A DNA stretch of 64,000 nucleotides from Pelagibius sp. GTDB taxonomy: Bacteria; Pseudomonadota; Alphaproteobacteria; Kiloniellales; Kiloniellaceae. Both the position numbers and the translations under genes were made by a program. The stretch covers positions 1-64,000 of the forward strand of contig NZ_JANQKD010000108.1 in NCBI RefSeq assembly GCF_028281305.1, written 5' to 3'. Position 1 is the stretch's first letter; every line of letters begins with the position of its first letter. Below are positions 1-64,000 of the stretch, one piece after another. The notes beneath the pieces are model-generated. The model was not told the origin of the DNA and did not search any database. It worked only from the letters and a program-made list of their open reading frames with translations.

Positions 1-987
1 GGCTGCGTTGGGCCGCCGTTCCAGGGCGGAGCCGACGACGGTAAAGAGCGCCTGCTCATACTGGACGTCCGGATCGTCGAAGCGGATCACCGCGAGGGGC
101 TGGCGCTGGCCGACCTGGCTGGCCGCGCCGCCGGCCGGGGCCGGGGCCGGCACGCCGTAGGAGCGGTTGGCCAGGCTGCCGCCGATGTACTCGCCGTTGT
201 CGATGGCCACCTGCATGGCGGTCAGGTTCAGCCGTTCGTTGGCGAAGTAGTTCTGGGTGCGGGCGATGTCGTCGGTCAGCTCGTTGAGCAGACGGTCGAT
301 GATGACGACGGTCTTGTTGACTTCGTCTTCCAGGACGGCGAGCTGGCGGTGGTCCTCTTCCACGGCGCCGCGCAGCTCAAAGGTCGTGCTGGTCGACTCC
401 AGCAGGAAGGCCGCCAGGGAGGCGGTGCCGGAGACCTGGCTGGCCAGGGTGTTCAGGGCGGCGATGGAGGCGCCGACCTGCTGCAGCTCCGACTGCGCCT
501 GGTTCCACTGGGCCACCAGTTCCGGGTTGCCGGGGGTGGTGCCGACCTGCAGGCGCGCGTTCATCGCTGCCTTCAGGGAGTGGTAGTTGCCGGCGAACTG
601 GCGGGCCGAGACCCGCAGGGTCTGAAGCTGGCCGTTTTCGGAGGAGAGATCCCCCTGCAGGCGCAGCAGATCGCCACGCAGGCTCTCGATTTTCTTGCCC
701 ACGACGGTGCCGGTCGGGCGCATGTTGCTGACCGTCGGCGGGCGGAAATCGGTGGTCCCCAGGATCTGCGGCGGCGGCGGAGAGTCGGCGGCAGGGACGG
801 CAGCGGGTTCGGCCGGAGCGGCCTCCGGCACAGCCGCGGTCTCGACGACAGGCTCGGGCGCGGGCGCCTGGGCGCTGTCGCTCGCCGCGGTGCGGTCGTT
901 CTGCGGCGCGGCGCAGGCGGCGGCCAGCATCAGCACGCCGGCGACGACAGCGGTCCGACGAAAGGGCAGGGATCGTCTTTTCGACAT
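1..987 (-). CDS. Lipoprotein of unknown function (C-terminus cut by window edge)
   Basis: An open frame runs from an ATG at 987 to the window start without a stop, giving at least 329 residues. The N-terminus is a lipoprotein signal peptide: basic residues (MSKRR), a hydrophobic stretch and a lipobox LAAAC with the Cys near residue 26. An Ala/Pro/Glu-rich linker and a long Gln/Glu/Leu-rich, probably coiled-coil middle follow. The visible end reads VIRFDDPDVQYEQALFTVV, which looks like the start of a compact periplasmic domain. I infer an outer-membrane or periplasmic lipoprotein; I do not recognise the family. It is unrelated to photosynthesis and marks the edge of the PGC. Confidence 0.7.
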   Translation of the reverse strand, partial: MSKRRSLPFRRTAVVAGVLMLAAACAAPQNDRTAASDSAQAPAPEPVVETAAVPEAAPAEPAAVPAADSPPPPQILGTTDFRPPTVSNMRPTGTVVGKKIESLRGDLLRLQGDLSSENGQLQTLRVSARQFAGNYHSLKAAMNARLQVGTTPGNPELVAQWNQAQSELQQVGASIAALNTLASQVSGTASLAAFLLESTSTTFELRGAVEEDHRQLAVLEDEVNKTVVIIDRLLNELTDDIARTQNYFANERLNLTAMQVAIDNGEYIGGSLANRSYGVPAPAPAGGAASQVGQRQPLAVIRFDDPDVQYEQALFTVVGSALERRPNAA

Positions 988-1025
988 GGATATATCCGTA
1001 CAGATTTACGGGACAGCCAAACCAA

Positions 1026-1063
1026 GTAAGTCCTTACAGATTAACCATGTAAGTCTTTACAGA
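1026..1063. promoter_or_regulatory. Paired operator-like repeats upstream of the lipoprotein gene
   Basis: GTAAGTCCTTACAGA (1026-1040) recurs as GTAAGTCTTTACAGA (1049-1063), 23 bp apart start to start. Each copy contains an imperfect palindrome of the form GTAAG-TC-CTTAC. They lie 39-76 bp upstream of the reverse-strand ATG at 987, where a repressor or activator would bind. The regulator is unknown. Confidence 0.4.
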
Positions 1064-1291
1064 GTATTGCTATCCCAGCCCCCCGGGGAAGTTCGCGAGA
1101 TAGTAGAGGATGGATTCTGGGGGTACAAGAGCGATTTCCCGCGCCTAAGCTGTGGAAGAGCGCTGATTTCCCGCGAGAATCCTTGGCTTTTGCACTGCGG
1201 TGAAGCGCTTGCAAGGAACCGGGGCTTCGAGTAATGTCCGGCCTCTTCGCGGTCCGCTTAGCAGCGCCGCGCTGCCGTTTTTGGCCCTCAA
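1064..1291. other. Intergenic, no gene seen; possible terminator hairpin before the tRNA
   Basis: I see no convincing coding sequence here. At 1261-1275 a 6-bp stem (GCAGCG/CGCTGC) with a 3-nt loop is followed by CGTTTTT (1276-1282), the form of a small rho-independent terminator on the + strand just ahead of the tRNA. No + strand gene precedes it, so it may be coincidental. Confidence 0.3.
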
Positions 1292-1368
1292 GCGCCCGTA
1301 GCTCAACTGGATAGAGCGTCTGACTACGGATCAGGAGGTTGGGAGTTCGAATCTTCCCGGGCGCGCCA
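1292..1368 (+). tRNA. tRNA-Arg(ACG)
   Basis: A complete 77-nt cloverleaf can be read. The acceptor stem pairs GCGCCCG (1292-1298) with CGGGCGC (1358-1364); the discriminator is G and the CCA is encoded (1366-1368). The D arm is TAGCTCAACTGGATAGAGC. The anticodon loop CTACGGA has anticodon ACG, normally edited to ICG to read CGU/CGC/CGA. The T arm contains GTTCGAA. It lies alone between the lipoprotein gene and the hydrolase gene. Confidence 0.95.
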
Positions 1369-1680
1369 TTACTTCCAAGATGATCGTCCTGTCATCCAAG
1401 CAGAGGTTCGAACTTTGTTCGAACGGACCCGCCATAATATCCTGAGAAACTCGTAGTCTCCTGAGAAACAAGGTGAAAACGGGCTGGAACGGCGTTCGGC
1501 GCCGGTTCTTCTCGATTCGTTCTGCAGACCGCAGCGGAACTGGCGCGGGCGGGCCGAGCCGGGCGATCGATCGGGCCGCCCGGAACTTCGAAATGCGCGA
1601 TCGTCGGCGGCGTCCCGGTCAGCATGAAATGGCTCGCTGGCGCGCAAGTCCTTCCATGGTGTCCGGAGCCGGGACGGCCC
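1369..1680. other. Gene-free stretch with short repeats downstream of the tRNA
   Basis: No coding sequence is supported. The self-complementary octamer GTTCGAAC occurs twice (1406-1413 and 1417-1424) around TTT, and is followed by a CCGCCAT resembling a tRNA 3' end. An 11-bp direct repeat TCCTGAGAAAC lies at 1440-1450 and 1459-1469. These could be remnants of a tRNA-associated insertion, but no integrase is nearby. Confidence 0.35.
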
Positions 1681-3165
1681 TCACACCGCGACCAGCGGAA
1701 AGGTGACGCCCAGGGCCCAGGCAAGGATCACGCCGAGAGCCAGGCCGGGGGCCATCGCCGTACCGCTGCGCTGTCCGACCCAGCGGCCCATCAGACCGAA
1801 AATCACGAAGAACAGCACGAAGACGGGCAGAACGATGATCAGGAAGAACAGGCGCTCGAAGTCGAGTGCTACGGCAATGCTGAGCGAGGCGAGGAAGGCC
1901 AATCGTGCGGCGCCGCGCCGCCACAGCGGGGCGCGGCCGGCCTCGGTGAGCACGCTGTCTGCCAGCATGAAGGGCACGGCCCCCAGCATCAGAACGAGGA
2001 TGACGGGAATCCGCTCCGCATGCGGCAGGAAGCTTGCCGCATAGCGGTCCAGGGCTAGGGCGAAAACGCCGAGCCCGAAGGCGACAAGGGCCGCACTCGG
2101 AACCAGCGCCAGGCGTCCGAAGCGGACGCCGCGCCAGCCGAGGAGGGCAAGCGCCATGAGGCCGTAGAGCAGGAGGTGGAGCACAAGATAGTCCGCCACC
2201 AGGACTGGAAGCACACGCAGGTCCAGGGGATAGAGCAGCAGCGGCGTCAACACCGCCGGCAGCACCGTTGCCAGGGTGAACGTGCTTGCGATCGGCCGGT
2301 CCGGCGCACGCCGGCCCTCCGGCAACAGGGTGGACAGCGGCCAGGCGAGCGCGACGATGCAGCCCAGAAGCAAGGCGATCCAGCCCCCGGTTGCCGTGAC
2401 CGGGCCGCTGCTTTCGCGCCCGAAGGCACCGTCGATCCAGGCGCGCGCTTCGCGCAGTGACGTCGCGCTATAAAGGACGCCGACGTGCTCGACCGCCGGT
2501 GACACAACGGCGCGCCGCAGGATCCCGCTCCTCGGATCGCTGACGGTCTGCCCTTCCGAAGCGCCCGGATCGATGAGGCGGAGCGCCGCGAGCGCGACGC
2601 GGCGCAGCCCTGGCTCCCAGGCGCCGGTAATCACCAACAGCCGTTGCGGTGCCTCAGCAGTCACCGCCTCTGAGTACATCGAAACGGCGACCACGGCGCG
2701 TACCCGCGAGTCGGCAATGGCCTGGCGGACGATGATATCGGTGGCCATGGAGTGGCCGAGCAGCGCGACGGGCTCTGAGGCGCATCCCAGCCGTTGCTGA
2801 GCAGCATCGATCACGGCCGCCGTTTCGGCGACGAGCAGCCGCGTTGTTCCGTCGACCTGCGTGATGTCTCCAGACATCGGCGCCGGATTGCGGCCGTGGC
2901 CCTGAAAGTCGAAGCTGATGGCGGTGTAGCCGGCCCGTGCCAGGGTCAGGGCGAACGCCTCCATGAGCTGGCGGGAGCCGGCGAAACCATGGGCGATGAC
3001 CACGATGGGCCCGTTGCTGTCCGGCTGCCGGTAGATCGTGGCTGGGGTTTGTCCGGCGTCCAGCGGGACGATGGAGAGGCCTTTGCGGGCGCTTTCGAGC
3101 TGCCAGAGGGAGAGCAGGGCCAGCGCGGCTGTGGCAACGCCGACGATGCGTTGGATCAGAGTCAC
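1681..3165 (-). CDS. Alpha/beta hydrolase with C-terminal multi-pass membrane domain
   Basis: The protein has 494 residues from a GTG start at 3165, chosen because a GA-rich ribosome site (GAGAGGGGGG) precedes it. One N-terminal membrane anchor is followed by an alpha/beta-hydrolase fold with the oxyanion-type HGFAGS, FDFQGHGRNP and a nucleophile elbow GHSMA. The C-terminal half, roughly residues 270-494, is hydrophobic with about seven or eight predicted helices. The hydrolase domain resembles dienelactone-hydrolase-like esterases; the substrate is unknown. The gene diverges from bchI and shares with it an intergenic region carrying a PpsR site, so it may be co-regulated with photosynthesis. 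That last point is inference. Confidence 0.7.
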   Translation of the reverse strand: MTLIQRIVGVATAALALLSLWQLESARKGLSIVPLDAGQTPATIYRQPDSNGPIVVIAHGFAGSRQLMEAFALTLARAGYTAISFDFQGHGRNPAPMSGDITQVDGTTRLLVAETAAVIDAAQQRLGCASEPVALLGHSMATDIIVRQAIADSRVRAVVAVSMYSEAVTAEAPQRLLVITGAWEPGLRRVALAALRLIDPGASEGQTVSDPRSGILRRAVVSPAVEHVGVLYSATSLREARAWIDGAFGRESSGPVTATGGWIALLLGCIVALAWPLSTLLPEGRRAPDRPIASTFTLATVLPAVLTPLLLYPLDLRVLPVLVADYLVLHLLLYGLMALALLGWRGVRFGRLALVPSAALVAFGLGVFALALDRYAASFLPHAERIPVILVLMLGAVPFMLADSVLTEAGRAPLWRRGAARLAFLASLSIAVALDFERLFFLIIVLPVFVLFFVIFGLMGRWVGQRSGTAMAPGLALGVILAWALGVTFPLVAV

Positions 3166-3209
3166 CCTACCCCCCTCTCGCCTGTCCGCGTTGAAGCCGG
3201 CACCACGGA

Positions 3210-3287
3210 CCCCGCCCGACTCCCACAGGGCTGCGCCCCGCCCGACTCCCACAGGGCTGCGCCCCGCCAGACCCCCACAAGGCTGCG
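3210..3287. repeat. Three tandem 26-bp repeats
   Basis: Units lie at 3210-3235, 3236-3261 and 3262-3287. The first two are identical (CCCCGCCCGACTCCCACAGG then GCTGCG); the third has a few substitutions. They lie in the leader of the divergent hydrolase gene, between its start and the PpsR site, and look like slippage-prone minisatellite DNA. Confidence 0.85.
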
Positions 3288-3305
3288 AACGCAACGCCTG
3301 CGGAC

Positions 3306-3349
3306 TGTCCAGATAGCCTGTCGCTTTCAATTGTCCAATCGATGTAACA
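3306..3349. promoter_or_regulatory. PpsR/CrtJ operator upstream of bchI
   Basis: TGTCCAATCGATGTAACA (3332-3349) matches TGT-N12-ACA exactly. Exactly 8 bp upstream lies a degenerate partner (3306-3323) keeping only the TGT half. The pair sits about 100 bp before bchI and between it and the divergent hydrolase gene. PpsR/CrtJ represses bch and crt genes through such sites in other purple bacteria; binding here is inferred. Confidence 0.75.
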
Positions 3350-3446
3350 TGACTGGAGCAACCAGTTACAGAGGGAGGCTCATTGGCGCGATGTCCCGAT
3401 GGGAAGCTGACAGACCCTTGAACTCCACGGAAAACGCGGTCTGACG

Positions 3447-4481
3447 ATGGCCGAGCCTTATCCCTTTTCCGCCATCGTCGAGCAGGAAGAGATGAAGCTG
3501 GCCCTGCTGATTGCCGTCATCGATCCTTCGATCGGCGGAGTTCTGGTTTTCGGCCATCGCGGCACCGGCAAGTCGACGGCGGTGCGGGCGCTGGCCGCCC
3601 TTCTGCCGAAGATGCAGGTGGTCGCAGGCTGCCGCTATCACTGCGATCCGCAGGCGGACCCGCGGGCCTGCGCCGACGATTGCAGCCTGCGCCGCGGCCG
3701 AAAGCCTGCGGAACTGAAAAGCAAAGCGGTGCCGGTTCCGGTGGTCGACCTGCCGCTCGGCGCGACCGAGGACCGGGTGGTCGGCGCGCTTGATCTGGAG
3801 CGCGCCCTCACCGCCGGCGTCAAGGCCTTCGAACCCGGGCTCCTGGCGCTGGCGCACCGCGGTTTTCTCTACATCGACGAGGTCAACCTCCTGGAGGACC
3901 ACCTGATCGACCTGCTGCTCGACGTCGCCGCTTCGGGGGAGAACGTGGTCGAGCGCGAAGGTCTCAGCGTCCGCCATGCCGCGCGCTTCGTCCTTATCGG
4001 CAGCGGCAATCCGGAGGAGGGCGAACTGCGCCCGCAGTTGCTCGACCGCTTCGGCCTGTCCGTCGATGTCACCACGCCGGAAGACCTGGCCAGCCGTGTC
4101 GAGGTGGTGCGCCGCCGCGACGACTTCGAGCGGCACGCCGCCGCGTTTCTCGCCAAGTGGAAGCGCAAGGACGGGCAGCTCCGCCGCAAGCTGACCGCGG
4201 CGCGGCAGCGGCTCGACGACATTCAGGTGCCCGACGGCGCGCTGGAACGGGTGGCCGAGCTTTGCATGAAACTCGGTACCGACGGACTGCGCGGCGAGCT
4301 GACGATGATCCGCGCCGCGCGCGCGCTGGCCGCGCTGGAGGGGGCGAAGTCCCTCAACGACGACCACCTGCGGCGGGTCGCGCCCGCGGCTTTGCGCCAT
4401 CGGCTGCGGCGCGACCCCTTGGACGAGGCCGGTTCCGGCGTGCGTGTCGAGCGCGCGCTGCAGGAGGTCTTCGGGACATGA
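3447..4481 (+). CDS. bchI: Magnesium chelatase ATPase subunit I
   Basis: BchI (344 aa) is the AAA+ ATPase ring of magnesium chelatase. With BchD and BchH it inserts Mg2+ into protoporphyrin IX, the first committed step of bacteriochlorophyll synthesis. Walker A is GHRGTGKST (about residues 36-44) and Walker B lies in FLYIDEVNLL (about 140-148); length is normal for the family. The ATG at 3447 begins MAEPYPFSAIV, the usual start. The stop overlaps the bchD start (ATGA), so translation is probably coupled in a bchI-bchD-bchO operon driven from the PpsR-controlled region upstream. Confidence 0.97.
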   Translation: MAEPYPFSAIVEQEEMKLALLIAVIDPSIGGVLVFGHRGTGKSTAVRALAALLPKMQVVAGCRYHCDPQADPRACADDCSLRRGRKPAELKSKAVPVPVVDLPLGATEDRVVGALDLERALTAGVKAFEPGLLALAHRGFLYIDEVNLLEDHLIDLLLDVAASGENVVEREGLSVRHAARFVLIGSGNPEEGELRPQLLDRFGLSVDVTTPEDLASRVEVVRRRDDFERHAAAFLAKWKRKDGQLRRKLTAARQRLDDIQVPDGALERVAELCMKLGTDGLRGELTMIRAARALAALEGAKSLNDDHLRRVAPAALRHRLRRDPLDEAGSGVRVERALQEVFGT

Positions 4482-6292
4482 CCGGCCAAGCGCCCGCGCG
4501 TCAGGGCGCATCGGGGAGCTCTCCGGGACCTTCCCCCTGGGCCGACGCGGTCCTTGCGGCCGCCGCCCTGGCGGTGGATCCGGCCGGCCTCGGCGGCGTG
4601 GTGCTGCGCTCGCCACCCTCGCCGCTGCGTGACAATTGGCTGGACCTGCTGCGCCAGGGACAACCGCCGGACGCGCCCTGGCGCCGTGTGCCCCTGCATG
4701 TCACCGACGGGCGCCTGTTCGGCGGGCTCGACCTCGCCGCGACGCTGCGGGCCGGCAAGCCCCTGGCGGAACGCGGGCTGTTGGCGGAGTGTGATGGCGG
4801 CATGCTGATCCTGGCCTCTGCCGAACGGCTTTCAGCGGCGACGGCGGCACGCCTGACGGCGACCGTCGACCGCGGCATGGTCGCCGTGGAGCGCGACGGG
4901 ACGACGGCCCGTCACAGTGCCCGTTTCGGCATCGTCGCCCTCGACGAGAGCCTCGACGACTCAGAGGCTGTACCGCCGGCGCTGGCGGACAGGCTGGCGT
5001 TGCACATCGATCTGAACGGCCTGCGCCGTGGCGAAAGCCCTGAAACTGTCTTTACGCCAGAGGAAATTGCGCAGGCCCGCAAGCGACTCCGGACCGTGAC
5101 GGCCGCCGAAAGCGATGTCGAGTTGCTCTGTGGCGTCGCGCTCGCGCTCGGAACGGGGTCCCTGCGGGCCGAAGCCCTTGCGCTGAGGTTCGCCCGCGTT
5201 CATGCGGCGCTTCATGGCCGCACGACCCTGGCCAAGGCCGATTGCGAGGCCGCGGCGCGCTTGGTGCTGGCACCCCGGGCGAGTCGACTGCCTTTGCCGG
5301 ACGACGAACCGCCGGCCGCCGAAGAGCACCAGGCCGAGACTCCGCCGGAGGACGGTGAGGGCGATGACAGGGGCAGCGACTCTCCGCCCGAAGACCTGGT
5401 TCTTGCCGCGGCGCAGGCAGCGATCCCGCCGCGCCTCTTGGCCCAGCTGCAGTCGGCCGTCGGCCGCCCGCGGGGCCGAAGCGCCGCCGGGCGCGTCGGC
5501 GCCCTGCAGCTTGCCCGACGGCGGGGGCGCCCGGTGGGCACGCGCCGCGGCGACCTTGCGGGCGGCAACCGCCTGAACCTCGTCGAAACGCTGCGGACCG
5601 CTGCCCCCTGGCAGCCGCTGCGCCGGCGCCGGCAGGATGGCGCCGACGCGGGCCCGCGCATGGAGGTGCGGCGGGACGACTTCCGCATCGTTCGCTTCAA
5701 GCAGCGCAGCGAGTCGGTCACGATCTTCGTGGTCGACGCTTCCGGGTCGGCGGCCCTGCACAGGCTGGCGGAAGCGAAGGGTGCCGTCGAGCTGCTGCTT
5801 ACGGACTGTTATGCGCGGCGCGACCAGGTTGCGCTGATCGCCTTTCGCGGCGCCGGCGCGGAGGTTCTGCTGCCTCCGACACGCTCGCTGGTGCGCGCCA
5901 AGCGAGAGCTTGCGGCCTTGCCCGGTGGCGGCGGAACGCCGCTGGCCGATGGTCTCGATGCGGCGCTGGCGCTGGCGGAGGCGGCCAAGCGGCAAGGGCG
6001 CACGCCCAGCCTTGTGCTGCTCACCGACGGTCGCGCCAATGTATCCCGCGACGGCAGCGGCGGGCGCGCGCAGGCGGAGGAAGACGCGCAGCGCGCCGCG
6101 CGCCGGATCCGCGGCGCGGGGCTCGCCGCCCTTTTCATCGATACCGGCCCCCGGGCCAATCCCTTCGCCCGGGATCTGGCGGCGGAGATGGGTGCGCGTT
6201 ACCTGGCATTGCCGCGCGCCGATGCCCGCAGCCTTTCCGCTGCTGTTCAAGACGCCGGCCAAAGCGCCGGCGCGCCGGAGGCTGTGGCATGA
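4478..6292 (+). CDS. bchD: Magnesium chelatase subunit D
   Basis: BchD (604 aa) is the platform subunit linking the BchI ATPase ring to the porphyrin-binding BchH. An N-terminal degenerate AAA+ region (about 1-260) is followed by a Pro/Glu/Asp-rich linker (about 270-310) and a C-terminal von Willebrand factor A domain. The latter has the metal-ion-dependent adhesion residues DASGS (about 420), GGTPLADG and LLTDGRAN. The ATG at 4478 overlaps the bchI stop; the stop overlaps bchO in the same way. The protein is in the normal size range. Confidence 0.95.
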   Translation: MTGQAPARQGASGSSPGPSPWADAVLAAAALAVDPAGLGGVVLRSPPSPLRDNWLDLLRQGQPPDAPWRRVPLHVTDGRLFGGLDLAATLRAGKPLAERGLLAECDGGMLILASAERLSAATAARLTATVDRGMVAVERDGTTARHSARFGIVALDESLDDSEAVPPALADRLALHIDLNGLRRGESPETVFTPEEIAQARKRLRTVTAAESDVELLCGVALALGTGSLRAEALALRFARVHAALHGRTTLAKADCEAAARLVLAPRASRLPLPDDEPPAAEEHQAETPPEDGEGDDRGSDSPPEDLVLAAAQAAIPPRLLAQLQSAVGRPRGRSAAGRVGALQLARRRGRPVGTRRGDLAGGNRLNLVETLRTAAPWQPLRRRRQDGADAGPRMEVRRDDFRIVRFKQRSESVTIFVVDASGSAALHRLAEAKGAVELLLTDCYARRDQVALIAFRGAGAEVLLPPTRSLVRAKRELAALPGGGGTPLADGLDAALALAEAAKRQGRTPSLVLLTDGRANVSRDGSGGRAQAEEDAQRAARRIRGAGLAALFIDTGPRANPFARDLAAEMGARYLALPRADARSLSAAVQDAGQSAGAPEAVA

Positions 6293-7176
6293 GTGACTGT
6301 CCGATCTGGGAACAGGACGGGCAGGACTGGCCGAACCGGGACAGCAGCCGCTTTATCGAAGCCGGGGGGCTGGAATGGCACGTTCAGTGCCAGGGATCCG
6401 GGCCTGTTCTGCTGCTGCTGCATGGGACCGGCGCCTCGACCCATTCGTGGCGCGGCCTGCTGCCGCTTCTGGCGGAACGCTTCTCCGTCGTGGCGCCCGA
6501 CCTGCCGGGCCACGGCTTCAGTCAGACCGCGCCGTTCCACCGGATGTCCCTGACGGCGATGGCCCGGTCGATCGACACGTTGCTGAAGGCCCTTGCGGTC
6601 TCACCGGCGCTGGTCGCCGGGCACTCGGCGGGTGCGGCGATCCTGGCGCGCATGTGCCTGGACGAGCGGCTGGACGCCAAGGGTATGATCAGTCTCAACG
6701 GCGCTCTGCTGGCATTGCGCGGGCTGCCCGGCCGGGTGTTTTCCCCGGTTGCCCGGGCTCTGTCGCTGAGCGGAGCGGCGCCGCGGATTCTCTCCCTGGG
6801 CGCAGCGGAGCCATTGCTCGTGAACCGCCTGCTGCGCGATACCGGTTCGCGCATCGATGCCGAGGGCGTGCGCCTCTATCGCCGCTTGGCGCGCAAGCCG
6901 GCCCATGTGGCTGCAGCGCTCGACATGATGGCGAACTGGAATCTGGAGCGCCTTGAGGACCAGCTCTCAGAGCTCTCCGTTCCGCTGCTGCTGATCGTCG
7001 GTGCCCGCGACCGCAGCGTACCGCCCGCACAGGCGCGGCATATCGGGGCACTGGCCCCCCGGGCCGAGGTCATTTCGATGCCGGGCCTGGGGCACCTGGC
7101 CCACGAGGAGGCGCCGCGGGAAACGGCGGCGCATATCGCAGACTTTGCACGGCGGGTGAAGGTGCTTCGCGGCTGA
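6289..7176 (+). CDS. bchO: Alpha/beta hydrolase associated with magnesium chelatase
   Basis: This 295-aa soluble alpha/beta hydrolase has HGTGAS near the N-terminus, PDLPGHG, the nucleophile elbow GHSAGA and a late catalytic Asp/His pair (GARDRS and GLGHLAHE). Its place directly after bchD, overlapping by ATGA, identifies it as BchO. BchO is widely linked to magnesium chelatase in PGCs, but its biochemical role is not firmly established. It ends the bchIDO operon; about 100 bp separate it from crtI. Confidence 0.9.
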   Translation: MSDCPIWEQDGQDWPNRDSSRFIEAGGLEWHVQCQGSGPVLLLLHGTGASTHSWRGLLPLLAERFSVVAPDLPGHGFSQTAPFHRMSLTAMARSIDTLLKALAVSPALVAGHSAGAAILARMCLDERLDAKGMISLNGALLALRGLPGRVFSPVARALSLSGAAPRILSLGAAEPLLVNRLLRDTGSRIDAEGVRLYRRLARKPAHVAAALDMMANWNLERLEDQLSELSVPLLLIVGARDRSVPPAQARHIGALAPRAEVISMPGLGHLAHEEAPRETAAHIADFARRVKVLRG

Positions 7177-7246
7177 TCCGCCGTTGCCGTGCCGGTCCCG
7201 CGCCAGCCCCACAAGGATTCTCCGCGGCTGCCGTTTCTCCGGCTAG

Positions 7247-7290
7247 CGTCAATTAAAAACAACATATATACTTGTCAAGTAATGTTTACG
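7247..7290. promoter_or_regulatory. Tandem near-consensus PpsR/CrtJ sites at crtI
   Basis: CGT-N12-ACA (7247-7264) and TGT-N12-ACG (7273-7290) each have one mismatch to TGT-N12-ACA and are separated by exactly 8 bp, the spacing also seen at crtD/crtE, bchC and bchE. The surrounding sequence is AT-rich against a GC-rich background. The second site overlaps the first plausible ATG of crtI. Confidence 0.6.
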
Positions 7291-8838
7291 GCTGTGAGAG
7301 AAAGCGGCGTCGGCCTGCGCCTGCGCGCCACCGGCGATCCGGCCAAGGCTTCACAGAAGCCGCATGCGGTGGTGATTGGCAGCGGCTTCGGCGGTCTTGC
7401 TGCGGCGGTGCGTCTCGGCGCGCGCGGCTACCGGGTGACGGTGCTGGAGCGTTTGGACGCCCCGGGGGGGCGGGCCTACGTGTTCCGCCAGGACGGCTTT
7501 ACCTTCGATGCCGGGCCGACCATCGTGACGGCGCCCTTTCTCTTCGAGGAACTCTGGCAGCTTTGCGGCCGGCGCTTGGCCGACGATGTCGACCTCAGGC
7601 CGCTCGACCCCTTTTACCGCATCCGTTTCGACGACGGCGCGACCTTCGACTATTCCGGCGATCCCGCGGCTATGCGGGCGGCCATCGCCCGCTTTTCTCC
7701 TGATGACGTTACCGGCTACGAGCGTTTCATGGCGGCCAGCGAGCGTCACTTCCGGATCGGCTTCGAGAAACTGGGCGATGTCAGCTTCGGGTCCTGGACC
7801 GACATGGCCCGCGTGCTGCCGGACCTCGTGAAACTGCAGGGCTATCGCAGCGTCTACACTCTCGTCGCCAAGTACATCCGGGACGAACGCCTGCGGCGGG
7901 TTTTCAGTTTTCACCCCCTTCTGATCGGCGGCGATCCTTTCAGCGCGACTTCGGTCTACAGTCTGATCGCCTTTCTCGAGCGCCAATGGGGCGTGCATTT
8001 CGCCATGGGCGGGACCGGCCGGCTGGTGGCCGGCCTTGTCGACCTGATCGCCGGGCAGGGTGGGCGCCTGCGCCTGGGCGCGGAGGTCAGCCGAATCCTG
8101 GTGAAGGGGGGGCGTGCGGTCGGTGTCGCCCTGGCCTCCGGTGAGGTGATCCCCGCTGATATCGTCGTCTCCAACGCCGACACCGCCTGGACTTACCGCA
8201 ACCTGCTGCCGGAGGAAGCGCGGCGGCGCTGGAGCGACCGCCGTCTTGAGCGCACACGCTATTCCATGAGCCTCTTTCTCTGGTACTTCGGCACCAAGCG
8301 GCGCTACGAAGACGTTCCCCATCACACGATCCTGATGGGACCGCGCTATCGCGGACTGATTGCCGATATTTTCAAGCGCAAGGTGCTGGCGGAGGATTTC
8401 AGCCTCTATCTGCATCGGCCCAGCGCCACCGACCCGTCCCTGGCGCCGCCGGGCTGCGATGCGTTCTACGTGCTGTCGCCGGTTCCGAATCTGGACGCCG
8501 AAGTCGACTGGCGGACGGCGGCGGAACCCTATCGCGAGCGTCTCGCGGCCTATCTCCACAGCACCCTGCTGCCGGGTCTGGAAGACTCCGTTGTGACCTC
8601 GCGGCTCATGACCCCGCTGGATTTCCAGGATCGTCTCCTGTCTTACCGGGGCGCAGCCTTCGGCATGGAGCCGATCCTGACGCAGAGCGCCTGGTTCAGG
8701 CCGCATAACCGCAGCGAAGATATCGAACATCTTTACATCGTCGGCGCCGGCACCCACCCCGGGGCCGGACTGCCGGGCGTCCTGACCTCAGCCAAAGTCC
8801 TCGACAAGGTGGTTCCCGATGCAGCAGCCCTTGCCTGA
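7282..8838 (+). CDS. crtI: Phytoene desaturase
   Basis: CrtI (about 518 aa) is an FAD-dependent desaturase converting phytoene stepwise to neurosporene or lycopene. The dinucleotide-binding motif VVIGSGFGGLAAAVRL lies near residue 32, with APGGRAY soon after. The C-terminal family signature is GAGTHPGAGLPGVLTSAKV. The start is uncertain: the ATG at 7282 has no clear ribosome site and lies inside a PpsR-like operator, and a GTG at 7294 is the next in-frame option. The gene overlaps crtB by 20 bp, so the pair is co-transcribed. Confidence 0.95.
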   Translation: MFTAVRESGVGLRLRATGDPAKASQKPHAVVIGSGFGGLAAAVRLGARGYRVTVLERLDAPGGRAYVFRQDGFTFDAGPTIVTAPFLFEELWQLCGRRLADDVDLRPLDPFYRIRFDDGATFDYSGDPAAMRAAIARFSPDDVTGYERFMAASERHFRIGFEKLGDVSFGSWTDMARVLPDLVKLQGYRSVYTLVAKYIRDERLRRVFSFHPLLIGGDPFSATSVYSLIAFLERQWGVHFAMGGTGRLVAGLVDLIAGQGGRLRLGAEVSRILVKGGRAVGVALASGEVIPADIVVSNADTAWTYRNLLPEEARRRWSDRRLERTRYSMSLFLWYFGTKRRYEDVPHHTILMGPRYRGLIADIFKRKVLAEDFSLYLHRPSATDPSLAPPGCDAFYVLSPVPNLDAEVDWRTAAEPYRERLAAYLHSTLLPGLEDSVVTSRLMTPLDFQDRLLSYRGAAFGMEPILTQSAWFRPHNRSEDIEHLYIVGAGTHPGAGLPGVLTSAKVLDKVVPDAAALA

Positions 8839-9934
8839 TTCAGACTCCTCAGCCGCCGATCTTGCAGCCTGCCGCCAGTTGCTGAGCGAAGGGTCCCGTT
8901 CTTTCTATGCGGCCTCCCGTCTGCTGCCCGGTGATGTCCGCGACGACGCGATCGCCCTCTATGCGTTCTGCCGCACGGCGGATGATGTGGTCGATCTGGG
9001 GCAGGGCGGGCTGGAAGCCCCGGCCGCGCTGCGCGCGCGGCTGGAGCGCCTCTACGCCGGCTGTCCGGAAGACGATGCGGTGGACCGCGCGTTTGCGACG
9101 ATGGTGCAGCGCCGCGCCCTGCCGCGTGACCTTCCCCTGGCGCTCATCGAGGGGCTGTATTGGGATGCGGAGCGCCGCCAGTATGAGACTCTGGCCGACC
9201 TTCAGGCCTATGCCGCACGGGTCGCCGGCACGGTCGGTGCCATGATGACCGTCGTGATGGGCGTGCGCGATGCTGACGCCTTGGCGCGGGCCTGCGATCT
9301 CGGCGTGGCCATGCAGCTCACCAACATCGCCCGCGATGTCGGCGAGGACGCCAGGGCGGGACGCCTCTACCTGCCCCGCCAGTGGCTGCGCGAAGCCGGG
9401 ATCGACCCCGATGCCTGGCTCGCCGCGCCGCGATTCTGCCCGGCGCTCGCCTCGGTGATCGCGCGCCTGCTGGCGGCTGCGGAGCGGCTCTATGAAAGGG
9501 CCGGATCCGGAATCGCCGCACTGCCTGCGGGCTGCCGCCCGGCGATCCTGGCGGCAAGTCTGATCTACGCGGAAATCGGCGCACGCGTCGCGGAGAACGG
9601 CTTTGACAGCCTCTCCCGACGAGCCGTGGTGCCGGGCGCGCGCAAGCTGAACCTGATGCTGAAATCCCTGGCGCGGACGGCGGGCCAGGCGGTCCTGCCG
9701 CGCCGCGCATCGCATCGCCGTGCGCTCGCGCAACCGGCACTGGACCAGACCCGTTTCCTGGTTTGTGCGGTCGCGCCGCTTTCGGATGCGGCAGCCGAGG
9801 CGGCCGCAGAGGCGCAGGCGTTGCTGCCGTGGTGGGACCTCAGTGCCCGGGTTTGCTGGATGATCGCGCTTTTCGAGCGGCTGGAGCGCAGCGACCGGGA
9901 GGTGGCAGCAGCGCAGGCCATTCGTCGGGCCTGA
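8819..9934 (+). CDS. crtB: Phytoene synthase
   Basis: CrtB (371 aa) condenses two geranylgeranyl diphosphates to phytoene. The two aspartate-rich substrate sites are visible: AFCRTADDVVD near residue 45 and NIARDVGEDARAGRLYLP near residue 165. SFYAASRLLP near the N-terminus is also typical. The ATG at 8819 lies within the end of crtI. It is followed by tspO after about 80 bp. Confidence 0.95.
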   Translation: MQQPLPDSDSSAADLAACRQLLSEGSRSFYAASRLLPGDVRDDAIALYAFCRTADDVVDLGQGGLEAPAALRARLERLYAGCPEDDAVDRAFATMVQRRALPRDLPLALIEGLYWDAERRQYETLADLQAYAARVAGTVGAMMTVVMGVRDADALARACDLGVAMQLTNIARDVGEDARAGRLYLPRQWLREAGIDPDAWLAAPRFCPALASVIARLLAAAERLYERAGSGIAALPAGCRPAILAASLIYAEIGARVAENGFDSLSRRAVVPGARKLNLMLKSLARTAGQAVLPRRASHRRALAQPALDQTRFLVCAVAPLSDAAAEAAAEAQALLPWWDLSARVCWMIALFERLERSDREVAAAQAIRRA

Positions 9935-10015
9935 CTGTGACGTCGCGCATGAGCGGTGCGGGCCGGCCCGCAGGCGGCGTTGACGCCGGGCGCGGGCAGG
10001 CTAAGTGATAAAGCG

Positions 10016-10504
10016 ATGGATGGTCCAAGCTACCTGACCCTGCTGCTGTTCATCGGCGCCTGCATGGCCGTCGCCACCAGCGGCATGTACTTCCGGCCCG
10101 GCGACTGGTACCAGCGGCTCGAAAAGCCGTCCTGGCAGCCGCCGGGATGGCTGTTCGGCCCGGTCTGGATGATCCTCTACGCGATGATCGCGGTCTCAGG
10201 CTGGCTGGTCTGGGCCGAGGCCGGCTGGGCCGGTGCAGCGTTGCCTTTGGCGATCTACGCCCTGCAGCTGCTTCTGAACTGGCTGTGGTCGGCGCTCTTT
10301 TTCGGCTTGAAGCGCATCGATCTTGCGCTTGCGGAGATGGCCCTGCTCTGGATCTCCATCGTGGCGATGATCGTCGCCTTCTATCCGATCCACGCTGGCG
10401 CCGCCCTCATGATGCTGCCCTATCTGGCCTGGGTCAGCTTCGCGATGCTGCTCAACTTTACGATCTGGCGGCTGAACGGCGCGCGCGGCGTTGCCCTATC
10501 GTAA
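10016..10504 (+). CDS. tspO: TspO/MBR-family tryptophan-rich sensory protein (CrtK)
   Basis: This 162-aa protein has five predicted membrane helices and many Trp residues. It shows the family motifs WYQRLEKPSWQPPGWLFGPV and NWLWSALFFGLKR. In Rhodobacter, TspO is an outer-membrane porphyrin-binding protein that lowers photosynthesis gene expression in oxygen. The ATG at 10016 is preferred over an upstream start because the family begins just before the first helix. It lies after crtB as in many PGCs. Confidence 0.93.
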   Translation: MDGPSYLTLLLFIGACMAVATSGMYFRPGDWYQRLEKPSWQPPGWLFGPVWMILYAMIAVSGWLVWAEAGWAGAALPLAIYALQLLLNWLWSALFFGLKRIDLALAEMALLWISIVAMIVAFYPIHAGAALMMLPYLAWVSFAMLLNFTIWRLNGARGVALS

Positions 10505-10530
10505 ATGCTGGGGTCCTGAACGGTGAGGGT

Positions 10531-10728
10531 ATGACGGGTGGGATCATCAGCGGCGAGTTGGCCGCCTTCCTGGAGATCACGCTTTTCTTCCTGTTGGTCG
10601 GGGGCGCGGCAGTCTGGCAGTTGTGGAGCGTCAGCAAAGGCGACGACACAACCCAGACCGGCTCTAAGAACGGCGCGGCATCCGGAACGGCAGCATCAAC
10701 TGTACCAGGGGATGGCGAAAGCGGTTGA
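10531..10728 (+). CDS. Small single-pass membrane protein after tspO
   Basis: The ORF encodes 65 residues: a short polar N-terminus (MTGGIISGELAAF), one hydrophobic helix (LEITLFFLLVGGAAVWQLW) and a Ser/Thr/Gly-rich tail. GGTGAGGG lies just upstream of the ATG, close but usable as a ribosome site. Its 3' end overlaps the convergent crtC gene by 65 bp. Small helical ORFs in this position occur in other PGCs, to my recollection; no function is known to me. Confidence 0.55.
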   Translation: MTGGIISGELAAFLEITLFFLLVGGAAVWQLWSVSKGDDTTQTGSKNGAASGTAASTVPGDGESG

Positions 10729-11728
10729 GGTCGAGGCTCTCGTGGACCGCCGTAACGTCCTCGCCCCGCACGCGGCTGGCCACTAGAGAGCGGGCGTAAA
10801 AGGGACTGTCCTGCAGGGTTCGAAGAATCTGCGGCGTCACCGAGGGATCGGCGCGGGTCCGGCGCTCGATGCGCCAGAGGGTCGGCGGCAAGGCCGCTTC
10901 CGGCGGGCTGGGAAAGGGCTCGACAGACCCGTCCCCGGCGACTTGGAGGGCGAGAGACGTGGTCGCGCCGCCGCGTTCCCGCGCGTTGTAGAGCAGCGCC
11001 GCGCCTTTGCTCAGATGGGCCCGCGACCAGTGCCAGCCGACAAAGGACTGCTCCAGCGCCTCGGCGCCGGCATTGCTGTCGAAGTAGCCGCTTCCCCGCC
11101 AGCACAGAGCGGGCTGCTGAAAGTCGAGCTCGACCCTGGCCCGCGGCGCCACGGGCCACCAGTGATGCCGGGCTGCCCGGTCCAGCGCCAGCTTGCGGCC
11201 AGTGAGGGCTTCGGGATAGAGGCGCAAGCGGCCGCGCAGGCGTGACGGCCTGGGGACGGTCACTTCGTCGATGCCGACGCTTAGGCACTCGCCATCCCAG
11301 CGCAGAGCGCTAGGGCCGATGTGCAGATGCTCTGCGTCCCGGCTGAGGGCGCCGCCGCCCCGCTCCGTCATCGCCCAGCGGCCGCCGCGCGGTCCGTAGA
11401 GCGAGACGTTGACGGCGCAGTGGTTCAGTGGATCGGCGGTTCCGCGCTGACGCGCCCAAGCGTAGTAGGGCGAGAAAACGCTGCCTATGAAGGCGATCAC
11501 CGTCACCCCATGGCGGCCGTCTTCGCTTAGAGCATCGAGATACCACCAGGCATAGCCGCCGGCAGCGACGTCGACTGCAAATCCAGGTCCTGGAGCAGAC
11601 TCTCCGCCGCCAGCCGGCCGGAGGTTGCCGCCATCGGCACGCCCGGCCCCGGATGCACGCTGCCCCCGGCCAGGTAGAGCCCGGGCAGGCGGGTTCGTGC
11701 CCCCGGCCGGTTGAAGGCTGCCTGCCAT
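10664..11728 (-). CDS. crtC: Hydroxyneurosporene synthase (carotenoid 1,2-hydratase)
   Basis: CrtC hydrates the terminal double bond of neurosporene or lycopene in the spirilloxanthin pathway. Conserved blocks include GGYAWWYLDALSEDG, VIAFIGSVFSPYYAWAR, DPLNHCAVNVSLYG and YFDSNAGAEALEQSFVGWHW. The start is unclear. The conserved region begins near 11563, inside the crtD 3' end, and no ATG, GTG or TTG lies in frame between there and an ATG at 11728. I give 11728 (354 aa), but the first roughly 50 residues are not family-like. A GTG before VIAFIG would lose conserved sequence. Confidence 0.85.
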   Translation of the reverse strand: MAGSLQPAGGTNPPARALPGRGQRASGAGRADGGNLRPAGGGESAPGPGFAVDVAAGGYAWWYLDALSEDGRHGVTVIAFIGSVFSPYYAWARQRGTADPLNHCAVNVSLYGPRGGRWAMTERGGGALSRDAEHLHIGPSALRWDGECLSVGIDEVTVPRPSRLRGRLRLYPEALTGRKLALDRAARHHWWPVAPRARVELDFQQPALCWRGSGYFDSNAGAEALEQSFVGWHWSRAHLSKGAALLYNARERGGATTSLALQVAGDGSVEPFPSPPEAALPPTLWRIERRTRADPSVTPQILRTLQDSPFYARSLVASRVRGEDVTAVHESLDLNRFRHPLVQLMLPFRMPRRS

Positions 11729-13116
11729 CCGTGCGAAGCCCGCCCGTAGAGGGCCCCGCCGCTGCCGGGAAACAGACGGTTGAAGTCCTGCGGCGTCGAC
11801 ACGGCCATCGCCGCGCTTTGCCGTTCGATGCGCAGGCCGCAGCGCTCTATCCGGTCGAAGGTTCTTTGCGCGCATGACTCGATCTCCTTGGCGTCGAGGG
11901 GGGCGTCGAGGGGGCCGTCGAAAGGGGCGCCGGCGGGTGAGGCATCACCGTAGGCCGGGGCGTTGATCAGGCAGAGCAAACGCTCGGGGCCTTGCGGTTG
12001 CGGGTCGCCGGGGTCGCCGCGGTCCTGAGCGCAGACGTAGACGGTCGGCATCCGAGGCACCCGCTGATGCTCGGATATGTCCGAGAACTCGGCGGCGTAG
12101 TCTCCCGAGAAGAAGACGTTGTGACGCAGCAGGGGGAAGCCCTCGGTCTCTGCCGCGAGGGCCCAGGTGATCGCGGAGAGCGAGCGCCCGGAAGGATGGG
12201 CCGCTGGGAGCGCCGCGGCGACGTCCCGGCCCAGCAGGCCGGCCGCCGCTGCAGCAGCGTCGGCGTTGACGATCACCGCGTCGGCGCTCAGCACTTCTCC
12301 GCTTGTCAGTTCGACGCCCGACACGCTGCCGCCGGCGGTCTTGACGTCCCGCACCTCGGTCCCGTAGCGGATTGTGGCGCCGAGTTTCTCGGAGAGGGCG
12401 GCCAGGGTTTCCGCCAGGCGCTGCATGCCGCCGGCGACCAGCCAGACGCCGCGCTGCTCCACGTGGGCGACCAGCATCAGGGTTGCCGGTGCCGCGAAAG
12501 GCGAGGATCCGCAGTAGGTGGCGTAACGGCCGAAAAGCTGGCGCAGGCGAGGATCGTGGAAGTGCTGGCCGAGCGCCGACCAGAGCGTCTCGAAGGGCTT
12601 GATGCGCAGAAGCCCGCCGAGCCCGCGCCATCCGACATTGCGCAGGAGGCCGACGGGGCTGGGGCGCTGGGTTTGCATGAAAGAGGCTTCCAGCGTGGTG
12701 TAGACCTCTGCGGCCTCTTTGCAGAACGCGAGAAAGCGGCGCGCCTCCGCCGCTCCGGAGAAGTCGCCGATGGCCTCGGCCGAGCGCGCCATGTCGGCAA
12801 AGAGGTCGAGCCGCTCGTCCGCACTCCAGGCGTGGCGGGCGAGGACCTCGACAGGCTGTAGCGTAACATGGTCTTCCAGAGAGGTGCCGGCGCGGGCGAA
12901 GATCTCGTCGAAGACCCAGCGCATGGTGAAGACCGTCGGGCCTGCGTCGACCGCCCGGCGGTCCGCTGCCGGGCCCACCATGACCTCGCGCATCTTGCCG
13001 CCCGGCGCCCCGGCCCGCTCCAGCAGCGTGACCTGCAGGCCGCGGCCCGCCAGCTCGACGGCAGCCACAAGGCCGGCGATGCCCGCCCCGATGATGATGA
13101 CACGATCTCTTTGCAC
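11527..13116 (-). CDS. crtD: 1-hydroxycarotenoid 3,4-desaturase
   Basis: CrtD (529 aa) is a CrtI-family FAD enzyme that introduces the C3-C4 double bond into 1-hydroxy carotenoids. The FAD motif VIIIGAGIAGLVAAVEL is at the extreme N-terminus, GAPGGKMREV follows, and the C-terminal signature is GLYLAGGSVHPGPGVPMAATSG. The GTG start at 13116 has a good ribosome site (GGAGG, 8 nt away). The gene diverges from crtE, shares its tandem PpsR operators and runs into crtC. Confidence 0.95.
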   Translation of the reverse strand: MQRDRVIIIGAGIAGLVAAVELAGRGLQVTLLERAGAPGGKMREVMVGPAADRRAVDAGPTVFTMRWVFDEIFARAGTSLEDHVTLQPVEVLARHAWSADERLDLFADMARSAEAIGDFSGAAEARRFLAFCKEAAEVYTTLEASFMQTQRPSPVGLLRNVGWRGLGGLLRIKPFETLWSALGQHFHDPRLRQLFGRYATYCGSSPFAAPATLMLVAHVEQRGVWLVAGGMQRLAETLAALSEKLGATIRYGTEVRDVKTAGGSVSGVELTSGEVLSADAVIVNADAAAAAAGLLGRDVAAALPAAHPSGRSLSAITWALAAETEGFPLLRHNVFFSGDYAAEFSDISEHQRVPRMPTVYVCAQDRGDPGDPQPQGPERLLCLINAPAYGDASPAGAPFDGPLDAPLDAKEIESCAQRTFDRIERCGLRIERQSAAMAVSTPQDFNRLFPGSGGALYGRASHGWQAAFNRPGARTRLPGLYLAGGSVHPGPGVPMAATSGRLAAESLLQDLDLQSTSLPAAMPGGISML

Positions 13117-13213
13117 CAGCGCTCCCTCCGGTGCTGCCGGCGGTGTTGCCGGCGGTGTTGCCTCTGGGGACGTCCGGTCTGTCGGGCAAGGCCGTTGACA
13201 AGCAAACCGGAAC

Positions 13214-13257
13214 TGTCCAATCTATCTGACAGTATTATGTGACAATTAAAAATGACA
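13214..13257. promoter_or_regulatory. Tandem PpsR/CrtJ operators between crtD and crtE
   Basis: TGTCCAATCTATCTGACA (13214-13231) is an exact TGT-N12-ACA site. TGACAATTAAAAATGACA (13240-13257) is TGA-N12-ACA, with one mismatch. They are separated by exactly 8 bp, the spacing at which CrtJ is known to bind cooperatively at the Rhodobacter bchC promoter. They lie between divergent crtD and crtE and could repress both. Confidence 0.8.
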
Positions 13258-13296
13258 GTCGAGGCTGATGTGGAAGCGCAAGCGCAGGAGGGCAGC

Positions 13297-14163
13297 ATGA
13301 AGACGGTCAATCGGGTCGATGCGGTGTTGGACGCCGCGCTGCTTGCCGGCGAGGCCCCCGGGCACCCGCCGCGCCTCGCTGCCGCGATGCGCCACGCCGT
13401 TTTTCCGGGGGGCGCGCGGATCCGGCCCCAACTCTGTCTTGCGGTGGCCAGTGCCTGCGGCGAAGGCGCTTCGGACATTGCCGCCGCCTCGGCAGCGGCG
13501 ATCGAACTGCTGCACTGCGCGTCGCTGGTTCACGATGACCTGCCCTGTTTCGACGATGCCGACCTGCGCCGCGGCAAGCCTGCCGTTCACAAGGCCTTTG
13601 ACGAACGCCTCGCCGTTCTGGCCGGGGACGCGCTGATCGTCATGGCTTTCGAGGTTCTGGGGCGTGGCGCCGCGGCACAGCCGCAGCGCCTCTCCGCCCT
13701 GCTGCGCATCGTCGGCGCGGCGGTGGGGACACCGCACGGGATTTCGGCCGGCCAGGCCTGGGAATGCGAGCCCGCGCTCGACCTGGCGCAGTACCAGCGC
13801 GCCAAGACCGGCGCCCTCTTTGCCGGGGCGACCATGGCCGGAGCCGCGGCGGCGGGATACGAGCCCGCACCCTGGCGTCCGCTGGGCGAGGGATTGGGGG
13901 AGGCCTATCAGGTTGCCGACGACATTCGTGACGTCTTCGGCAATCCGGACGAGCTCGGCAAGCCGGTCGGCCAGGATGCAGCCCATCAACGCCCCAACGC
14001 CGTTCATGCGCTTGGCCTGGACGGTGCGATCGACCGTCTCGAAGCGCTGGTCGCGGCGGCCGCCGAATCGATCCCGCTCTGTCCGGGGCGCAGGGCGCTG
14101 CGGTTGCGCATCATCGAGGAGGCGCAGCGATTCCTACCAAAGAAGCTCCGGCGCGCGGCCTAA
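13297..14163 (+). CDS. crtE: Geranylgeranyl diphosphate synthase
   Basis: CrtE (288 aa) makes geranylgeranyl diphosphate for carotenoids and for the bacteriochlorophyll tail. The two aspartate motifs are DDLPCFDDADLRRG (about residue 80) and DDIRDVFG (about residue 205). The ATG at 13297 is preferred over one at 13252 because AGGAGGG lies 5-6 nt upstream and the 13252 start falls inside a PpsR site. crtF follows closely. Confidence 0.95.
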   Translation: MKTVNRVDAVLDAALLAGEAPGHPPRLAAAMRHAVFPGGARIRPQLCLAVASACGEGASDIAAASAAAIELLHCASLVHDDLPCFDDADLRRGKPAVHKAFDERLAVLAGDALIVMAFEVLGRGAAAQPQRLSALLRIVGAAVGTPHGISAGQAWECEPALDLAQYQRAKTGALFAGATMAGAAAAGYEPAPWRPLGEGLGEAYQVADDIRDVFGNPDELGKPVGQDAAHQRPNAVHALGLDGAIDRLEALVAAAAESIPLCPGRRALRLRIIEEAQRFLPKKLRRAA

Positions 14164-14234
14164 CCGGCGCCCCCCTTCGCTCAAGCGCCCCGCAGGTCGC
14201 GCCGGCCAACCTGCGCGCCCTGCGTGACCGGCTT

Positions 14235-15332
14235 TTGGACGCGCGCGACCGTCTGCTCGCAAATCCGGACTTTCAGCGCTGGGCCGCGCGCTTCCCCTTG
14301 ACGCGGCCCATCGTGCGCCGCCGCAGCCGCGCGCTGTTCGATCTCTGCGCCGGTTTTGTCTACACGCAGGTGCTCACTGCCGCCGTGCGTCTCGATCTTT
14401 TTGCGATCCTGGCGGAAGGTCCGCAAGGGCGCGGCGAACTTGCCCGGCGTCTGGGTCTGACCGAAGAGGCTGCGGCGCGTCTGCTTGACGCCGCCGTGGC
14501 GTTGCGACTGGTTGCGACCCGCGGCGGCGGGCGCTACGGCCTCGGCCCTCTGGGTGCTGCGATGGTGGGCAATCCGGGCATTGCGGCGATGGTCGAGCAT
14601 CACGGCATGCTCTACGCCGACCTGCGCGATCCCGTCGCCCTGCTGCGGGGGGAGCGCAGCGGTCAGGCGCTCGCGCAGTTCTGGCCCTATGCCGACAGCG
14701 CGCGACCCGATGCGCTGGGCGGCGACTCGGTTTCGGGCTACAGCCGACTCATGGCGATCTCGCAGCCGATGGTGGCGGCCGAGGTTCTCGATTCCTATGC
14801 CTTGGGCCAGCACCGCTGCCTGCTCGACGTCGGTGGCGGAGAGGGGGCTTTTCTGGCCGCTGCCGCTGCGGCGGTACCGGGGCTCGAGCTGATGCTCTTC
14901 GATCTGCCGGCGGTCGCCCGGCGGGCCGAGCAATGCTTCGCCAGCCTGGGCTTCGCCGACCGCCTGAAGACTCACGGCGGCGACTTTCTGAAGGATGCCC
15001 TGCCGCTTGGCGCCGACATCATCTCCCTGGTGCGTGTGCTCCACGACCACGAGGACGATGCCGTGCTGACGCTGCTGCGCGCGGCACGTCGGGCCCTGCC
15101 GCCCGGCGGAACCCTGCTGGTGGCGGAACCGATGGCGCAGACCCGCGGGGCCGAGGCGAGCGGCGACGCCTATTTCGGCTTCTACCTGCTGGCGATGGGG
15201 CGCGGCCGTCCGCGCACGCCAGGGCGGATCGGCCGCCTCGCAGAGGCTGCCGGATTTGCGAATCCCCGGCTGCGCGCCACCCACACCCCCCTGCTGGCCC
15301 GCGTGCTTGTCGCAGAGGTTCCAAAAAGCTGA
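14235..15332 (+). CDS. crtF: Demethylspheroidene/1-hydroxycarotenoid O-methyltransferase
   Basis: CrtF methylates the tertiary hydroxyl of carotenoids using S-adenosylmethionine. PDFQRWAARFPLTRPIVRR and ALFDLCAGFVYTQVL at the N-terminus are CrtF hallmarks. The SAM loop is LLDVGGGEGAFLAAAA and the catalytic region LVRVLHDHEDDA. The start is uncertain: TTG at 14235 gives 365 aa with a family-like N-terminus but has no ribosome site. An in-frame ATT at 14130, inside crtE, follows a strong GAGGAGG and would add 35 residues. No ATG or GTG is available. Confidence 0.93.
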   Translation: MDARDRLLANPDFQRWAARFPLTRPIVRRRSRALFDLCAGFVYTQVLTAAVRLDLFAILAEGPQGRGELARRLGLTEEAAARLLDAAVALRLVATRGGGRYGLGPLGAAMVGNPGIAAMVEHHGMLYADLRDPVALLRGERSGQALAQFWPYADSARPDALGGDSVSGYSRLMAISQPMVAAEVLDSYALGQHRCLLDVGGGEGAFLAAAAAAVPGLELMLFDLPAVARRAEQCFASLGFADRLKTHGGDFLKDALPLGADIISLVRVLHDHEDDAVLTLLRAARRALPPGGTLLVAEPMAQTRGAEASGDAYFGFYLLAMGRGRPRTPGRIGRLAEAAGFANPRLRATHTPLLARVLVAEVPKS

Positions 15333-15342
15333 CACTGGCATG

Positions 15343-15386
15343 TGTTCTGTTAACTTGACATTCCAGAGTGTCCATATAAGCTGACA
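15343..15386. promoter_or_regulatory. Tandem PpsR/CrtJ operators upstream of bchC
   Basis: TGTTCTGTTAACTTGACA (15343-15360) and TGTCCATATAAGCTGACA (15369-15386) are both exact TGT-N12-ACA sites, with 8 bp between them. This copies the architecture of the well-studied Rhodobacter capsulatus bchC promoter. They lie 54-97 bp before the bchC start and probably control the bchCXYZ-puf operon. Confidence 0.88.
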
Positions 15387-15439
15387 GTCGATCGAAAGAT
15401 GAGCCATAAGCCCTGATCCACAGGGCACGGAGAGCACCC

Positions 15440-16372
15440 TTGGAAACCCTCGCCGTTGTTCTGCAAAAGCCCGAGCATCTGATCCTCGATCGGCTCGAGC
15501 TGTCGCCGCCCGGGGCCGAGGATGTCGTTGTCGACGTTGCCTGGAGCGGCGTCAGCACCGGAACCGAGCGTCTGCTGTGGTCCGGCGACATGCCGGCTTT
15601 TCCGGGCATGGGCTATCCGCTGGTTCCCGGTTACGAGTCGGTCGGCTGGGTCACCGAGGCAGGCAGCCGGTCCGGCGCCAGGGTCGGCGAGTTTGTCTTC
15701 GTTCCCGGCGCGCGCTGCTTTGGCGATGTCAGGGGTCTTTTCGGCGGTGCCGCGGCGCGCCTGGTGGTGGCCGGTGAGCGGGTGATCGCGCTGGACGCCG
15801 GGCTCGGCGAGCGGGGCGTCCTCATGGCTCTGGCAGCCACCGCTCACCATGCCATCGTCGACGGCATTCCCGATCTCGTCGTCGGACACGGTGTCCTGGG
15901 GCGTCTCGTCGCGCGTCTGGCCCTCATTCTCGGCGGGACGGCACCGACGGTCTGGGAGCGCAGCCCGGCGCGCCGACAGGGCGGTGAAGGCTATGCGGTC
16001 GTCAGCCCCGACGACGATCCGCGCCAGGACTACACCAGGATCTGCGACGTCTCCGGCGATCACAGCCTGCTCGACAGTCTCATCGGCCGTCTTGCCCCCG
16101 GCGGGGAGATCACCCTGGCCGGCTTCTACAGCCAGCCCCTTTCCTTCGCCTTTCCGCCGGCCTTTATCCGCGAGGCGCGGATCAGGGTTGCGGCGGAGTG
16201 GCGCGACGGCGATCTGGCGGCCGTCAGCGGCCTCGTCCGGTCGGGGCGGCTTTCCCTGGAGGGTCTGATTACGCATCGCGAGGCAGCGGCGCAGGCCGAG
16301 CCTGCCTACCGCACCGCGTTCAACGACTCCTCCTGCCTGAAGATGGTTCTCGATTGGAGGCATTGCCAATGA
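15440..16372 (+). CDS. bchC: Bacteriochlorophyllide a dehydrogenase
   Basis: BchC (310 aa) oxidises the 3-hydroxyethyl group of bacteriochlorophyllide to the acetyl group. It is a zinc-free-looking MDR alcohol dehydrogenase relative, with SGVSTGTERLLWSG, PLVPGYESVGWV and a degenerate nucleotide-binding segment around VVGHGVLGRLVARLALILGG. Start is TTG at 15440 with CGGAGAG six nt upstream. The stop overlaps the bchX ATG. Confidence 0.94.
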   Translation: METLAVVLQKPEHLILDRLELSPPGAEDVVVDVAWSGVSTGTERLLWSGDMPAFPGMGYPLVPGYESVGWVTEAGSRSGARVGEFVFVPGARCFGDVRGLFGGAAARLVVAGERVIALDAGLGERGVLMALAATAHHAIVDGIPDLVVGHGVLGRLVARLALILGGTAPTVWERSPARRQGGEGYAVVSPDDDPRQDYTRICDVSGDHSLLDSLIGRLAPGGEITLAGFYSQPLSFAFPPAFIREARIRVAAEWRDGDLAAVSGLVRSGRLSLEGLITHREAAAQAEPAYRTAFNDSSCLKMVLDWRHCQ

Positions 16373-17421
16373 CCAAGACCCAGGGTGCTTCGGGCACGGC
16401 CCTTCTGTCTTCCGAGTCCGCCGTTGCCGAACCTCGCACGACGGCGGAGATGGACGCGCGCCTGCGCGTCGAAGCGGCCAAGGATCCGGACCCGGTCTCC
16501 ACGGCGCCGGTGACGAAGGAAACCCAGATCATCGCCATCTACGGCAAGGGCGGGATCGGCAAGTCGTTCACCCTGGCGAACCTCTCCTACATGATGGCGC
16601 AGCAGGGCAAGCGGGTGCTGCTCATCGGCTGCGACCCCAAGAGCGATACGACGTCGCTTCTGTTCGGCGGGCGCAGCTGCCCGACCATCATCGAAACCTC
16701 CTCGCGCAAAAAGCTTGCCGGCGAGGAGGTCCAGATCGGCGACGTCTGCTTCAAGCGCGACGGCGTCTTCGCCATGGAGCTCGGCGGTCCGGAGGTCGGC
16801 CGCGGCTGCGGCGGGCGCGGGATCATTCATGGCTTCGAGCTGTTGGAGAAGCTGGGCTTCCACGACTGGGGCTTCGACTATGTGCTGCTCGACTTCCTGG
16901 GCGACGTGGTCTGCGGCGGCTTCGGCCTGCCGATCGCCCGGGACATGTGCCAGAAGGTCATCGTCGTCGGCTCCAACGACCTGCAATCGCTCTATGTCGC
17001 CAACAACGTCTGCTCAGCGGTCGACTACTTCCGCAAGCTGGGCGGCAACGTCGGCGTCGCCGGCATGGTGGTCAACAAGGATGACGGCGCCGGCGAGGCG
17101 CAAGCCTTTGCCGAGGCAGTGGGCATTCCCGTACTCGCGGCGATCCCCGCGCACGACGACATCCGGCGCAAGAGCGCCAACTACGAAATCGTCGGCAAGC
17201 CCGGCGGAGACTGGGCCCCCTTGTTCGAAGAGCTCGCCCAGCAAGCGGCCGAGGCCGGGCCGCAGACGCCGGCGCCGCTGACCCAGGACGCCCTGCTCGG
17301 TCTCTTCGCCAGCGAAGCGGTGGGGCGCGACGTGGTGCTCGATCCGGCCACGCCGGAAGATATGTGCGCGGGGGAAGTTCTCGAGAAGCCCTCCCTCGAA
17401 GTCGTCTACGAAGGGGTCTGA
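16369..17421 (+). CDS. bchX: Chlorophyllide a reductase iron protein subunit X
   Basis: BchX (350 aa) is the nitrogenase-iron-protein-like ATPase of chlorophyllide a reductase. It passes electrons to BchYZ, which reduces ring B. The P-loop is [17 protein letters not shown] (about residues 60-75), switch II is [14 protein letters not shown], and the cysteines binding the shared 4Fe-4S cluster lie in GRGCGGRG and DVVCGGF. The ATG at 16369 follows GGAGG and overlaps the bchC stop. Confidence 0.96.
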   Translation: MTKTQGASGTALLSSESAVAEPRTTAEMDARLRVEAAKDPDPVSTAPVTKETQIIAIYGKGGIGKSFTLANLSYMMAQQGKRVLLIGCDPKSDTTSLLFGGRSCPTIIETSSRKKLAGEEVQIGDVCFKRDGVFAMELGGPEVGRGCGGRGIIHGFELLEKLGFHDWGFDYVLLDFLGDVVCGGFGLPIARDMCQKVIVVGSNDLQSLYVANNVCSAVDYFRKLGGNVGVAGMVVNKDDGAGEAQAFAEAVGIPVLAAIPAHDDIRRKSANYEIVGKPGGDWAPLFEELAQQAAEAGPQTPAPLTQDALLGLFASEAVGRDVVLDPATPEDMCAGEVLEKPSLEVVYEGV

Positions 17422-17426
17422 TCGCG

Positions 17427-19067
17427 ATGCGCCCCTATGATCGTCCGCCGACCAAGCCGCCCGACGCAGCAGCGCCGGAAAGCGGTGCGGGTGGCTGTCA
17501 TGGCGGCCAGGAAACCCTGCTGAACGCCGCCAGGGCGGCCGGCAAGACGGCGGCCTTGGAAAGGCTGGCCAAGGACTATCCCAAGGGCCCCCACGATCAG
17601 CCGCAATCCATGTGCCCGGCCTTCGGCTCCCTGCGTGTCGGACTGCGCATGCGGCGCACGGCGACGATCCTCTCGGGTTCGGCCTGCTGCGTCTACGGCC
17701 TGACCTTCACCTCTCACTTCTATGGCGCGCGCCGCACCGTCGGCTACGTTCCCTTCAATTCCGAGACCCTGGTCACGGGGCAGCTCTACGAGGACATCCG
17801 CAACGCAGCCGCCGAGATGGCCGATCCGGAACTCTACGACGCGGTGGTGGTCATCAATCTCTGTGTGCCGACGGCCTCGGGCATCCCGCTCGACCGTTTG
17901 CCGCGCGAGATCGAGGGCGTGCGCATCATCGGCATCGACGTGCCCGGCTTCGGCGTGCCGACGCATGCGGAAGCCAAGGACGTTCTGGCCGGCGCCATGC
18001 TGCGCTACGCCCGGTCGGAAGCGGAACAAGGGCCCGTGCAGCGGCCGCGGCGCCAGGGTGAGCCGGAAGCCGCCGAGCGTCCGACGGTCACCTTGATCGG
18101 CGAGCTCTTCCCGGCCGATCCGGTCGGAGTCGGCGCGTTGCTGGAGCCGCTCGGCCTGGCTGTCGGTCCGCAGCTGCCGTCGCGCGAATGGCGCGATCTC
18201 TATGGCGCCCTGGACTGCCGCGTGGCAGCGGCAGTGCACCCCTTCTACACGGCGTCGGTGCGCGAGTTCCAGGCCGCCGGACGGCCGGTCGTCGGCTCGG
18301 GCCCCGTGGGCGTCGAGGCGACCGCCGACTGGCTGCAGGCCGTCGGGGCGGCTGCCGGGGTTGCGGCGGAGCGCGTCGATGCCGCCAAGGCGCAGAGCCT
18401 GGCGGCGATCCGTGCGGTGCTGGCCGCTAATCCCATCAAGGCCCGCATCACCGTGTCCGGCTACGAAGGCTCCGAGTTGCTGGTCGCGCGCCTGCTGATC
18501 GAGGCCGGGGCGGAAGTCCCCTATGTCGGCACCGCCTGCCCGAAGACGCCCTGGAGCGAGCCCGACCGCGCATGGCTTGCCGCGCAGGGAACCCATGTGC
18601 AGTACCGCGCCGCGCTGGAACAGGACTTGGCAGCCATGCGCGAGGTGAAGCCCGATCTCGCGCTCGGAACCACGCCCCTGGTGCAGGCGGCCAAGGAAGA
18701 GGGCGTGCCGGCGATCTACTTCACCAACATGGTCTCGGCGCGCCCGCTCTTCGGGCCGGCCGGGGCGGGTGCGCTGGCCGGCATCGTGGCGGCGCAGACC
18801 CGCGGCCGCGAACGCTTCCGGCAGATGACCGCCTTCTTCGACGGGGTCGGCAGTGGCGATGCTGCGGGCTACGGGCCGCGGCCCTCCAAGAAAGGGACCT
18901 CCAAGGCGGCCGCGACCGAAGCCTCTTCCGCGCCGGCGAAGGCCCCTGCGCGCAGCACCGCGAAGCCCAAGGCGCCAGTAAAATCCGAGGCGCCAGTAAA
19001 ATCCGAGGCACCAGTAAGACCCGAGGCACAGGCGAAGCTACAGCCTGCCGTGCAGGAAGGCGGTTGA
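17427..19067 (+). CDS. bchY: Chlorophyllide a reductase subunit Y
   Basis: BchY (546 aa) is the NifD-like catalytic subunit of chlorophyllide a reductase. Typical pieces are [40 protein letters not shown] and [18 protein letters not shown]. The extreme C-terminus is an Ala/Pro/Lys-rich tail of about 60 residues containing three copies of a PVKSEA-like hexapeptide, which looks disordered and is not part of the usual core. The ATG at 17427 follows the bchX stop by 5 bp; bchZ follows after 2 bp. Confidence 0.95.
18975..19028 (+). repeat. Three 18-bp tandem repeats inside bchY
   Basis: Units at 18975-18992, 18993-19010 and 19011-19028 read CCAGTAAAATCCGAGGCG with minor changes. They encode [12 protein letters not shown] and PVRPEA. 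The period is a multiple of three, so copy-number change would keep the frame. Confidence 0.9.
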
Positions 19068-19069
19068 CC

Positions 19070-20533
19070 ATGCTGGTGCTCGATCACGACCGAGCGGGGG
19101 GCTACTGGGGCGCCGTCTATGCATTTTCGGCGGTCAAGGGTCTGCGTGTGGTCATTGACGGACCCGTCGGCTGCGAGAACCTGCCGGTGACCGCGGTCCT
19201 GCACTACACCGACGCCTTGCCGCCCCACGAACTGCCTGTCGTGGTGACGGGCCTGTCCGAAGACGAGCTCACCATGAGCGGGACGGAAGAGGCGCTCCGT
19301 CGGGCCAGCGGCACCCAGGACCAGAAACAGCCGGCCGTCGTGGTCACCGGCTCCATCGCCGAGATGATCGGCGGCGGCGTCACGCCCGAGGGCTCCAACC
19401 TCCGGCGCTTCCTGCCGCGCACGATCGACGAGGATCAGTGGCAGAGCGCCGACCGCGCCCTCTACTGGCTGTGGTCGGAGTTCGGCGGCAAGAAGGCCGC
19501 GAAGCGGCCGGCGAAGCCGCGCCCCGAAGGCGCCAAGCCCCTGGTCAACATCATTGGGCCGATGTACGGCACCTTCAACATGCCCTCGGACCTGGCGGAG
19601 ATCCGCCGCCTGATTGAAGGCATCGGCTGCGAGGTGAACCTGATCTTTCCCCTGGGCGCCCATGTGAAGGACGTGCCCCGGCTTGCCGATGCCGCAGTCA
19701 ACGTCTGCCTCTACCGGGAGTTCGGACGCCAGCTCTGCGAGGCGCTGGACCGGCCCTATCTGCAGGCGCCCATCGGCCTCTTCGCGACGACGAACTTCCT
19801 GCGCAAGCTGGGCGAGCTGACCGGCGTCGACCCGGAGCCCTTCATCGCCGAAGAAAAGCACGGCACCATCAAGCCGATCTGGGATCTCTGGCGTAGCGTG
19901 ACGCAGGACTTCTTCGCCACCGGGTCGTTCGCCGTTGTCGCCTCTGCGACCTACACCCGCGGCCTGAAGCGTTTCCTGGAGGAAGAGATGGGGGTGCCCT
20001 GCACCTTCTCCTTCGCCCGCACGGCCGGCAAGAAGCCGGACAATGCTGCGGTCCGGACGGCGCTCAGAGAATCGCCGCCGCTGGTGCTTTTCGGCTCCTA
20101 CAACGAGCGCATGTACGCCGCCGAGCAGGGCTGCCGCGCGGTCTACATTCCGGCATCCTTCCCCGGCGCAATCGTGCGCCGGGCGACGGGCACGCCCTTC
20201 ATGGGCTATGCCGGTGCCACCTATATCGTTCAGGAATATTGCAACGCGCTCTTCGACGCGCTCTTCCACATTCTGCCGCTAAGCAGCGACCTCGACCGGG
20301 TGGAGGCGACGCCCGCGCGCGGGGCGCAGGCAAGCGCCTGCCGCTGGAGTGCGGAGGCCCGCTCTGCGCTGGAAGCGCATCTGGAGCGGCAGCCCTTCCT
20401 GGTGCGCATCTCGGCCGCCAAACGCCTGCGCGAGCGCATCGAGACCGATGCGAAGGGCGCCGGCGAAGCGGAGGTCGGCGTCGAGCGTGTGAAGCGCTCC
20501 CTGGCCGCGACGGCGGAGGGACAGAGCGCATGA
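19070..20533 (+). CDS. bchZ: Chlorophyllide a reductase subunit Z
   Basis: BchZ (487 aa) is the NifK-like partner of BchY. Visible motifs are [39 protein letters not shown] (cluster Cys), [14 protein letters not shown] and [16 protein letters not shown]. Length is normal. It starts 2 bp after bchY and its stop overlaps the ATG of a doubtful small ORF that reaches to pufB. Confidence 0.96.
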
Positions 20534-20736
20534 CCCGGACTTTCTCCAGACACGACCCTGCCTGCCGGCCCGCCGATCGCGGCCGTGGCCGGCGTGCAGC
20601 GGTCCCCGAGCTCTTGCCCGGTACTGCCGGGCAGAGGACTCGTCATGGTGTTCTCGCCGTGACGAACCCCGCCGCGTGGGATGAGCGCGGTAACGGCCAT
20701 TCGGCCATCCTTGTTGGAGGCCATTCGCATGGCTAA
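20530..20736 (+). CDS. Doubtful 68-aa ORF in the position of pufQ
   Basis: An ATG overlapping the bchZ stop opens a 68-residue frame that ends at a TAA overlapping the pufB start. The product is Arg/Gly/His-rich with no membrane helix, so it is unlike PufQ, which has one. The frame contains a 7-bp hairpin (20615-20621 with 20627-20633, TGCCCGG/CCGGGCA). Coupling by overlaps at both ends favours translation, but composition does not. It may be just bchZ-puf leader RNA. Confidence 0.25.
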
Positions 20737-20881
20737 CGGCGAAAGGAGCGGCTCCCTGTCCGGATTGACGGAGAACGAAGCCAGGGAATTCCACAAGTAT
20801 TTCATGCAGGGATTCCTGTATTTCCTCGGGCTGACGATCATTGCCCACATCCTCATCTGGATCTGGCGTCCTTGGTTCTAG
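20729..20881 (+). CDS. pufB: LH1 antenna beta polypeptide
   Basis: PufB (50 aa) is the beta subunit of the core light-harvesting ring. The sequence has [18 protein letters not shown] before a single helix, the bacteriochlorophyll-ligating His40 ([12 protein letters not shown]) and the C-terminal RPWF. GGAGG lies 8 nt before the ATG. It begins the pufBALMC block immediately after bchZ. Confidence 0.97.
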
Positions 20882-20909
20882 GTCCAGATCAGAGAAGGAG
20901 AGAGAAATC

Positions 20910-21065
20910 ATGTGGAGAATCTGGCTTCTGTTCGATCCGCGCAGGGCGCTGATAGCGATCCTGGCGTTTGCGTTCTTCATGGTGCTGGTGAACCACTTCG
21001 TTCAACTCAGTACCGAACGCTACGGCAGCTGGCTCAACGAACCGGCCCAAACCAGCATCCAGTGA
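20910..21065 (+). CDS. pufA: LH1 antenna alpha polypeptide
   Basis: PufA (51 aa) starts [18 protein letters not shown], the LH1-alpha signature, and carries the chlorophyll ligand His29 in [24 protein letters not shown] lies upstream of the ATG at 20910. It is 28 bp after pufB. Confidence 0.97.
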
Positions 21066-21076
21066 TCGCTGGGCCT

Positions 21077-21116
21077 TTGGCAGCGGGCGCGCCCTTGAAG
21101 GGCCGTCCGCTGCCAA
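21077..21116 (+). terminator. pufA-pufL intercistronic stem-loop
   Basis: TTGGCAGCGG (21077-21086) pairs perfectly with CCGCTGCCAA (21107-21116), and an inner GCCC/GGGC stem fills the loop. There is no T-run. In Rhodobacter the corresponding hairpin protects pufBA mRNA and causes its excess over pufLM; the same role is likely here. Confidence 0.75.
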
Positions 21117-21169
21117 CCCGCCGCCCGCGGCGGCTTCAAGTTCAGGGCGACCCAAAGGAGAGGCACGCC

Positions 21170-21994
21170 ATGGCAATGCTCAGTTTTGAAAGGAAGTACC
21201 GCGTACGCGGAGGAACGCTGATCGGCGGCGACATGTTCGACTTCTGGGTCGGTCCCTTCTACGTGGGCTTCTTCGGTGTGACGACGGTCTTCTTTGCCGC
21301 TCTGGGCACCGTGCTGATCATCTATGGTGCCAGCCAGGGGCCGACCTGGAACCTCTGGCAGATCAACATCGCGCCGCCGGACCTTAAGTATGGATTGGGA
21401 CCGGCCCCGATGATGGAAGGCGGCATCTGGCAGATCGTCACCATCTGCGCCATCGGCAGCTTTGTCTCCTGGGCGCTGCGCGAGGTGGAGATCTGCCGCA
21501 AGCTGGGCATCGGCTACCACGTGCCGATTGCCTTCAGCGCGGCCATTCTGGCTTACGTGACGCTGGTGGTCATCCGCCCGCTGCTGCTCGGCGCCTGGGG
21601 GCACGGCTTCCCATACGGAATCTACAGTCACCTCGACTGGGTGTCCAACGTCGGCTACCAGCACCTGCATTTCATGTACAACCCGGCGCACATGATTGCG
21701 GTCACCTTCTTCTTCACCACCACCCTGGCGCTCTCACTGCACGGTGCGCTGGTGCTCTCGGCGGTGAATCCGGCCGAGGGAGAAAAGGTCAAGACGCCGG
21801 AATACGAAGACACCTTCTTCCGCGACACCATCGGCTACTCCATCGGCACCCTCGGCATTCACCGCCTCGGGCTTCTGCTCGCCATCAACGCCGGCGTCTG
21901 GAGTGCCATCTGCATCGTCATCTCCGGACCGTTCTGGAACCGCAGCTGGCCGGAGTGGTGGGACTGGTGGCTGAGACTGCCGATCTGGTTCTAG
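21170..21994 (+). CDS. pufL: Photosynthetic reaction centre L subunit
   Basis: PufL (274 aa) is one half of the reaction-centre core, with five membrane helices. It starts [20 protein letters not shown]. It holds bacteriochlorophyll and iron-ligand histidines within [27 protein letters not shown] and GIHRLG. GGAGAGGCACGCC precedes the ATG at 21170. Normal family length. Confidence 0.98.
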
Positions 21995-22010
21995 GGAAAG
22001 GCAAGGGACC

Positions 22011-22985
22011 ATGGCTGAGTATCAAAACATCTTCACACGCGTTCAGGTCCGCGCTGCTCCCGATCTCGGGGTCGACCTGCCGCGCCACGACACCGACCGC
22101 GCAGGCAAGCCCTTCTTCGCCTACTGGATCGGTTGGCTCGGCAATGCCCAGATCGGACCGATCTATCTCGGCTGGACCGGCATCGTTTCACTGCTCTTCG
22201 GCTTCGCCGCCATTGAGATCATCGGCCTCAACATGGCCGCCTCGGTGAACTGGGATCCGATCGAGTTCGTCCGTCAACTGCCCTGGCTGGCGCTCGAGCC
22301 GCCGCCGCCGGAGTACGGCTTCGCATTCCTGCCACCGCTTTCCGAAGGCGGCTGGTGGGTTATGGCCGGGTTCTTCCTGACCATTTCCATCCTGCTGTGG
22401 TGGGTGCGCACTTACCGCCGGGCCCGCGCCCTGGGCATGGGCACCCATGTCGCCTGGGCCTTCGCATCGGCCATCTTCCTCTTCCTGGTGCTGGGCTTCA
22501 TCCGCCCGGCGCTGATGGGGAGCTGGTCCGAGGCCGTGCCCTTCGGCATCTTCCCGCATCTCGATTGGACGACGGCCTTTTCGCTGCGGTACGGCAACCT
22601 GCATTACAACCCCTTCCACGCACTCTCGATCGTCTTCCTCTACGGTTCGGTGCTGCTCTTTGCCATGCACGGCGCGACGATCCTTGCGGTCAGCCGCCTC
22701 GGCGGCGAGCGCGAGATCGAACAGGTGACCGACCGCGGCACGGCATCGGAACGGGCGGCGCTGTTCTGGCGCTGGACCATGGGCTTCAACGCCACGATGG
22801 AATCGATCCATCGCTGGGCGTGGTGGTTTGCGGTGCTGACGCCCCTGACCGGCGGCATCGGCATCCTGCTGACCGGCACGGTGGTCGATAACTGGTATCT
22901 CTGGTCGGTGAAACACGGTGTGGCCCCGCCTTACCCGGACATCTTCCAGGGCATGGGCGACCCGGCGATGGGAGCAGGGCAATGA
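22011..22985 (+). CDS. pufM: Photosynthetic reaction centre M subunit
   Basis: PufM (324 aa) pairs with PufL to bind the special pair, bacteriopheophytins, quinones and iron. It starts [15 protein letters not shown] and carries the histidine-rich segments [27 protein letters not shown] and [22 protein letters not shown] precedes the ATG. The stop overlaps the pufC start (ATGA). Confidence 0.98.
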
Positions 22986-23995
22986 ACATCTGGACCGGAT
23001 TGCTGGCGGTGGTCGCAGCCTTTCTGACCGTCGCCATGTTCGCAATGGCCGACTGGGACCTGCCGCCGGTGGACAACAACCAGACCGGCTTCCGCGGCAC
23101 CGCGATGGTGCAGATCGGTGACATCGAGCGCCTGGCCGAGGGCGTTGCGGCGAACCAGGTGCCGGAGCCGCCCTGGGAGCTTGACACCAGCGGCCCGCGC
23201 GCATCGGAAGTCTACGAGAACGTGCCGGTGCTGGGGCATCTCAGCTCCGATCAGTTCGACCGTCTGATGGCCGCGATCACCGAGTGGGTCTCGCCCGAAG
23301 AGGGCTGCGCCTACTGCCACAACGAGGAGAACCTGGCCTCGGACGATGTCTACACCAAGGGCGTCGCACGGCGGATGCTGCAGATGACCTGGGACATCAA
23401 CACCAACTGGACGGACCATGTCGCCCAGACCGGCGTCACCTGCTACACCTGCCACCGTGGTCATCCGGTGCCGCAGAACGTCTGGTACAAGGAGGAAGAG
23501 CCCGGGCCGACGGGCGGCTGGGCCGGCTATACGGCCGGGCAGAACACCGTTTCCGTTGGGCTGACCTCAATGCACACCGACCCCTTTACCGCGCTGCTGG
23601 GCGACTACGGTGAGATCCGCGTCGAGGGACTGGACGCTCTGCCGAGCGATCACGTGGTTTCGATCCAGGATACCGAGCGCTCCTATGCGCTCATGATCCA
23701 TATGTCCGAGGCCCTGGGGGTCAACTGCACGTTCTGTCACAACACGCGCGCGGTCCAGGAGTGGGCGCAGAGTACCCCGCAGCGCATGACCGCCTGGCAT
23801 GGCATCGAGATGGTGCGGGCCTTGAACATCGAGCATCTCGATCCGTTGCAGCCTGTCTTCCCGCCGAGTCGGCTGGGGCCCTTGGGCGATGTCGCCAAGA
23901 CGTACTGCACGACCTGTCACCAGGGGGTTCAGAAGCCGCTGAACGGCGACAGCATGTTGGGCGACTTCCCTTCCCTGAGCGCCGCGCCGCCTTGA
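22982..23995 (+). CDS. pufC: Tetraheme cytochrome c subunit of the reaction centre
   Basis: PufC (337 aa) donates electrons to the oxidised special pair from the periplasm. Four CXXCH haem sites are visible: CAYCH (about 109), CYTCH (about 154), CTFCH (about 249) and CTTCH (about 309). The N-terminus is a hydrophobic anchor with no lipobox Cys, so it is probably held by an uncleaved helix rather than as a lipoprotein. It ends the puf operon; a strong hairpin follows. Confidence 0.97.
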
Positions 23996-24024
23996 GCGGC
24001 TCTCTCTGAGCAGGGTGCCTTGGA

Positions 24025-24052
24025 CGACGGCCCGCCCGAAGGCGGGCCGTCG
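24025..24052 (+). terminator. Strong hairpin terminator after pufC
   Basis: A perfect 12-bp stem (CGACGGCCCGCC at 24025-24036 with GGCGGGCCGTCG at 24041-24052) encloses a CGAA tetraloop 30 bp after the pufC stop. The downstream T-run is weak (CTTG), so it may also act as an mRNA 3' stabiliser. Confidence 0.85.
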
Positions 24053-24115
24053 CTTGACCCCGCCGGCCGGCTCGGCGAAGCTCGTCTTTGCAAGAAGCCG
24101 GTTGAGGTGTACCCG

Positions 24116-24820
24116 ATGGATGGGCAGAGAGCGGATCCGGGTTTTACCGCAGGGGAACGTCGCACGCGGCGCGGCGGTTCTATCGGCGCGCCGGGTCTGG
24201 CGGACAGCTTGAAGGAACGAACCCGGCTCCTGCATCGCCAGGCCGAGCGTTCTGGGATCATCGCGGACATTCTGCGCGGCACTGCCAGCCAGTCAGGCTA
24301 TGTGCTGTTGCTGCGCAACCTGCACAGGGTCTACGGGGCGCTGGAGCGGTCTCTCGAACAGGTGAAGGCGGACCCCGTCATTTCAGGACTGGCCGATCCT
24401 GCCGTCTACCGTGCCGAAGGCCTTGCGCAAGATCTTGCCGCTCTCTTTGGAGCAACCTGGCAGTCGTCGTTGCCGGTGCTGCCCGCCGCCGACCACTACG
24501 CCCAGCGCATCGAAGCGGTGGCAGAGAGCGATCCGGCGCGGCTTCTTGGCCACGCCTACACCCGCTATCTCGGCGATTTGAACGGCGGACGCGTGCTGCA
24601 GCGCCTGCTGGCCCGCAACCTGGGCCTGCAGGCCGGATGTCTTTCGTTCTACGACTTCGCGGGGGTGGGCGATCTCGAGCGGTTTCGAGGCATTTACCGC
24701 GAGAGGATCAACTGCGCCCCCTTGGCGCCATCGCAATTCCACGCGGTGCTCGACGAGGGCACGCGGGCTTTCCAGGATAGCATCGCGCTGTCTTTGGCCG
24801 TTCGGGCCGCAGCGCCCTAG
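24116..24820 (+). CDS. Biliverdin-producing heme oxygenase
   Basis: A 234-aa heme oxygenase (HO-1/BphO type). The proximal haem ligand is in TRLLHRQAERSG, and the distal-helix signature is GHAYTRYLGDLNGGRVLQRL. It opens haem to biliverdin, the chromophore of the bacteriophytochrome encoded convergently next door. The ATG at 24116 is preferred over one at 24020, which would lie over the pufC terminator; TTGAGG lies upstream. The tail of the gene is 30 bp from bphP. Confidence 0.92.
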   Translation: MDGQRADPGFTAGERRTRRGGSIGAPGLADSLKERTRLLHRQAERSGIIADILRGTASQSGYVLLLRNLHRVYGALERSLEQVKADPVISGLADPAVYRAEGLAQDLAALFGATWQSSLPVLPAADHYAQRIEAVAESDPARLLGHAYTRYLGDLNGGRVLQRLLARNLGLQAGCLSFYDFAGVGDLERFRGIYRERINCAPLAPSQFHAVLDEGTRAFQDSIALSLAVRAAAP

Positions 24821-24850
24821 AGCGGATCATGAGCCGCAGACTTCCGGCGG

Positions 24851-27046
24851 CTAGTCCTCCTCTCCCGGCCCGTCTCTGTCTTCGCTGTCGTCGTCCACCA
24901 TGGCATGCCACATCAGGTGCTCCAGCAGCTCCTTGGAGCGCGCCACGGAGGCCTGAACACTCTCGAGCTTGGACGGAATCTTCGCCAGTTCCATGCTGTC
25001 GGTGATCTCGAGCGCGGCAAGCTGCGCATTGCCGACGACCGAGGACAGCAGATTGCGGTAGAGCAGATCGGACTTCGAGTTGAGCTGCAGCCCGTGCATC
25101 TGATGGCGTCCGATCAGCCCTTCCTGGAACTGGCGGCGGGCGGTGTCTGCGGCTTTGCGCTCGGTCAGGTCGGTAAACATGAAGACGAAGCCGAGCAGAT
25201 GATTGGGCGCGGAGATCACCGCATCGGCACGCACACGCAGCGGCGTCGTTTCGTCCCCCTGGACGGAGAGGACAACCTCACCGCGCCAGGTGCTCTGATG
25301 ACGCAGCAGGTCGTCGAGACTGCGCCTTACCGCGTTGGGGTTGGTGAAGAGCGACGGGAGGTCGTTGACCGTGGTCAGTTCTTTGCCTGGGTCCTTCAGT
25401 AAGCGCCGGAACGCCGAGTTGATCAGCAGGATGCGGCCTTCCGGAGAGGCCGTGATCACCGGTTGTTCAGAGAGCTTTACCTTGTCGCTGACCTGATCGA
25501 GCTGCTCCTGGGCGATCACCATGCGCACCGAGCGGAACTGCAGAACCACGTCGGCCAGCGTGTCGCCGATCAGGCGTGCCGTGTTCAGGTCGGCGGAGGT
25601 CCAGGGGTCGGCCGTGCCCTCGACGACCTCGTGCCATTGAGAGAAGGAGCGCCGCGGTGAAAGATCGGAGGGGTCGTTGCCGACGATGACCGGCTTGAAG
25701 GGATTGCCGCCCCAGGTGACCGTGCGGATCCGCTCCGGCCGGAACCACAACAGGTACTCGCCGGGAACGCTGGAAAGGGGCATCGCCAGCAGTCCGCTGG
25801 CCACCGGCGTCAGGGATGCAAAGGCAGGCTCTTCGCGGCCCAGCGAGGTCGTGGTGATCTGACCCTTGCGCGCATGGCGGTCGAGCCAGTTGCCGATGCG
25901 GCGCAGCTCGCGGGTTCCCGGCACCTCGCCCGTGGTCCGCACCTCGCCCTCGAACAGCAGGGCCGCGCCACTGGCGTCGAGGGGCTGCAGCAGAGAACGG
26001 CTATGTCCGAACAAAGCGGACTGCCAATCGCCGTCACGTGAAATCGCCTCGACAAGACGTTGTTCGAGACGCTGGACCATGAGCTCCGCTTCGGCCTGCA
26101 CGAAGCTCTCAAGAGCTGCGAGGCGCGTCGCGATGGTTTCCGCCAGAAGCTCGACGACAGCGCGGGTCTCGTAGGGAACCGGGCGCGGTGCGTAGTGATG
26201 GCAGGCAATGAGGCCCCAGAGCCGGCCGGCAACCATCAAGGAGGCGACCAATGTTGCGCTGACGCCCATGTTCTGCAGATACTGAATGTGGATCGGCGAC
26301 ATGCTCCGCAGCGTGCAGAGCGACATGTCGAGCTCGCCGCCGGTCAGCGGCGAAAGCCCCGGCCGCAACGGCACCGGTTCGTAGTCCACGTCGACCAGCA
26401 CCCGTACGCGGTTGCGTTCGTAGAGCCGCCGGGCGATCTGCGGAATGTCGGATGCCGGGTAGCGGTTTCCGAGAAAAGCTTCCAGATGCTCCTCCCGGCG
26501 TTCTGCGAAGACCTCGCCATGCCCCTCTTCGTCGAAGCGGTAGACCATGACCCGATCGAAGCCGGTGAGCGCCTTGATGATGCCGGCGGACTCGCTGCAG
26601 AGCTCGGCCAGGGAAGCGGCTTCGAGGATCTTGCGCAGCGAGTCTTCGAGATGCTGGGACAGGTTGAGCGATGCGCCGGCCTCTTCGAGCTCGACGATCA
26701 GTCCGCCTTCCGGCGGGCGATGGATCAGGCCATCGAATTCCTGTGCCGGCGAGCCCAGGTGGCATCGGACGGCAATCGGAATGCGATCCATGCGGTCGCC
26801 GAGGTGGCGCCGGACTTTCTCGGAGAGATCGCCCTGCAGTTCGTCGAGCGTCGCGCCGACAAGGGCCTCATGTCCAAGGAAGTCGCCGGCGTTTGCGCTG
26901 GCTTGAACAACGCGCAGCTCCGGTTCCCGGAGCACGAGAAGCGCGCCATGGGGCTGAATCGAACCCGCCAGATGGATCTGTTCGCGCTCGCAGTTCGAGA
27001 GATCGGCTTCGCCGAAGGCCGGTGTCGCGGGCTGTTGTTCGGACAC
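24851..27046 (-). CDS. Bacteriophytochrome without histidine kinase (BrBphP type)
   Basis: A 731-aa red/far-red sensor. The biliverdin-binding Cys19 lies in LSNCEREQIHLAGSIQPHGA. PAS, GAF (PASDIPQIARRLYERNRVR and SMSPIHIQYLQNMGVSATL) and PHY domains follow, then a C-terminal PAS (about 510-630) and a helical tail with GRHQMHGLQLNSKSDLLYRN. No H-, N- or G-box of a kinase is seen. Bradyrhizobium BrBphP has this architecture and relieves PpsR repression under far-red light. It lies 17 bp after ppsR2 with a GTG start and no clear ribosome site, so the two are probably coupled. Confidence 0.92.
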   Translation of the reverse strand: MSEQQPATPAFGEADLSNCEREQIHLAGSIQPHGALLVLREPELRVVQASANAGDFLGHEALVGATLDELQGDLSEKVRRHLGDRMDRIPIAVRCHLGSPAQEFDGLIHRPPEGGLIVELEEAGASLNLSQHLEDSLRKILEAASLAELCSESAGIIKALTGFDRVMVYRFDEEGHGEVFAERREEHLEAFLGNRYPASDIPQIARRLYERNRVRVLVDVDYEPVPLRPGLSPLTGGELDMSLCTLRSMSPIHIQYLQNMGVSATLVASLMVAGRLWGLIACHHYAPRPVPYETRAVVELLAETIATRLAALESFVQAEAELMVQRLEQRLVEAISRDGDWQSALFGHSRSLLQPLDASGAALLFEGEVRTTGEVPGTRELRRIGNWLDRHARKGQITTTSLGREEPAFASLTPVASGLLAMPLSSVPGEYLLWFRPERIRTVTWGGNPFKPVIVGNDPSDLSPRRSFSQWHEVVEGTADPWTSADLNTARLIGDTLADVVLQFRSVRMVIAQEQLDQVSDKVKLSEQPVITASPEGRILLINSAFRRLLKDPGKELTTVNDLPSLFTNPNAVRRSLDDLLRHQSTWRGEVVLSVQGDETTPLRVRADAVISAPNHLLGFVFMFTDLTERKAADTARRQFQEGLIGRHQMHGLQLNSKSDLLYRNLLSSVVGNAQLAALEITDSMELAKIPSKLESVQASVARSKELLEHLMWHAMVDDDSEDRDGPGEED

Positions 27047-27063
27047 GCTCGCGGGGGCGCCGG

Positions 27064-28419
27064 CTACGCTTTGGTGTCTGACGGCGGCGGTGTGCCGCCG
27101 TCCATCGCGTAGCGGTTCAGCTTGGCATAGAGGCTCTGGCGGCTCAGGCCCAGGAGTTCGGCCGCGGCCGTGCGGTTGCCGTTGGTCAGCTCAAGCGCCG
27201 ATTCGATGTAGTGCCGTTCGACAACGCCGACCGTATCCTTCACGAGGTCGCGCAGGGACGTGTTGCCGATCTGCTCGGTGAGCGTACTGACCAGCGTGCT
27301 GAGTTCCCGGCCTTGGGTGCTGTTCACCAGGCGCCGGCTCACGTCGCGGATAAGGACCCCGATATGCTGGGGATCGCCGTCCCTGTCACCGCTGGCGGAG
27401 AGCTCGACCTCGGTTTCCAGGCCCAGATCGCCGTGCACGGTCGTCGAGAACAGCCTGACCGTCCCATGGAGCTGAATGTTGGCCAGCAGGACAGTCAGAT
27501 CTGCGCCGGGCCGCCACAGCCAGCGGCTGAGCCGCTCTCCGACGACAACGGCTTCGGAGCCGGCCTGAACCAGGTCGAGGAAGGCCTGGTTGGTCCGCAG
27601 GACCGTGCCCTGCTTGTCGAGCACGACAAAGGCATCGGGAACCCGCGCGATGAGGTCGGCAATCGGCATCGTATCGTTGACGAGGCTCGCAGGAGCCTCG
27701 GCAGAGACGGGGGAGAGCTGAAGCAGGTACATCGGGCCCGGTCCAGCGGTCATCAGGGACGCGCGGACCAGCCAGGGTGTCTGGTCCTGGCCCATGTGGA
27801 TCATAACGGCGGGCGCTTTGCCCTGATCGCGGACCCTCTGCAGCATGTCCTCGAAATGCTGGCGCTCCTTCGCCGCGATCTCGGCCAGGAACTCGCCGCC
27901 CTGGGCCGACACGCCGAGCCCGCGGATCGCGACCGGATTGGCCTCCACGATATGCAGGTTCGAGGCACGGATCAGGAGCACCGCCTCGTTCGATGAGTCG
28001 AAGAGCAGTCGATAGCGGGTCTCGACTTCACGAAGCTTCCAGTAGTCGCGCTCCATGGCCTGCTGCGCGGCCACGAGGCGGGACTGCAGTTCGGCCACGG
28101 CCTGCAGGTTGCGCCCGATCGCGACCAGGCCCTGGTTGTCGCCAAGGCGCACCGCCGTGTACTCGATCGGCAGCTTCAGCCCGCTGGGAAAGTGCTGGTT
28201 AAGCTGGCGAAAGGCGGAGATCCCCCGGTCCCGCGCGTCTTCCAGCATGTGCTTGATCTTGTCGCCGCCGACGTCGCCGACCGTCTCGCTCCAGGCCCGC
28301 CCGCGCAGGCTCTCGACATCGCTGTCAGGGATCGCGGCGGAATGGGAGACGCGCTGGATGGTCCCCTCCATATCCAGATGGATGGTTATGTCAGGTTGTG
28401 CGACGTTCAAGCCTTCCAT
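27064..28419 (-). CDS. ppsR2: PpsR/CrtJ-family repressor paralogue lacking cysteine
   Basis: A 451-aa regulator: N-terminal PAS, Q-linker helix (AVAELQSRLVAAQQAMERDY), two more PAS domains and a Fis-type HTH (NRTAAAELLGLSRQSLYAKL). It has no cysteine anywhere; Tyr404 replaces the redox-active Cys that precedes the HTH in CrtJ/PpsR and in the second paralogue of this window. Bradyrhizobium PpsR2, linked to BrBphP, is the nearest known parallel. I infer a light-responsive, redox-insensitive repressor. The symbol follows that parallel. Confidence 0.92.
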   Translation of the reverse strand: MEGLNVAQPDITIHLDMEGTIQRVSHSAAIPDSDVESLRGRAWSETVGDVGGDKIKHMLEDARDRGISAFRQLNQHFPSGLKLPIEYTAVRLGDNQGLVAIGRNLQAVAELQSRLVAAQQAMERDYWKLREVETRYRLLFDSSNEAVLLIRASNLHIVEANPVAIRGLGVSAQGGEFLAEIAAKERQHFEDMLQRVRDQGKAPAVMIHMGQDQTPWLVRASLMTAGPGPMYLLQLSPVSAEAPASLVNDTMPIADLIARVPDAFVVLDKQGTVLRTNQAFLDLVQAGSEAVVVGERLSRWLWRPGADLTVLLANIQLHGTVRLFSTTVHGDLGLETEVELSASGDRDGDPQHIGVLIRDVSRRLVNSTQGRELSTLVSTLTEQIGNTSLRDLVKDTVGVVERHYIESALELTNGNRTAAAELLGLSRQSLYAKLNRYAMDGGTPPPSDTKA

Positions 28420-28807
28420 AATGACTCAATCTCATGCGCTGTCGAAACCGGGCCGGCTGACTGCGGCTGCCATGGGCGGGACGCAAACCACCCCTGCCGG
28501 TAGACCCTCTTCGCAAGGCGCCCCTCGGCACAGCCACGAGCCGTTGCTCTAAACCAATCCCCCCTCGCGCACAGGTCTTATATTTCACGACCTGCTTATG
28601 AACCCACTTCTACAGACCGTGGTCCTGTCTGTCCATAAATGTGGACAGCGCCTGTCAGACTACAAGCATAATTTACTGAAATATTTGTGAAATCAACATC
28701 ATAGCAGTCAATTCGCCTGACCGCATTTGGTGTTGGCGCGCTCGTGATGCAACCTATAATACCGGCAGCCAATTGCGGTGCCCGCAACGCTCCGAGTGCC
28801 GGCTGTC
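28420..28807. other. Intergenic region between hemA end and ppsR2 start
   Basis: No gene is seen. The part 28560-28760 is markedly AT-richer than its surroundings and contains the palindromic PpsR site at 28630-28647, so it is the probable ppsR2-bphP promoter. No strong terminator for hemA was found. Confidence 0.5.
28630..28647. promoter_or_regulatory. Perfectly palindromic PpsR operator upstream of ppsR2
   Basis: TGTCCATAAATGTGGACA matches TGT-N12-ACA and has symmetric TGTCCA/TGGACA arms. It lies about 210 bp before the ppsR2 start, in the reverse-strand promoter region. It suggests autoregulation, or control of ppsR2 by PpsR1. No 8-bp-spaced partner was found. Confidence 0.75.
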
Positions 28808-30046
28808 TCAGGCGGCCTCTCTGACCAGGGCGAACTCGGACCAGATCTCGCTCAGGGCCGAGACAAGGCGTTCCATGTCATCGTCGCTGTGCAGCGGCGA
28901 GGGCGTCAGCCGCAGCCGCTCGGTGCCGCGTTCCACGGTCGGATAGTTGATCGGCTGGACATAGATGCCATAGCGCTCCCAGAGCAGATCGGTCACCGCC
29001 TTGCACTTGCGAGGGTCGCCCACCAGTACGGGAACGATGTGACTCTCCGACGGCATGACCGGCAGCCCCGCCTGCGTCAGCATCCATTTCAGGGTTGCGG
29101 CGCGCTCCTGGTGGCGCGCGCGTTCCGCCTTGCTGCGTTTCAGATGGCGGACCGATGCCAGGGCGCCGGCGGTCACGGCGGGGGGCAGGGCGGTGGTGAA
29201 GATGAAGCCCGAGGCGAAGCTGCGGACGAAATCGACCACGGCGGCCGAGCCGGAGATATAGCCGCCGAGCACGCCGAACGCCTTGCCGAGCGTGCCTTCG
29301 ATGACCGTCAGGCGGTCCATCAGCCCCTCGCGCTCGGCGATGCCGCCGCCCCGCGGGCCGTAGAGACCGACCGCGTGCACTTCGTCGAGGTAGGTCATGG
29401 CGCCGTATCTCTCGGCCACCTCGCAGATCTCGGCGATGGGTGCGACATCGCCATCCATGGAATAGACGGATTCGAAGGCGACCAGCTTGGCGCGTCCGGG
29501 CTCGATGTCGGCCAGCTTGCGTGCCAGATCCTCCGGGTCGTTGTGCTTGAAGATGCGCTTTTCCGCACGCGAGTGGCGGATGCCCTCGATCATGGAGGCG
29601 TGATTCTTGGCATCGGAAACGACAACGCAGTTGGGCAGGCGCGAGGCCAGGGTCGTCAGCGCGGCCCAGTTCGACACATAGCCCGAGGTGAAGAGCAGCG
29701 CGGCCTCTTTGCCGTGCAGGTCGGCCAATTCGCGTTCGAGCAGGACATGATAATGGTTGGTGCCCGAGATGTTGCGCGTTCCCCCGGCGCCGGCGCCGCA
29801 GCGGTCGATCGCTTCGTGCATGGCCGCGAGCACGGCGGGGTGCTGCCCCATGCCGAGGTAGTCGTTGGAACACCACACCGTGACCTCACCGCAAGGGTCG
29901 CCCGGCTCCTCGCCGGGTTGGTGTGAAGGATGGCAGGTGGCGCGCGGAAAGCTGCCGGCCTGACGCGCCAGATCGGCGAATACGCGATAGCGTCCCTCCC
30001 GACGGAGATCAGTAAGCTGCTGGTCGAAGAAGCTCTGGTAATCCAT
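28808..30046 (-). CDS. hemA: 5-aminolevulinate synthase
   Basis: HemA (412 aa) condenses glycine and succinyl-CoA to 5-aminolevulinate using PLP, feeding haem and bacteriochlorophyll. Motifs: [43 protein letters not shown] and the PLP lysine in [16 protein letters not shown]. The ATG at 30046 has GGAGGAGA upstream. It is the last gene of the puh superoperon, overlapping puhE by 38 bp. Confidence 0.96.
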
Positions 30047-31139
30047 TCTTCGTCTCCTCCTCGCTTTGAGGTTCGACAGGCCGTGTCCGAGCGGCTGGCC
30101 CGGAGGTGACTGTTGTGGCGGCCGCGGTGCAGGCTGCGGTGCCGGCGTCCGGCGCCGGGCGGTCCAGTTTCTGTCCGATGGCCACGATGCGCGGCTGTTC
30201 ATTTTCGCCGGGGGCGCCGCCATGCGATAACGCCGCCTGATCCTCGTGGCCGTGCCCGTGATCTGTTTCGATGTCCCCGCTCGCGCCGAGATCCAGTGCG
30301 GCGAGGGTGCTCACCTGCTCGAGGTTGTGATCCTCCACGACACCGAAGGTGGCCGGCTCGGCATCGAGGGGCTGAGTCTTGCTGTGGGAGGAAAGGGCCC
30401 AGTTCCACAGGGAGGCAGTCGGCAGGGGAACCACCAGGAACCAATGCTCCAACACTGCCAGCGCCATCATGGTTGCCAGAAAGGTATAGCCGACCGCTTC
30501 AAAAGCGGTGGCTTCCGGCGCGATCGCCAGCTGAACCAGCCAGGTGAGGATCACCGTCGAAACGGTGATTGAAACCGGGAACAGCAGGTTCATCGGTTTC
30601 TTGGTCAGAAAGCTCTTCAGATACTCCAGATGCTCCGGCAGGAACTCCTCGTTCAGGTTGCGCACGCCCAGGAAGACGTTGAGCCTGGCGCTCTCGTGCA
30701 TCCACCAGAGGATCATGAAGGTCCAGGTGCCGATCTGGTTGGCACCGTTCCAGGTAACCGCGACCACCAGCACCGCTGAGGCGATGATCGCGAGTTCGTG
30801 GTAGAGACTGGCCTGTATGGCGTGACCGAAGTGCTTCCAGCCGCGGCAACCCTTCGGGCAGGCTTCCTTTCGCGGGCCGGTTACGAAACCCATGTAGAAG
30901 CTGATTTCCTGCCAGCCCCAGGTCAGCAGGCCGAAGGTGAAGGCCCAGTAGGCCCCCGCGACGCTGGTGTCGTTCTTGGTGATGGCCAAGCCGTAGACCG
31001 ACGCGGCGAGCAGCAGAGTCGCGCCGAGCATGCTCCAGCGGAAGGTGTGCCTGGGCAGGCCGTCCAGGTAGATGATCACGCCGGTGGAGAACCACCACAC
31101 AAAGAGCGCGAAAATCACAGGGAGGCCGTATTCCATCAT
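30009..31139 (-). CDS. puhE: Photosynthetic complex assembly protein PuhE
   Basis: A 376-aa membrane protein with about seven helices, starting [20 protein letters not shown]. Conserved parts include [20 protein letters not shown] and [20 protein letters not shown]. The last about 100 residues form a polar, Ala/Pro/His-rich tail. PuhE affects RC-LH1 assembly and bacteriochlorophyll levels in Rhodobacter. It lies between acsF and hemA, the usual order. Start ATG at 31139 has GAGAGG upstream. Confidence 0.92.
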
Positions 31140-31170
31140 CGGCGTGCCTCTCGTTCGGTCCGGTTGCCGC

Positions 31171-32235
31171 CTACCACACCGGGTCCAGCCGGACGTTCTG
31201 CGGCAGCGCGTGCTTGCGCGTCGGCAGCAGGTAGAGCCGGGCGAAGGTCGCTGCGCCGGCAACGGCAAGGGCAGCCCGTTTGGCGCCGCCGACCAAGCCG
31301 CCTCTTTGCTTGGCGGCCTTGCTCGCCTCGGCGATGCGCCGCAGGCGCTCCAGACCGGCGTGGAAGGCAGGATTGTCGAGATCCAGGCTGACCGGGAAGA
31401 TCTGCTTTGAGATCTCGGTGGTGATGCGGAAGACCGTGAAATCGAACTCGGTGGGATCGAGGCCGAGGGCGCGATGCAGCGCGGGCCGGGCATGATCGCG
31501 CACGTACATGGTTGCAAAGACGGCCAGCAGGAAGAAGCGGATCCACAGCTTGTTGCGGCCGCGCAGCAGGCGTGGGTCGGCACGCATGATCAGCGCAAAG
31601 GCTTCGCCGTGGCGGAACTCGTCGTTGCACCAGGCCTCGAACCACTTGAAGATCGGATGGAAGCGGTACTGCGGATTGCGTTCGAGCTGCCGGTAGATTG
31701 TGATGTAGCGCGCGTAGCCGATCTTCTCGGAGAGATAGGTGGCGTAGAAGATGAACTTCGGCTTGAAGAAGGTGTACTTCTTGGTCTTCTTCAGGAAGCC
31801 CAGTTCGATCCCGAGATTGAAGTCCTTGAGCGCTTTGTTGATGAACCCGGCATGGCGGGACTCATCACGGCTCATGGCGCCCATCAGCGCTTTTACGTCC
31901 GGGTTCTTCACCCGGGTCTTGATGTCCGAGTAGAGCACGCAGCCGGAGAATTCGGCGGTCAGGGAGCTCACCAGAAAGTCGAGGAACTCTTCCCGCAGGT
32001 CTTCGGGCAGCGCCTCGATGTCGACGTTGAACCGGGGGTCGCGGTCGAAGTGGTGGCGATTGTTGTCGGCCCGGAATTCCGCCATCAGGGCATCCCACTC
32101 GCTGCGCACCGAGCTGACGTCCAAGCGGTCCATGGCCGCGAAGTCGGTGGTGTAGAAGCGCGGCGAGATGAGGTCCTCGGTGACGGCTTGGCGGGTGGTG
32201 ACATTGACGGCGTCGTTGATGTTGAGGTCGTCCAT
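31171..32235 (-). CDS. acsF: Aerobic Mg-protoporphyrin IX monomethyl ester cyclase
   Basis: AcsF (354 aa) is the diiron, O2-dependent oxidative cyclase forming ring E of the pigment. The metal-ligand Glu/His motifs are [20 protein letters not shown] and [10 protein letters not shown]. The ATG at 32235 has AAGGAGA upstream. It lies between puhC and puhE. The window also encodes the anaerobic cyclase BchE, so the step can proceed with or without oxygen. Confidence 0.96.
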
Positions 32236-32268
32236 GGTGTTCTCCTTTGCGCTTGCGTCAGGCAAGCG

Positions 32269-32721
32269 TCATTGCGCAACGGTCTCTGCATAGAGCAGGG
32301 TCGCAAGCAGGCGCCGATTGTCCGGGCCGAAGGCTGACAGTTCGATTTCGCTGCCGGTTTCCCGGTCCAGCAGAGACAGCCGCCCGTCGCTCCAGCGCGT
32401 CAGGGTAAAGGGCGCGTTCGGGTCGCCACCGCGCAGCAGGCGCTCGCGCCCCAGGCCGCGGGCAATGCCCAGCAGGAAGCCGGCGCCTTTCGGATTGATC
32501 GCGGCGATACCGTTACTGTCCAGGACCACGACCTGGCCATCACTGCGCTGCTCGAAACGCAGATCCCGGCTCGCAACGGCTTCCGCCTCTGGCAGGCTGA
32601 CCCGCCCGATGCCGCTCGTCTGGCCGAAACCAGCCAGCGCGATGGCGAGGATGACCATGGCCCCGGCGGCAAGCAGGACAGGCCGCGGAATGGTCTCGGT
32701 CTGCTTGTGGTTTGTGGTCAT
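32269..32721 (-). CDS. puhC: Photosynthetic complex assembly protein PuhC
   Basis: A 150-aa protein with one N-terminal helix (VLLAAGAMVILAIALAGFG) and a periplasmic domain with RDLRFEQRSDGQVVVLD and NPKGAGFLLGIARGLGRER, typical of PuhC. It supports reaction-centre/LH1 organisation. It sits between puhB (17-bp gap) and acsF. Confidence 0.93.
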   Translation of the reverse strand: MTTNHKQTETIPRPVLLAAGAMVILAIALAGFGQTSGIGRVSLPEAEAVASRDLRFEQRSDGQVVVLDSNGIAAINPKGAGFLLGIARGLGRERLLRGGDPNAPFTLTRWSDGRLSLLDRETGSEIELSAFGPDNRRLLATLLYAETVAQ

Positions 32722-32738
32722 GGTGTGGATTCCCTATC

Positions 32739-33428
32739 TCAGGAGGCCGCGGCAATCAGCGGCGGGCGGGGCTGCTCCGCCGTCGGTTTGGCCTCGGGCT
32801 GGCCATCCACGGTCTCCAGGCCCGCAGCGGCCTGGGTTGCGATCAGGGTCCGGACCAGGAGGTCGGCGACGGCCTCAGGCTCCTCCAGGCAGCGCAGCAT
32901 CGGCTGCGGCCGGGCGAGGTGCCAGGGGCGGGCGTTGGGCCAGAGGGCGAGGTAGGCGATCCGTCCATCACCAGAGAGCGTCATGGGAACGTCGCCGCTG
33001 CCGTCGCGGTGCAGCCGCTTGGCGAGGGATTCGATCTTCGCCAGCGGCAGGTTGACGGTAACGTCCAGGGCGATGCCGGATCGGATGACCACCCGCTTGT
33101 TGGTGATGGTGTAGACCGTCGAACGCGCGGAACCCCACGCCAGCAGGGCCGGTATGGCAACCGCGCCCAGTGCCAGCGGTAACGGCAGAAGAACGGCGAC
33201 GGCAGCCATGGCAAAGCCGCCGCCGTCATGCAGCGTTGTCGCACCCTGCCAGAGCAGCAGCAACGTCACATAAAAGGCGATCTTCCGGACGTGGAAAACA
33301 CGCCGGGCCAGCGAACGCCACGCGGGCGCCCCTTGCCAGAGGATCTCCTCTCCCTCCGGCAGGGTCTCGGGCAGGCCAGGGACGGGTTCGAACGCGAAAT
33401 CGTCGTGACCGTGAGAATGGGCCGTCAT
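32739..33428 (-). CDS. puhB: Photosynthetic complex assembly protein PuhB
   Basis: A 229-aa protein with a His-rich start, LPEGEEILWQGAPAWRSLA, a membrane segment and a bacterial PH-like domain (VYTITNKRVVIRSGIALD). PuhB aids reaction-centre assembly. Its start overlaps the puhA stop (ATGA). Confidence 0.93.
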   Translation of the reverse strand: MTAHSHGHDDFAFEPVPGLPETLPEGEEILWQGAPAWRSLARRVFHVRKIAFYVTLLLLWQGATTLHDGGGFAMAAVAVLLPLPLALGAVAIPALLAWGSARSTVYTITNKRVVIRSGIALDVTVNLPLAKIESLAKRLHRDGSGDVPMTLSGDGRIAYLALWPNARPWHLARPQPMLRCLEEPEAVADLLVRTLIATQAAAGLETVDGQPEAKPTAEQPRPPLIAAAS

Positions 33429-34207
33429 AGCACCGGCTCCTGGCGTTGGGGCGTGGCATAGAGGTTGCCGCCGGCGTAGTAGGCACAGATGCGGTCTTCC
33501 TCCAGCAGGGTGATCTGCTCCGGGTTCGCCAGCGGCGGCACGTCGGCGAACTGCGCCGCGGTGATCGCGTTGACGCGGACCGTCCGGGCCCCGGACTTGC
33601 CGCCCATGCGCACGCAGGTCATGGGCAACATGGCGCGCCGCTGGCCTTCGGGGCCTGAAACCTCAACCTCAAGGTAGCGGATCAGCACCTCGGCACGATC
33701 GACCCAGGCATCCACCACGGTGCCCGCCGTCTGACCGTCGGCCGCCACGACCGGGCAGCCGCGCGGGTCGGGATCGCGCGGCTCCAGATAGAAGTTGCCG
33801 GCCGTCCGCAGAGGCACGATCTTCACCTCGCCTTCGGCGGTCAGGTCGGGCGTGTTCGAACGCTGTGCATAGGAGGCCGGCCCGACGGCGTCGGTCATCG
33901 GATTGCCGGTCGGCATCAAAGGCGCACCCGGGAAGTAGGATGCCGGCTCGGCGTGAATCGTCCGAGTGTCCGATTCGGTCCGCGGCGCCGTCACCGTGCC
34001 GCCGTGGTGCAGATGAAATGTCTTGGGGTCCGGCAGAGAGGGAAAGCCCTGGACGGTCACCCGGTCGGAGCGATCGGATTCCAGGGGATAGCCCTCGCGC
34101 TTGTCCTCGCGCCGCAGGTAGAAGATCAGCAGGGCGAAGAAGACCCAGAAGATATAGAGGGCAATCTGAGCGACGTCGATGTAGCTGGTAAATGCGCCGG
34201 TTGACAT
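33425..34207 (-). CDS. puhA: Photosynthetic reaction centre H subunit
   Basis: PuhA (260 aa) caps the cytoplasmic face of the reaction centre and aids proton delivery to QB. One N-terminal helix (YIDVAQIALYIFWVFFALLI) precedes YLRREDKREGYPLE. The globular domain includes GTVVDAWVDRAEVLIRYLEV. The ATG at 34207 has GGAGG at a good distance, so it is preferred over an upstream in-frame start at 34222. Confidence 0.97.
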   Translation of the reverse strand: MSTGAFTSYIDVAQIALYIFWVFFALLIFYLRREDKREGYPLESDRSDRVTVQGFPSLPDPKTFHLHHGGTVTAPRTESDTRTIHAEPASYFPGAPLMPTGNPMTDAVGPASYAQRSNTPDLTAEGEVKIVPLRTAGNFYLEPRDPDPRGCPVVAADGQTAGTVVDAWVDRAEVLIRYLEVEVSGPEGQRRAMLPMTCVRMGGKSGARTVRVNAITAAQFADVPPLANPEQITLLEEDRICAYYAGGNLYATPQRQEPVL

Positions 34208-34232
34208 GACAAACCTCCACAAACAATCGGGT

Positions 34233-35672
34233 CTAGCCGGGGAACTCCGCCAGCCCGAAACGGTTTTTCGATTCCGCCCTGCGCCGGTCCTGCGCCCGTG
34301 CCAGCGGCCCCAGGGCGATCAAGGTGGCAAAGAGCAGTAGGATTTCCATGTGATAGACCGCGCCATAGCCGATGGCGGGACCGGTCAGAACCGGGCCCAG
34401 CGCGCCTGTGTCCGCGAGCTGCGAAACGACGTCCCGCAGGGCGCCGCCCAGGGCAATGGCCCCGCCCGCGCAGCAGGCCTGGACCGCTCCCCAGGCGCCG
34501 AGCGCGATGCCTCTGTGCGCGCCCTCGGCCAGGGCCATGATGGCGGTCAGCGTGCCGACGGCGAAGAGCCCGCCGCCGAAGCCGATCAGCGCCGTGCCGG
34601 CGCGGAACAGAGTGGGGGAGTTCAGGGGTGCGGCCAGGATGACCAGGGCAAAGGCCGCCAGGCCGGCGACGGCGCCCCAACCGGCCAGCCGCAAGGGGTC
34701 GGCGCCGCGGCCGAGACGGCGGGCCGCGAGGGCGAGACCGACCAGTGTGCCGCCGGCCAGCAGGGCGGTCAGCACCGTGGTCGCGCCGACGCTGAGGCCG
34801 AGGATCTGGCCGCCATAGGGCTCCAGCAGAATATCCTGCATGCTGAAAGCCGCGGTCCCCAGCCCGATCGCCACCAGCAGGCGCCGCACGCGGCCCTGGC
34901 CGATGAAGCCGCGCCAGGTCTGGGTAAACGCCGGGCGCGGCAGGGCCGGGTCGGTGCGCGCCGGATCGCGCGCCTCCTGCTGCCAGAGCGCCACGACGTT
35001 AAAGACCACCGTCACCACGGCTGCGCCCTGGATCACCTTGATCAGCTTTACCGCGTTGAAGTCGGCCAGCAGCGCCCCGAAGGCGAGGGCGCTGACCACC
35101 ATGCCCAGGAGCAGCATGACGTACAGCAGCGCAACCACGCGCGGGCGCGCCTCCGCCGGTGCGAGATCGGTTGCCAGGGCGAGGCCTGCGGTCTGCGACA
35201 TGTGAAGACCGATACCGACCATGAAGAAGGCCGCGGCGGCGGCGCCCTGGCCGACGATGGCCGGGACGTCGTAGTAGTTGTCGCCGGAGAGCACCAGCAG
35301 GGCGAAGGGCATGATGGAGAGCCCGCCGAACTGGATCAGGGTGCCGGTCCAGATGTAGGGCACCCGCCGCCAGCCGAGGACCGAGATGTGATAATCGGAG
35401 CGGAAGCCGATAAGCACGCGCAGGGGCGCCAGCATCAGCGGCAGGGCGACAGCCAGCGCGACGAACCAGGCCGGCACGCTCAGTTCCAGGATCATCACCC
35501 GGTTCAGCACGCCGGTTATGAGGACGACCGCCATGCCGACTGAGACCTGGAACAGCGAGAGGCGCAGCAGTCTGCCGAGCGGCAGCTCCGCCGTTGCCGC
35601 ATCGGCAAACGGCAGGAAGCGTGGCCCGACCTGGAGCCAGCCGCGTGCCAGAACTCGCTGCAGGCTTCTCAT
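34233..35672 (-). CDS. lhaA: LH1 assembly protein LhaA (PucC-family MFS)
   Basis: A 479-aa protein with twelve predicted helices of the PucC/LhaA branch of the major facilitator fold. Markers include ITGVLNRVMILELSVPAW, GWRRVPYIWTGTLIQFGG and AFSMQDILLEPYGGQILG. It is needed for LH1 assembly in Rhodobacter. It overlaps bchM by 4 bp and precedes puhA by 25 bp. Confidence 0.94.
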   Translation of the reverse strand: MRSLQRVLARGWLQVGPRFLPFADAATAELPLGRLLRLSLFQVSVGMAVVLITGVLNRVMILELSVPAWFVALAVALPLMLAPLRVLIGFRSDYHISVLGWRRVPYIWTGTLIQFGGLSIMPFALLVLSGDNYYDVPAIVGQGAAAAAFFMVGIGLHMSQTAGLALATDLAPAEARPRVVALLYVMLLLGMVVSALAFGALLADFNAVKLIKVIQGAAVVTVVFNVVALWQQEARDPARTDPALPRPAFTQTWRGFIGQGRVRRLLVAIGLGTAAFSMQDILLEPYGGQILGLSVGATTVLTALLAGGTLVGLALAARRLGRGADPLRLAGWGAVAGLAAFALVILAAPLNSPTLFRAGTALIGFGGGLFAVGTLTAIMALAEGAHRGIALGAWGAVQACCAGGAIALGGALRDVVSQLADTGALGPVLTGPAIGYGAVYHMEILLLFATLIALGPLARAQDRRRAESKNRFGLAEFPG

Positions 35673-36370
35673 GGGCGTCGCAACTCCAGGGCCTGCGAGG
35701 TGTAGAAACCGCTGGCGATGCGCTCGCTGCGGCCGGTTTCCCAGCCGTCCAACCGCTTGGCCCGCGCCAGGCGGCGCCGCAGGTCGATCTCCCGCAGGGG
35801 CTCGATAGCCGGCGCCCTGTTGCCGCGCGGAAAGAGGCGCCCGAGCGTATGCATCGCCGCCAGCGGTCGTGTGCGCGGCGCGAAGGTAAAGAGCAGGCTG
35901 CGCTGCGCCCTTTGCGAGAGGCGCGCCAGCATGTCGACCGTATCGCCCGCCTCGTAGTGGATCAGCGAATCCATGGCGACGACGTGATCGAAGGCGCCGA
36001 GTGCGGGGTCGGTCATGTCACCGACCTGAAAGCTAACTGATCCGGGGCCGAGGTCCTGGGGGCATCGGTCCTGGGCCAGTTGTACAAGCGTGAGCGAAAG
36101 ATCGACGGCGGTCACGTCCGCGCCGCGCCGCGCCGCCTCGATCGACAGCGCTCCGGTGCCGCAGCCGGCATCCAGAATGCGCCGGCCGCGGAGATCCTCC
36201 GGCAGCCAGCTCAGCAGGGTGGCCCGCATGCGCTCTCGCCCGGCACGTACCGTCGCGCGGATGCGTCCGACCGGCGCGTCGGAGGTCAAGCGCGACCAGG
36301 CCTCTGCCGCCGTGCGGTCGAAGTAGGTCTCGAGCTCGCTGCGCCGTTCGAAGTAAGAGGCTGTTGCCAT
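35669..36370 (-). CDS. bchM: Mg-protoporphyrin IX O-methyltransferase
   Basis: BchM (233 aa) methylates the ring-C propionate of Mg-protoporphyrin IX with SAM. The SAM motif is ILDAGCGTGALSIEAARRG, and YFDRTAAEAWSRLTSDAPVG near the N-terminus is characteristic. It lies 11 bp after bchL and supplies the substrate for AcsF and BchE. Confidence 0.95.
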   Translation of the reverse strand: MATASYFERRSELETYFDRTAAEAWSRLTSDAPVGRIRATVRAGRERMRATLLSWLPEDLRGRRILDAGCGTGALSIEAARRGADVTAVDLSLTLVQLAQDRCPQDLGPGSVSFQVGDMTDPALGAFDHVVAMDSLIHYEAGDTVDMLARLSQRAQRSLLFTFAPRTRPLAAMHTLGRLFPRGNRAPAIEPLREIDLRRRLARAKRLDGWETGRSERIASGFYTSQALELRRP

Positions 36371-36381
36371 CGTCCGTCCCC

Positions 36382-40980
<4,599 letters not shown>

Positions 40981-41009
<29 letters not shown>

Positions 41010-42588
41010 ACAGCGTCTCAAGAGTGATCAGGGCCAGTCCGCCGTCACGGGCAAAGCGTTCTGTGTTGCGGCGGACCTTTCCGCGAACGAAAAAGGGAAC
41101 CTTGCCGAGTTCCTTCTCTGCCTCCTCGGCCCAACGGATCTCGTCGCCGGAACGGACTCCGGAGTCGGTGACGGTCGGGGAGATCTCGATGGGCACGCCG
41201 GCAGATCGCGTCTCTGCCGGACTCGATCCATGACCCAGATGAGAGGGCCGGGCGTCGGCACCGAACTCAGGGTCTTCGCGGAACATGCCGATCAGGTGCT
41301 CTTCCAGGCCCATCATCAGGGGGTGCACCCAGGTGTCGAAGAGCACGTTTGCGCCTTCGATACCCATCTGCGGCGCGTAGCGCGCCGGGAAATCCTGAAC
41401 GTGGACCGGCGCCGAGATCACCGCGCAGCCGATACCGAGCCGTTTGGCGATGTGGCGCTCCATCTGGGTGCCGAGGACCAGTTCGGGCTGCAGCTCGGCG
41501 ATGCGGGCCTCGACATCCAGGTAGTCGTCGGTGATCAGCGGCTCGACGCCGTAACACGCGGCGGCGGCCCGCAGGTCGCGGGCGAATTCGCGGCTGTAGG
41601 TGCCGAGGCCGACGACCTGAAAGCCCAGCTCCTCGGACGCGACCCGGGCCGCGGCGACGGCATGGGTTGCGTCACCGAAGATGAAGACCCGCTTTCCGGT
41701 CAGATAGGTCGAGTCGATGGAACGGGAGTACCAGGGCAGGCGCAGGTCGCTGTCGAAGCCGGCTTCCGGCGCGACGGCGAAGCCGAGCGCCTGGACCTCG
41801 GCGATGAAGTCCTTGGTCGCTCCGACGCCGATGGGCACGGTGGTCACGCGCGGCTGCTTGAAGCTGCGTTCCAGCCAGCGCGCCGCCGTATCCGCGATCT
41901 CCGGGTAGAGCACGACGTTGAAGTCCGCCTCGCCGAGGCGCGCCAGGTCGGCAGGCGTTGCACCGAGCGGCGCGACGACGTTGACCGCGATGCCCAGCCG
42001 ACCGAGAAGCTGGGTGATCTCCCGGACGTCGTCGCGATGACGGAAGCCGAGCGCCGTCGGCCCCAGAATGTTACAGGACGGCCGCGCCCCGTTCGGTCGT
42101 GCGCCGTCCGCCTGCGCGGAGCGGGTGGTGCCCGGGGCGGGCATGCTGGGTCCGGCCATGGCCCGTACCAGGCGGTAGAAGGTCTCCGCCGCGCCCCAGT
42201 TCTCCTTGCGCTGATAGGCCGGCAGTTCGACCGGGATGACCGGCACCGGCAGGTCCAGGGCTTTGGCGAGTCCGCCCGGATCGTCCTGAATCAGCTCCGC
42301 GGTGCAGGAGGCCCCCACCAGGAGGGCCTGCGGCTTGAAGCGTTCATAGGCGTCGCGCACCGCGGACTTGAACAGCGCTGCCGTATCACCGCCCAGATCG
42401 CGTGCCTGGAAGGTGGTGTAGGTGACCGGCGGGCGCCTGTCGCGCCGCTCGATCATGGTGAACAGAAGGTCGGCGTAGGTGTCGCCCTGCGGCGCATGCA
42501 GGACGTAGTGCAGCCCGTCCATGGCGGTTGCGATCCGCATCGCGCCGATGTGGGGTGGTCCCTCGTATGTCCAGAGTGTCAATTGCAT
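40981..42588 (-). CDS. bchB: Dark protochlorophyllide reductase subunit B
   Basis: BchB (535 aa) is the NifK-like catalytic subunit of protochlorophyllide reductase. The start [20 protein letters not shown] is the family N-terminus, so the ATG at 42588 is chosen over one 57 bp upstream. [18 protein letters not shown] and the C-terminal AHFGR-type end fit. It follows bchN by 4 bp and overlaps bchH. Confidence 0.97.
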
Positions 42589-42592
42589 GGCC

Positions 42593-44496
<1,904 letters not shown>

Positions 44497-44603
44497 GATG
44501 CTCTCCTACCTGAGCCGGGCATACTTGAGCCGGGCCCACCTAAGCCTGTTCGACTGGCGCGTTCGCGATCTGCCGTGTGTGCTGCTGTCGGCGTTGCGGT
44601 GCC

Positions 44604-44663
44604 GATCGTCCCGAACCTTGTGGTCCTGAGACCTGTGGTCCCGAAAACTGTGGTCCGGGAACC
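44604..44663. repeat. 15-bp degenerate tandem repeats in the bchF leader
   Basis: TGTGGTCC recurs at 44619, 44634 and 44649 at a strict 15-bp period within units such as TGTGGTCCTGAGACC. A more diverged unit precedes them at 44604-44618. They lie 110-170 bp upstream of the bchF start. Confidence 0.7.
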
Positions 44664-44818
44664 CGTCCGAATGGCCGTCTTCCGGAAAGCCCCTGCGCAA
44701 CGATGCAAGGGTGATCCTGTTGAGCCGCTTTCGTGCCAGGGTCGGAAAGTCTGCACCGAACTCCTCCCCACGCGCCTTTTGCTTTGTTTCCGGGACTCTA
44801 GAACGGCTGTCGCGGAAG

Positions 44819-44852
44819 TGTCAAGTTTTATGGACGTAAATTAAAATGGACA
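44819..44852. promoter_or_regulatory. Composite PpsR-like operator upstream of bchF
   Basis: Two sites overlap by 2 bp: TGT-N12-ACG (44819-44836) and CGT-N12-ACA (44835-44852). Together they make a symmetric TGT-N12-ACGT-N12-ACA element of 34 bp in AT-rich sequence. The same layout recurs at 45107-45140. Each half has one mismatch to the PpsR consensus. Binding is inferred. Confidence 0.6.
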
Positions 44853-45106
44853 AATCGGATTTCGCGTCATCCCAGCGCCTCTGCGCTTCGGCTCATGCTG
44901 CCCATCGTCGGAGTCGCAGGGTGAGAGGCGGGCATGCGCGGCGGCGACGCGCGGCCGTCGTCTGTGTCGCTCAAGCCGGTCTTTTTCCACAGGCTGTGGA
45001 AGAACTTGGCATCGCAACCTGCTGCGCCGATTCGAACCTGGGTATAGGCTGTGGTGCAGATGAAGCGATGCAGGTCTTGTAAAGCGGCAGAGCAGCACGG
45101 ACGTTC

Positions 45107-45140
45107 TGTCAACTTTTTCTCACGTGAAGACTGCTTGACA
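45107..45140. promoter_or_regulatory. Composite PpsR-like operator upstream of ppaA
   Basis: TGT-N12-ACG (45107-45124) and CGT-N12-ACA (45123-45140) overlap to form TGT-N12-ACGT-N12-ACA, as at bchF. The outer arms read TGTCAA and TTGACA. The last six bases are also the candidate -35 box of the ppaA promoter, so occupancy would block polymerase. Confidence 0.6.
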
Positions 45141-45362
45141 GACCTGCGTGTGGGAACGTTCAATGGTTCGCGCAGATGCCCAAAGCCATAGCGGTCAAGA
45201 AGGCGGACGCGAAGGGGACTATCAAAACCAGAGGGGGCGTTTCACTCAGGGGATAAGTTCAGACAGGTAGGCAGATCTAGCTCCAGATTGGCGCTCGGAG
45301 ATCGACGGTAGTTACCTTCGCCAAAAATGCAGCCTGCGTTCTCGCTTTGAGGGAGGAAGGCA

Positions 45363-46262
45363 ATGGCTAGCTTTAGCGACGAAGGCCAGACGAAGGAATT
45401 TCTCAGGACCGAAGAACAGGTCCGCGACTACGATGCGCCTCCGGCTGATTTCAGTCACATCGCCGCGGTGGACGGCTCGGATGTCCGCTTCGACCGCCTG
45501 GTTCGCACGATAGAAGGAGAGATCATCCCGAGACTTGTCCTAGCTCACAAGGTGACTCCGCCCGAACATCAGGGCGGGCAAGAAAACTGGGGCAAGCCTT
45601 CGCCGGATGATGTGACCGAACTGACCAGTCTGGTTCTCAAGAGCGACTTCCCCGTTGCCATGGGCTACGTAACGCTGCTGCACGAGCGCGGCGTTGCGCT
45701 TGAGAGCATCTTCCTGGACCTGCTGGCGCCGACTGCAAAGAACCTGGGCGAGCTCTGGAAGCAGGATCTCTGCACTTTCTCCGATGTCACCATTGCTCTG
45801 GGCCGACTTCAGCAGATTCTGCGCGACCTCAGCTTTTCGACGCAGGGCGAGACGATTCCCTGGGAACAGGGGCGCCGCGCCCTCATCGCGCCGGCGCCGG
45901 GCGAGCAGCACAACTTCGGCGCCTTGATGGTGGCCGAATTTCTGCGCCGCGGCGGCTGGGACGTGGCCGTCGAGCCGGCCACCGACAAGCGGCATGTCGC
46001 GAGCATGGTGCGCGACGAGTGGTTTGCGGTCCTCGGTCTGTCGTTGAGCTGTGATGAAGGACTGGAAGCCCTGGCCGCGGAGATTGACGAGGTGCGCAGG
46101 GTGTCGCGCAATGACAAGCTATCCGTAATCGTTGGCGGTCGCGTGTTCGTCGAGCATCCCAAGTGCGTGTCGCAGGTCGGTGCGGACGCCATGGCCATTG
46201 ACGGTCACCACGCTGCCCTTCAGGCTGACAATTTACACACTTTGGTGATGGCGCATTGCTGA
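45363..46262 (+). CDS. ppaA: Cobalamin-binding photosynthesis regulator (PpaA/AerR family)
   Basis: A 299-aa protein with a helical region (about 90-160, GVALESIFLDLLAPTAKNLGELW) and a Rossmann-type B12-binding domain (LIAPAPGEQHNFGALMVAEF, VGGRVFVEHP). AerR/PpaA antagonises CrtJ/PpsR and, in Rhodobacter, uses cobalamin with light. The H in GEQHNFG is the candidate ligand residue. GGGAGGAAGGC precedes the ATG. ppsR1 follows by about 55 bp, the conserved pairing. Confidence 0.93.
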   Translation: MASFSDEGQTKEFLRTEEQVRDYDAPPADFSHIAAVDGSDVRFDRLVRTIEGEIIPRLVLAHKVTPPEHQGGQENWGKPSPDDVTELTSLVLKSDFPVAMGYVTLLHERGVALESIFLDLLAPTAKNLGELWKQDLCTFSDVTIALGRLQQILRDLSFSTQGETIPWEQGRRALIAPAPGEQHNFGALMVAEFLRRGGWDVAVEPATDKRHVASMVRDEWFAVLGLSLSCDEGLEALAAEIDEVRRVSRNDKLSVIVGGRVFVEHPKCVSQVGADAMAIDGHHAALQADNLHTLVMAHC

Positions 46263-46316
46263 TCTTGCCTGCACGGGTATCATCCGGCGATGTTGTCACG
46301 TATGACGGTGTAGGCA

Positions 46317-47756
46317 GTGAAGCACTTCAACGCGCCCTTAAAGACCCTGGGTGATCTCGACCCCAAAGCGGCATTCGGCCTGCTTGCAGCGTCTTCCGAT
46401 GTCGCCTTGATCCTGGACGAAAAGGGCGTTGTGCGGGACCTCGCACTGGGCAGCGACGAGATTTCTCTCGACGACTGCGGCGACTGGCTCGGCCAGCCCT
46501 GGGAAAAGACGGTCACGGTCGAAAGCCGCGAGAAGATCGAGGATCTTCTGCGCGATGCCGCGAAGCAGAAGGCGCCACGCTGGCGCCAGGTCAACCATCC
46601 CTCGACAAGCGGCAGCGACCTGCCCGTGCTCTATTCCGCCCTGCGGGTCGGAGACAAGGGGAAGGTCATTGCGCTGGGCCGCAATCTGCGGGAGTTCGCG
46701 GTGCTGCAGCAGCGTCTGGTCGAAGCCCAGCAGGCCGTGGAGCGCGAATACGCCCGTCAGCGCAGTGCCGAGACGCGCTACCGCCTGCTCTTCCAGGTCT
46801 CCTCCGAGCCGGTGCTCATCGTCGATGCGGCAAGCCAGCAGATCATCGAGGCCAATACTGCGGCCGAAGCCTTCCTCAAGGCCTATGCCAACAAGACCAA
46901 GCGCCCGCGCAAGACCGTCGGCTCCACCTTTCCGGATGTCCTCAGGGGTTTGAAGTCCGGGGGCCGCAAGGCCATCGACCACCTGCTGGCGACGGTTCGC
47001 TCCGCCGGGCGTGGCGAGGATGTCCGAGTCGCCACCGATGGGGACGAGCGCTTCAGCGTCGGTGCATCGCTGTTTCGTCACGAAAACGCGTCCTACTTTC
47101 TGGTGCGTTTCGCGCCGCTCAACAGGGACGGCAGCGTCTTCGAGTCGGGACCGCGTTCGCGGATGCTGGAGCTGGTGGAGGCCGCCCCCGACGGATTTGT
47201 CATGACGTCTCTCGACGGTCGGATCCTCAGCACCAACCGCGCCTTCCTCGACCTCGCGCAACTCGGGTCGGAGGAACAGGCGCGCGGCCAGCCTCTGGAG
47301 CGCTGGCTGGGGCGGCCCGGTGTAGACTGGAGCGTGCTGCGCGCAAATCTGCGCGAGAACCAGGCGATCCGCCTCTTTGCGTCTTCGGTGCAAGGCGAGC
47401 AGGGCCTGGTGGCGCAGGTGGAGATTTCCGCCGTTGCCGTCACCGAGGGTGAGCTGCCCTGCTACGGCTTCATGATCCGCAATGTCGGCCAGCGCCTCAA
47501 GTCTAACAATCCGGCGGGCAAGACCGTGCCGCGTTCGGTCGAGCAGCTCACCGGTCTTGTCGGGCGTGTCTCGTTGAAGGAAATTGTGCGGGAAACGACG
47601 GATGTCATCGAACAGCTCTGCATCGAAGCCGCCCTGGAGCTGACCGGCGATAACCGAGCCTCTGCGGCCGAAATGCTGGGGGTCAGCCGGCAGTCGCTCT
47701 ACGTCAAACTGCGCCGCTTCGGGCTCGCCGACGTGGCGCCGGAAGAAGAGGCGTGA
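46317..47756 (+). CDS. ppsR1: PpsR/CrtJ-family repressor with cysteines
   Basis: A 479-aa repressor: N-terminal region, Q-linker (EFAVLQQRLVEAQQAVEREY), PAS domains at about 150-260 and 285-390, and a Fis-type HTH (NRASAAEMLGVSRQSLYVKL). Cys435 in IEQLCIEAALELTG sits where CrtJ/PpsR carries its redox-active cysteine; two further cysteines are present. Start GTG at 46317 gives the family-like KHFNAPLKTLGDLDPKAA. I infer an oxygen/redox-responsive repressor antagonised by PpaA. Confidence 0.94.
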   Translation: MKHFNAPLKTLGDLDPKAAFGLLAASSDVALILDEKGVVRDLALGSDEISLDDCGDWLGQPWEKTVTVESREKIEDLLRDAAKQKAPRWRQVNHPSTSGSDLPVLYSALRVGDKGKVIALGRNLREFAVLQQRLVEAQQAVEREYARQRSAETRYRLLFQVSSEPVLIVDAASQQIIEANTAAEAFLKAYANKTKRPRKTVGSTFPDVLRGLKSGGRKAIDHLLATVRSAGRGEDVRVATDGDERFSVGASLFRHENASYFLVRFAPLNRDGSVFESGPRSRMLELVEAAPDGFVMTSLDGRILSTNRAFLDLAQLGSEEQARGQPLERWLGRPGVDWSVLRANLRENQAIRLFASSVQGEQGLVAQVEISAVAVTEGELPCYGFMIRNVGQRLKSNNPAGKTVPRSVEQLTGLVGRVSLKEIVRETTDVIEQLCIEAALELTGDNRASAAEMLGVSRQSLYVKLRRFGLADVAPEEEA

Positions 47757-47816
47757 CGGTCTCACCGGTGGCCTCCCCGGTGGCCTCCCCGGCAGCGGAA
47801 AATCGACCTTCCGAAC

Positions 47817-47860
47817 TGTAAATCAAAATTGACAATCTAGAATGTCAAGCATACCGTACG
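47817..47860. promoter_or_regulatory. Tandem PpsR sites at bchG
   Basis: TGTAAATCAAAATTGACA (47817-47834) is an exact TGT-N12-ACA. TGT-N12-ACG (47843-47860) lies exactly 8 bp further with one mismatch. The second site overlaps the first ATG of bchG, which raises the chance that translation starts downstream (ATG 47863). Confidence 0.72.
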
Positions 47861-48777
47861 ATATGTCTCGATTGGCTGTTTCCGAGGCGGCAACGGGCCG
47901 CATACAGCCGGCTGCGATGGTCGAGCTGCTGAAGCCGATCACCTGGTTCGCGCCGATGTGGGCCTTCGCCTGTGGTGTGGTTTCCTCCGGCGTGCCGCTG
48001 GAGGGACAGTGGCCTGTGATCCTTGCCGGGGTCGTTCTGGCCGGGCCCCTGGTCTGTGGGACCAGCCAGATCGCCAATGACTGGTTCGACCGTCACGTCG
48101 ATGCGATCAACGAGCCGGCGCGGCCGATTCCCTCCGGCCGCGTGCCGGGGCGTGTGCCGCTCTATTTCGCGCTGTGTTGGACGGCCCTCTCGCTGATGGT
48201 TGCGGCGTTGCTCGGGCCCTGGGTTCTCGGCGCCGCTGTCGTTGGTCTTGCGCTCGCCTGGGCCTACAGCGCGCCGCCGCTGCGGCTGAAGGAGGAGGGC
48301 TGGCGCGGCTGTGCGGCCGTGGCGCTCTGCTACGAGGGCCTCGCATGGTTCACCGGCGCCGCGGTCATGGCCGCGGCTCTGCCCGACTGGCGCATCCTGG
48401 TCGTCGCCGCGCTCTACAGCGCCGGCGCACACGGCATCATGACGCTCAACGACTTCAAGGCTGTGGAGGGCGACCGCCGCATGGGCATCCGCTCCTTGCC
48501 GGTCCGTCTCGGCGTGAGTCTCGCCGCCCGGGTGGCCTGCCTTGTCATGGCGCTGCCGCAGGTCGTGGTCATCGGTCTGCTTTGGGTTTGGGGACAACAC
48601 GGCTTTGCCCTGGCGGTCACGCTGCTGTTCCTGGCGCAGCTTGTCCTGATGCTGCGGCTGTTGAGGGACCCCAAGGCCTATGCGCCCTGGTACAACGCCA
48701 CCGGGACCACGCTCTACGTCATCGGCATGATGGTCACCGCCTTTGCGCTGGTGCCGCTGGTCGGAGCGTCGGCATGA
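47842..48777 (+). CDS. bchG: Bacteriochlorophyll a synthase (geranylgeranyl transferase)
   Basis: BchG (311 aa) esterifies bacteriochlorophyllide a with geranylgeranyl diphosphate in the membrane. It is a UbiA-type prenyltransferase with about nine helices. Asp-rich motifs are NDWFDRHVDAINEPARPIPS and TLNDFKAVEGDRRMGIRS. The start at 47842 lacks a ribosome site; ATG 47863 is an alternative. The stop overlaps the next gene by ATGA, and bchP follows, which reduces the tail. Confidence 0.95.
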   Translation: MSSIPYDMSRLAVSEAATGRIQPAAMVELLKPITWFAPMWAFACGVVSSGVPLEGQWPVILAGVVLAGPLVCGTSQIANDWFDRHVDAINEPARPIPSGRVPGRVPLYFALCWTALSLMVAALLGPWVLGAAVVGLALAWAYSAPPLRLKEEGWRGCAAVALCYEGLAWFTGAAVMAAALPDWRILVVAALYSAGAHGIMTLNDFKAVEGDRRMGIRSLPVRLGVSLAARVACLVMALPQVVVIGLLWVWGQHGFALAVTLLFLAQLVLMLRLLRDPKAYAPWYNATGTTLYVIGMMVTAFALVPLVGASA

Positions 48778-50135
48778 GCGGGAAGCGCCTCGGCTGGTTC
48801 GGCATTATCCGCCTCGGCCTCGTGCAGACGGCGCTCGGCGCCATCGTCGTTCTCACAACCTCGACCCTGAACCGGGTGATGGTCGTCGAGCTGGCGCTGC
48901 CGGCAACCCTGCCCGGCGTGCTGGTCGGCCTCCACTACGCAGTTCAGGTGTTGCGCCCCCGTCTCGGCTACGGCTCCGACGTCGGGGGACGGCGCACCCC
49001 CTGGATCGTCGGCGGCATGCTGGCGCTGTCGCTGGGCGCTGCAACGGCCTCGCTGGCGGTGGCCCTGATGTCGGTCCAGCCGCTCCTGGGCATCGCCCTT
49101 GCGGTGCTTGCCTTCACGGTCATCGGCGGCGGTGTCGGCGCTGCCGGCACCTCGCTCCTGGTGCTCCTGGCCAAGCAGGTCGATCCCGAGCGCCGCGGCC
49201 CGGCGGCCACCATCGTCTGGATGATGATGATTGCCGGCTTCGTGGTGACGGCGACGGTCGCCGGCCATCTCCTCGATCCCTTTTCGCTGACGCGCCTGGT
49301 CGCCGTCAGCCTGGGCGTTGCCGCCGCGGCCTTCGTCTTGGCGCTGATCGCCGTCTTCGGGATCGAAGGCAGGGCCGCGCCGGAGCCGCAGCAGAGCCCT
49401 CAAACCCCACAAAGCCCCCAGGCCATGCCGCCCTTCCGCGAGGCTATTCGCCAGGTCTGGGGCGAGTCCCGCGCGCGGCGCTTTGCGGTCTTCGTCTTCG
49501 TGTCGATGCTGGCCTACAGCGGCCAGGATCTGATCCTCGAACCCTTCGCCGGCACGGTCTTCGGTCTGACGCCGGGCGAATCGACACGGCTTTCCGGCGT
49601 GCAGCACGCCGGTGTCTTCCTCGGTATGCTTCTGGTTGCTCTGGCCTGCGGCCGCCTGGCGCGCGGGCGCTTGGGCTCGCTCCTGGGCTGGACCGTCGGC
49701 GGCTGCATCGCTTCGGGCGCTGTTCTTCTGACCCTGGCCTTCTCCGGCTTTGTCGTCGGAAGCTGGCCCCTGCGCGCCACGGTCTTCACGCTGGGTGTGG
49801 CCAACGGCGCCTTCGCGGTGGCCGCCATCGGCTCGATGATGAGCCTTGTCAACGACGGCCGGGCGAAGCGGGAGGGCGTGCGTATGGGCCTTTGGGGGGC
49901 GGCGCAGGCGATTGCCTTCGGCCTGGGAGGTTTGCTCGGCACCTTGGCTGTCGACCTTCTGCGCTGGGCACTCGCCGCGCCGACATCCGCCTACGCGATG
50001 GTCTTCGCAGGCGAAGCCATGCTGTTCTTCCTGGCCGCCGGACTGGCCCTGAGAGTCAGGGGAGTCAGGGGCGGCGCTGCTGGCGGCCGCGCGCATGCGC
50101 AAGGGTCCGGATATGCCCCGGTTGGAGGAGACTGA
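48774..50135 (+). CDS. PucC-family MFS protein between bchG and bchP
   Basis: A 453-aa, twelve-helix PucC/LhaA-family protein starting MSGKRLGWFGIIRLGLVQTA. It has TLNRVMVVELALPATLPGVL, SGQDLILEPFAGTVFGLTPG and a Gln/Pro-rich loop near residue 205. This is the ORF428/bch2-type protein that sits between bchG and bchP in many PGCs. Related proteins help antenna assembly; a role in delivering pigment is suggested, not proven. ATGA overlap with bchG. Confidence 0.9.
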   Translation: MSGKRLGWFGIIRLGLVQTALGAIVVLTTSTLNRVMVVELALPATLPGVLVGLHYAVQVLRPRLGYGSDVGGRRTPWIVGGMLALSLGAATASLAVALMSVQPLLGIALAVLAFTVIGGGVGAAGTSLLVLLAKQVDPERRGPAATIVWMMMIAGFVVTATVAGHLLDPFSLTRLVAVSLGVAAAAFVLALIAVFGIEGRAAPEPQQSPQTPQSPQAMPPFREAIRQVWGESRARRFAVFVFVSMLAYSGQDLILEPFAGTVFGLTPGESTRLSGVQHAGVFLGMLLVALACGRLARGRLGSLLGWTVGGCIASGAVLLTLAFSGFVVGSWPLRATVFTLGVANGAFAVAAIGSMMSLVNDGRAKREGVRMGLWGAAQAIAFGLGGLLGTLAVDLLRWALAAPTSAYAMVFAGEAMLFFLAAGLALRVRGVRGGAAGGRAHAQGSGYAPVGGD

Positions 50136-50139
50136 GCTG

Positions 50140-51339
50140 ATGCAGCCTATGGAAAGCTACGACGCCGTGGTGGTGGGTGGTGGCCCGGCCGGGGCGACGG
50201 CAGCCTCGGACCTCGCGCAACAGGGTCGCAGCGTCCTGCTGCTCGACAAGGCCGGGCGCATCAAGCCCTGCGGCGGCGCGGTGCCGCCGCGGCTGATCCG
50301 CGACTTCGCCATTCCGGACACCCTGATCGTTGCAAGGGCCCGCTCGGCGCGGATCATCGCGCCCTCCGACCGCACGGTCGACATGCCGATCGACGGCGAG
50401 GGCTATGTCGGCATGGTGGACCGCTGCGACTTCGACGAGTGGCTGCGCCGCCGCGCCGCGATGCAGGGGGCCGACTGGCGGCAGGGTACCTTTCAGCACC
50501 TGACCCGCGATGTGCAGGACAGGCCCGTGGTGACTTATCGGACCAGGGAGGGAGGCAGCGTTTCCGTACGCGCCCGCACGGTCATCGGCGCCGACGGCGC
50601 CAACTCCGCCGTCGTGCGCGAGGCCTTTCCCGAGGCCGAGAAGATCCCCTTCGTCTTCGCCTACCACGAGGTCGTGCGATCGCCGCAACCTACCGCCTCG
50701 CAAGACGCTGTCTTCGATGGCACGCGCTGCGACGTCTACTATCAGGGCCGTCTCTCGCCGGACTTCTACAGCTGGGTGTTTCCTCATGGCGACACCGCCA
50801 GCATCGGCACCGGCACCGCGGTCAAGGGCCTGTCGCTGCGTGGTGCCGTGGACCGCTTGCGCCGCGACGCCGGCCTCGACGGCGTCGAAACGCTGCGCTG
50901 CGAAGGCGCGCCCATCCCGCTGCGGCCGCGCAAGCGCTGGGATAACGGCCGCGACGTCCTGCTGGCCGGCGATGCCGCCGGGGTGGTGGCGCCGGCCTCC
51001 GGCGAGGGAATCTACTATGCCATGCTGGGCGGCCGCCTGGCTGCCGAGGCGGTCGGCGAATTCCTGGCAAGCGGCGATGCAAAGGCACTGGCCCAGGCGC
51101 GCCGCCGCTTCATGAAGGTGCACGGCCGCGTCTTCTGGATCCTCGGCATCATGCAGCGCTTCTGGTACGTCAACGACCAGCGCCGGGAACGCTTCGTCAG
51201 CATCTGCGGCGACCGCGACGTGCAGCGCCTGACCTGGGAGTCCTATATGAACAAGGAGCTGGTGCGTCGCGACCCGCTGGCGCATCTGCGGATCTTCTTC
51301 AAGGATCTGGCGCACCTCTTCCGGCTCGTCTCCCCTTAG
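50140..51339 (+). CDS. bchP: Geranylgeranyl reductase
   Basis: BchP (399 aa) reduces the geranylgeranyl tail of bacteriochlorophyll to phytyl. FAD motif: VVVGGGPAGATAASDLAQQG at the N-terminus; then KPCGGAVPPR and GDAAGVVAPASGEGIYYAM. The ATG at 50140 has GGAGGAG upstream and is preferred over the longer in-frame start at 50095, inside the preceding gene. Confidence 0.95.
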   Translation: MQPMESYDAVVVGGGPAGATAASDLAQQGRSVLLLDKAGRIKPCGGAVPPRLIRDFAIPDTLIVARARSARIIAPSDRTVDMPIDGEGYVGMVDRCDFDEWLRRRAAMQGADWRQGTFQHLTRDVQDRPVVTYRTREGGSVSVRARTVIGADGANSAVVREAFPEAEKIPFVFAYHEVVRSPQPTASQDAVFDGTRCDVYYQGRLSPDFYSWVFPHGDTASIGTGTAVKGLSLRGAVDRLRRDAGLDGVETLRCEGAPIPLRPRKRWDNGRDVLLAGDAAGVVAPASGEGIYYAMLGGRLAAEAVGEFLASGDAKALAQARRRFMKVHGRVFWILGIMQRFWYVNDQRRERFVSICGDRDVQRLTWESYMNKELVRRDPLAHLRIFFKDLAHLFRLVSP

Positions 51340-51365
51340 CTCGTGCTTCGTGACGGTTGACCGGG

Positions 51366-51638
51366 ATGGCTGAATTCATCGCCAGCGGTCGTGTGATCGA
51401 CGTGGTTCTGGGCTTCGTGCTGCTGGAAGCCGTCCTCCTCTACGGCATCCACCGGCGGACGGGCCGGGGGCTTGCGCCTCCTGTGCTCGCGAGCATGCTT
51501 GTTCCCGGAGCCTGCCTTTTGCTGGCGGTGCGTGCGGCTCTGACCGATGCCTCCTGGATGCTTGTGGCGCTCTGGCTGATCCTGGCGCTGGTCGCGCATC
51601 TGATCGACCTGCGGCAACGTTGGCCGCAGCGGCCGTGA
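51366..51638 (+). CDS. Small three-helix membrane protein after bchP
   Basis: The 90-residue product has three hydrophobic segments (VIDVVLGFVLLEAVLLYG, VLASMLVPGACLLLAV, WMLVALWLILALVAHLID) and a basic end. It is 26 bp after bchP, so probably co-transcribed. The ribosome site is weak and a TTG nine bases upstream could also start it. Function unknown; a membrane role in pigment synthesis is only a guess from position. Confidence 0.6.
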   Translation: MAEFIASGRVIDVVLGFVLLEAVLLYGIHRRTGRGLAPPVLASMLVPGACLLLAVRAALTDASWMLVALWLILALVAHLIDLRQRWPQRP

Positions 51639-51681
51639 CGGCCCGGGTCCGGAGACCGTCGGCTCCCTCTTCTCGGGTGCC

Positions 51682-52344
51682 CTAGCGAAGCCTGCGTTGA
51701 GGCTGCTCGTCTGTGCGGGCATCCACGCCGATCTCGAAGCGGCAGCAGGGTGCTCCGGCGTGACAGCAGTCCGGATGGCGGACGGCTATCGCCGGCCTCA
51801 CCAGGGTTTCGAACAGCCGCCGAAAGACGGCGCTGTGCCAGACGCAGCCCGGCATGGCCAGGGGGTTGTCGGCGATTTCGATGATCCAGAACGGGCCGTG
51901 GCTGTCGTTTCCGCCTTTGCCGCGGGCGCTTTCGGTGCGCAGCCTGCCGGAGCCGGCGAAGGTCCAGGCGTTCTTTGCGATCGCCGTCAGCAGCAGCGGC
52001 CCTGCCAGAGCCGGCGGCAGCGCCCGCAAGATCCTCTGCGCCAGGGCGGGGATGCGGTTGGCCAGGATGTAGTCGGCGGTGCGCGTTCCCGCCTCGGCCG
52101 CAATTGCCGCGGCGGTCGCCGCCGGCAGGTCGGCAAAGAGGCATCCAAACAGCTTTGCAGCCAGCGCTTCGTCCACCATCTCGCCGGGAGGGTCGATGAG
52201 GAAGTGCTGCAGTCCGGCGTGCCTGAAGAGATCCTCAGCGGCGTGCTGCCCCGAACGGTCTCGCAGCGCCCCAGCGAGCTGGATCACGGCATTGGGGCCG
52301 ACCCGCGATGCGAGCTGGTCTGCCTGCAGGATCGCTTCCGCCAT
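51682..52344 (-). CDS. bchJ: Bacteriochlorophyll synthesis protein BchJ (V4R domain)
   Basis: A 220-aa protein with a C-terminal 4-vinyl-reductase-like (V4R) small-molecule-binding domain: NPLAMPGCVWHSAVFRRLFETL and CCHAGAPCCRFEI. BchJ was first proposed as the 8-vinyl reductase, but later work suggests an accessory role in delivering porphyrin substrates. It follows bchE by 12 bp in the conserved bchE-bchJ order. Confidence 0.92.
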   Translation of the reverse strand: MAEAILQADQLASRVGPNAVIQLAGALRDRSGQHAAEDLFRHAGLQHFLIDPPGEMVDEALAAKLFGCLFADLPAATAAAIAAEAGTRTADYILANRIPALAQRILRALPPALAGPLLLTAIAKNAWTFAGSGRLRTESARGKGGNDSHGPFWIIEIADNPLAMPGCVWHSAVFRRLFETLVRPAIAVRHPDCCHAGAPCCRFEIGVDARTDEQPQRRLR

Positions 52345-52356
52345 GGCCCGGGCCCG

Positions 52357-53979
52357 TCAGGCGGGCGGGGCTGTTTCGCGGTCCATCAGCTCCGCCATCT
52401 GCTCGGTGCCGCCGCCGCAGGCTTTGACCGCCATCCGGCTTTCCCGCTTCTTCGCGGCCCGCTCCGCCGCCGATTCCCAGTCGGCAGTCTGCGCCGGCGC
52501 GATGCGGCGCGTTTCGTCGAAGTGGAAGTCGACGGATTTCTTCGACTGCGGCCCCCAGTAGTTGACCTTGCCGAGGTCGTAGAAGGTCCGCTGGAATCCG
52601 GCCTTCAGAAAGGCCTTCAGGCAGCCCAGCAGGTAGCGTCGGCGGAATCCCGTGCCGCGCCAGGGATAGTGGAACAGCGCCTTGCGCATATAGAAGCGGC
52701 GGTAGTTGTTCATGACCCGGTCGAGCAGCTCGGCGCGGTCCATGGCCTCCGGCTTCATGATCGGCGTGACGAAGTTGTACTTGGAGAAGTCGAAGACCTC
52801 GACCTTGTCGCCCAGCTCCTGGAACAGGGAGGAGAAGGGCCAGGGCGTGTACATCGCCCAGTTCGCAAGATCGGGGTCCCAATCCCGGGCCATCTGGTAG
52901 GTTTCCTCCAGCGTCTCGGCGGTTTCGTTCTCCAGGCCGACGATGAACTGCGCCTCGATGAAGATGTCCGCCTCGCGCAGCAGTTCGATGGCGCGGCGGT
53001 TGTCCTCGATCTTGGTTTCCTTGTTGAAGCGGTCGAGGCGGAGCTGGGCGGCGGCCTCGGTGCCGAGGCTGACATGAACCAGGCCGGCGCGGCGGTAAAG
53101 CGGCAGCAGCTCTGCATCGCGCAGGATGTCCGTCACCCGGGTATTGATGCCCCACTTCACCTTGTCCGGCAGGCCGCGGGTGATCAACTCCTCGCAGAAA
53201 GCGATGAACTTCTTGCGGTTTATCGTCGGCTCCTCGTCGGCCAGGATGAAGAAGCCGACGCCGTGATCGCGCACCAGCGTTTCGATCTCGTCGACCACCT
53301 TTTTCGGGTCGCGCACCCGGTAGTCGCGCCAGAACTTCCACTGCGAGCAGAACGAACAGGTGAAGGGACAGCCGCGGGCCATGTTGGGGATGGCGACTCG
53401 CACGCCCAGGGGCACGTAGGTGTACTTGCTCCACTCCAGCAGCGACCAGTCCGGGTCGATGGCATCCAGGTTCTTCACCGTCGGCGCGGCCTGGGTTGCG
53501 ACGATCCGCTCCTCGTCCCGGAACGCGAGACCGGCGATGCTGTCGCGGTCCTCCGGCCAACGCCCCTTGTCGATCGCCGTGATCAGCGCCACCAGAATCT
53601 CTTCACCCTCGCCGCGGACGATGACATCGATCCAGGGCGCCTCCGACAGGACTTGCTTGTACATGAAGGTGGCATGGATGCCGCCGAGGACCCGCACCGC
53701 CCCGGGGCAGACGTCCCGGGCGATCTCCAGCACGCGCTCGGCCTTGTAGATGGAGGGCGTGATCGCAGTGCAGCCGACAACGTCGGGCGACAGTGCGGCG
53801 ATCCGGCGTCCCACCTCCGCGTCGTCCAGATCGTTGGTCATGGCGTCGATGAAGTGGATGTCGTCGTAGCCCGCCGCGCGCAGGGAGCCGGCGAGATAGG
53901 CAGCCCAGGCCGGCGGCCAGCTGCCGGCAATCTCGGCGCCGCCGGAGTGATAGTTCGGATGGACAAGAACGACACGCAT
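52357..53979 (-). CDS. bchE: Anaerobic Mg-protoporphyrin IX monomethyl ester cyclase
   Basis: BchE (540 aa) is the O2-independent oxidative cyclase. An N-terminal cobalamin-binding domain ([20 protein letters not shown]) precedes a radical-SAM domain whose 4Fe-4S cysteines are C204, C208 and C211 in [21 protein letters not shown]-type and WGINTRVTD segments are typical. The promoter has tandem PpsR sites and an FNR/FixK-like box. It duplicates the AcsF step. Confidence 0.96.
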
Positions 53980-54001
53980 GGGGCAGGCCTCCCATCTCTA
54001 T

Positions 54002-54045
54002 TGTCGTTCTTACATTACATTTGATATTGTCGTGTTGAATTGACA
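54002..54045. promoter_or_regulatory. Tandem PpsR operators upstream of bchE
   Basis: TGTCGTTCTTACATTACA (54002-54019) and TGTCGTGTTGAATTGACA (54028-54045) both match TGT-N12-ACA exactly and are 8 bp apart. They lie 23-66 bp upstream of the bchE start, across the probable promoter. Confidence 0.85.
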
Positions 54046-54053
54046 CACGTCAA
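54040..54053. promoter_or_regulatory. FNR/FixK-like box at bchE
   Basis: TTGACACACGTCAA fits TTGA-N6-TCAA with a fully symmetric TTGAC/GTCAA. It overlaps the outer PpsR site by 6 bp and is centred about 67 bp before the bchE start codon. Low-oxygen activation by an FNR/FixK protein is inferred. Confidence 0.65.
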
Positions 54054-54074
54054 AGCAGCGCCTGCGGCGGTGTC

Positions 54075-54122
54075 CGCGCTCCGGCCCGCGCTCCGGCCCG
54101 CGCTACGGCCCGCGCTACGGCC
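54075..54122. repeat. Four 12-bp tandem repeats
   Basis: CGCGCTCCGGCC occurs twice and CGCGCTACGGCC twice in direct succession. They fill the short space between the bchE promoter and the 3' end of the convergently placed stress-protein gene. Confidence 0.85.
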
Positions 54123-54145
54123 GGTGTTTCCGGCGTCTTTCCCTG

Positions 54146-54598
54146 CTACTTCACCGTCAGGCAACTGCAATCCACCGCCTGGGCGACCTTGTGGGAGACG
54201 CTGCCCAGCAGCAGGCCGCCGAGGTCCCCGAGGCCGCGGCGGCCCATCACGATGAGGTCGGCACCCGATCCTTCGGCGACGGCGGCAATCACGCTGGCGG
54301 GATCGCCGCTTTCGAGGCGTTCCTCAACCGCGTCGACGCCATTGTCGCGCAGGCGCCGGGCGGCGTTGCCGAGGATCTCCTGTCCGACCGATTCGATCAG
54401 GTCCTTTTCCGTGATCCTGATGTGTTCCACCTTGGCGTAGGCCTGGAGTTCCTTGGGCACGCTGTAGCCGCCCGAATGGGTCAAGACATGCAGCAGCGTG
54501 AGCGGCGCGCCATCCTGCCCGGCAAGGCTGCCGGCGATATCGACGGCGCGCGTTGCGTGTTCCGAGCCATCGATGGGGACGAGAATGCGCTTGAACAT
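54146..54598 (-). CDS. Universal stress protein (UspA family)
   Basis: A 150-aa single-domain Usp: MFKRILVPIDGSEHATRAVD at the start and an ATP-binding GRRGLGDLGGLLLGSVSH near the end, with the usual G-2X-G-9X-G-S spacing. Such proteins are often induced by low oxygen or starvation. A near-FNR motif TTGACGTGTGTCAG (54679-54692) lies upstream. Confidence 0.92.
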   Translation of the reverse strand: MFKRILVPIDGSEHATRAVDIAGSLAGQDGAPLTLLHVLTHSGGYSVPKELQAYAKVEHIRITEKDLIESVGQEILGNAARRLRDNGVDAVEERLESGDPASVIAAVAEGSGADLIVMGRRGLGDLGGLLLGSVSHKVAQAVDCSCLTVK

Positions 54599-54678
54599 AG
54601 GGGGCCTCCCAAGCTGCCGTTGCGTCTGACTGTGGCCCCACCTGAAACGATCAATAGCCCCGCGTAGGCCGTTTGGCG

Positions 54679-54692
54679 TTGACGTGTGTCAG
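54679..54692. promoter_or_regulatory. Near-consensus FNR/FixK-like box between usp and pncB
   Basis: TTGACGTGTGTCAG matches TTGA-N6-TCAA in all but the last base. It lies about 87 bp upstream of the usp start and 127 bp upstream of pncB. This is weak evidence, supported by the common oxygen control of usp genes. Confidence 0.35.
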
Positions 54693-54818
54693 CCTGCGGC
54701 TTCTGTAACCGGCGAGCCGACAGGCGGGCTTGATCTGCCGCATGGCCCGGAGTCTGGGCGCTTGTCAGTCTGGGCTGTGCCCGAAGGACTGGGAGAACAC
54801 CCTGCGAAAGCCCAGACA

Positions 54819-56165
54819 ATGTCCCGTACCAGCCTTCTTCTGACCGATCTCTATGAACTGAACATGCTCCAGGCCTACCAGGAGGCGGGCATGGCGGAAA
54901 CGGCGGTCTTCGAGTTCTTCGTGCGCAAGTTGCCGCCGGGACGAAACTTCCTGGTCGCAGCCGGTCTGGAGCAGGTCGTCGCATTCCTGGAAAGCGCCGC
55001 CTTCACGGATGAGGAAATTGGCTGGCTGGCCACCCAACCGGGTTTTTCCCTGCCGTTCCTCGATAGTCTCTTCGCCCTGCGCTTCACCGGTGACGTCGAC
55101 GCCATGCCGGAGGGAACCATCTTCTTTCCGGACGAACCGATCCTCAGAGTGGCCGCGCCTTTGCCCGAAGCGCAGCTCTTCGAAACGCGCATCATAAACC
55201 TCCTGCACTTTCAGACGGTGGTGGCCTCCAAGGCGAGCCGCATGGTCCTCGCCGCCGGCCCGATGAAGCTGGCGGACTTCGGCCTGCGGCGCGCGCACGG
55301 GGCAGAGGCGGGGTTGCTCGCCGCCCGCGCCAGCTATCTGGCCGGCTTCGCCGGCTCTGCCACCGTCCTGGCGGCACAGCGCTTCGGTGTTCCGGCTTCC
55401 GGGACCATGGCCCACTCCTTCATTCAGGCTCATGACGACGAGGCGCTGGCCTTCGAGCACTTCGCCCGTTCCCGCCACGAGGGGGTGGTCTTGCTCATCG
55501 ACACCTACGACACGGAACAGGCAGCCCGCAAAGTGGTCGAACTGGCCCCCAGGCTGGCAGCGGAGGGGCACGACCTGAAAGGCGTGCGCATCGACAGCGG
55601 CGACCTGGCCGACCATGCCCGGCGGGTGCGCGCGATCCTCGATGCCGGCGGTCTTCAGAGGGTGCAGATCTTCGCCAGCGGCGGTCTCGACGAATGGGCG
55701 CTGCGCCGTCTGGTGAGGGCGGGAGCGCCGATCGATGCCTGCGGGGTGGGCACCAGCCTCTCGACCTCAGAGGATGCCCCGGCGCTCGACTGTGCCTACA
55801 AGCTGCAGGCCTATGCCGGGCAGGCCAAGCGCAAGCGCTCCGAGGGCAAGGCGACCTGGCCGGGCCGCAAGCAGGTCTACCGCCGCCACGATGCCGGCGG
55901 CATCATGGCGGGCGATCTGCTGACCTTGGCGGACGACCGGGCGCCCGGCGAGGCGCTGCTGCGGCCTGTGATGCGCGGCGGCCAGCGCCTTGGGCCCTTC
56001 CCCCGGCTCGACGAGGTTCGTGCCCATGCGGCTGCCGAGCGCGACCGCCTGCCGAAGCGCTTGCGAAGCCTGGAACCTGAGGCGCCCTATCCGGTTGCGG
56101 TCTCGCCGGCGCTGCGCCGGCTGACCGCAGAGGTCGACCGGGCTGCAGAAGCGACGCCGGCCTGA
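54819..56165 (+). CDS. pncB: Nicotinate phosphoribosyltransferase
   Basis: A 448-aa enzyme of NAD salvage that makes nicotinate mononucleotide from nicotinate and PRPP. Markers: LLLTDLYELNMLQAYQEAG at the start, FFVRKLPPGRNFLVAAGLEQ, ADFGLRRAHG, GTMAHSFIQAHDDE and GVRIDSGDLADHARRVR. ATG at 54819 begins the conserved region; upstream in-frame codons are not family-like. Not a photosynthesis gene; marks the end of the PGC. Confidence 0.93.
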   Translation: MSRTSLLLTDLYELNMLQAYQEAGMAETAVFEFFVRKLPPGRNFLVAAGLEQVVAFLESAAFTDEEIGWLATQPGFSLPFLDSLFALRFTGDVDAMPEGTIFFPDEPILRVAAPLPEAQLFETRIINLLHFQTVVASKASRMVLAAGPMKLADFGLRRAHGAEAGLLAARASYLAGFAGSATVLAAQRFGVPASGTMAHSFIQAHDDEALAFEHFARSRHEGVVLLIDTYDTEQAARKVVELAPRLAAEGHDLKGVRIDSGDLADHARRVRAILDAGGLQRVQIFASGGLDEWALRRLVRAGAPIDACGVGTSLSTSEDAPALDCAYKLQAYAGQAKRKRSEGKATWPGRKQVYRRHDAGGIMAGDLLTLADDRAPGEALLRPVMRGGQRLGPFPRLDEVRAHAAAERDRLPKRLRSLEPEAPYPVAVSPALRRLTAEVDRAAEATPA

Positions 56166-56891
56166 CAGCCGCAGCCAGGGTTCTCAGGCTTGCCCCGTTG
56201 GCGCTTCTCGGGCTCGATCTGCCGCCCCTTGGGCCTGGCCGTGGCGCTGTACCTCCGGCCGGTCGCGCTGCTTGAGGCGGTCCCGCCGGGGGATTCCAGA
56301 AAGAGGTGGAACTCGAAGCTTCGGCCGGGGCTGATGTCACCGGTCTGGCAGCGGCTCCGGAGCCGCTGGAGCCTGTAACGCCGCGGCGGTCAGGTCATCT
56401 CGGAAGGGATAGGCAACCGTCCTGAGAACGCCCCGAAGAGCGCCAAGTGGCGGAAATAGCTACATTCGGGTATCGTTTTTACGGCGAAGGCTAGTCAATT
56501 GGCTGCGATGCGTCTAAAAGCAACAAGAGATTAACTTGCCCCATATCTTTGGGTATGTTGTCGCACCAAGCAGCCCAAAGTATGGAAAGGCCAACAAGAG
56601 GGATCTTTTGAGCGGGAAATATCGAGGAGTGGGGGGTTTCCTGTCTGTAGATGTGCGTTATCGATTGATGAATTCGGTAAACGCCCCAAATGGTAGCCTG
56701 CTGCCAATCTATGGTAGCGGCCCATTTATTATGCTTGTCTAATATGCGCCGCCCTTGTCGCCCTAAGTAATGCGCTGATTGCCTGCAAATGCTCCTGAAG
56801 AGGGTGGCCCGGCTCCTGATACCTTTGTTTTCGGTAATCCACCCAAATCCATGCAACGAAATCGGAAGGAACCCGATTCAGGGATCTGTTG
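56166..56891. other. Gene-poor stretch, AT-rich in its second half
   Basis: Bases 56166-56460 are GC-rich like the surroundings; 56460-56890 are clearly AT-richer. A 121-codon reverse frame (56491-56856, starting MHGFGWITENKGIRSRATLF) and a 68-codon forward frame (56536-56742) are open, but I recognise neither and neither has a good ribosome site. Composition suggests acquired DNA or a decayed gene, or a long promoter region for the following operon. Confidence 0.4.
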
Positions 56892-58676
<1,785 letters not shown>

Positions 58677-58768
58677 CCGGTTAAGGTCATAACGGGGAAC
58701 GGCCCTGGCAAGCGCCCGGTCCCGTGAGGGGAGCCGCGCCCCGACTGCTGCAGGAAAGCTGACGGAGC

Positions 58769-59758
58769 ATGACTGAGACCACGCCGGCGCCCGGCTGTGT
58801 CGCCCTGACCGGTGCCACCGGCTTCGTCGGTGGTCATATCCTCCGCCAATTGACAGCCGCCGGCTGGCGCGTCAGGGCGCTGACCCGGCGGCAGGGCGGG
58901 TTGGGCGGACCGGCGCCCGGCGTGACGCCGGTAACAGGGTCGCTCGAATCGCGGGACGCCTTGGCGGCGCTGGTCGAGGGTGCCGACGTGGTGGTGCATT
59001 GCGCCGGCCTTGTGGCGGCCCGCCGTTCCAGTGCCTTCGATCAGGTAAACCGTGACGGCACAGCCCGCCTGGTCGAGACTGCCGCCGCCCAGCCGGTGCC
59101 GCCCCGCTTCCTGCTCGTCTCGTCCCTGGCGGCGCGCGAACCACAGGTTTCCCCCTACGCCGCCAGCAAGTACAGGGGCGAGGAGACCCTGCGGAAGGAG
59201 GGGGTCGGCTTGTTCTGGCAGGTTCTGCGGCCGCCGGTCGTCTACGGGCCCGGGGATCACGCCACGCTGGACCTTTTTCGGCAGATTTCCAAGGGTTTTG
59301 CGGTGATTCCGCGGACGCGCGGGCGGTTTTCGATGATCTATGTCGAGGACCTTGCCGCCGCTGTCGTGGCGCTGCTGGGGCCCCCGGCACAGAACGCACC
59401 TGTATCGCACACCACGGTTCCGCGCGCCTCGGTCCTGGAGATCGATGACGGCAAGGCTAGTGGCTACAGCTGGGCGGAGGTTCTTGCGGCGGCCGAGGGC
59501 CATCTGGGGCGCAGGGTTCGCAGTTTTGCAGTGCCCCTGGCCGTGCAGCGTCTCGCGGCGGCGGTCAGCGTCGGCTCCGCCCTGGTGACGGGCAGGGCCC
59601 CGATGCTGTCCCAGGGCAAGGTCAACGAGATTGCCCATCCGGACTGGGTTTGCCGGACCAACCGGCTCAACGAGTTTCCCTTCTGGCAACCGTCGGTTGG
59701 CTTCGACGAGGGTTTGTCAAAGACCCTGGCATGGTATAAGGCTGCGGGCTGGATTTAG
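58769..59758 (+). CDS. NAD-dependent epimerase/dehydratase, ceramide-reductase-like
   Basis: A 329-aa extended short-chain dehydrogenase. The nucleotide motif is TGATGFVGGHILRQL, and the catalytic Ser/Tyr/Lys lie in LVSSLAAREP and YAASKYRGEE. Its place between the acyl ligase and the ACP/SPT pair matches CerR, which reduces the 3-keto group of ceramide in Caulobacter. Substrate assignment rests on context. Confidence 0.82.
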   Translation: MTETTPAPGCVALTGATGFVGGHILRQLTAAGWRVRALTRRQGGLGGPAPGVTPVTGSLESRDALAALVEGADVVVHCAGLVAARRSSAFDQVNRDGTARLVETAAAQPVPPRFLLVSSLAAREPQVSPYAASKYRGEETLRKEGVGLFWQVLRPPVVYGPGDHATLDLFRQISKGFAVIPRTRGRFSMIYVEDLAAAVVALLGPPAQNAPVSHTTVPRASVLEIDDGKASGYSWAEVLAAAEGHLGRRVRSFAVPLAVQRLAAAVSVGSALVTGRAPMLSQGKVNEIAHPDWVCRTNRLNEFPFWQPSVGFDEGLSKTLAWYKAAGWI

Positions 59759-59861
59759 GGGCTGTTTCAGGGCTGGGGAAGGCATTGGGAGTGCGGTCGG
59801 ACCGGTGAGCGGTGAATCTCAGGCTCTTGTTCAGGGCCAAACCAAGCAACGAGGTAAACAC

Positions 59862-60122
59862 ATGCAATGGACTGCCGATGAGGTCCATGCGGAGGTGGTT
59901 CGGCTGCTCGAGCCGTTTAACCCGCAGTCCGTCGATCTGCAGCCGGAGACAGACCTTGCCACCGATCTCGGCATGGACTCCGTCGCTGCCATGAACATGG
60001 TCATGGAGGTTGAGGACCGCTTTGAAATCGACATTCCCATCAGCTTGCTGCCGGACGTGAAGACGCTGCAGGACCTGGTCGATGCAGTCCTCGCCGAACT
60101 GAGCAAGAAGCCGGCCCAATGA
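59862..60122 (+). CDS. Acyl carrier protein for sphingolipid synthesis
   Basis: An 86-aa ACP with the phosphopantetheine site Ser40 in LGMDSVAAMNMVMEVEDRF. CGAGG lies upstream of the ATG at 59862. It overlaps the following serine-palmitoyltransferase-like gene by ATGA, so the two are made together; it is likely the dedicated acyl donor. Confidence 0.92.
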   Translation: MQWTADEVHAEVVRLLEPFNPQSVDLQPETDLATDLGMDSVAAMNMVMEVEDRFEIDIPISLLPDVKTLQDLVDAVLAELSKKPAQ

Positions 60123-61333
60123 GTTTGCTCGACAAATACGACAAGGTCTCCCTGCGCCACCAGCGTCTTCTGTCGTTTGGCCGGGACCCCTTCAACATCT
60201 GCATGGATCGGATCGTCTCGGCCACCGAAGCCGTGATCAACGGCCGGGATGTCATTCTGGTTGGCACGAACAACTATCTGGGCCTGACGTTCGATCCCGA
60301 CTGCGTCGCCGCGACGGCCGATGCCGTGACGCGCGAAGGCACCGGGACGACCGGTTCGCGCATTGCCAACGGCACCTATGCCAGTCATCGCGGCCTCGAA
60401 CAGGCGATTGCCGGTTTTCTGGGCCGCCATGCGGCGATGGTGTTTCCGACCGGCTATCAGGCCAACCTCGGAATCCTCGCAGGCCTGGCCGGTCCCGAAG
60501 ACACGATTCTGCTGGATGCAGATTCGCATGCCAGCATCTATGACGGCTGCCGCCTCAGCGGCGCCAAGCTCGTCCGTTTCCGGCATAACTCGCCCGAGGA
60601 CCTGGACAAACGTCTGTCCCGGCTGAGCGGAGGAACGGGCGGCACCCTGGTGGTCGTGGAGGGCATCTACAGCATGCTCGGCGATCAGGCGCCGCTGGGC
60701 GAGTTTGCCGATGTGAAGCGCCGTCATGGTGTCGAACTATTGGTCGACGAGGCGCATTCGCTGGGTGTCTTCGGCGACCGCGGCCGCGGCGTCGTCGAGT
60801 CCGCCGGGGTCGAAGAGGACGTCGATTACGTTGTCGGCACCTTCAGCAAGAGCCTGGGCGCGGTCGGCGGCTTTGGCGCTTCCGATCACCCGGGCTTCGA
60901 GCGCCTGCGCTATACGAGCCGGCCTTACATGTTCACCGCCTCTTCCTCGCCGTCGACCATTGCCACGGCAATGGCGGCCCTCGAAAAGATCCAAGCGCGC
61001 CCGGAACTGCGCCAGCAGCTCTGGCAGAACGCCCGTACTCTCTACGACGGGCTGAAGGATCTCGGTTTCACCATCTGTGCCGAGACGAGTGCGATCATCG
61101 CCCTCAAGATGCCGAGCGAGGCAGCGGCGGTCTACATGTGGAACGCCCTGATGGAAGCCGGGGTCTACGTGAACCTCGCGCTGCCGCCGGGCACACCGGA
61201 CGGCAGCTCGCTGTTGCGCTGTAGCCTTTCAGCGGCACACACGCCCGCGCAGGTCCAGCGCATCTGCGAGATCTTCGGCAGCTGTCTCGAAGCGTTGAAA
61301 GCCTGGCAGGCGACCCAATCAGCCGCCGAGTAG
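60119..61333 (+). CDS. spt: Serine palmitoyltransferase (alpha-oxoamine synthase)
   Basis: A 404-aa PLP enzyme. Features are VGTNNYLGLTFDPD, GTGTTGSRIANGTYASHRGL, LLVDEAHSLGVFGDRGRG and the PLP Lys (about 244) in GTFSKSLGAVGGF. RPYMFTASSSPS after it is SPT-like, and ALAS or KBL features are absent. It condenses serine with an acyl thioester, the first step of sphingolipids. Cluster context (ACP, acyl ligase, epimerase) supports SPT over AONS. Confidence 0.88.
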   Translation: MSLLDKYDKVSLRHQRLLSFGRDPFNICMDRIVSATEAVINGRDVILVGTNNYLGLTFDPDCVAATADAVTREGTGTTGSRIANGTYASHRGLEQAIAGFLGRHAAMVFPTGYQANLGILAGLAGPEDTILLDADSHASIYDGCRLSGAKLVRFRHNSPEDLDKRLSRLSGGTGGTLVVVEGIYSMLGDQAPLGEFADVKRRHGVELLVDEAHSLGVFGDRGRGVVESAGVEEDVDYVVGTFSKSLGAVGGFGASDHPGFERLRYTSRPYMFTASSSPSTIATAMAALEKIQARPELRQQLWQNARTLYDGLKDLGFTICAETSAIIALKMPSEAAAVYMWNALMEAGVYVNLALPPGTPDGSSLLRCSLSAAHTPAQVQRICEIFGSCLEALKAWQATQSAAE

Positions 61334-61342
61334 CCGCCGCTC

Positions 61343-62305
61343 TCAGCGGAAGGCGCCGCGGCGGTAGAGCTGCCAGAACAGAAGCGGGGCCGCCAGCAGA
61401 GGGTGCCGGCGCTGCCAGGGGGTCAGGGTCACGGCCACGCCTGAGTGCCGCTCGATCTTCCATGCCAGGTAGTCCGGGCCATCGGCGAAGGTGAAGGCCG
61501 CCTTCATCAGCCGCAGCACCGAGAGCAGCTTGCCCTGGACACGGCGCAGCCGCCACTTGCTTTGGGGTGAGCCACCGGGTGCCGGGCAAGCGTAACGCGT
61601 CGGGCCTGCCGGCGCGCCGTCTTGCCCGGCGACCGCAGGCACCTTCAGCGCGAAGAGGGCGGCTTTGCCCAAGGCCTCGAAGTATTGGCGGTTTGCATCG
61701 TAGAGATCTTTGACTCGATCCGGACCTTCGGCCCGCAGCTCCGTGCGGTAGGTTTCGCGGAACGTCGCCGTCCACAGATCCTCGACCGTGAAGTTGCTTT
61801 GCATCAGGGCGGCGCCCTCCGTCACCGTATGGAGAACGGAGCGGGCGAGGACTGACGTCACCTGTGCCCTGACGTCGGCATCGCGGCTGTAGACGAGCCG
61901 GCAAGGCTGCGCGAAGCGGGCCCAGAGATAAGGATGGAACCAGCGTCCCCCGGCCCCGGCGGCAAAGTCGGCAAGCGAACAGACGGCGTACTTGGCGCGC
62001 ACGACGGCGCCCTCGGCATCCCGCGTTTCCAGGTAGTAGACGTTTGGCGGCAAGGCCCGGTTGGCCAGCGCGCTCAGACCGCTGCGGTGAGCGTCGGCAT
62101 AGCTGTCGACCAGAAGATAGAGGTCCGCGATCCGGCCTTCGAGGGTTTCGCGGCCAAGACAGGAGCCGTAGAACAGCGTTGCGGCCACAGCCCCGTGCCG
62201 CTGCTTTGCGGCTTCGGCGATCGCGGCGATGGGCTGGGCGACAGAGGGGGCGACGGGGCGTTGAACCTCTGCCTGCAGCAGTGCCTCAAGCTCTCCGCTG
62301 CTCAC
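61343..62305 (-). CDS. Nucleotidyltransferase-like protein, lipid headgroup candidate
   Basis: A 320-aa protein with an N-terminal LFYGSCLGRETLEGRIADLY segment, in which the GS and later DLYLLVDSY resemble the active site of Tam41-type cytidylyltransferases and the pol-beta fold. A membrane-proximal C-terminus ends in WQLYRRGAFR. GTG start at 62305. It lies in a three-gene reverse operon with a lipid kinase and a CDP-alcohol transferase, so I infer cytidylyl transfer for a sphingolipid headgroup. Confidence 0.6.
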   Translation of the reverse strand: MSSGELEALLQAEVQRPVAPSVAQPIAAIAEAAKQRHGAVAATLFYGSCLGRETLEGRIADLYLLVDSYADAHRSGLSALANRALPPNVYYLETRDAEGAVVRAKYAVCSLADFAAGAGGRWFHPYLWARFAQPCRLVYSRDADVRAQVTSVLARSVLHTVTEGAALMQSNFTVEDLWTATFRETYRTELRAEGPDRVKDLYDANRQYFEALGKAALFALKVPAVAGQDGAPAGPTRYACPAPGGSPQSKWRLRRVQGKLLSVLRLMKAAFTFADGPDYLAWKIERHSGVAVTLTPWQRRHPLLAAPLLFWQLYRRGAFR

Positions 62306-62308
62306 CGC

Positions 62309-63331
62309 TCAAACCCTCACGAAGCGGATTTGCTGGTCGGCGGCAAGCAGGACGGGGCACCCGGGCTCAGGCTCAAAGAGCTCGCCATCCAGGGTGAAGG
62401 GGCAGTCCATGGCGAGCGAGACCCGGTTGGCCCGCCGGCTGAGATAGCTTGTTTCGGGCAGCTTGCGGTCTTCGCCGCCATAAAGCACGCGGCCGGCATA
62501 GCGCAGGAGACGCTCGGGCGGGTAGGCGATACTCGTGAAGCGGAACTGTCCGTCGCCGCCGTCCCAGAACGGCCGGCTGCCCAACACAAGACGGTCCAGC
62601 GTGGTCGCCAGGATCACCAGGCTGGTGAGATGTTCGGCTGGCTGGTTGTCGAAGGTGACGTCGATCCTGTCGCCGGAAAAGACCTTCCTGCCTGGACCGC
62701 CCCTGCCTGGACCGGCGCTGGCCTCGGCATCGCCTTGCCGGGCGCCGCGGCCGCGCAGCAGCCAGTCGGCGAGGAGACCCGCCAGGGTAACGGCGGCGGC
62801 GGTATCGGCCTTGACTTTGTAGGGATGGACTTTGGACCGGCAAGCGATGATGGCGCGATAGATGGCCGCGCCGCCAAAGAACATGCCGTACTGCGGGGGT
62901 CTGCCGCGCGCGTTTTCAAGCCGCAGGATCTGCCGTTCCGCTGTGGTCCGGGCGATCTCCTCTTCGTCCGCGCTCTGCAGCAGTCTGCCGAGCTTCGCCA
63001 CACCCGCGCTCATGCTTCCGCGCAGGCCGACGTCGCCGGCGATCATGTTGGTCATGCCGCAGGGCAGCACCGCCAGGCGCGGCGGCTGCGCGTAAGGGCG
63101 GTCGCCGAAGAGAGCGGTCAGCACGGCCTGGATGGTGCCGTCTCCCCCCGCAACGGCCACGGTATCGATCTCTCTGCGGGCGAAGTCGGCCAGGATCTCG
63201 GGGATGTCGGCGACGGTCTCCAGCACCGCGTGGCGGGCGCCGGGTACTCCGGCGATGGCGGCGTCCAGCTTCTCGATGCCCCGCTTGTTCTTCTGGCTGC
63301 GCGGATTGGTGATGACGCCGAGGCTGCCCAT
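62309..63331 (-). CDS. Diacylglycerol/ceramide kinase-like lipid kinase
   Basis: A 340-aa member of the DAGK catalytic family: GVITNPRSQKNKRG at the start, then the nucleotide motif VAGGDGTIQAVLTALFG and LPCGMTNMIAGDVG. The C-terminal domain holds MDCPFTLDGELFEPE. In Caulobacter a DAGK-like gene in the same kind of cluster is the ceramide kinase; that activity is inferred here. It starts 2 bp after the CDP-alcohol transferase gene. Confidence 0.78.
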   Translation of the reverse strand: MGSLGVITNPRSQKNKRGIEKLDAAIAGVPGARHAVLETVADIPEILADFARREIDTVAVAGGDGTIQAVLTALFGDRPYAQPPRLAVLPCGMTNMIAGDVGLRGSMSAGVAKLGRLLQSADEEEIARTTAERQILRLENARGRPPQYGMFFGGAAIYRAIIACRSKVHPYKVKADTAAAVTLAGLLADWLLRGRGARQGDAEASAGPGRGGPGRKVFSGDRIDVTFDNQPAEHLTSLVILATTLDRLVLGSRPFWDGGDGQFRFTSIAYPPERLLRYAGRVLYGGEDRKLPETSYLSRRANRVSLAMDCPFTLDGELFEPEPGCPVLLAADQQIRFVRV

Positions 63332-63333
63332 GG

Positions 63334-64000
63334 TCAGCGCGGCTCGGTCATCCAGGATCTCAGGCGCCCTCTGCCGCGCGCCGCCGCCATCGCTTGAAAG
63401 AGCTGCAGGACGTGGAGCAGCAGGCAGACCGCGGTCCAGACGGCAACGGCAATGAGGCCGAGATCGGGACGTCCCAGCACCGCAGCCAGGGTGAGCAGCA
63501 CGAGGTTGGGGTTGCGCCGGGCGGTGACCAGCCGAAACCAGGTATCGATGCGCCGCCAGATGTGGATTTCCAGGCCCAGGCGCCAGATGGCGATGCCCTC
63601 GATCACCCGTTGCAGGATGTAGCCCGCGACAATCACGGTGAGCGCGAGGGTCAGGGTCCCGCTGTCCAGTCCATGGGCACCCTGCTGCAGGCCCAGCCCC
63701 CAGGCGACGTACCAGAAGGGCGGATGGATGAGATCGATGGAATGGTCGAAGACATTGCCGAACTTCGACGAGCGCAGCGTGATGCGGGCAAGCTTGCCGT
63801 CGACGGTGTCGAGGAAGGTCATCAGCCAGGCGGCCAGCAATCCCGGCAGCCAGTTGCCCTCCCAGAACCAGTAGAAGGCCGCGATTACGGCGACAAGGCT
63901 GACCGCGGTGACCTGGTTGGGGGAGATGCCGAGGCGTGCGCAGAGCTTGGTGACGTAGAAGGCGGGACGCGGCCAGAGCCATTTGGTGACGAGATCCGTG
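63334..64000 (-). CDS. CDP-alcohol phosphatidyltransferase (N-terminus beyond window)
   Basis: The frame continues past the window end, so the start is missing; at least 222 residues are present. The family signature D-x2-D-G-x2-A-R-x8-G-x3-D-x3-D is complete (DTVDGKLAR, then G, D and D at the right spacing in KFGNVFDHSID). It has about five helices. Such enzymes join a phospho-alcohol from CDP to a lipid or polyol acceptor. With the kinase and nucleotidyltransferase it probably builds a phospho-headgroup. Confidence 0.85.
   Translation of the reverse strand, partial: TDLVTKWLWPRPAFYVTKLCARLGISPNQVTAVSLVAVIAAFYWFWEGNWLPGLLAAWLMTFLDTVDGKLARITLRSSKFGNVFDHSIDLIHPPFWYVAWGLGLQQGAHGLDSGTLTLALTVIVAGYILQRVIEGIAIWRLGLEIHIWRRIDTWFRLVTARRNPNLVLLTLAAVLGRPDLGLIAVAVWTAVCLLLHVLQLFQAMAAARGRGRLRSWMTEPR

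Follow-up and report, generated by a model that had tools for sequence, protein, structure and literature searches.

A candidate compact PpsR/CrtJ tandem operator over the predicted -35 box of bchF in Pelagibius sp. and other purple bacteria

The 64,000-nucleotide stretch of Pelagibius sp. DNA analysed here (the window) is a photosynthesis gene cluster in which bchF and ppaA flank a region with two operator-like elements (Table 1). We found that the pattern TGT-N12-ACGT-N12-ACA matches the window exactly twice, once on the bchF side and once on the ppaA side, against a mean of 0.01 expected from 100 dinucleotide-preserving shuffles. These two 34-bp copies, pointed out in an earlier note on this DNA, are the only matches in the whole 5 Mb assembly, where the pattern read backwards matches once. 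As the note had described, each half has one outermost base off the TGT-N12-ACA consensus (TGT-N12-ACG and CGT-N12-ACA) and the CG common to both makes up the shared ACGT. The halves overlap by 2 bp and their centres lie 16 bp apart, which is outside the 7-9 bp gap of canonical tandem sites. A core matrix (positions 2-17) trained on 8-bp-gapped pairs gives the four cores in the window between 10.2 and 21.3 bits, with 19.2 and 21.3 bits for the bchF copy and 12.1 and 10.2 bits for the weaker ppaA copy. The other window pairs were said to be 8 bp apart, and this holds for all four that the matrix detects, before bchC, at crtD/crtE, before bchG and before bchE, each with a centre distance of 26; single TGT-N12-ACA sites are likewise present.

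In an alignment of the window with two Pelagibius MAGs, the two elements, together with their -35/-10-like boxes, stand out as conserved islands, the intervening DNA being mostly barely alignable. An RNA element was rejected, because the element is situated upstream of the predicted start and a scan of 43800-46400 yielded no Rfam family at gathering scores. Between the two operators there is also an inverted repeat, TTCCACAG-G-CTGTGGAA (44984-45002), which resembles two facing DnaA-box-like sequences and is retained in all three aligned genomes although the DNA around it has diverged. A longer form of this repeat occurs in 11 of the 242 fetched loci, all of them the same region in the window's genus.

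Table 1. Predicted regulatory features and neighbouring genes in the window (positions of the whole stretch).
Feature	Coordinates	Strand	Basis
Compact composite operator of the bchF operon, reads TGTCCATTTTAATTTACGTCCATAAAACTTGACA towards bchF	44819..44852	-	pattern, matrix, alignment
Promoter-distal PpsR-like site TGT-N12-ACG, about -64 to -47	44835..44852	-	matrix/alignment; position relative to +1 inferred
Promoter-proximal PpsR-like site CGT-N12-ACA, about -48 to -31	44819..44836	-	matrix/alignment; position relative to +1 inferred
Predicted bchF -35 box TTGACA, within the proximal site	44819..44824	-	alignment, hexamer enrichment
Predicted bchF -10 box TAGAGT, 18-bp spacer	44795..44800	-	sequence, alignment, hexamer enrichment
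Second compact composite operator, facing ppaA; outer arms strong, inner arms weak	45107..45140	+	pattern, matrix, alignment
Predicted ppaA -35 box TTGACA	45135..45140	+	alignment
Predicted ppaA -10 box TTCAAT, 18-bp spacer, same in three aligned genomes	45159..45164	+	alignment
bchF, longest ORF (predicted start codon), first gene of bchFNBHLM-lhaA-puhA	43897..44496	-	
ppaA/aerR-like B12-binding protein gene	45363..46262	+	PF02310; name ppaA from position and the earlier note
ppsR copy adjoining ppaA	46317..47756	+	TIGR02040, 473.9 bits
Second ppsR copy	27064..28419	-	TIGR02040, 494.8 bits

As a genome-wide marker the loose pattern was rejected: of the whole genomes of 98 relatives, 50 contain a match, and 72 contain one to its backward control. 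Because of this lack of specificity, the analysis was moved to a strict pattern ending in TTGACA and to the matrix. In a class sample of 385 genomes, the strict pattern is present in 19 of the 27 bchF-bearing genomes versus 6 of the 358 others (2x2 table, p = 5e-21), its backward control being found in 12 of the 385, of which one has bchF. Among 40 phototroph genomes, exact strict matches lie at 36 places in 31 genomes (backward control: 1). All but one of these 36 are located at the promoters of photosynthesis genes, namely bchF or bchN (30), ppaA (3), ppsR (1) and puhA (1), and the last is beside dxs and a cytochrome c gene. Genus g3, which belongs to the window's family and whose genomes have no bchF match, has a distinct palindrome that also satisfies the loose pattern (TGTAAAT...CTTACGTAAG...ATTTACA; L043, L044) and recurs in several g3 genomes. 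In the two loci opened it adjoins what we take from the sequence to be a Cys/Met PLP-enzyme-like gene, and we judged it unrelated.

The bchF loci came from 61 genomes of the order (16 with bchF) and from the class sample (27 of 385); dropping two shared genomes and one edge fragment (G060, with a bchF fragment at a contig edge and no upstream DNA) left the set of 40. We scanned 109 photosynthesis-cluster regions of these genomes together with the window (2.16 Mb) using a 16-bp core matrix trained only on 8-bp-gapped TGT-N12-ACA pairs (58 pairs, at most one mismatch), G060, G794 (no locus) and the C232 fragment of G059 being left out of the counts. Pair centre distances peak at 26 (54 pairs) and 16 (41 pairs), and in one locally shuffled copy no distance gathered three or more pairs. 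There is no peak at 15 or 17, that is, the 16-bp distance is rigid. A further peak at 13 (28 pairs) was treated as mostly an artefact of the 26-bp pairs: 22 of the 28 are within 26-bp chains, in which the right half of a site and the left half of its neighbour together mimic a site, and the remaining six fall outside this explanation.

The 41 pairs with the 16-bp distance are positioned before bchF (32), bchN (3), ppaA (3), ppsR (1) and puhA (1), and between dxs and a cytochrome c gene (1, in G164). We determined that 35 of the 40 genomes have the 16-bp form upstream of bchF or, if bchF has been relocated, upstream of bchN; the five without it are G030, which has a 26-bp pair instead, G095, G124, G305, with a degenerate form, and G310. 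Conservation in relatives, on which the earlier note made its reading depend, is borne out, and of the two copies the one at bchF is widespread. The ppaA copy is found in 3 of the 40 genomes, all Pelagibius; its centre, TCACGTGA, differs from that of the bchF copy, TTGACA-18-TTCAAT is retained, and it looks like a lineage-specific reuse of the compact architecture. The note had also argued from two copies in one divergent region against chance, and the copies are indeed beyond chance, but this argument is weaker than the phylogenetic one. Core bases are 100% conserved in the aligned elements, a figure partly forced by the matrix that chose them.

Several genomes offer natural experiments. Where bchF is split from bchN (G005, G023 and G026), the compact element stays with bchN and the sites found at bchF are spaced by 24 to 26 bp, and in G384, where puhA is on another contig than the bch operon, puhA has a compact operator of its own (L198:10628-10661). 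This strengthens the specificity of the element for these genes. G404 has a further compact operator in the interval from ppaA to ppsR (L206:11767-11800), a position that suggests a separate, putatively autoregulated ppsR promoter. In turn, the compact operator of G164 is located between dxs (PF13292) and the cytochrome c gene (L159:10554-10587), and the reach of PpsR may there extend into isoprenoid precursor supply.

The distal site was also assessed from the proximal one alone. In 77 bchF loci the proximal site was taken as anchor (core score of at least 9 and a right arm TTGACA) and [TC]GT was counted at upstream offsets 8 to 60. Outside the Rhodobacterales-like loci, of the 54 promoters with an anchor, 46 show [TC]GT at offset 16 and at most five at any other offset; in the Rhodobacterales-like loci it is at offset 16 in 1 of 19. 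"Rhodobacterales-like" here takes in family f30 and G095 of family f43, grouped by site type with the taxon names presumed. Family f30 was so treated because its sites resemble the R. sphaeroides ppaA and bchF sites described in PMC4344238, and G095 was assigned by its site after inspection, its regrouping giving 46 of 55, or 47 of 55 should it be the single Rhodobacterales-like locus that matches at offset 16. The tally at offset 16 includes L007, whose far site scores -5.2 and is probably there by chance. The first base of the anchor is C in 45 of the 54 other promoters and T in all 19 Rhodobacterales-like ones, so that the second site is absent together with the C-start compromise base. Four of the 77 loci have no anchor (L063, L245, L054 and L243), of which L063 (G404) has an element ending in TTGACG and L054 (G305) the degenerate form; in L065 and L048 a different site was chosen as anchor though the element is present.

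TTGACA is the sigma70 -35 consensus, and one might hold that the element is merely a good -35 box and the rest coincidence. We find this hardly credible, since a -35 box does not account for a far [TC]GT placed precisely 16 bp upstream in 46 of 54 promoters. The view of the earlier note that the element is a composite of two PpsR-type sites, beyond chance, is borne out by these promoters and by the 16-bp peak.

In gene orientation, the 35 bchF/bchN elements have TTGAC invariant at positions 29-33 and A at position 34 in 97%, and a TAgagT-like hexamer lies 18 bp downstream of the element. On the gene side, -10-like hexamers reach an enrichment score of 5.0 with an 18-bp spacer; on the far side the scores are 2.5 at 18 bp and 3.1 at 17 bp. 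A bidirectional promoter was considered and rejected, as the far arm read outward is without clear -10-like enrichment. If TTGACA, 18 bp and the -10-like box are taken as the promoter, the element spans about -64 to -31 and covers the predicted -35 box, leaving the predicted -10 box free, in departure from the canonical layout of one site on -35 and one on -10. The bchC and bchG pairs of these genomes mostly have a -35-like box in their upper site and a -10-like box in their lower one. Both architectures thus share the -35 site and place its partner on opposite sides, at distances that differ by 10 bp. At 10.5 bp per turn, the calculated rotation between dyads is about 189 degrees at 16 bp and about 171 degrees at 26 bp; by this calculation the dyads would be on opposite faces in both forms, one helical turn apart.

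The bases kept in the compact form are the G and C at the core ends, and those given up are the outer T or A; in ordinary sites too, the outer T is the least conserved of the three outer bases (T 91%, C 7%). Left/right symmetry beyond the fixed bases is barely higher within elements (6.17 of 12) than between different ones (5.91, sd 0.20), and the aligned elements show no clear covariation of an internal palindrome beyond the consensus. Two bases are common to the touching half-sites, neither of which is perfect, as would fit two sites that act as alternatives, with one PpsR dimer in either register and the shared CG barring double occupancy, the arrangement tuning occupancy and not cooperativity. 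We regard this as unlikely. The rigid 16-bp distance, with no peak at 15 or 17, speaks against it, and the far TGT/CGT, for which the anchored promoters were not selected, is kept at offset 16 in 46 of 54, which is more than the -35 site alone would lead one to expect. Moreover, the cores abut and do not overlap, and with dyads calculated to be about 189 degrees apart a clash between dimers is not obvious.

Judged from sequence, the element is probably a compact PpsR/CrtJ tandem operator that represses by masking the -35 box. In such an operator two PpsR sites (core G-N14-C, GTCAA-N6-TTGAC) would abut without a gap, their centres 16 bp apart instead of the usual 26, and the touching halves would give up their outermost T and A, so that the common centre becomes ACGT. 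The proximal site would hold the -35 box of bchF(NBHLM...puhA), and the distal site would lie upstream, leaving the -10 box free. Two PpsR dimers, probably as one tetramer, would sit on opposite DNA faces, and bound PpsR would repress by hiding the -35 box. PpsR is very probably the ligand, and all 40 genomes encode a protein over the TIGR02040 cut-off. Repression by -35 occlusion seems a likely outcome, and simultaneous filling of both sites somewhat likelier than single occupancy. PpsR of R. sphaeroides is reported to form tetramers and octamers (PMC3949515); a tetramer on the element is not assured, since under reducing conditions PpsR2 of Rps. palustris is reported to be predominantly dimeric (PMC6899989). 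A departure from the consensus at the outer bases lowers affinity in Rubrivivax crtI, where restoration of TGT cut the EC50 from about 80 to 31 nM, as given in PMC4452267.

A different PpsR oligomer or arrangement on the element, one of the suggestions of the earlier note, is plausible. Two other suggestions fared less well. With a single PpsR over the cut-off in 34 of the 40 genomes, 29 of which carry the element, it is unlikely to serve in telling PpsR1 from PpsR2; all five genomes without the element are among these 34, and G006, also single over the cut-off, has partial matches besides. Nor is there support for the need of a PpsR-PpaA complex, as in Ca. Thiodictyon syntrophicum the element lies in the 424 bp between ppsR and bchF, an interval with no B12-binding gene. 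The same locus counts against the proposal that the element is an upstream activation platform. In that scheme PpsR is held at -64 to -31 and leaves the -10 box accessible; an AerR/PpaA-like partner or the redox state would then make it activate bchFNBHLM-puhA, and the compact form would mean dual control, the 8-bp form plain repression. We consider this rather unlikely, although the second site does lie upstream of -35, whereas in most bchC/bchG pairs a -10-like box is covered.

Beyond the class, the element was found at bchF in all three promoters of f199, a family from another class of the same phylum, and in one (G911) of four further gammaproteobacterial bchF loci, from the class of G455, which is one of the three f199 cases. 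The 16-bp pair is missing in the other three of these newly scanned loci: G1044 has a 26-bp pair with the -35 box in the lower site, and in G899 and G821 the scanned stretch contains no PpsR-like site. Of 11 further new bchF loci, nine have the 16-bp pair and two (L221 and L232) a degenerate centre. Among ten named plasmid records, fetched after the rule was set, Ca. Thiodictyon syntrophicum (Chromatiaceae) and Novosphingobium capsulatum are positive, the latter with TCGT at the centre, and none of the eight Rhodobacterales has the 16-bp element. The element was also not found in 10 loci of family f30. As photosynthesis clusters may have moved between lineages, the counts are not all independent, even if the flanks of the element are little conserved among genomes. 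The compact switch is thus common in the purple bacteria examined and unseen in the Rhodobacterales examined, although switches of this kind have been studied in that group.

In G030 (L121, near 13845), as in G1044 (L246), the bchF -35 box is in the lower site and the upstream partner is at 26 instead of 16 bp; by their sequence, these two promoters are putative natural one-turn spacing variants. They also bear on whether another regulator of similar specificity, and not PpsR, reads the 34-bp palindrome, for both have a 26-bp PpsR pair at bchF with -35 in the lower site. Such a regulator would accord with the different centre of the ppaA copy (TCACGTGA), but we think it quite improbable, given that both halves score on a PpsR matrix trained without them and that the strict matches are at photosynthesis-linked genes.

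The compact operator resembles the tandem CrtJ/PpsR operator of bchC in site type, in having two sites and in placing one of them over -35 (-47 to -30 in R. capsulatus, as described in PMC5362033). There, according to the same source, the second site is downstream over -10 (-21 to -4) at a distance of 26, whereas in the compact element it is upstream at 16 and leaves -10 free. The bchF promoter of Dinoroseobacter shibae, as reported in PMC10890935, likewise has a site over the predicted -35 region, and mutating its sites derepresses; the second site overlaps -10 and the start, unlike the upstream one of the compact element. No 16-bp partner was found in the eight other Rhodobacterales examined. 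TGT-N12-ACG and CGT-N12-ACA sites as in the element are described for the pucB (9 bp) and crtI (8 bp) operators of Rubrivivax gelatinosus, in which the spacing of PpsR sites alters affinity, redox response and cooperativity (PMC4452267). The Rubrivivax spacings described there are 8 and 9 only, at pucB and crtI, and the compact element is at bchF. The opposite extreme, with the same protein and site, are crtI and pucB of R. capsulatus with CrtJ sites 76 and 240 bp apart (PMC4452267), and looping has been proposed for distant CrtJ sites (PMC9144470). CGT/ACG half-sites in published PpsR operators are known from the R. sphaeroides prrA ChIP site (PMC4344238), as well as from the Rubrivivax operators (PMC4452267). 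Hence, the site type and the regulator were already known, and what appears to be new is the abutting, upstream-directed arrangement and its distribution. We found no description of this arrangement in the open literature; an earlier mention is possible in subscription papers on Bradyrhizobium, Rhodopseudomonas or Rubrivivax.

As both halves contain a mismatch, scans that require TGT-N12-ACA miss the operator, and a main bacteriochlorophyll operon can then look unregulated. In Sediminicoccus sp. KRV36 (2024), PpsR sites were reported as detected only at bchC and puc, and their low number was discussed as a possible cause of weaker repression (PMC10949492); this count could be reread with the compact form in mind. 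The PpsR structures described in PMC3949515 and PMC9144470 are without the DNA-binding domain or are predicted models. The 16- and 26-bp forms would provide a natural spacing series, one helical turn apart, for the placement of PpsR oligomers on DNA. It is possible, if doubtful, that two PpsR architectures have been inherited, a 26-bp one locking both -35 and -10 and a 16-bp one for bchN...puhA, with another assembly that activates as well as represses, and that Proteobacteria originally had the compact form, which Rhodobacterales then lost. If so, the textbook model of PpsR would rest largely on a derived case.
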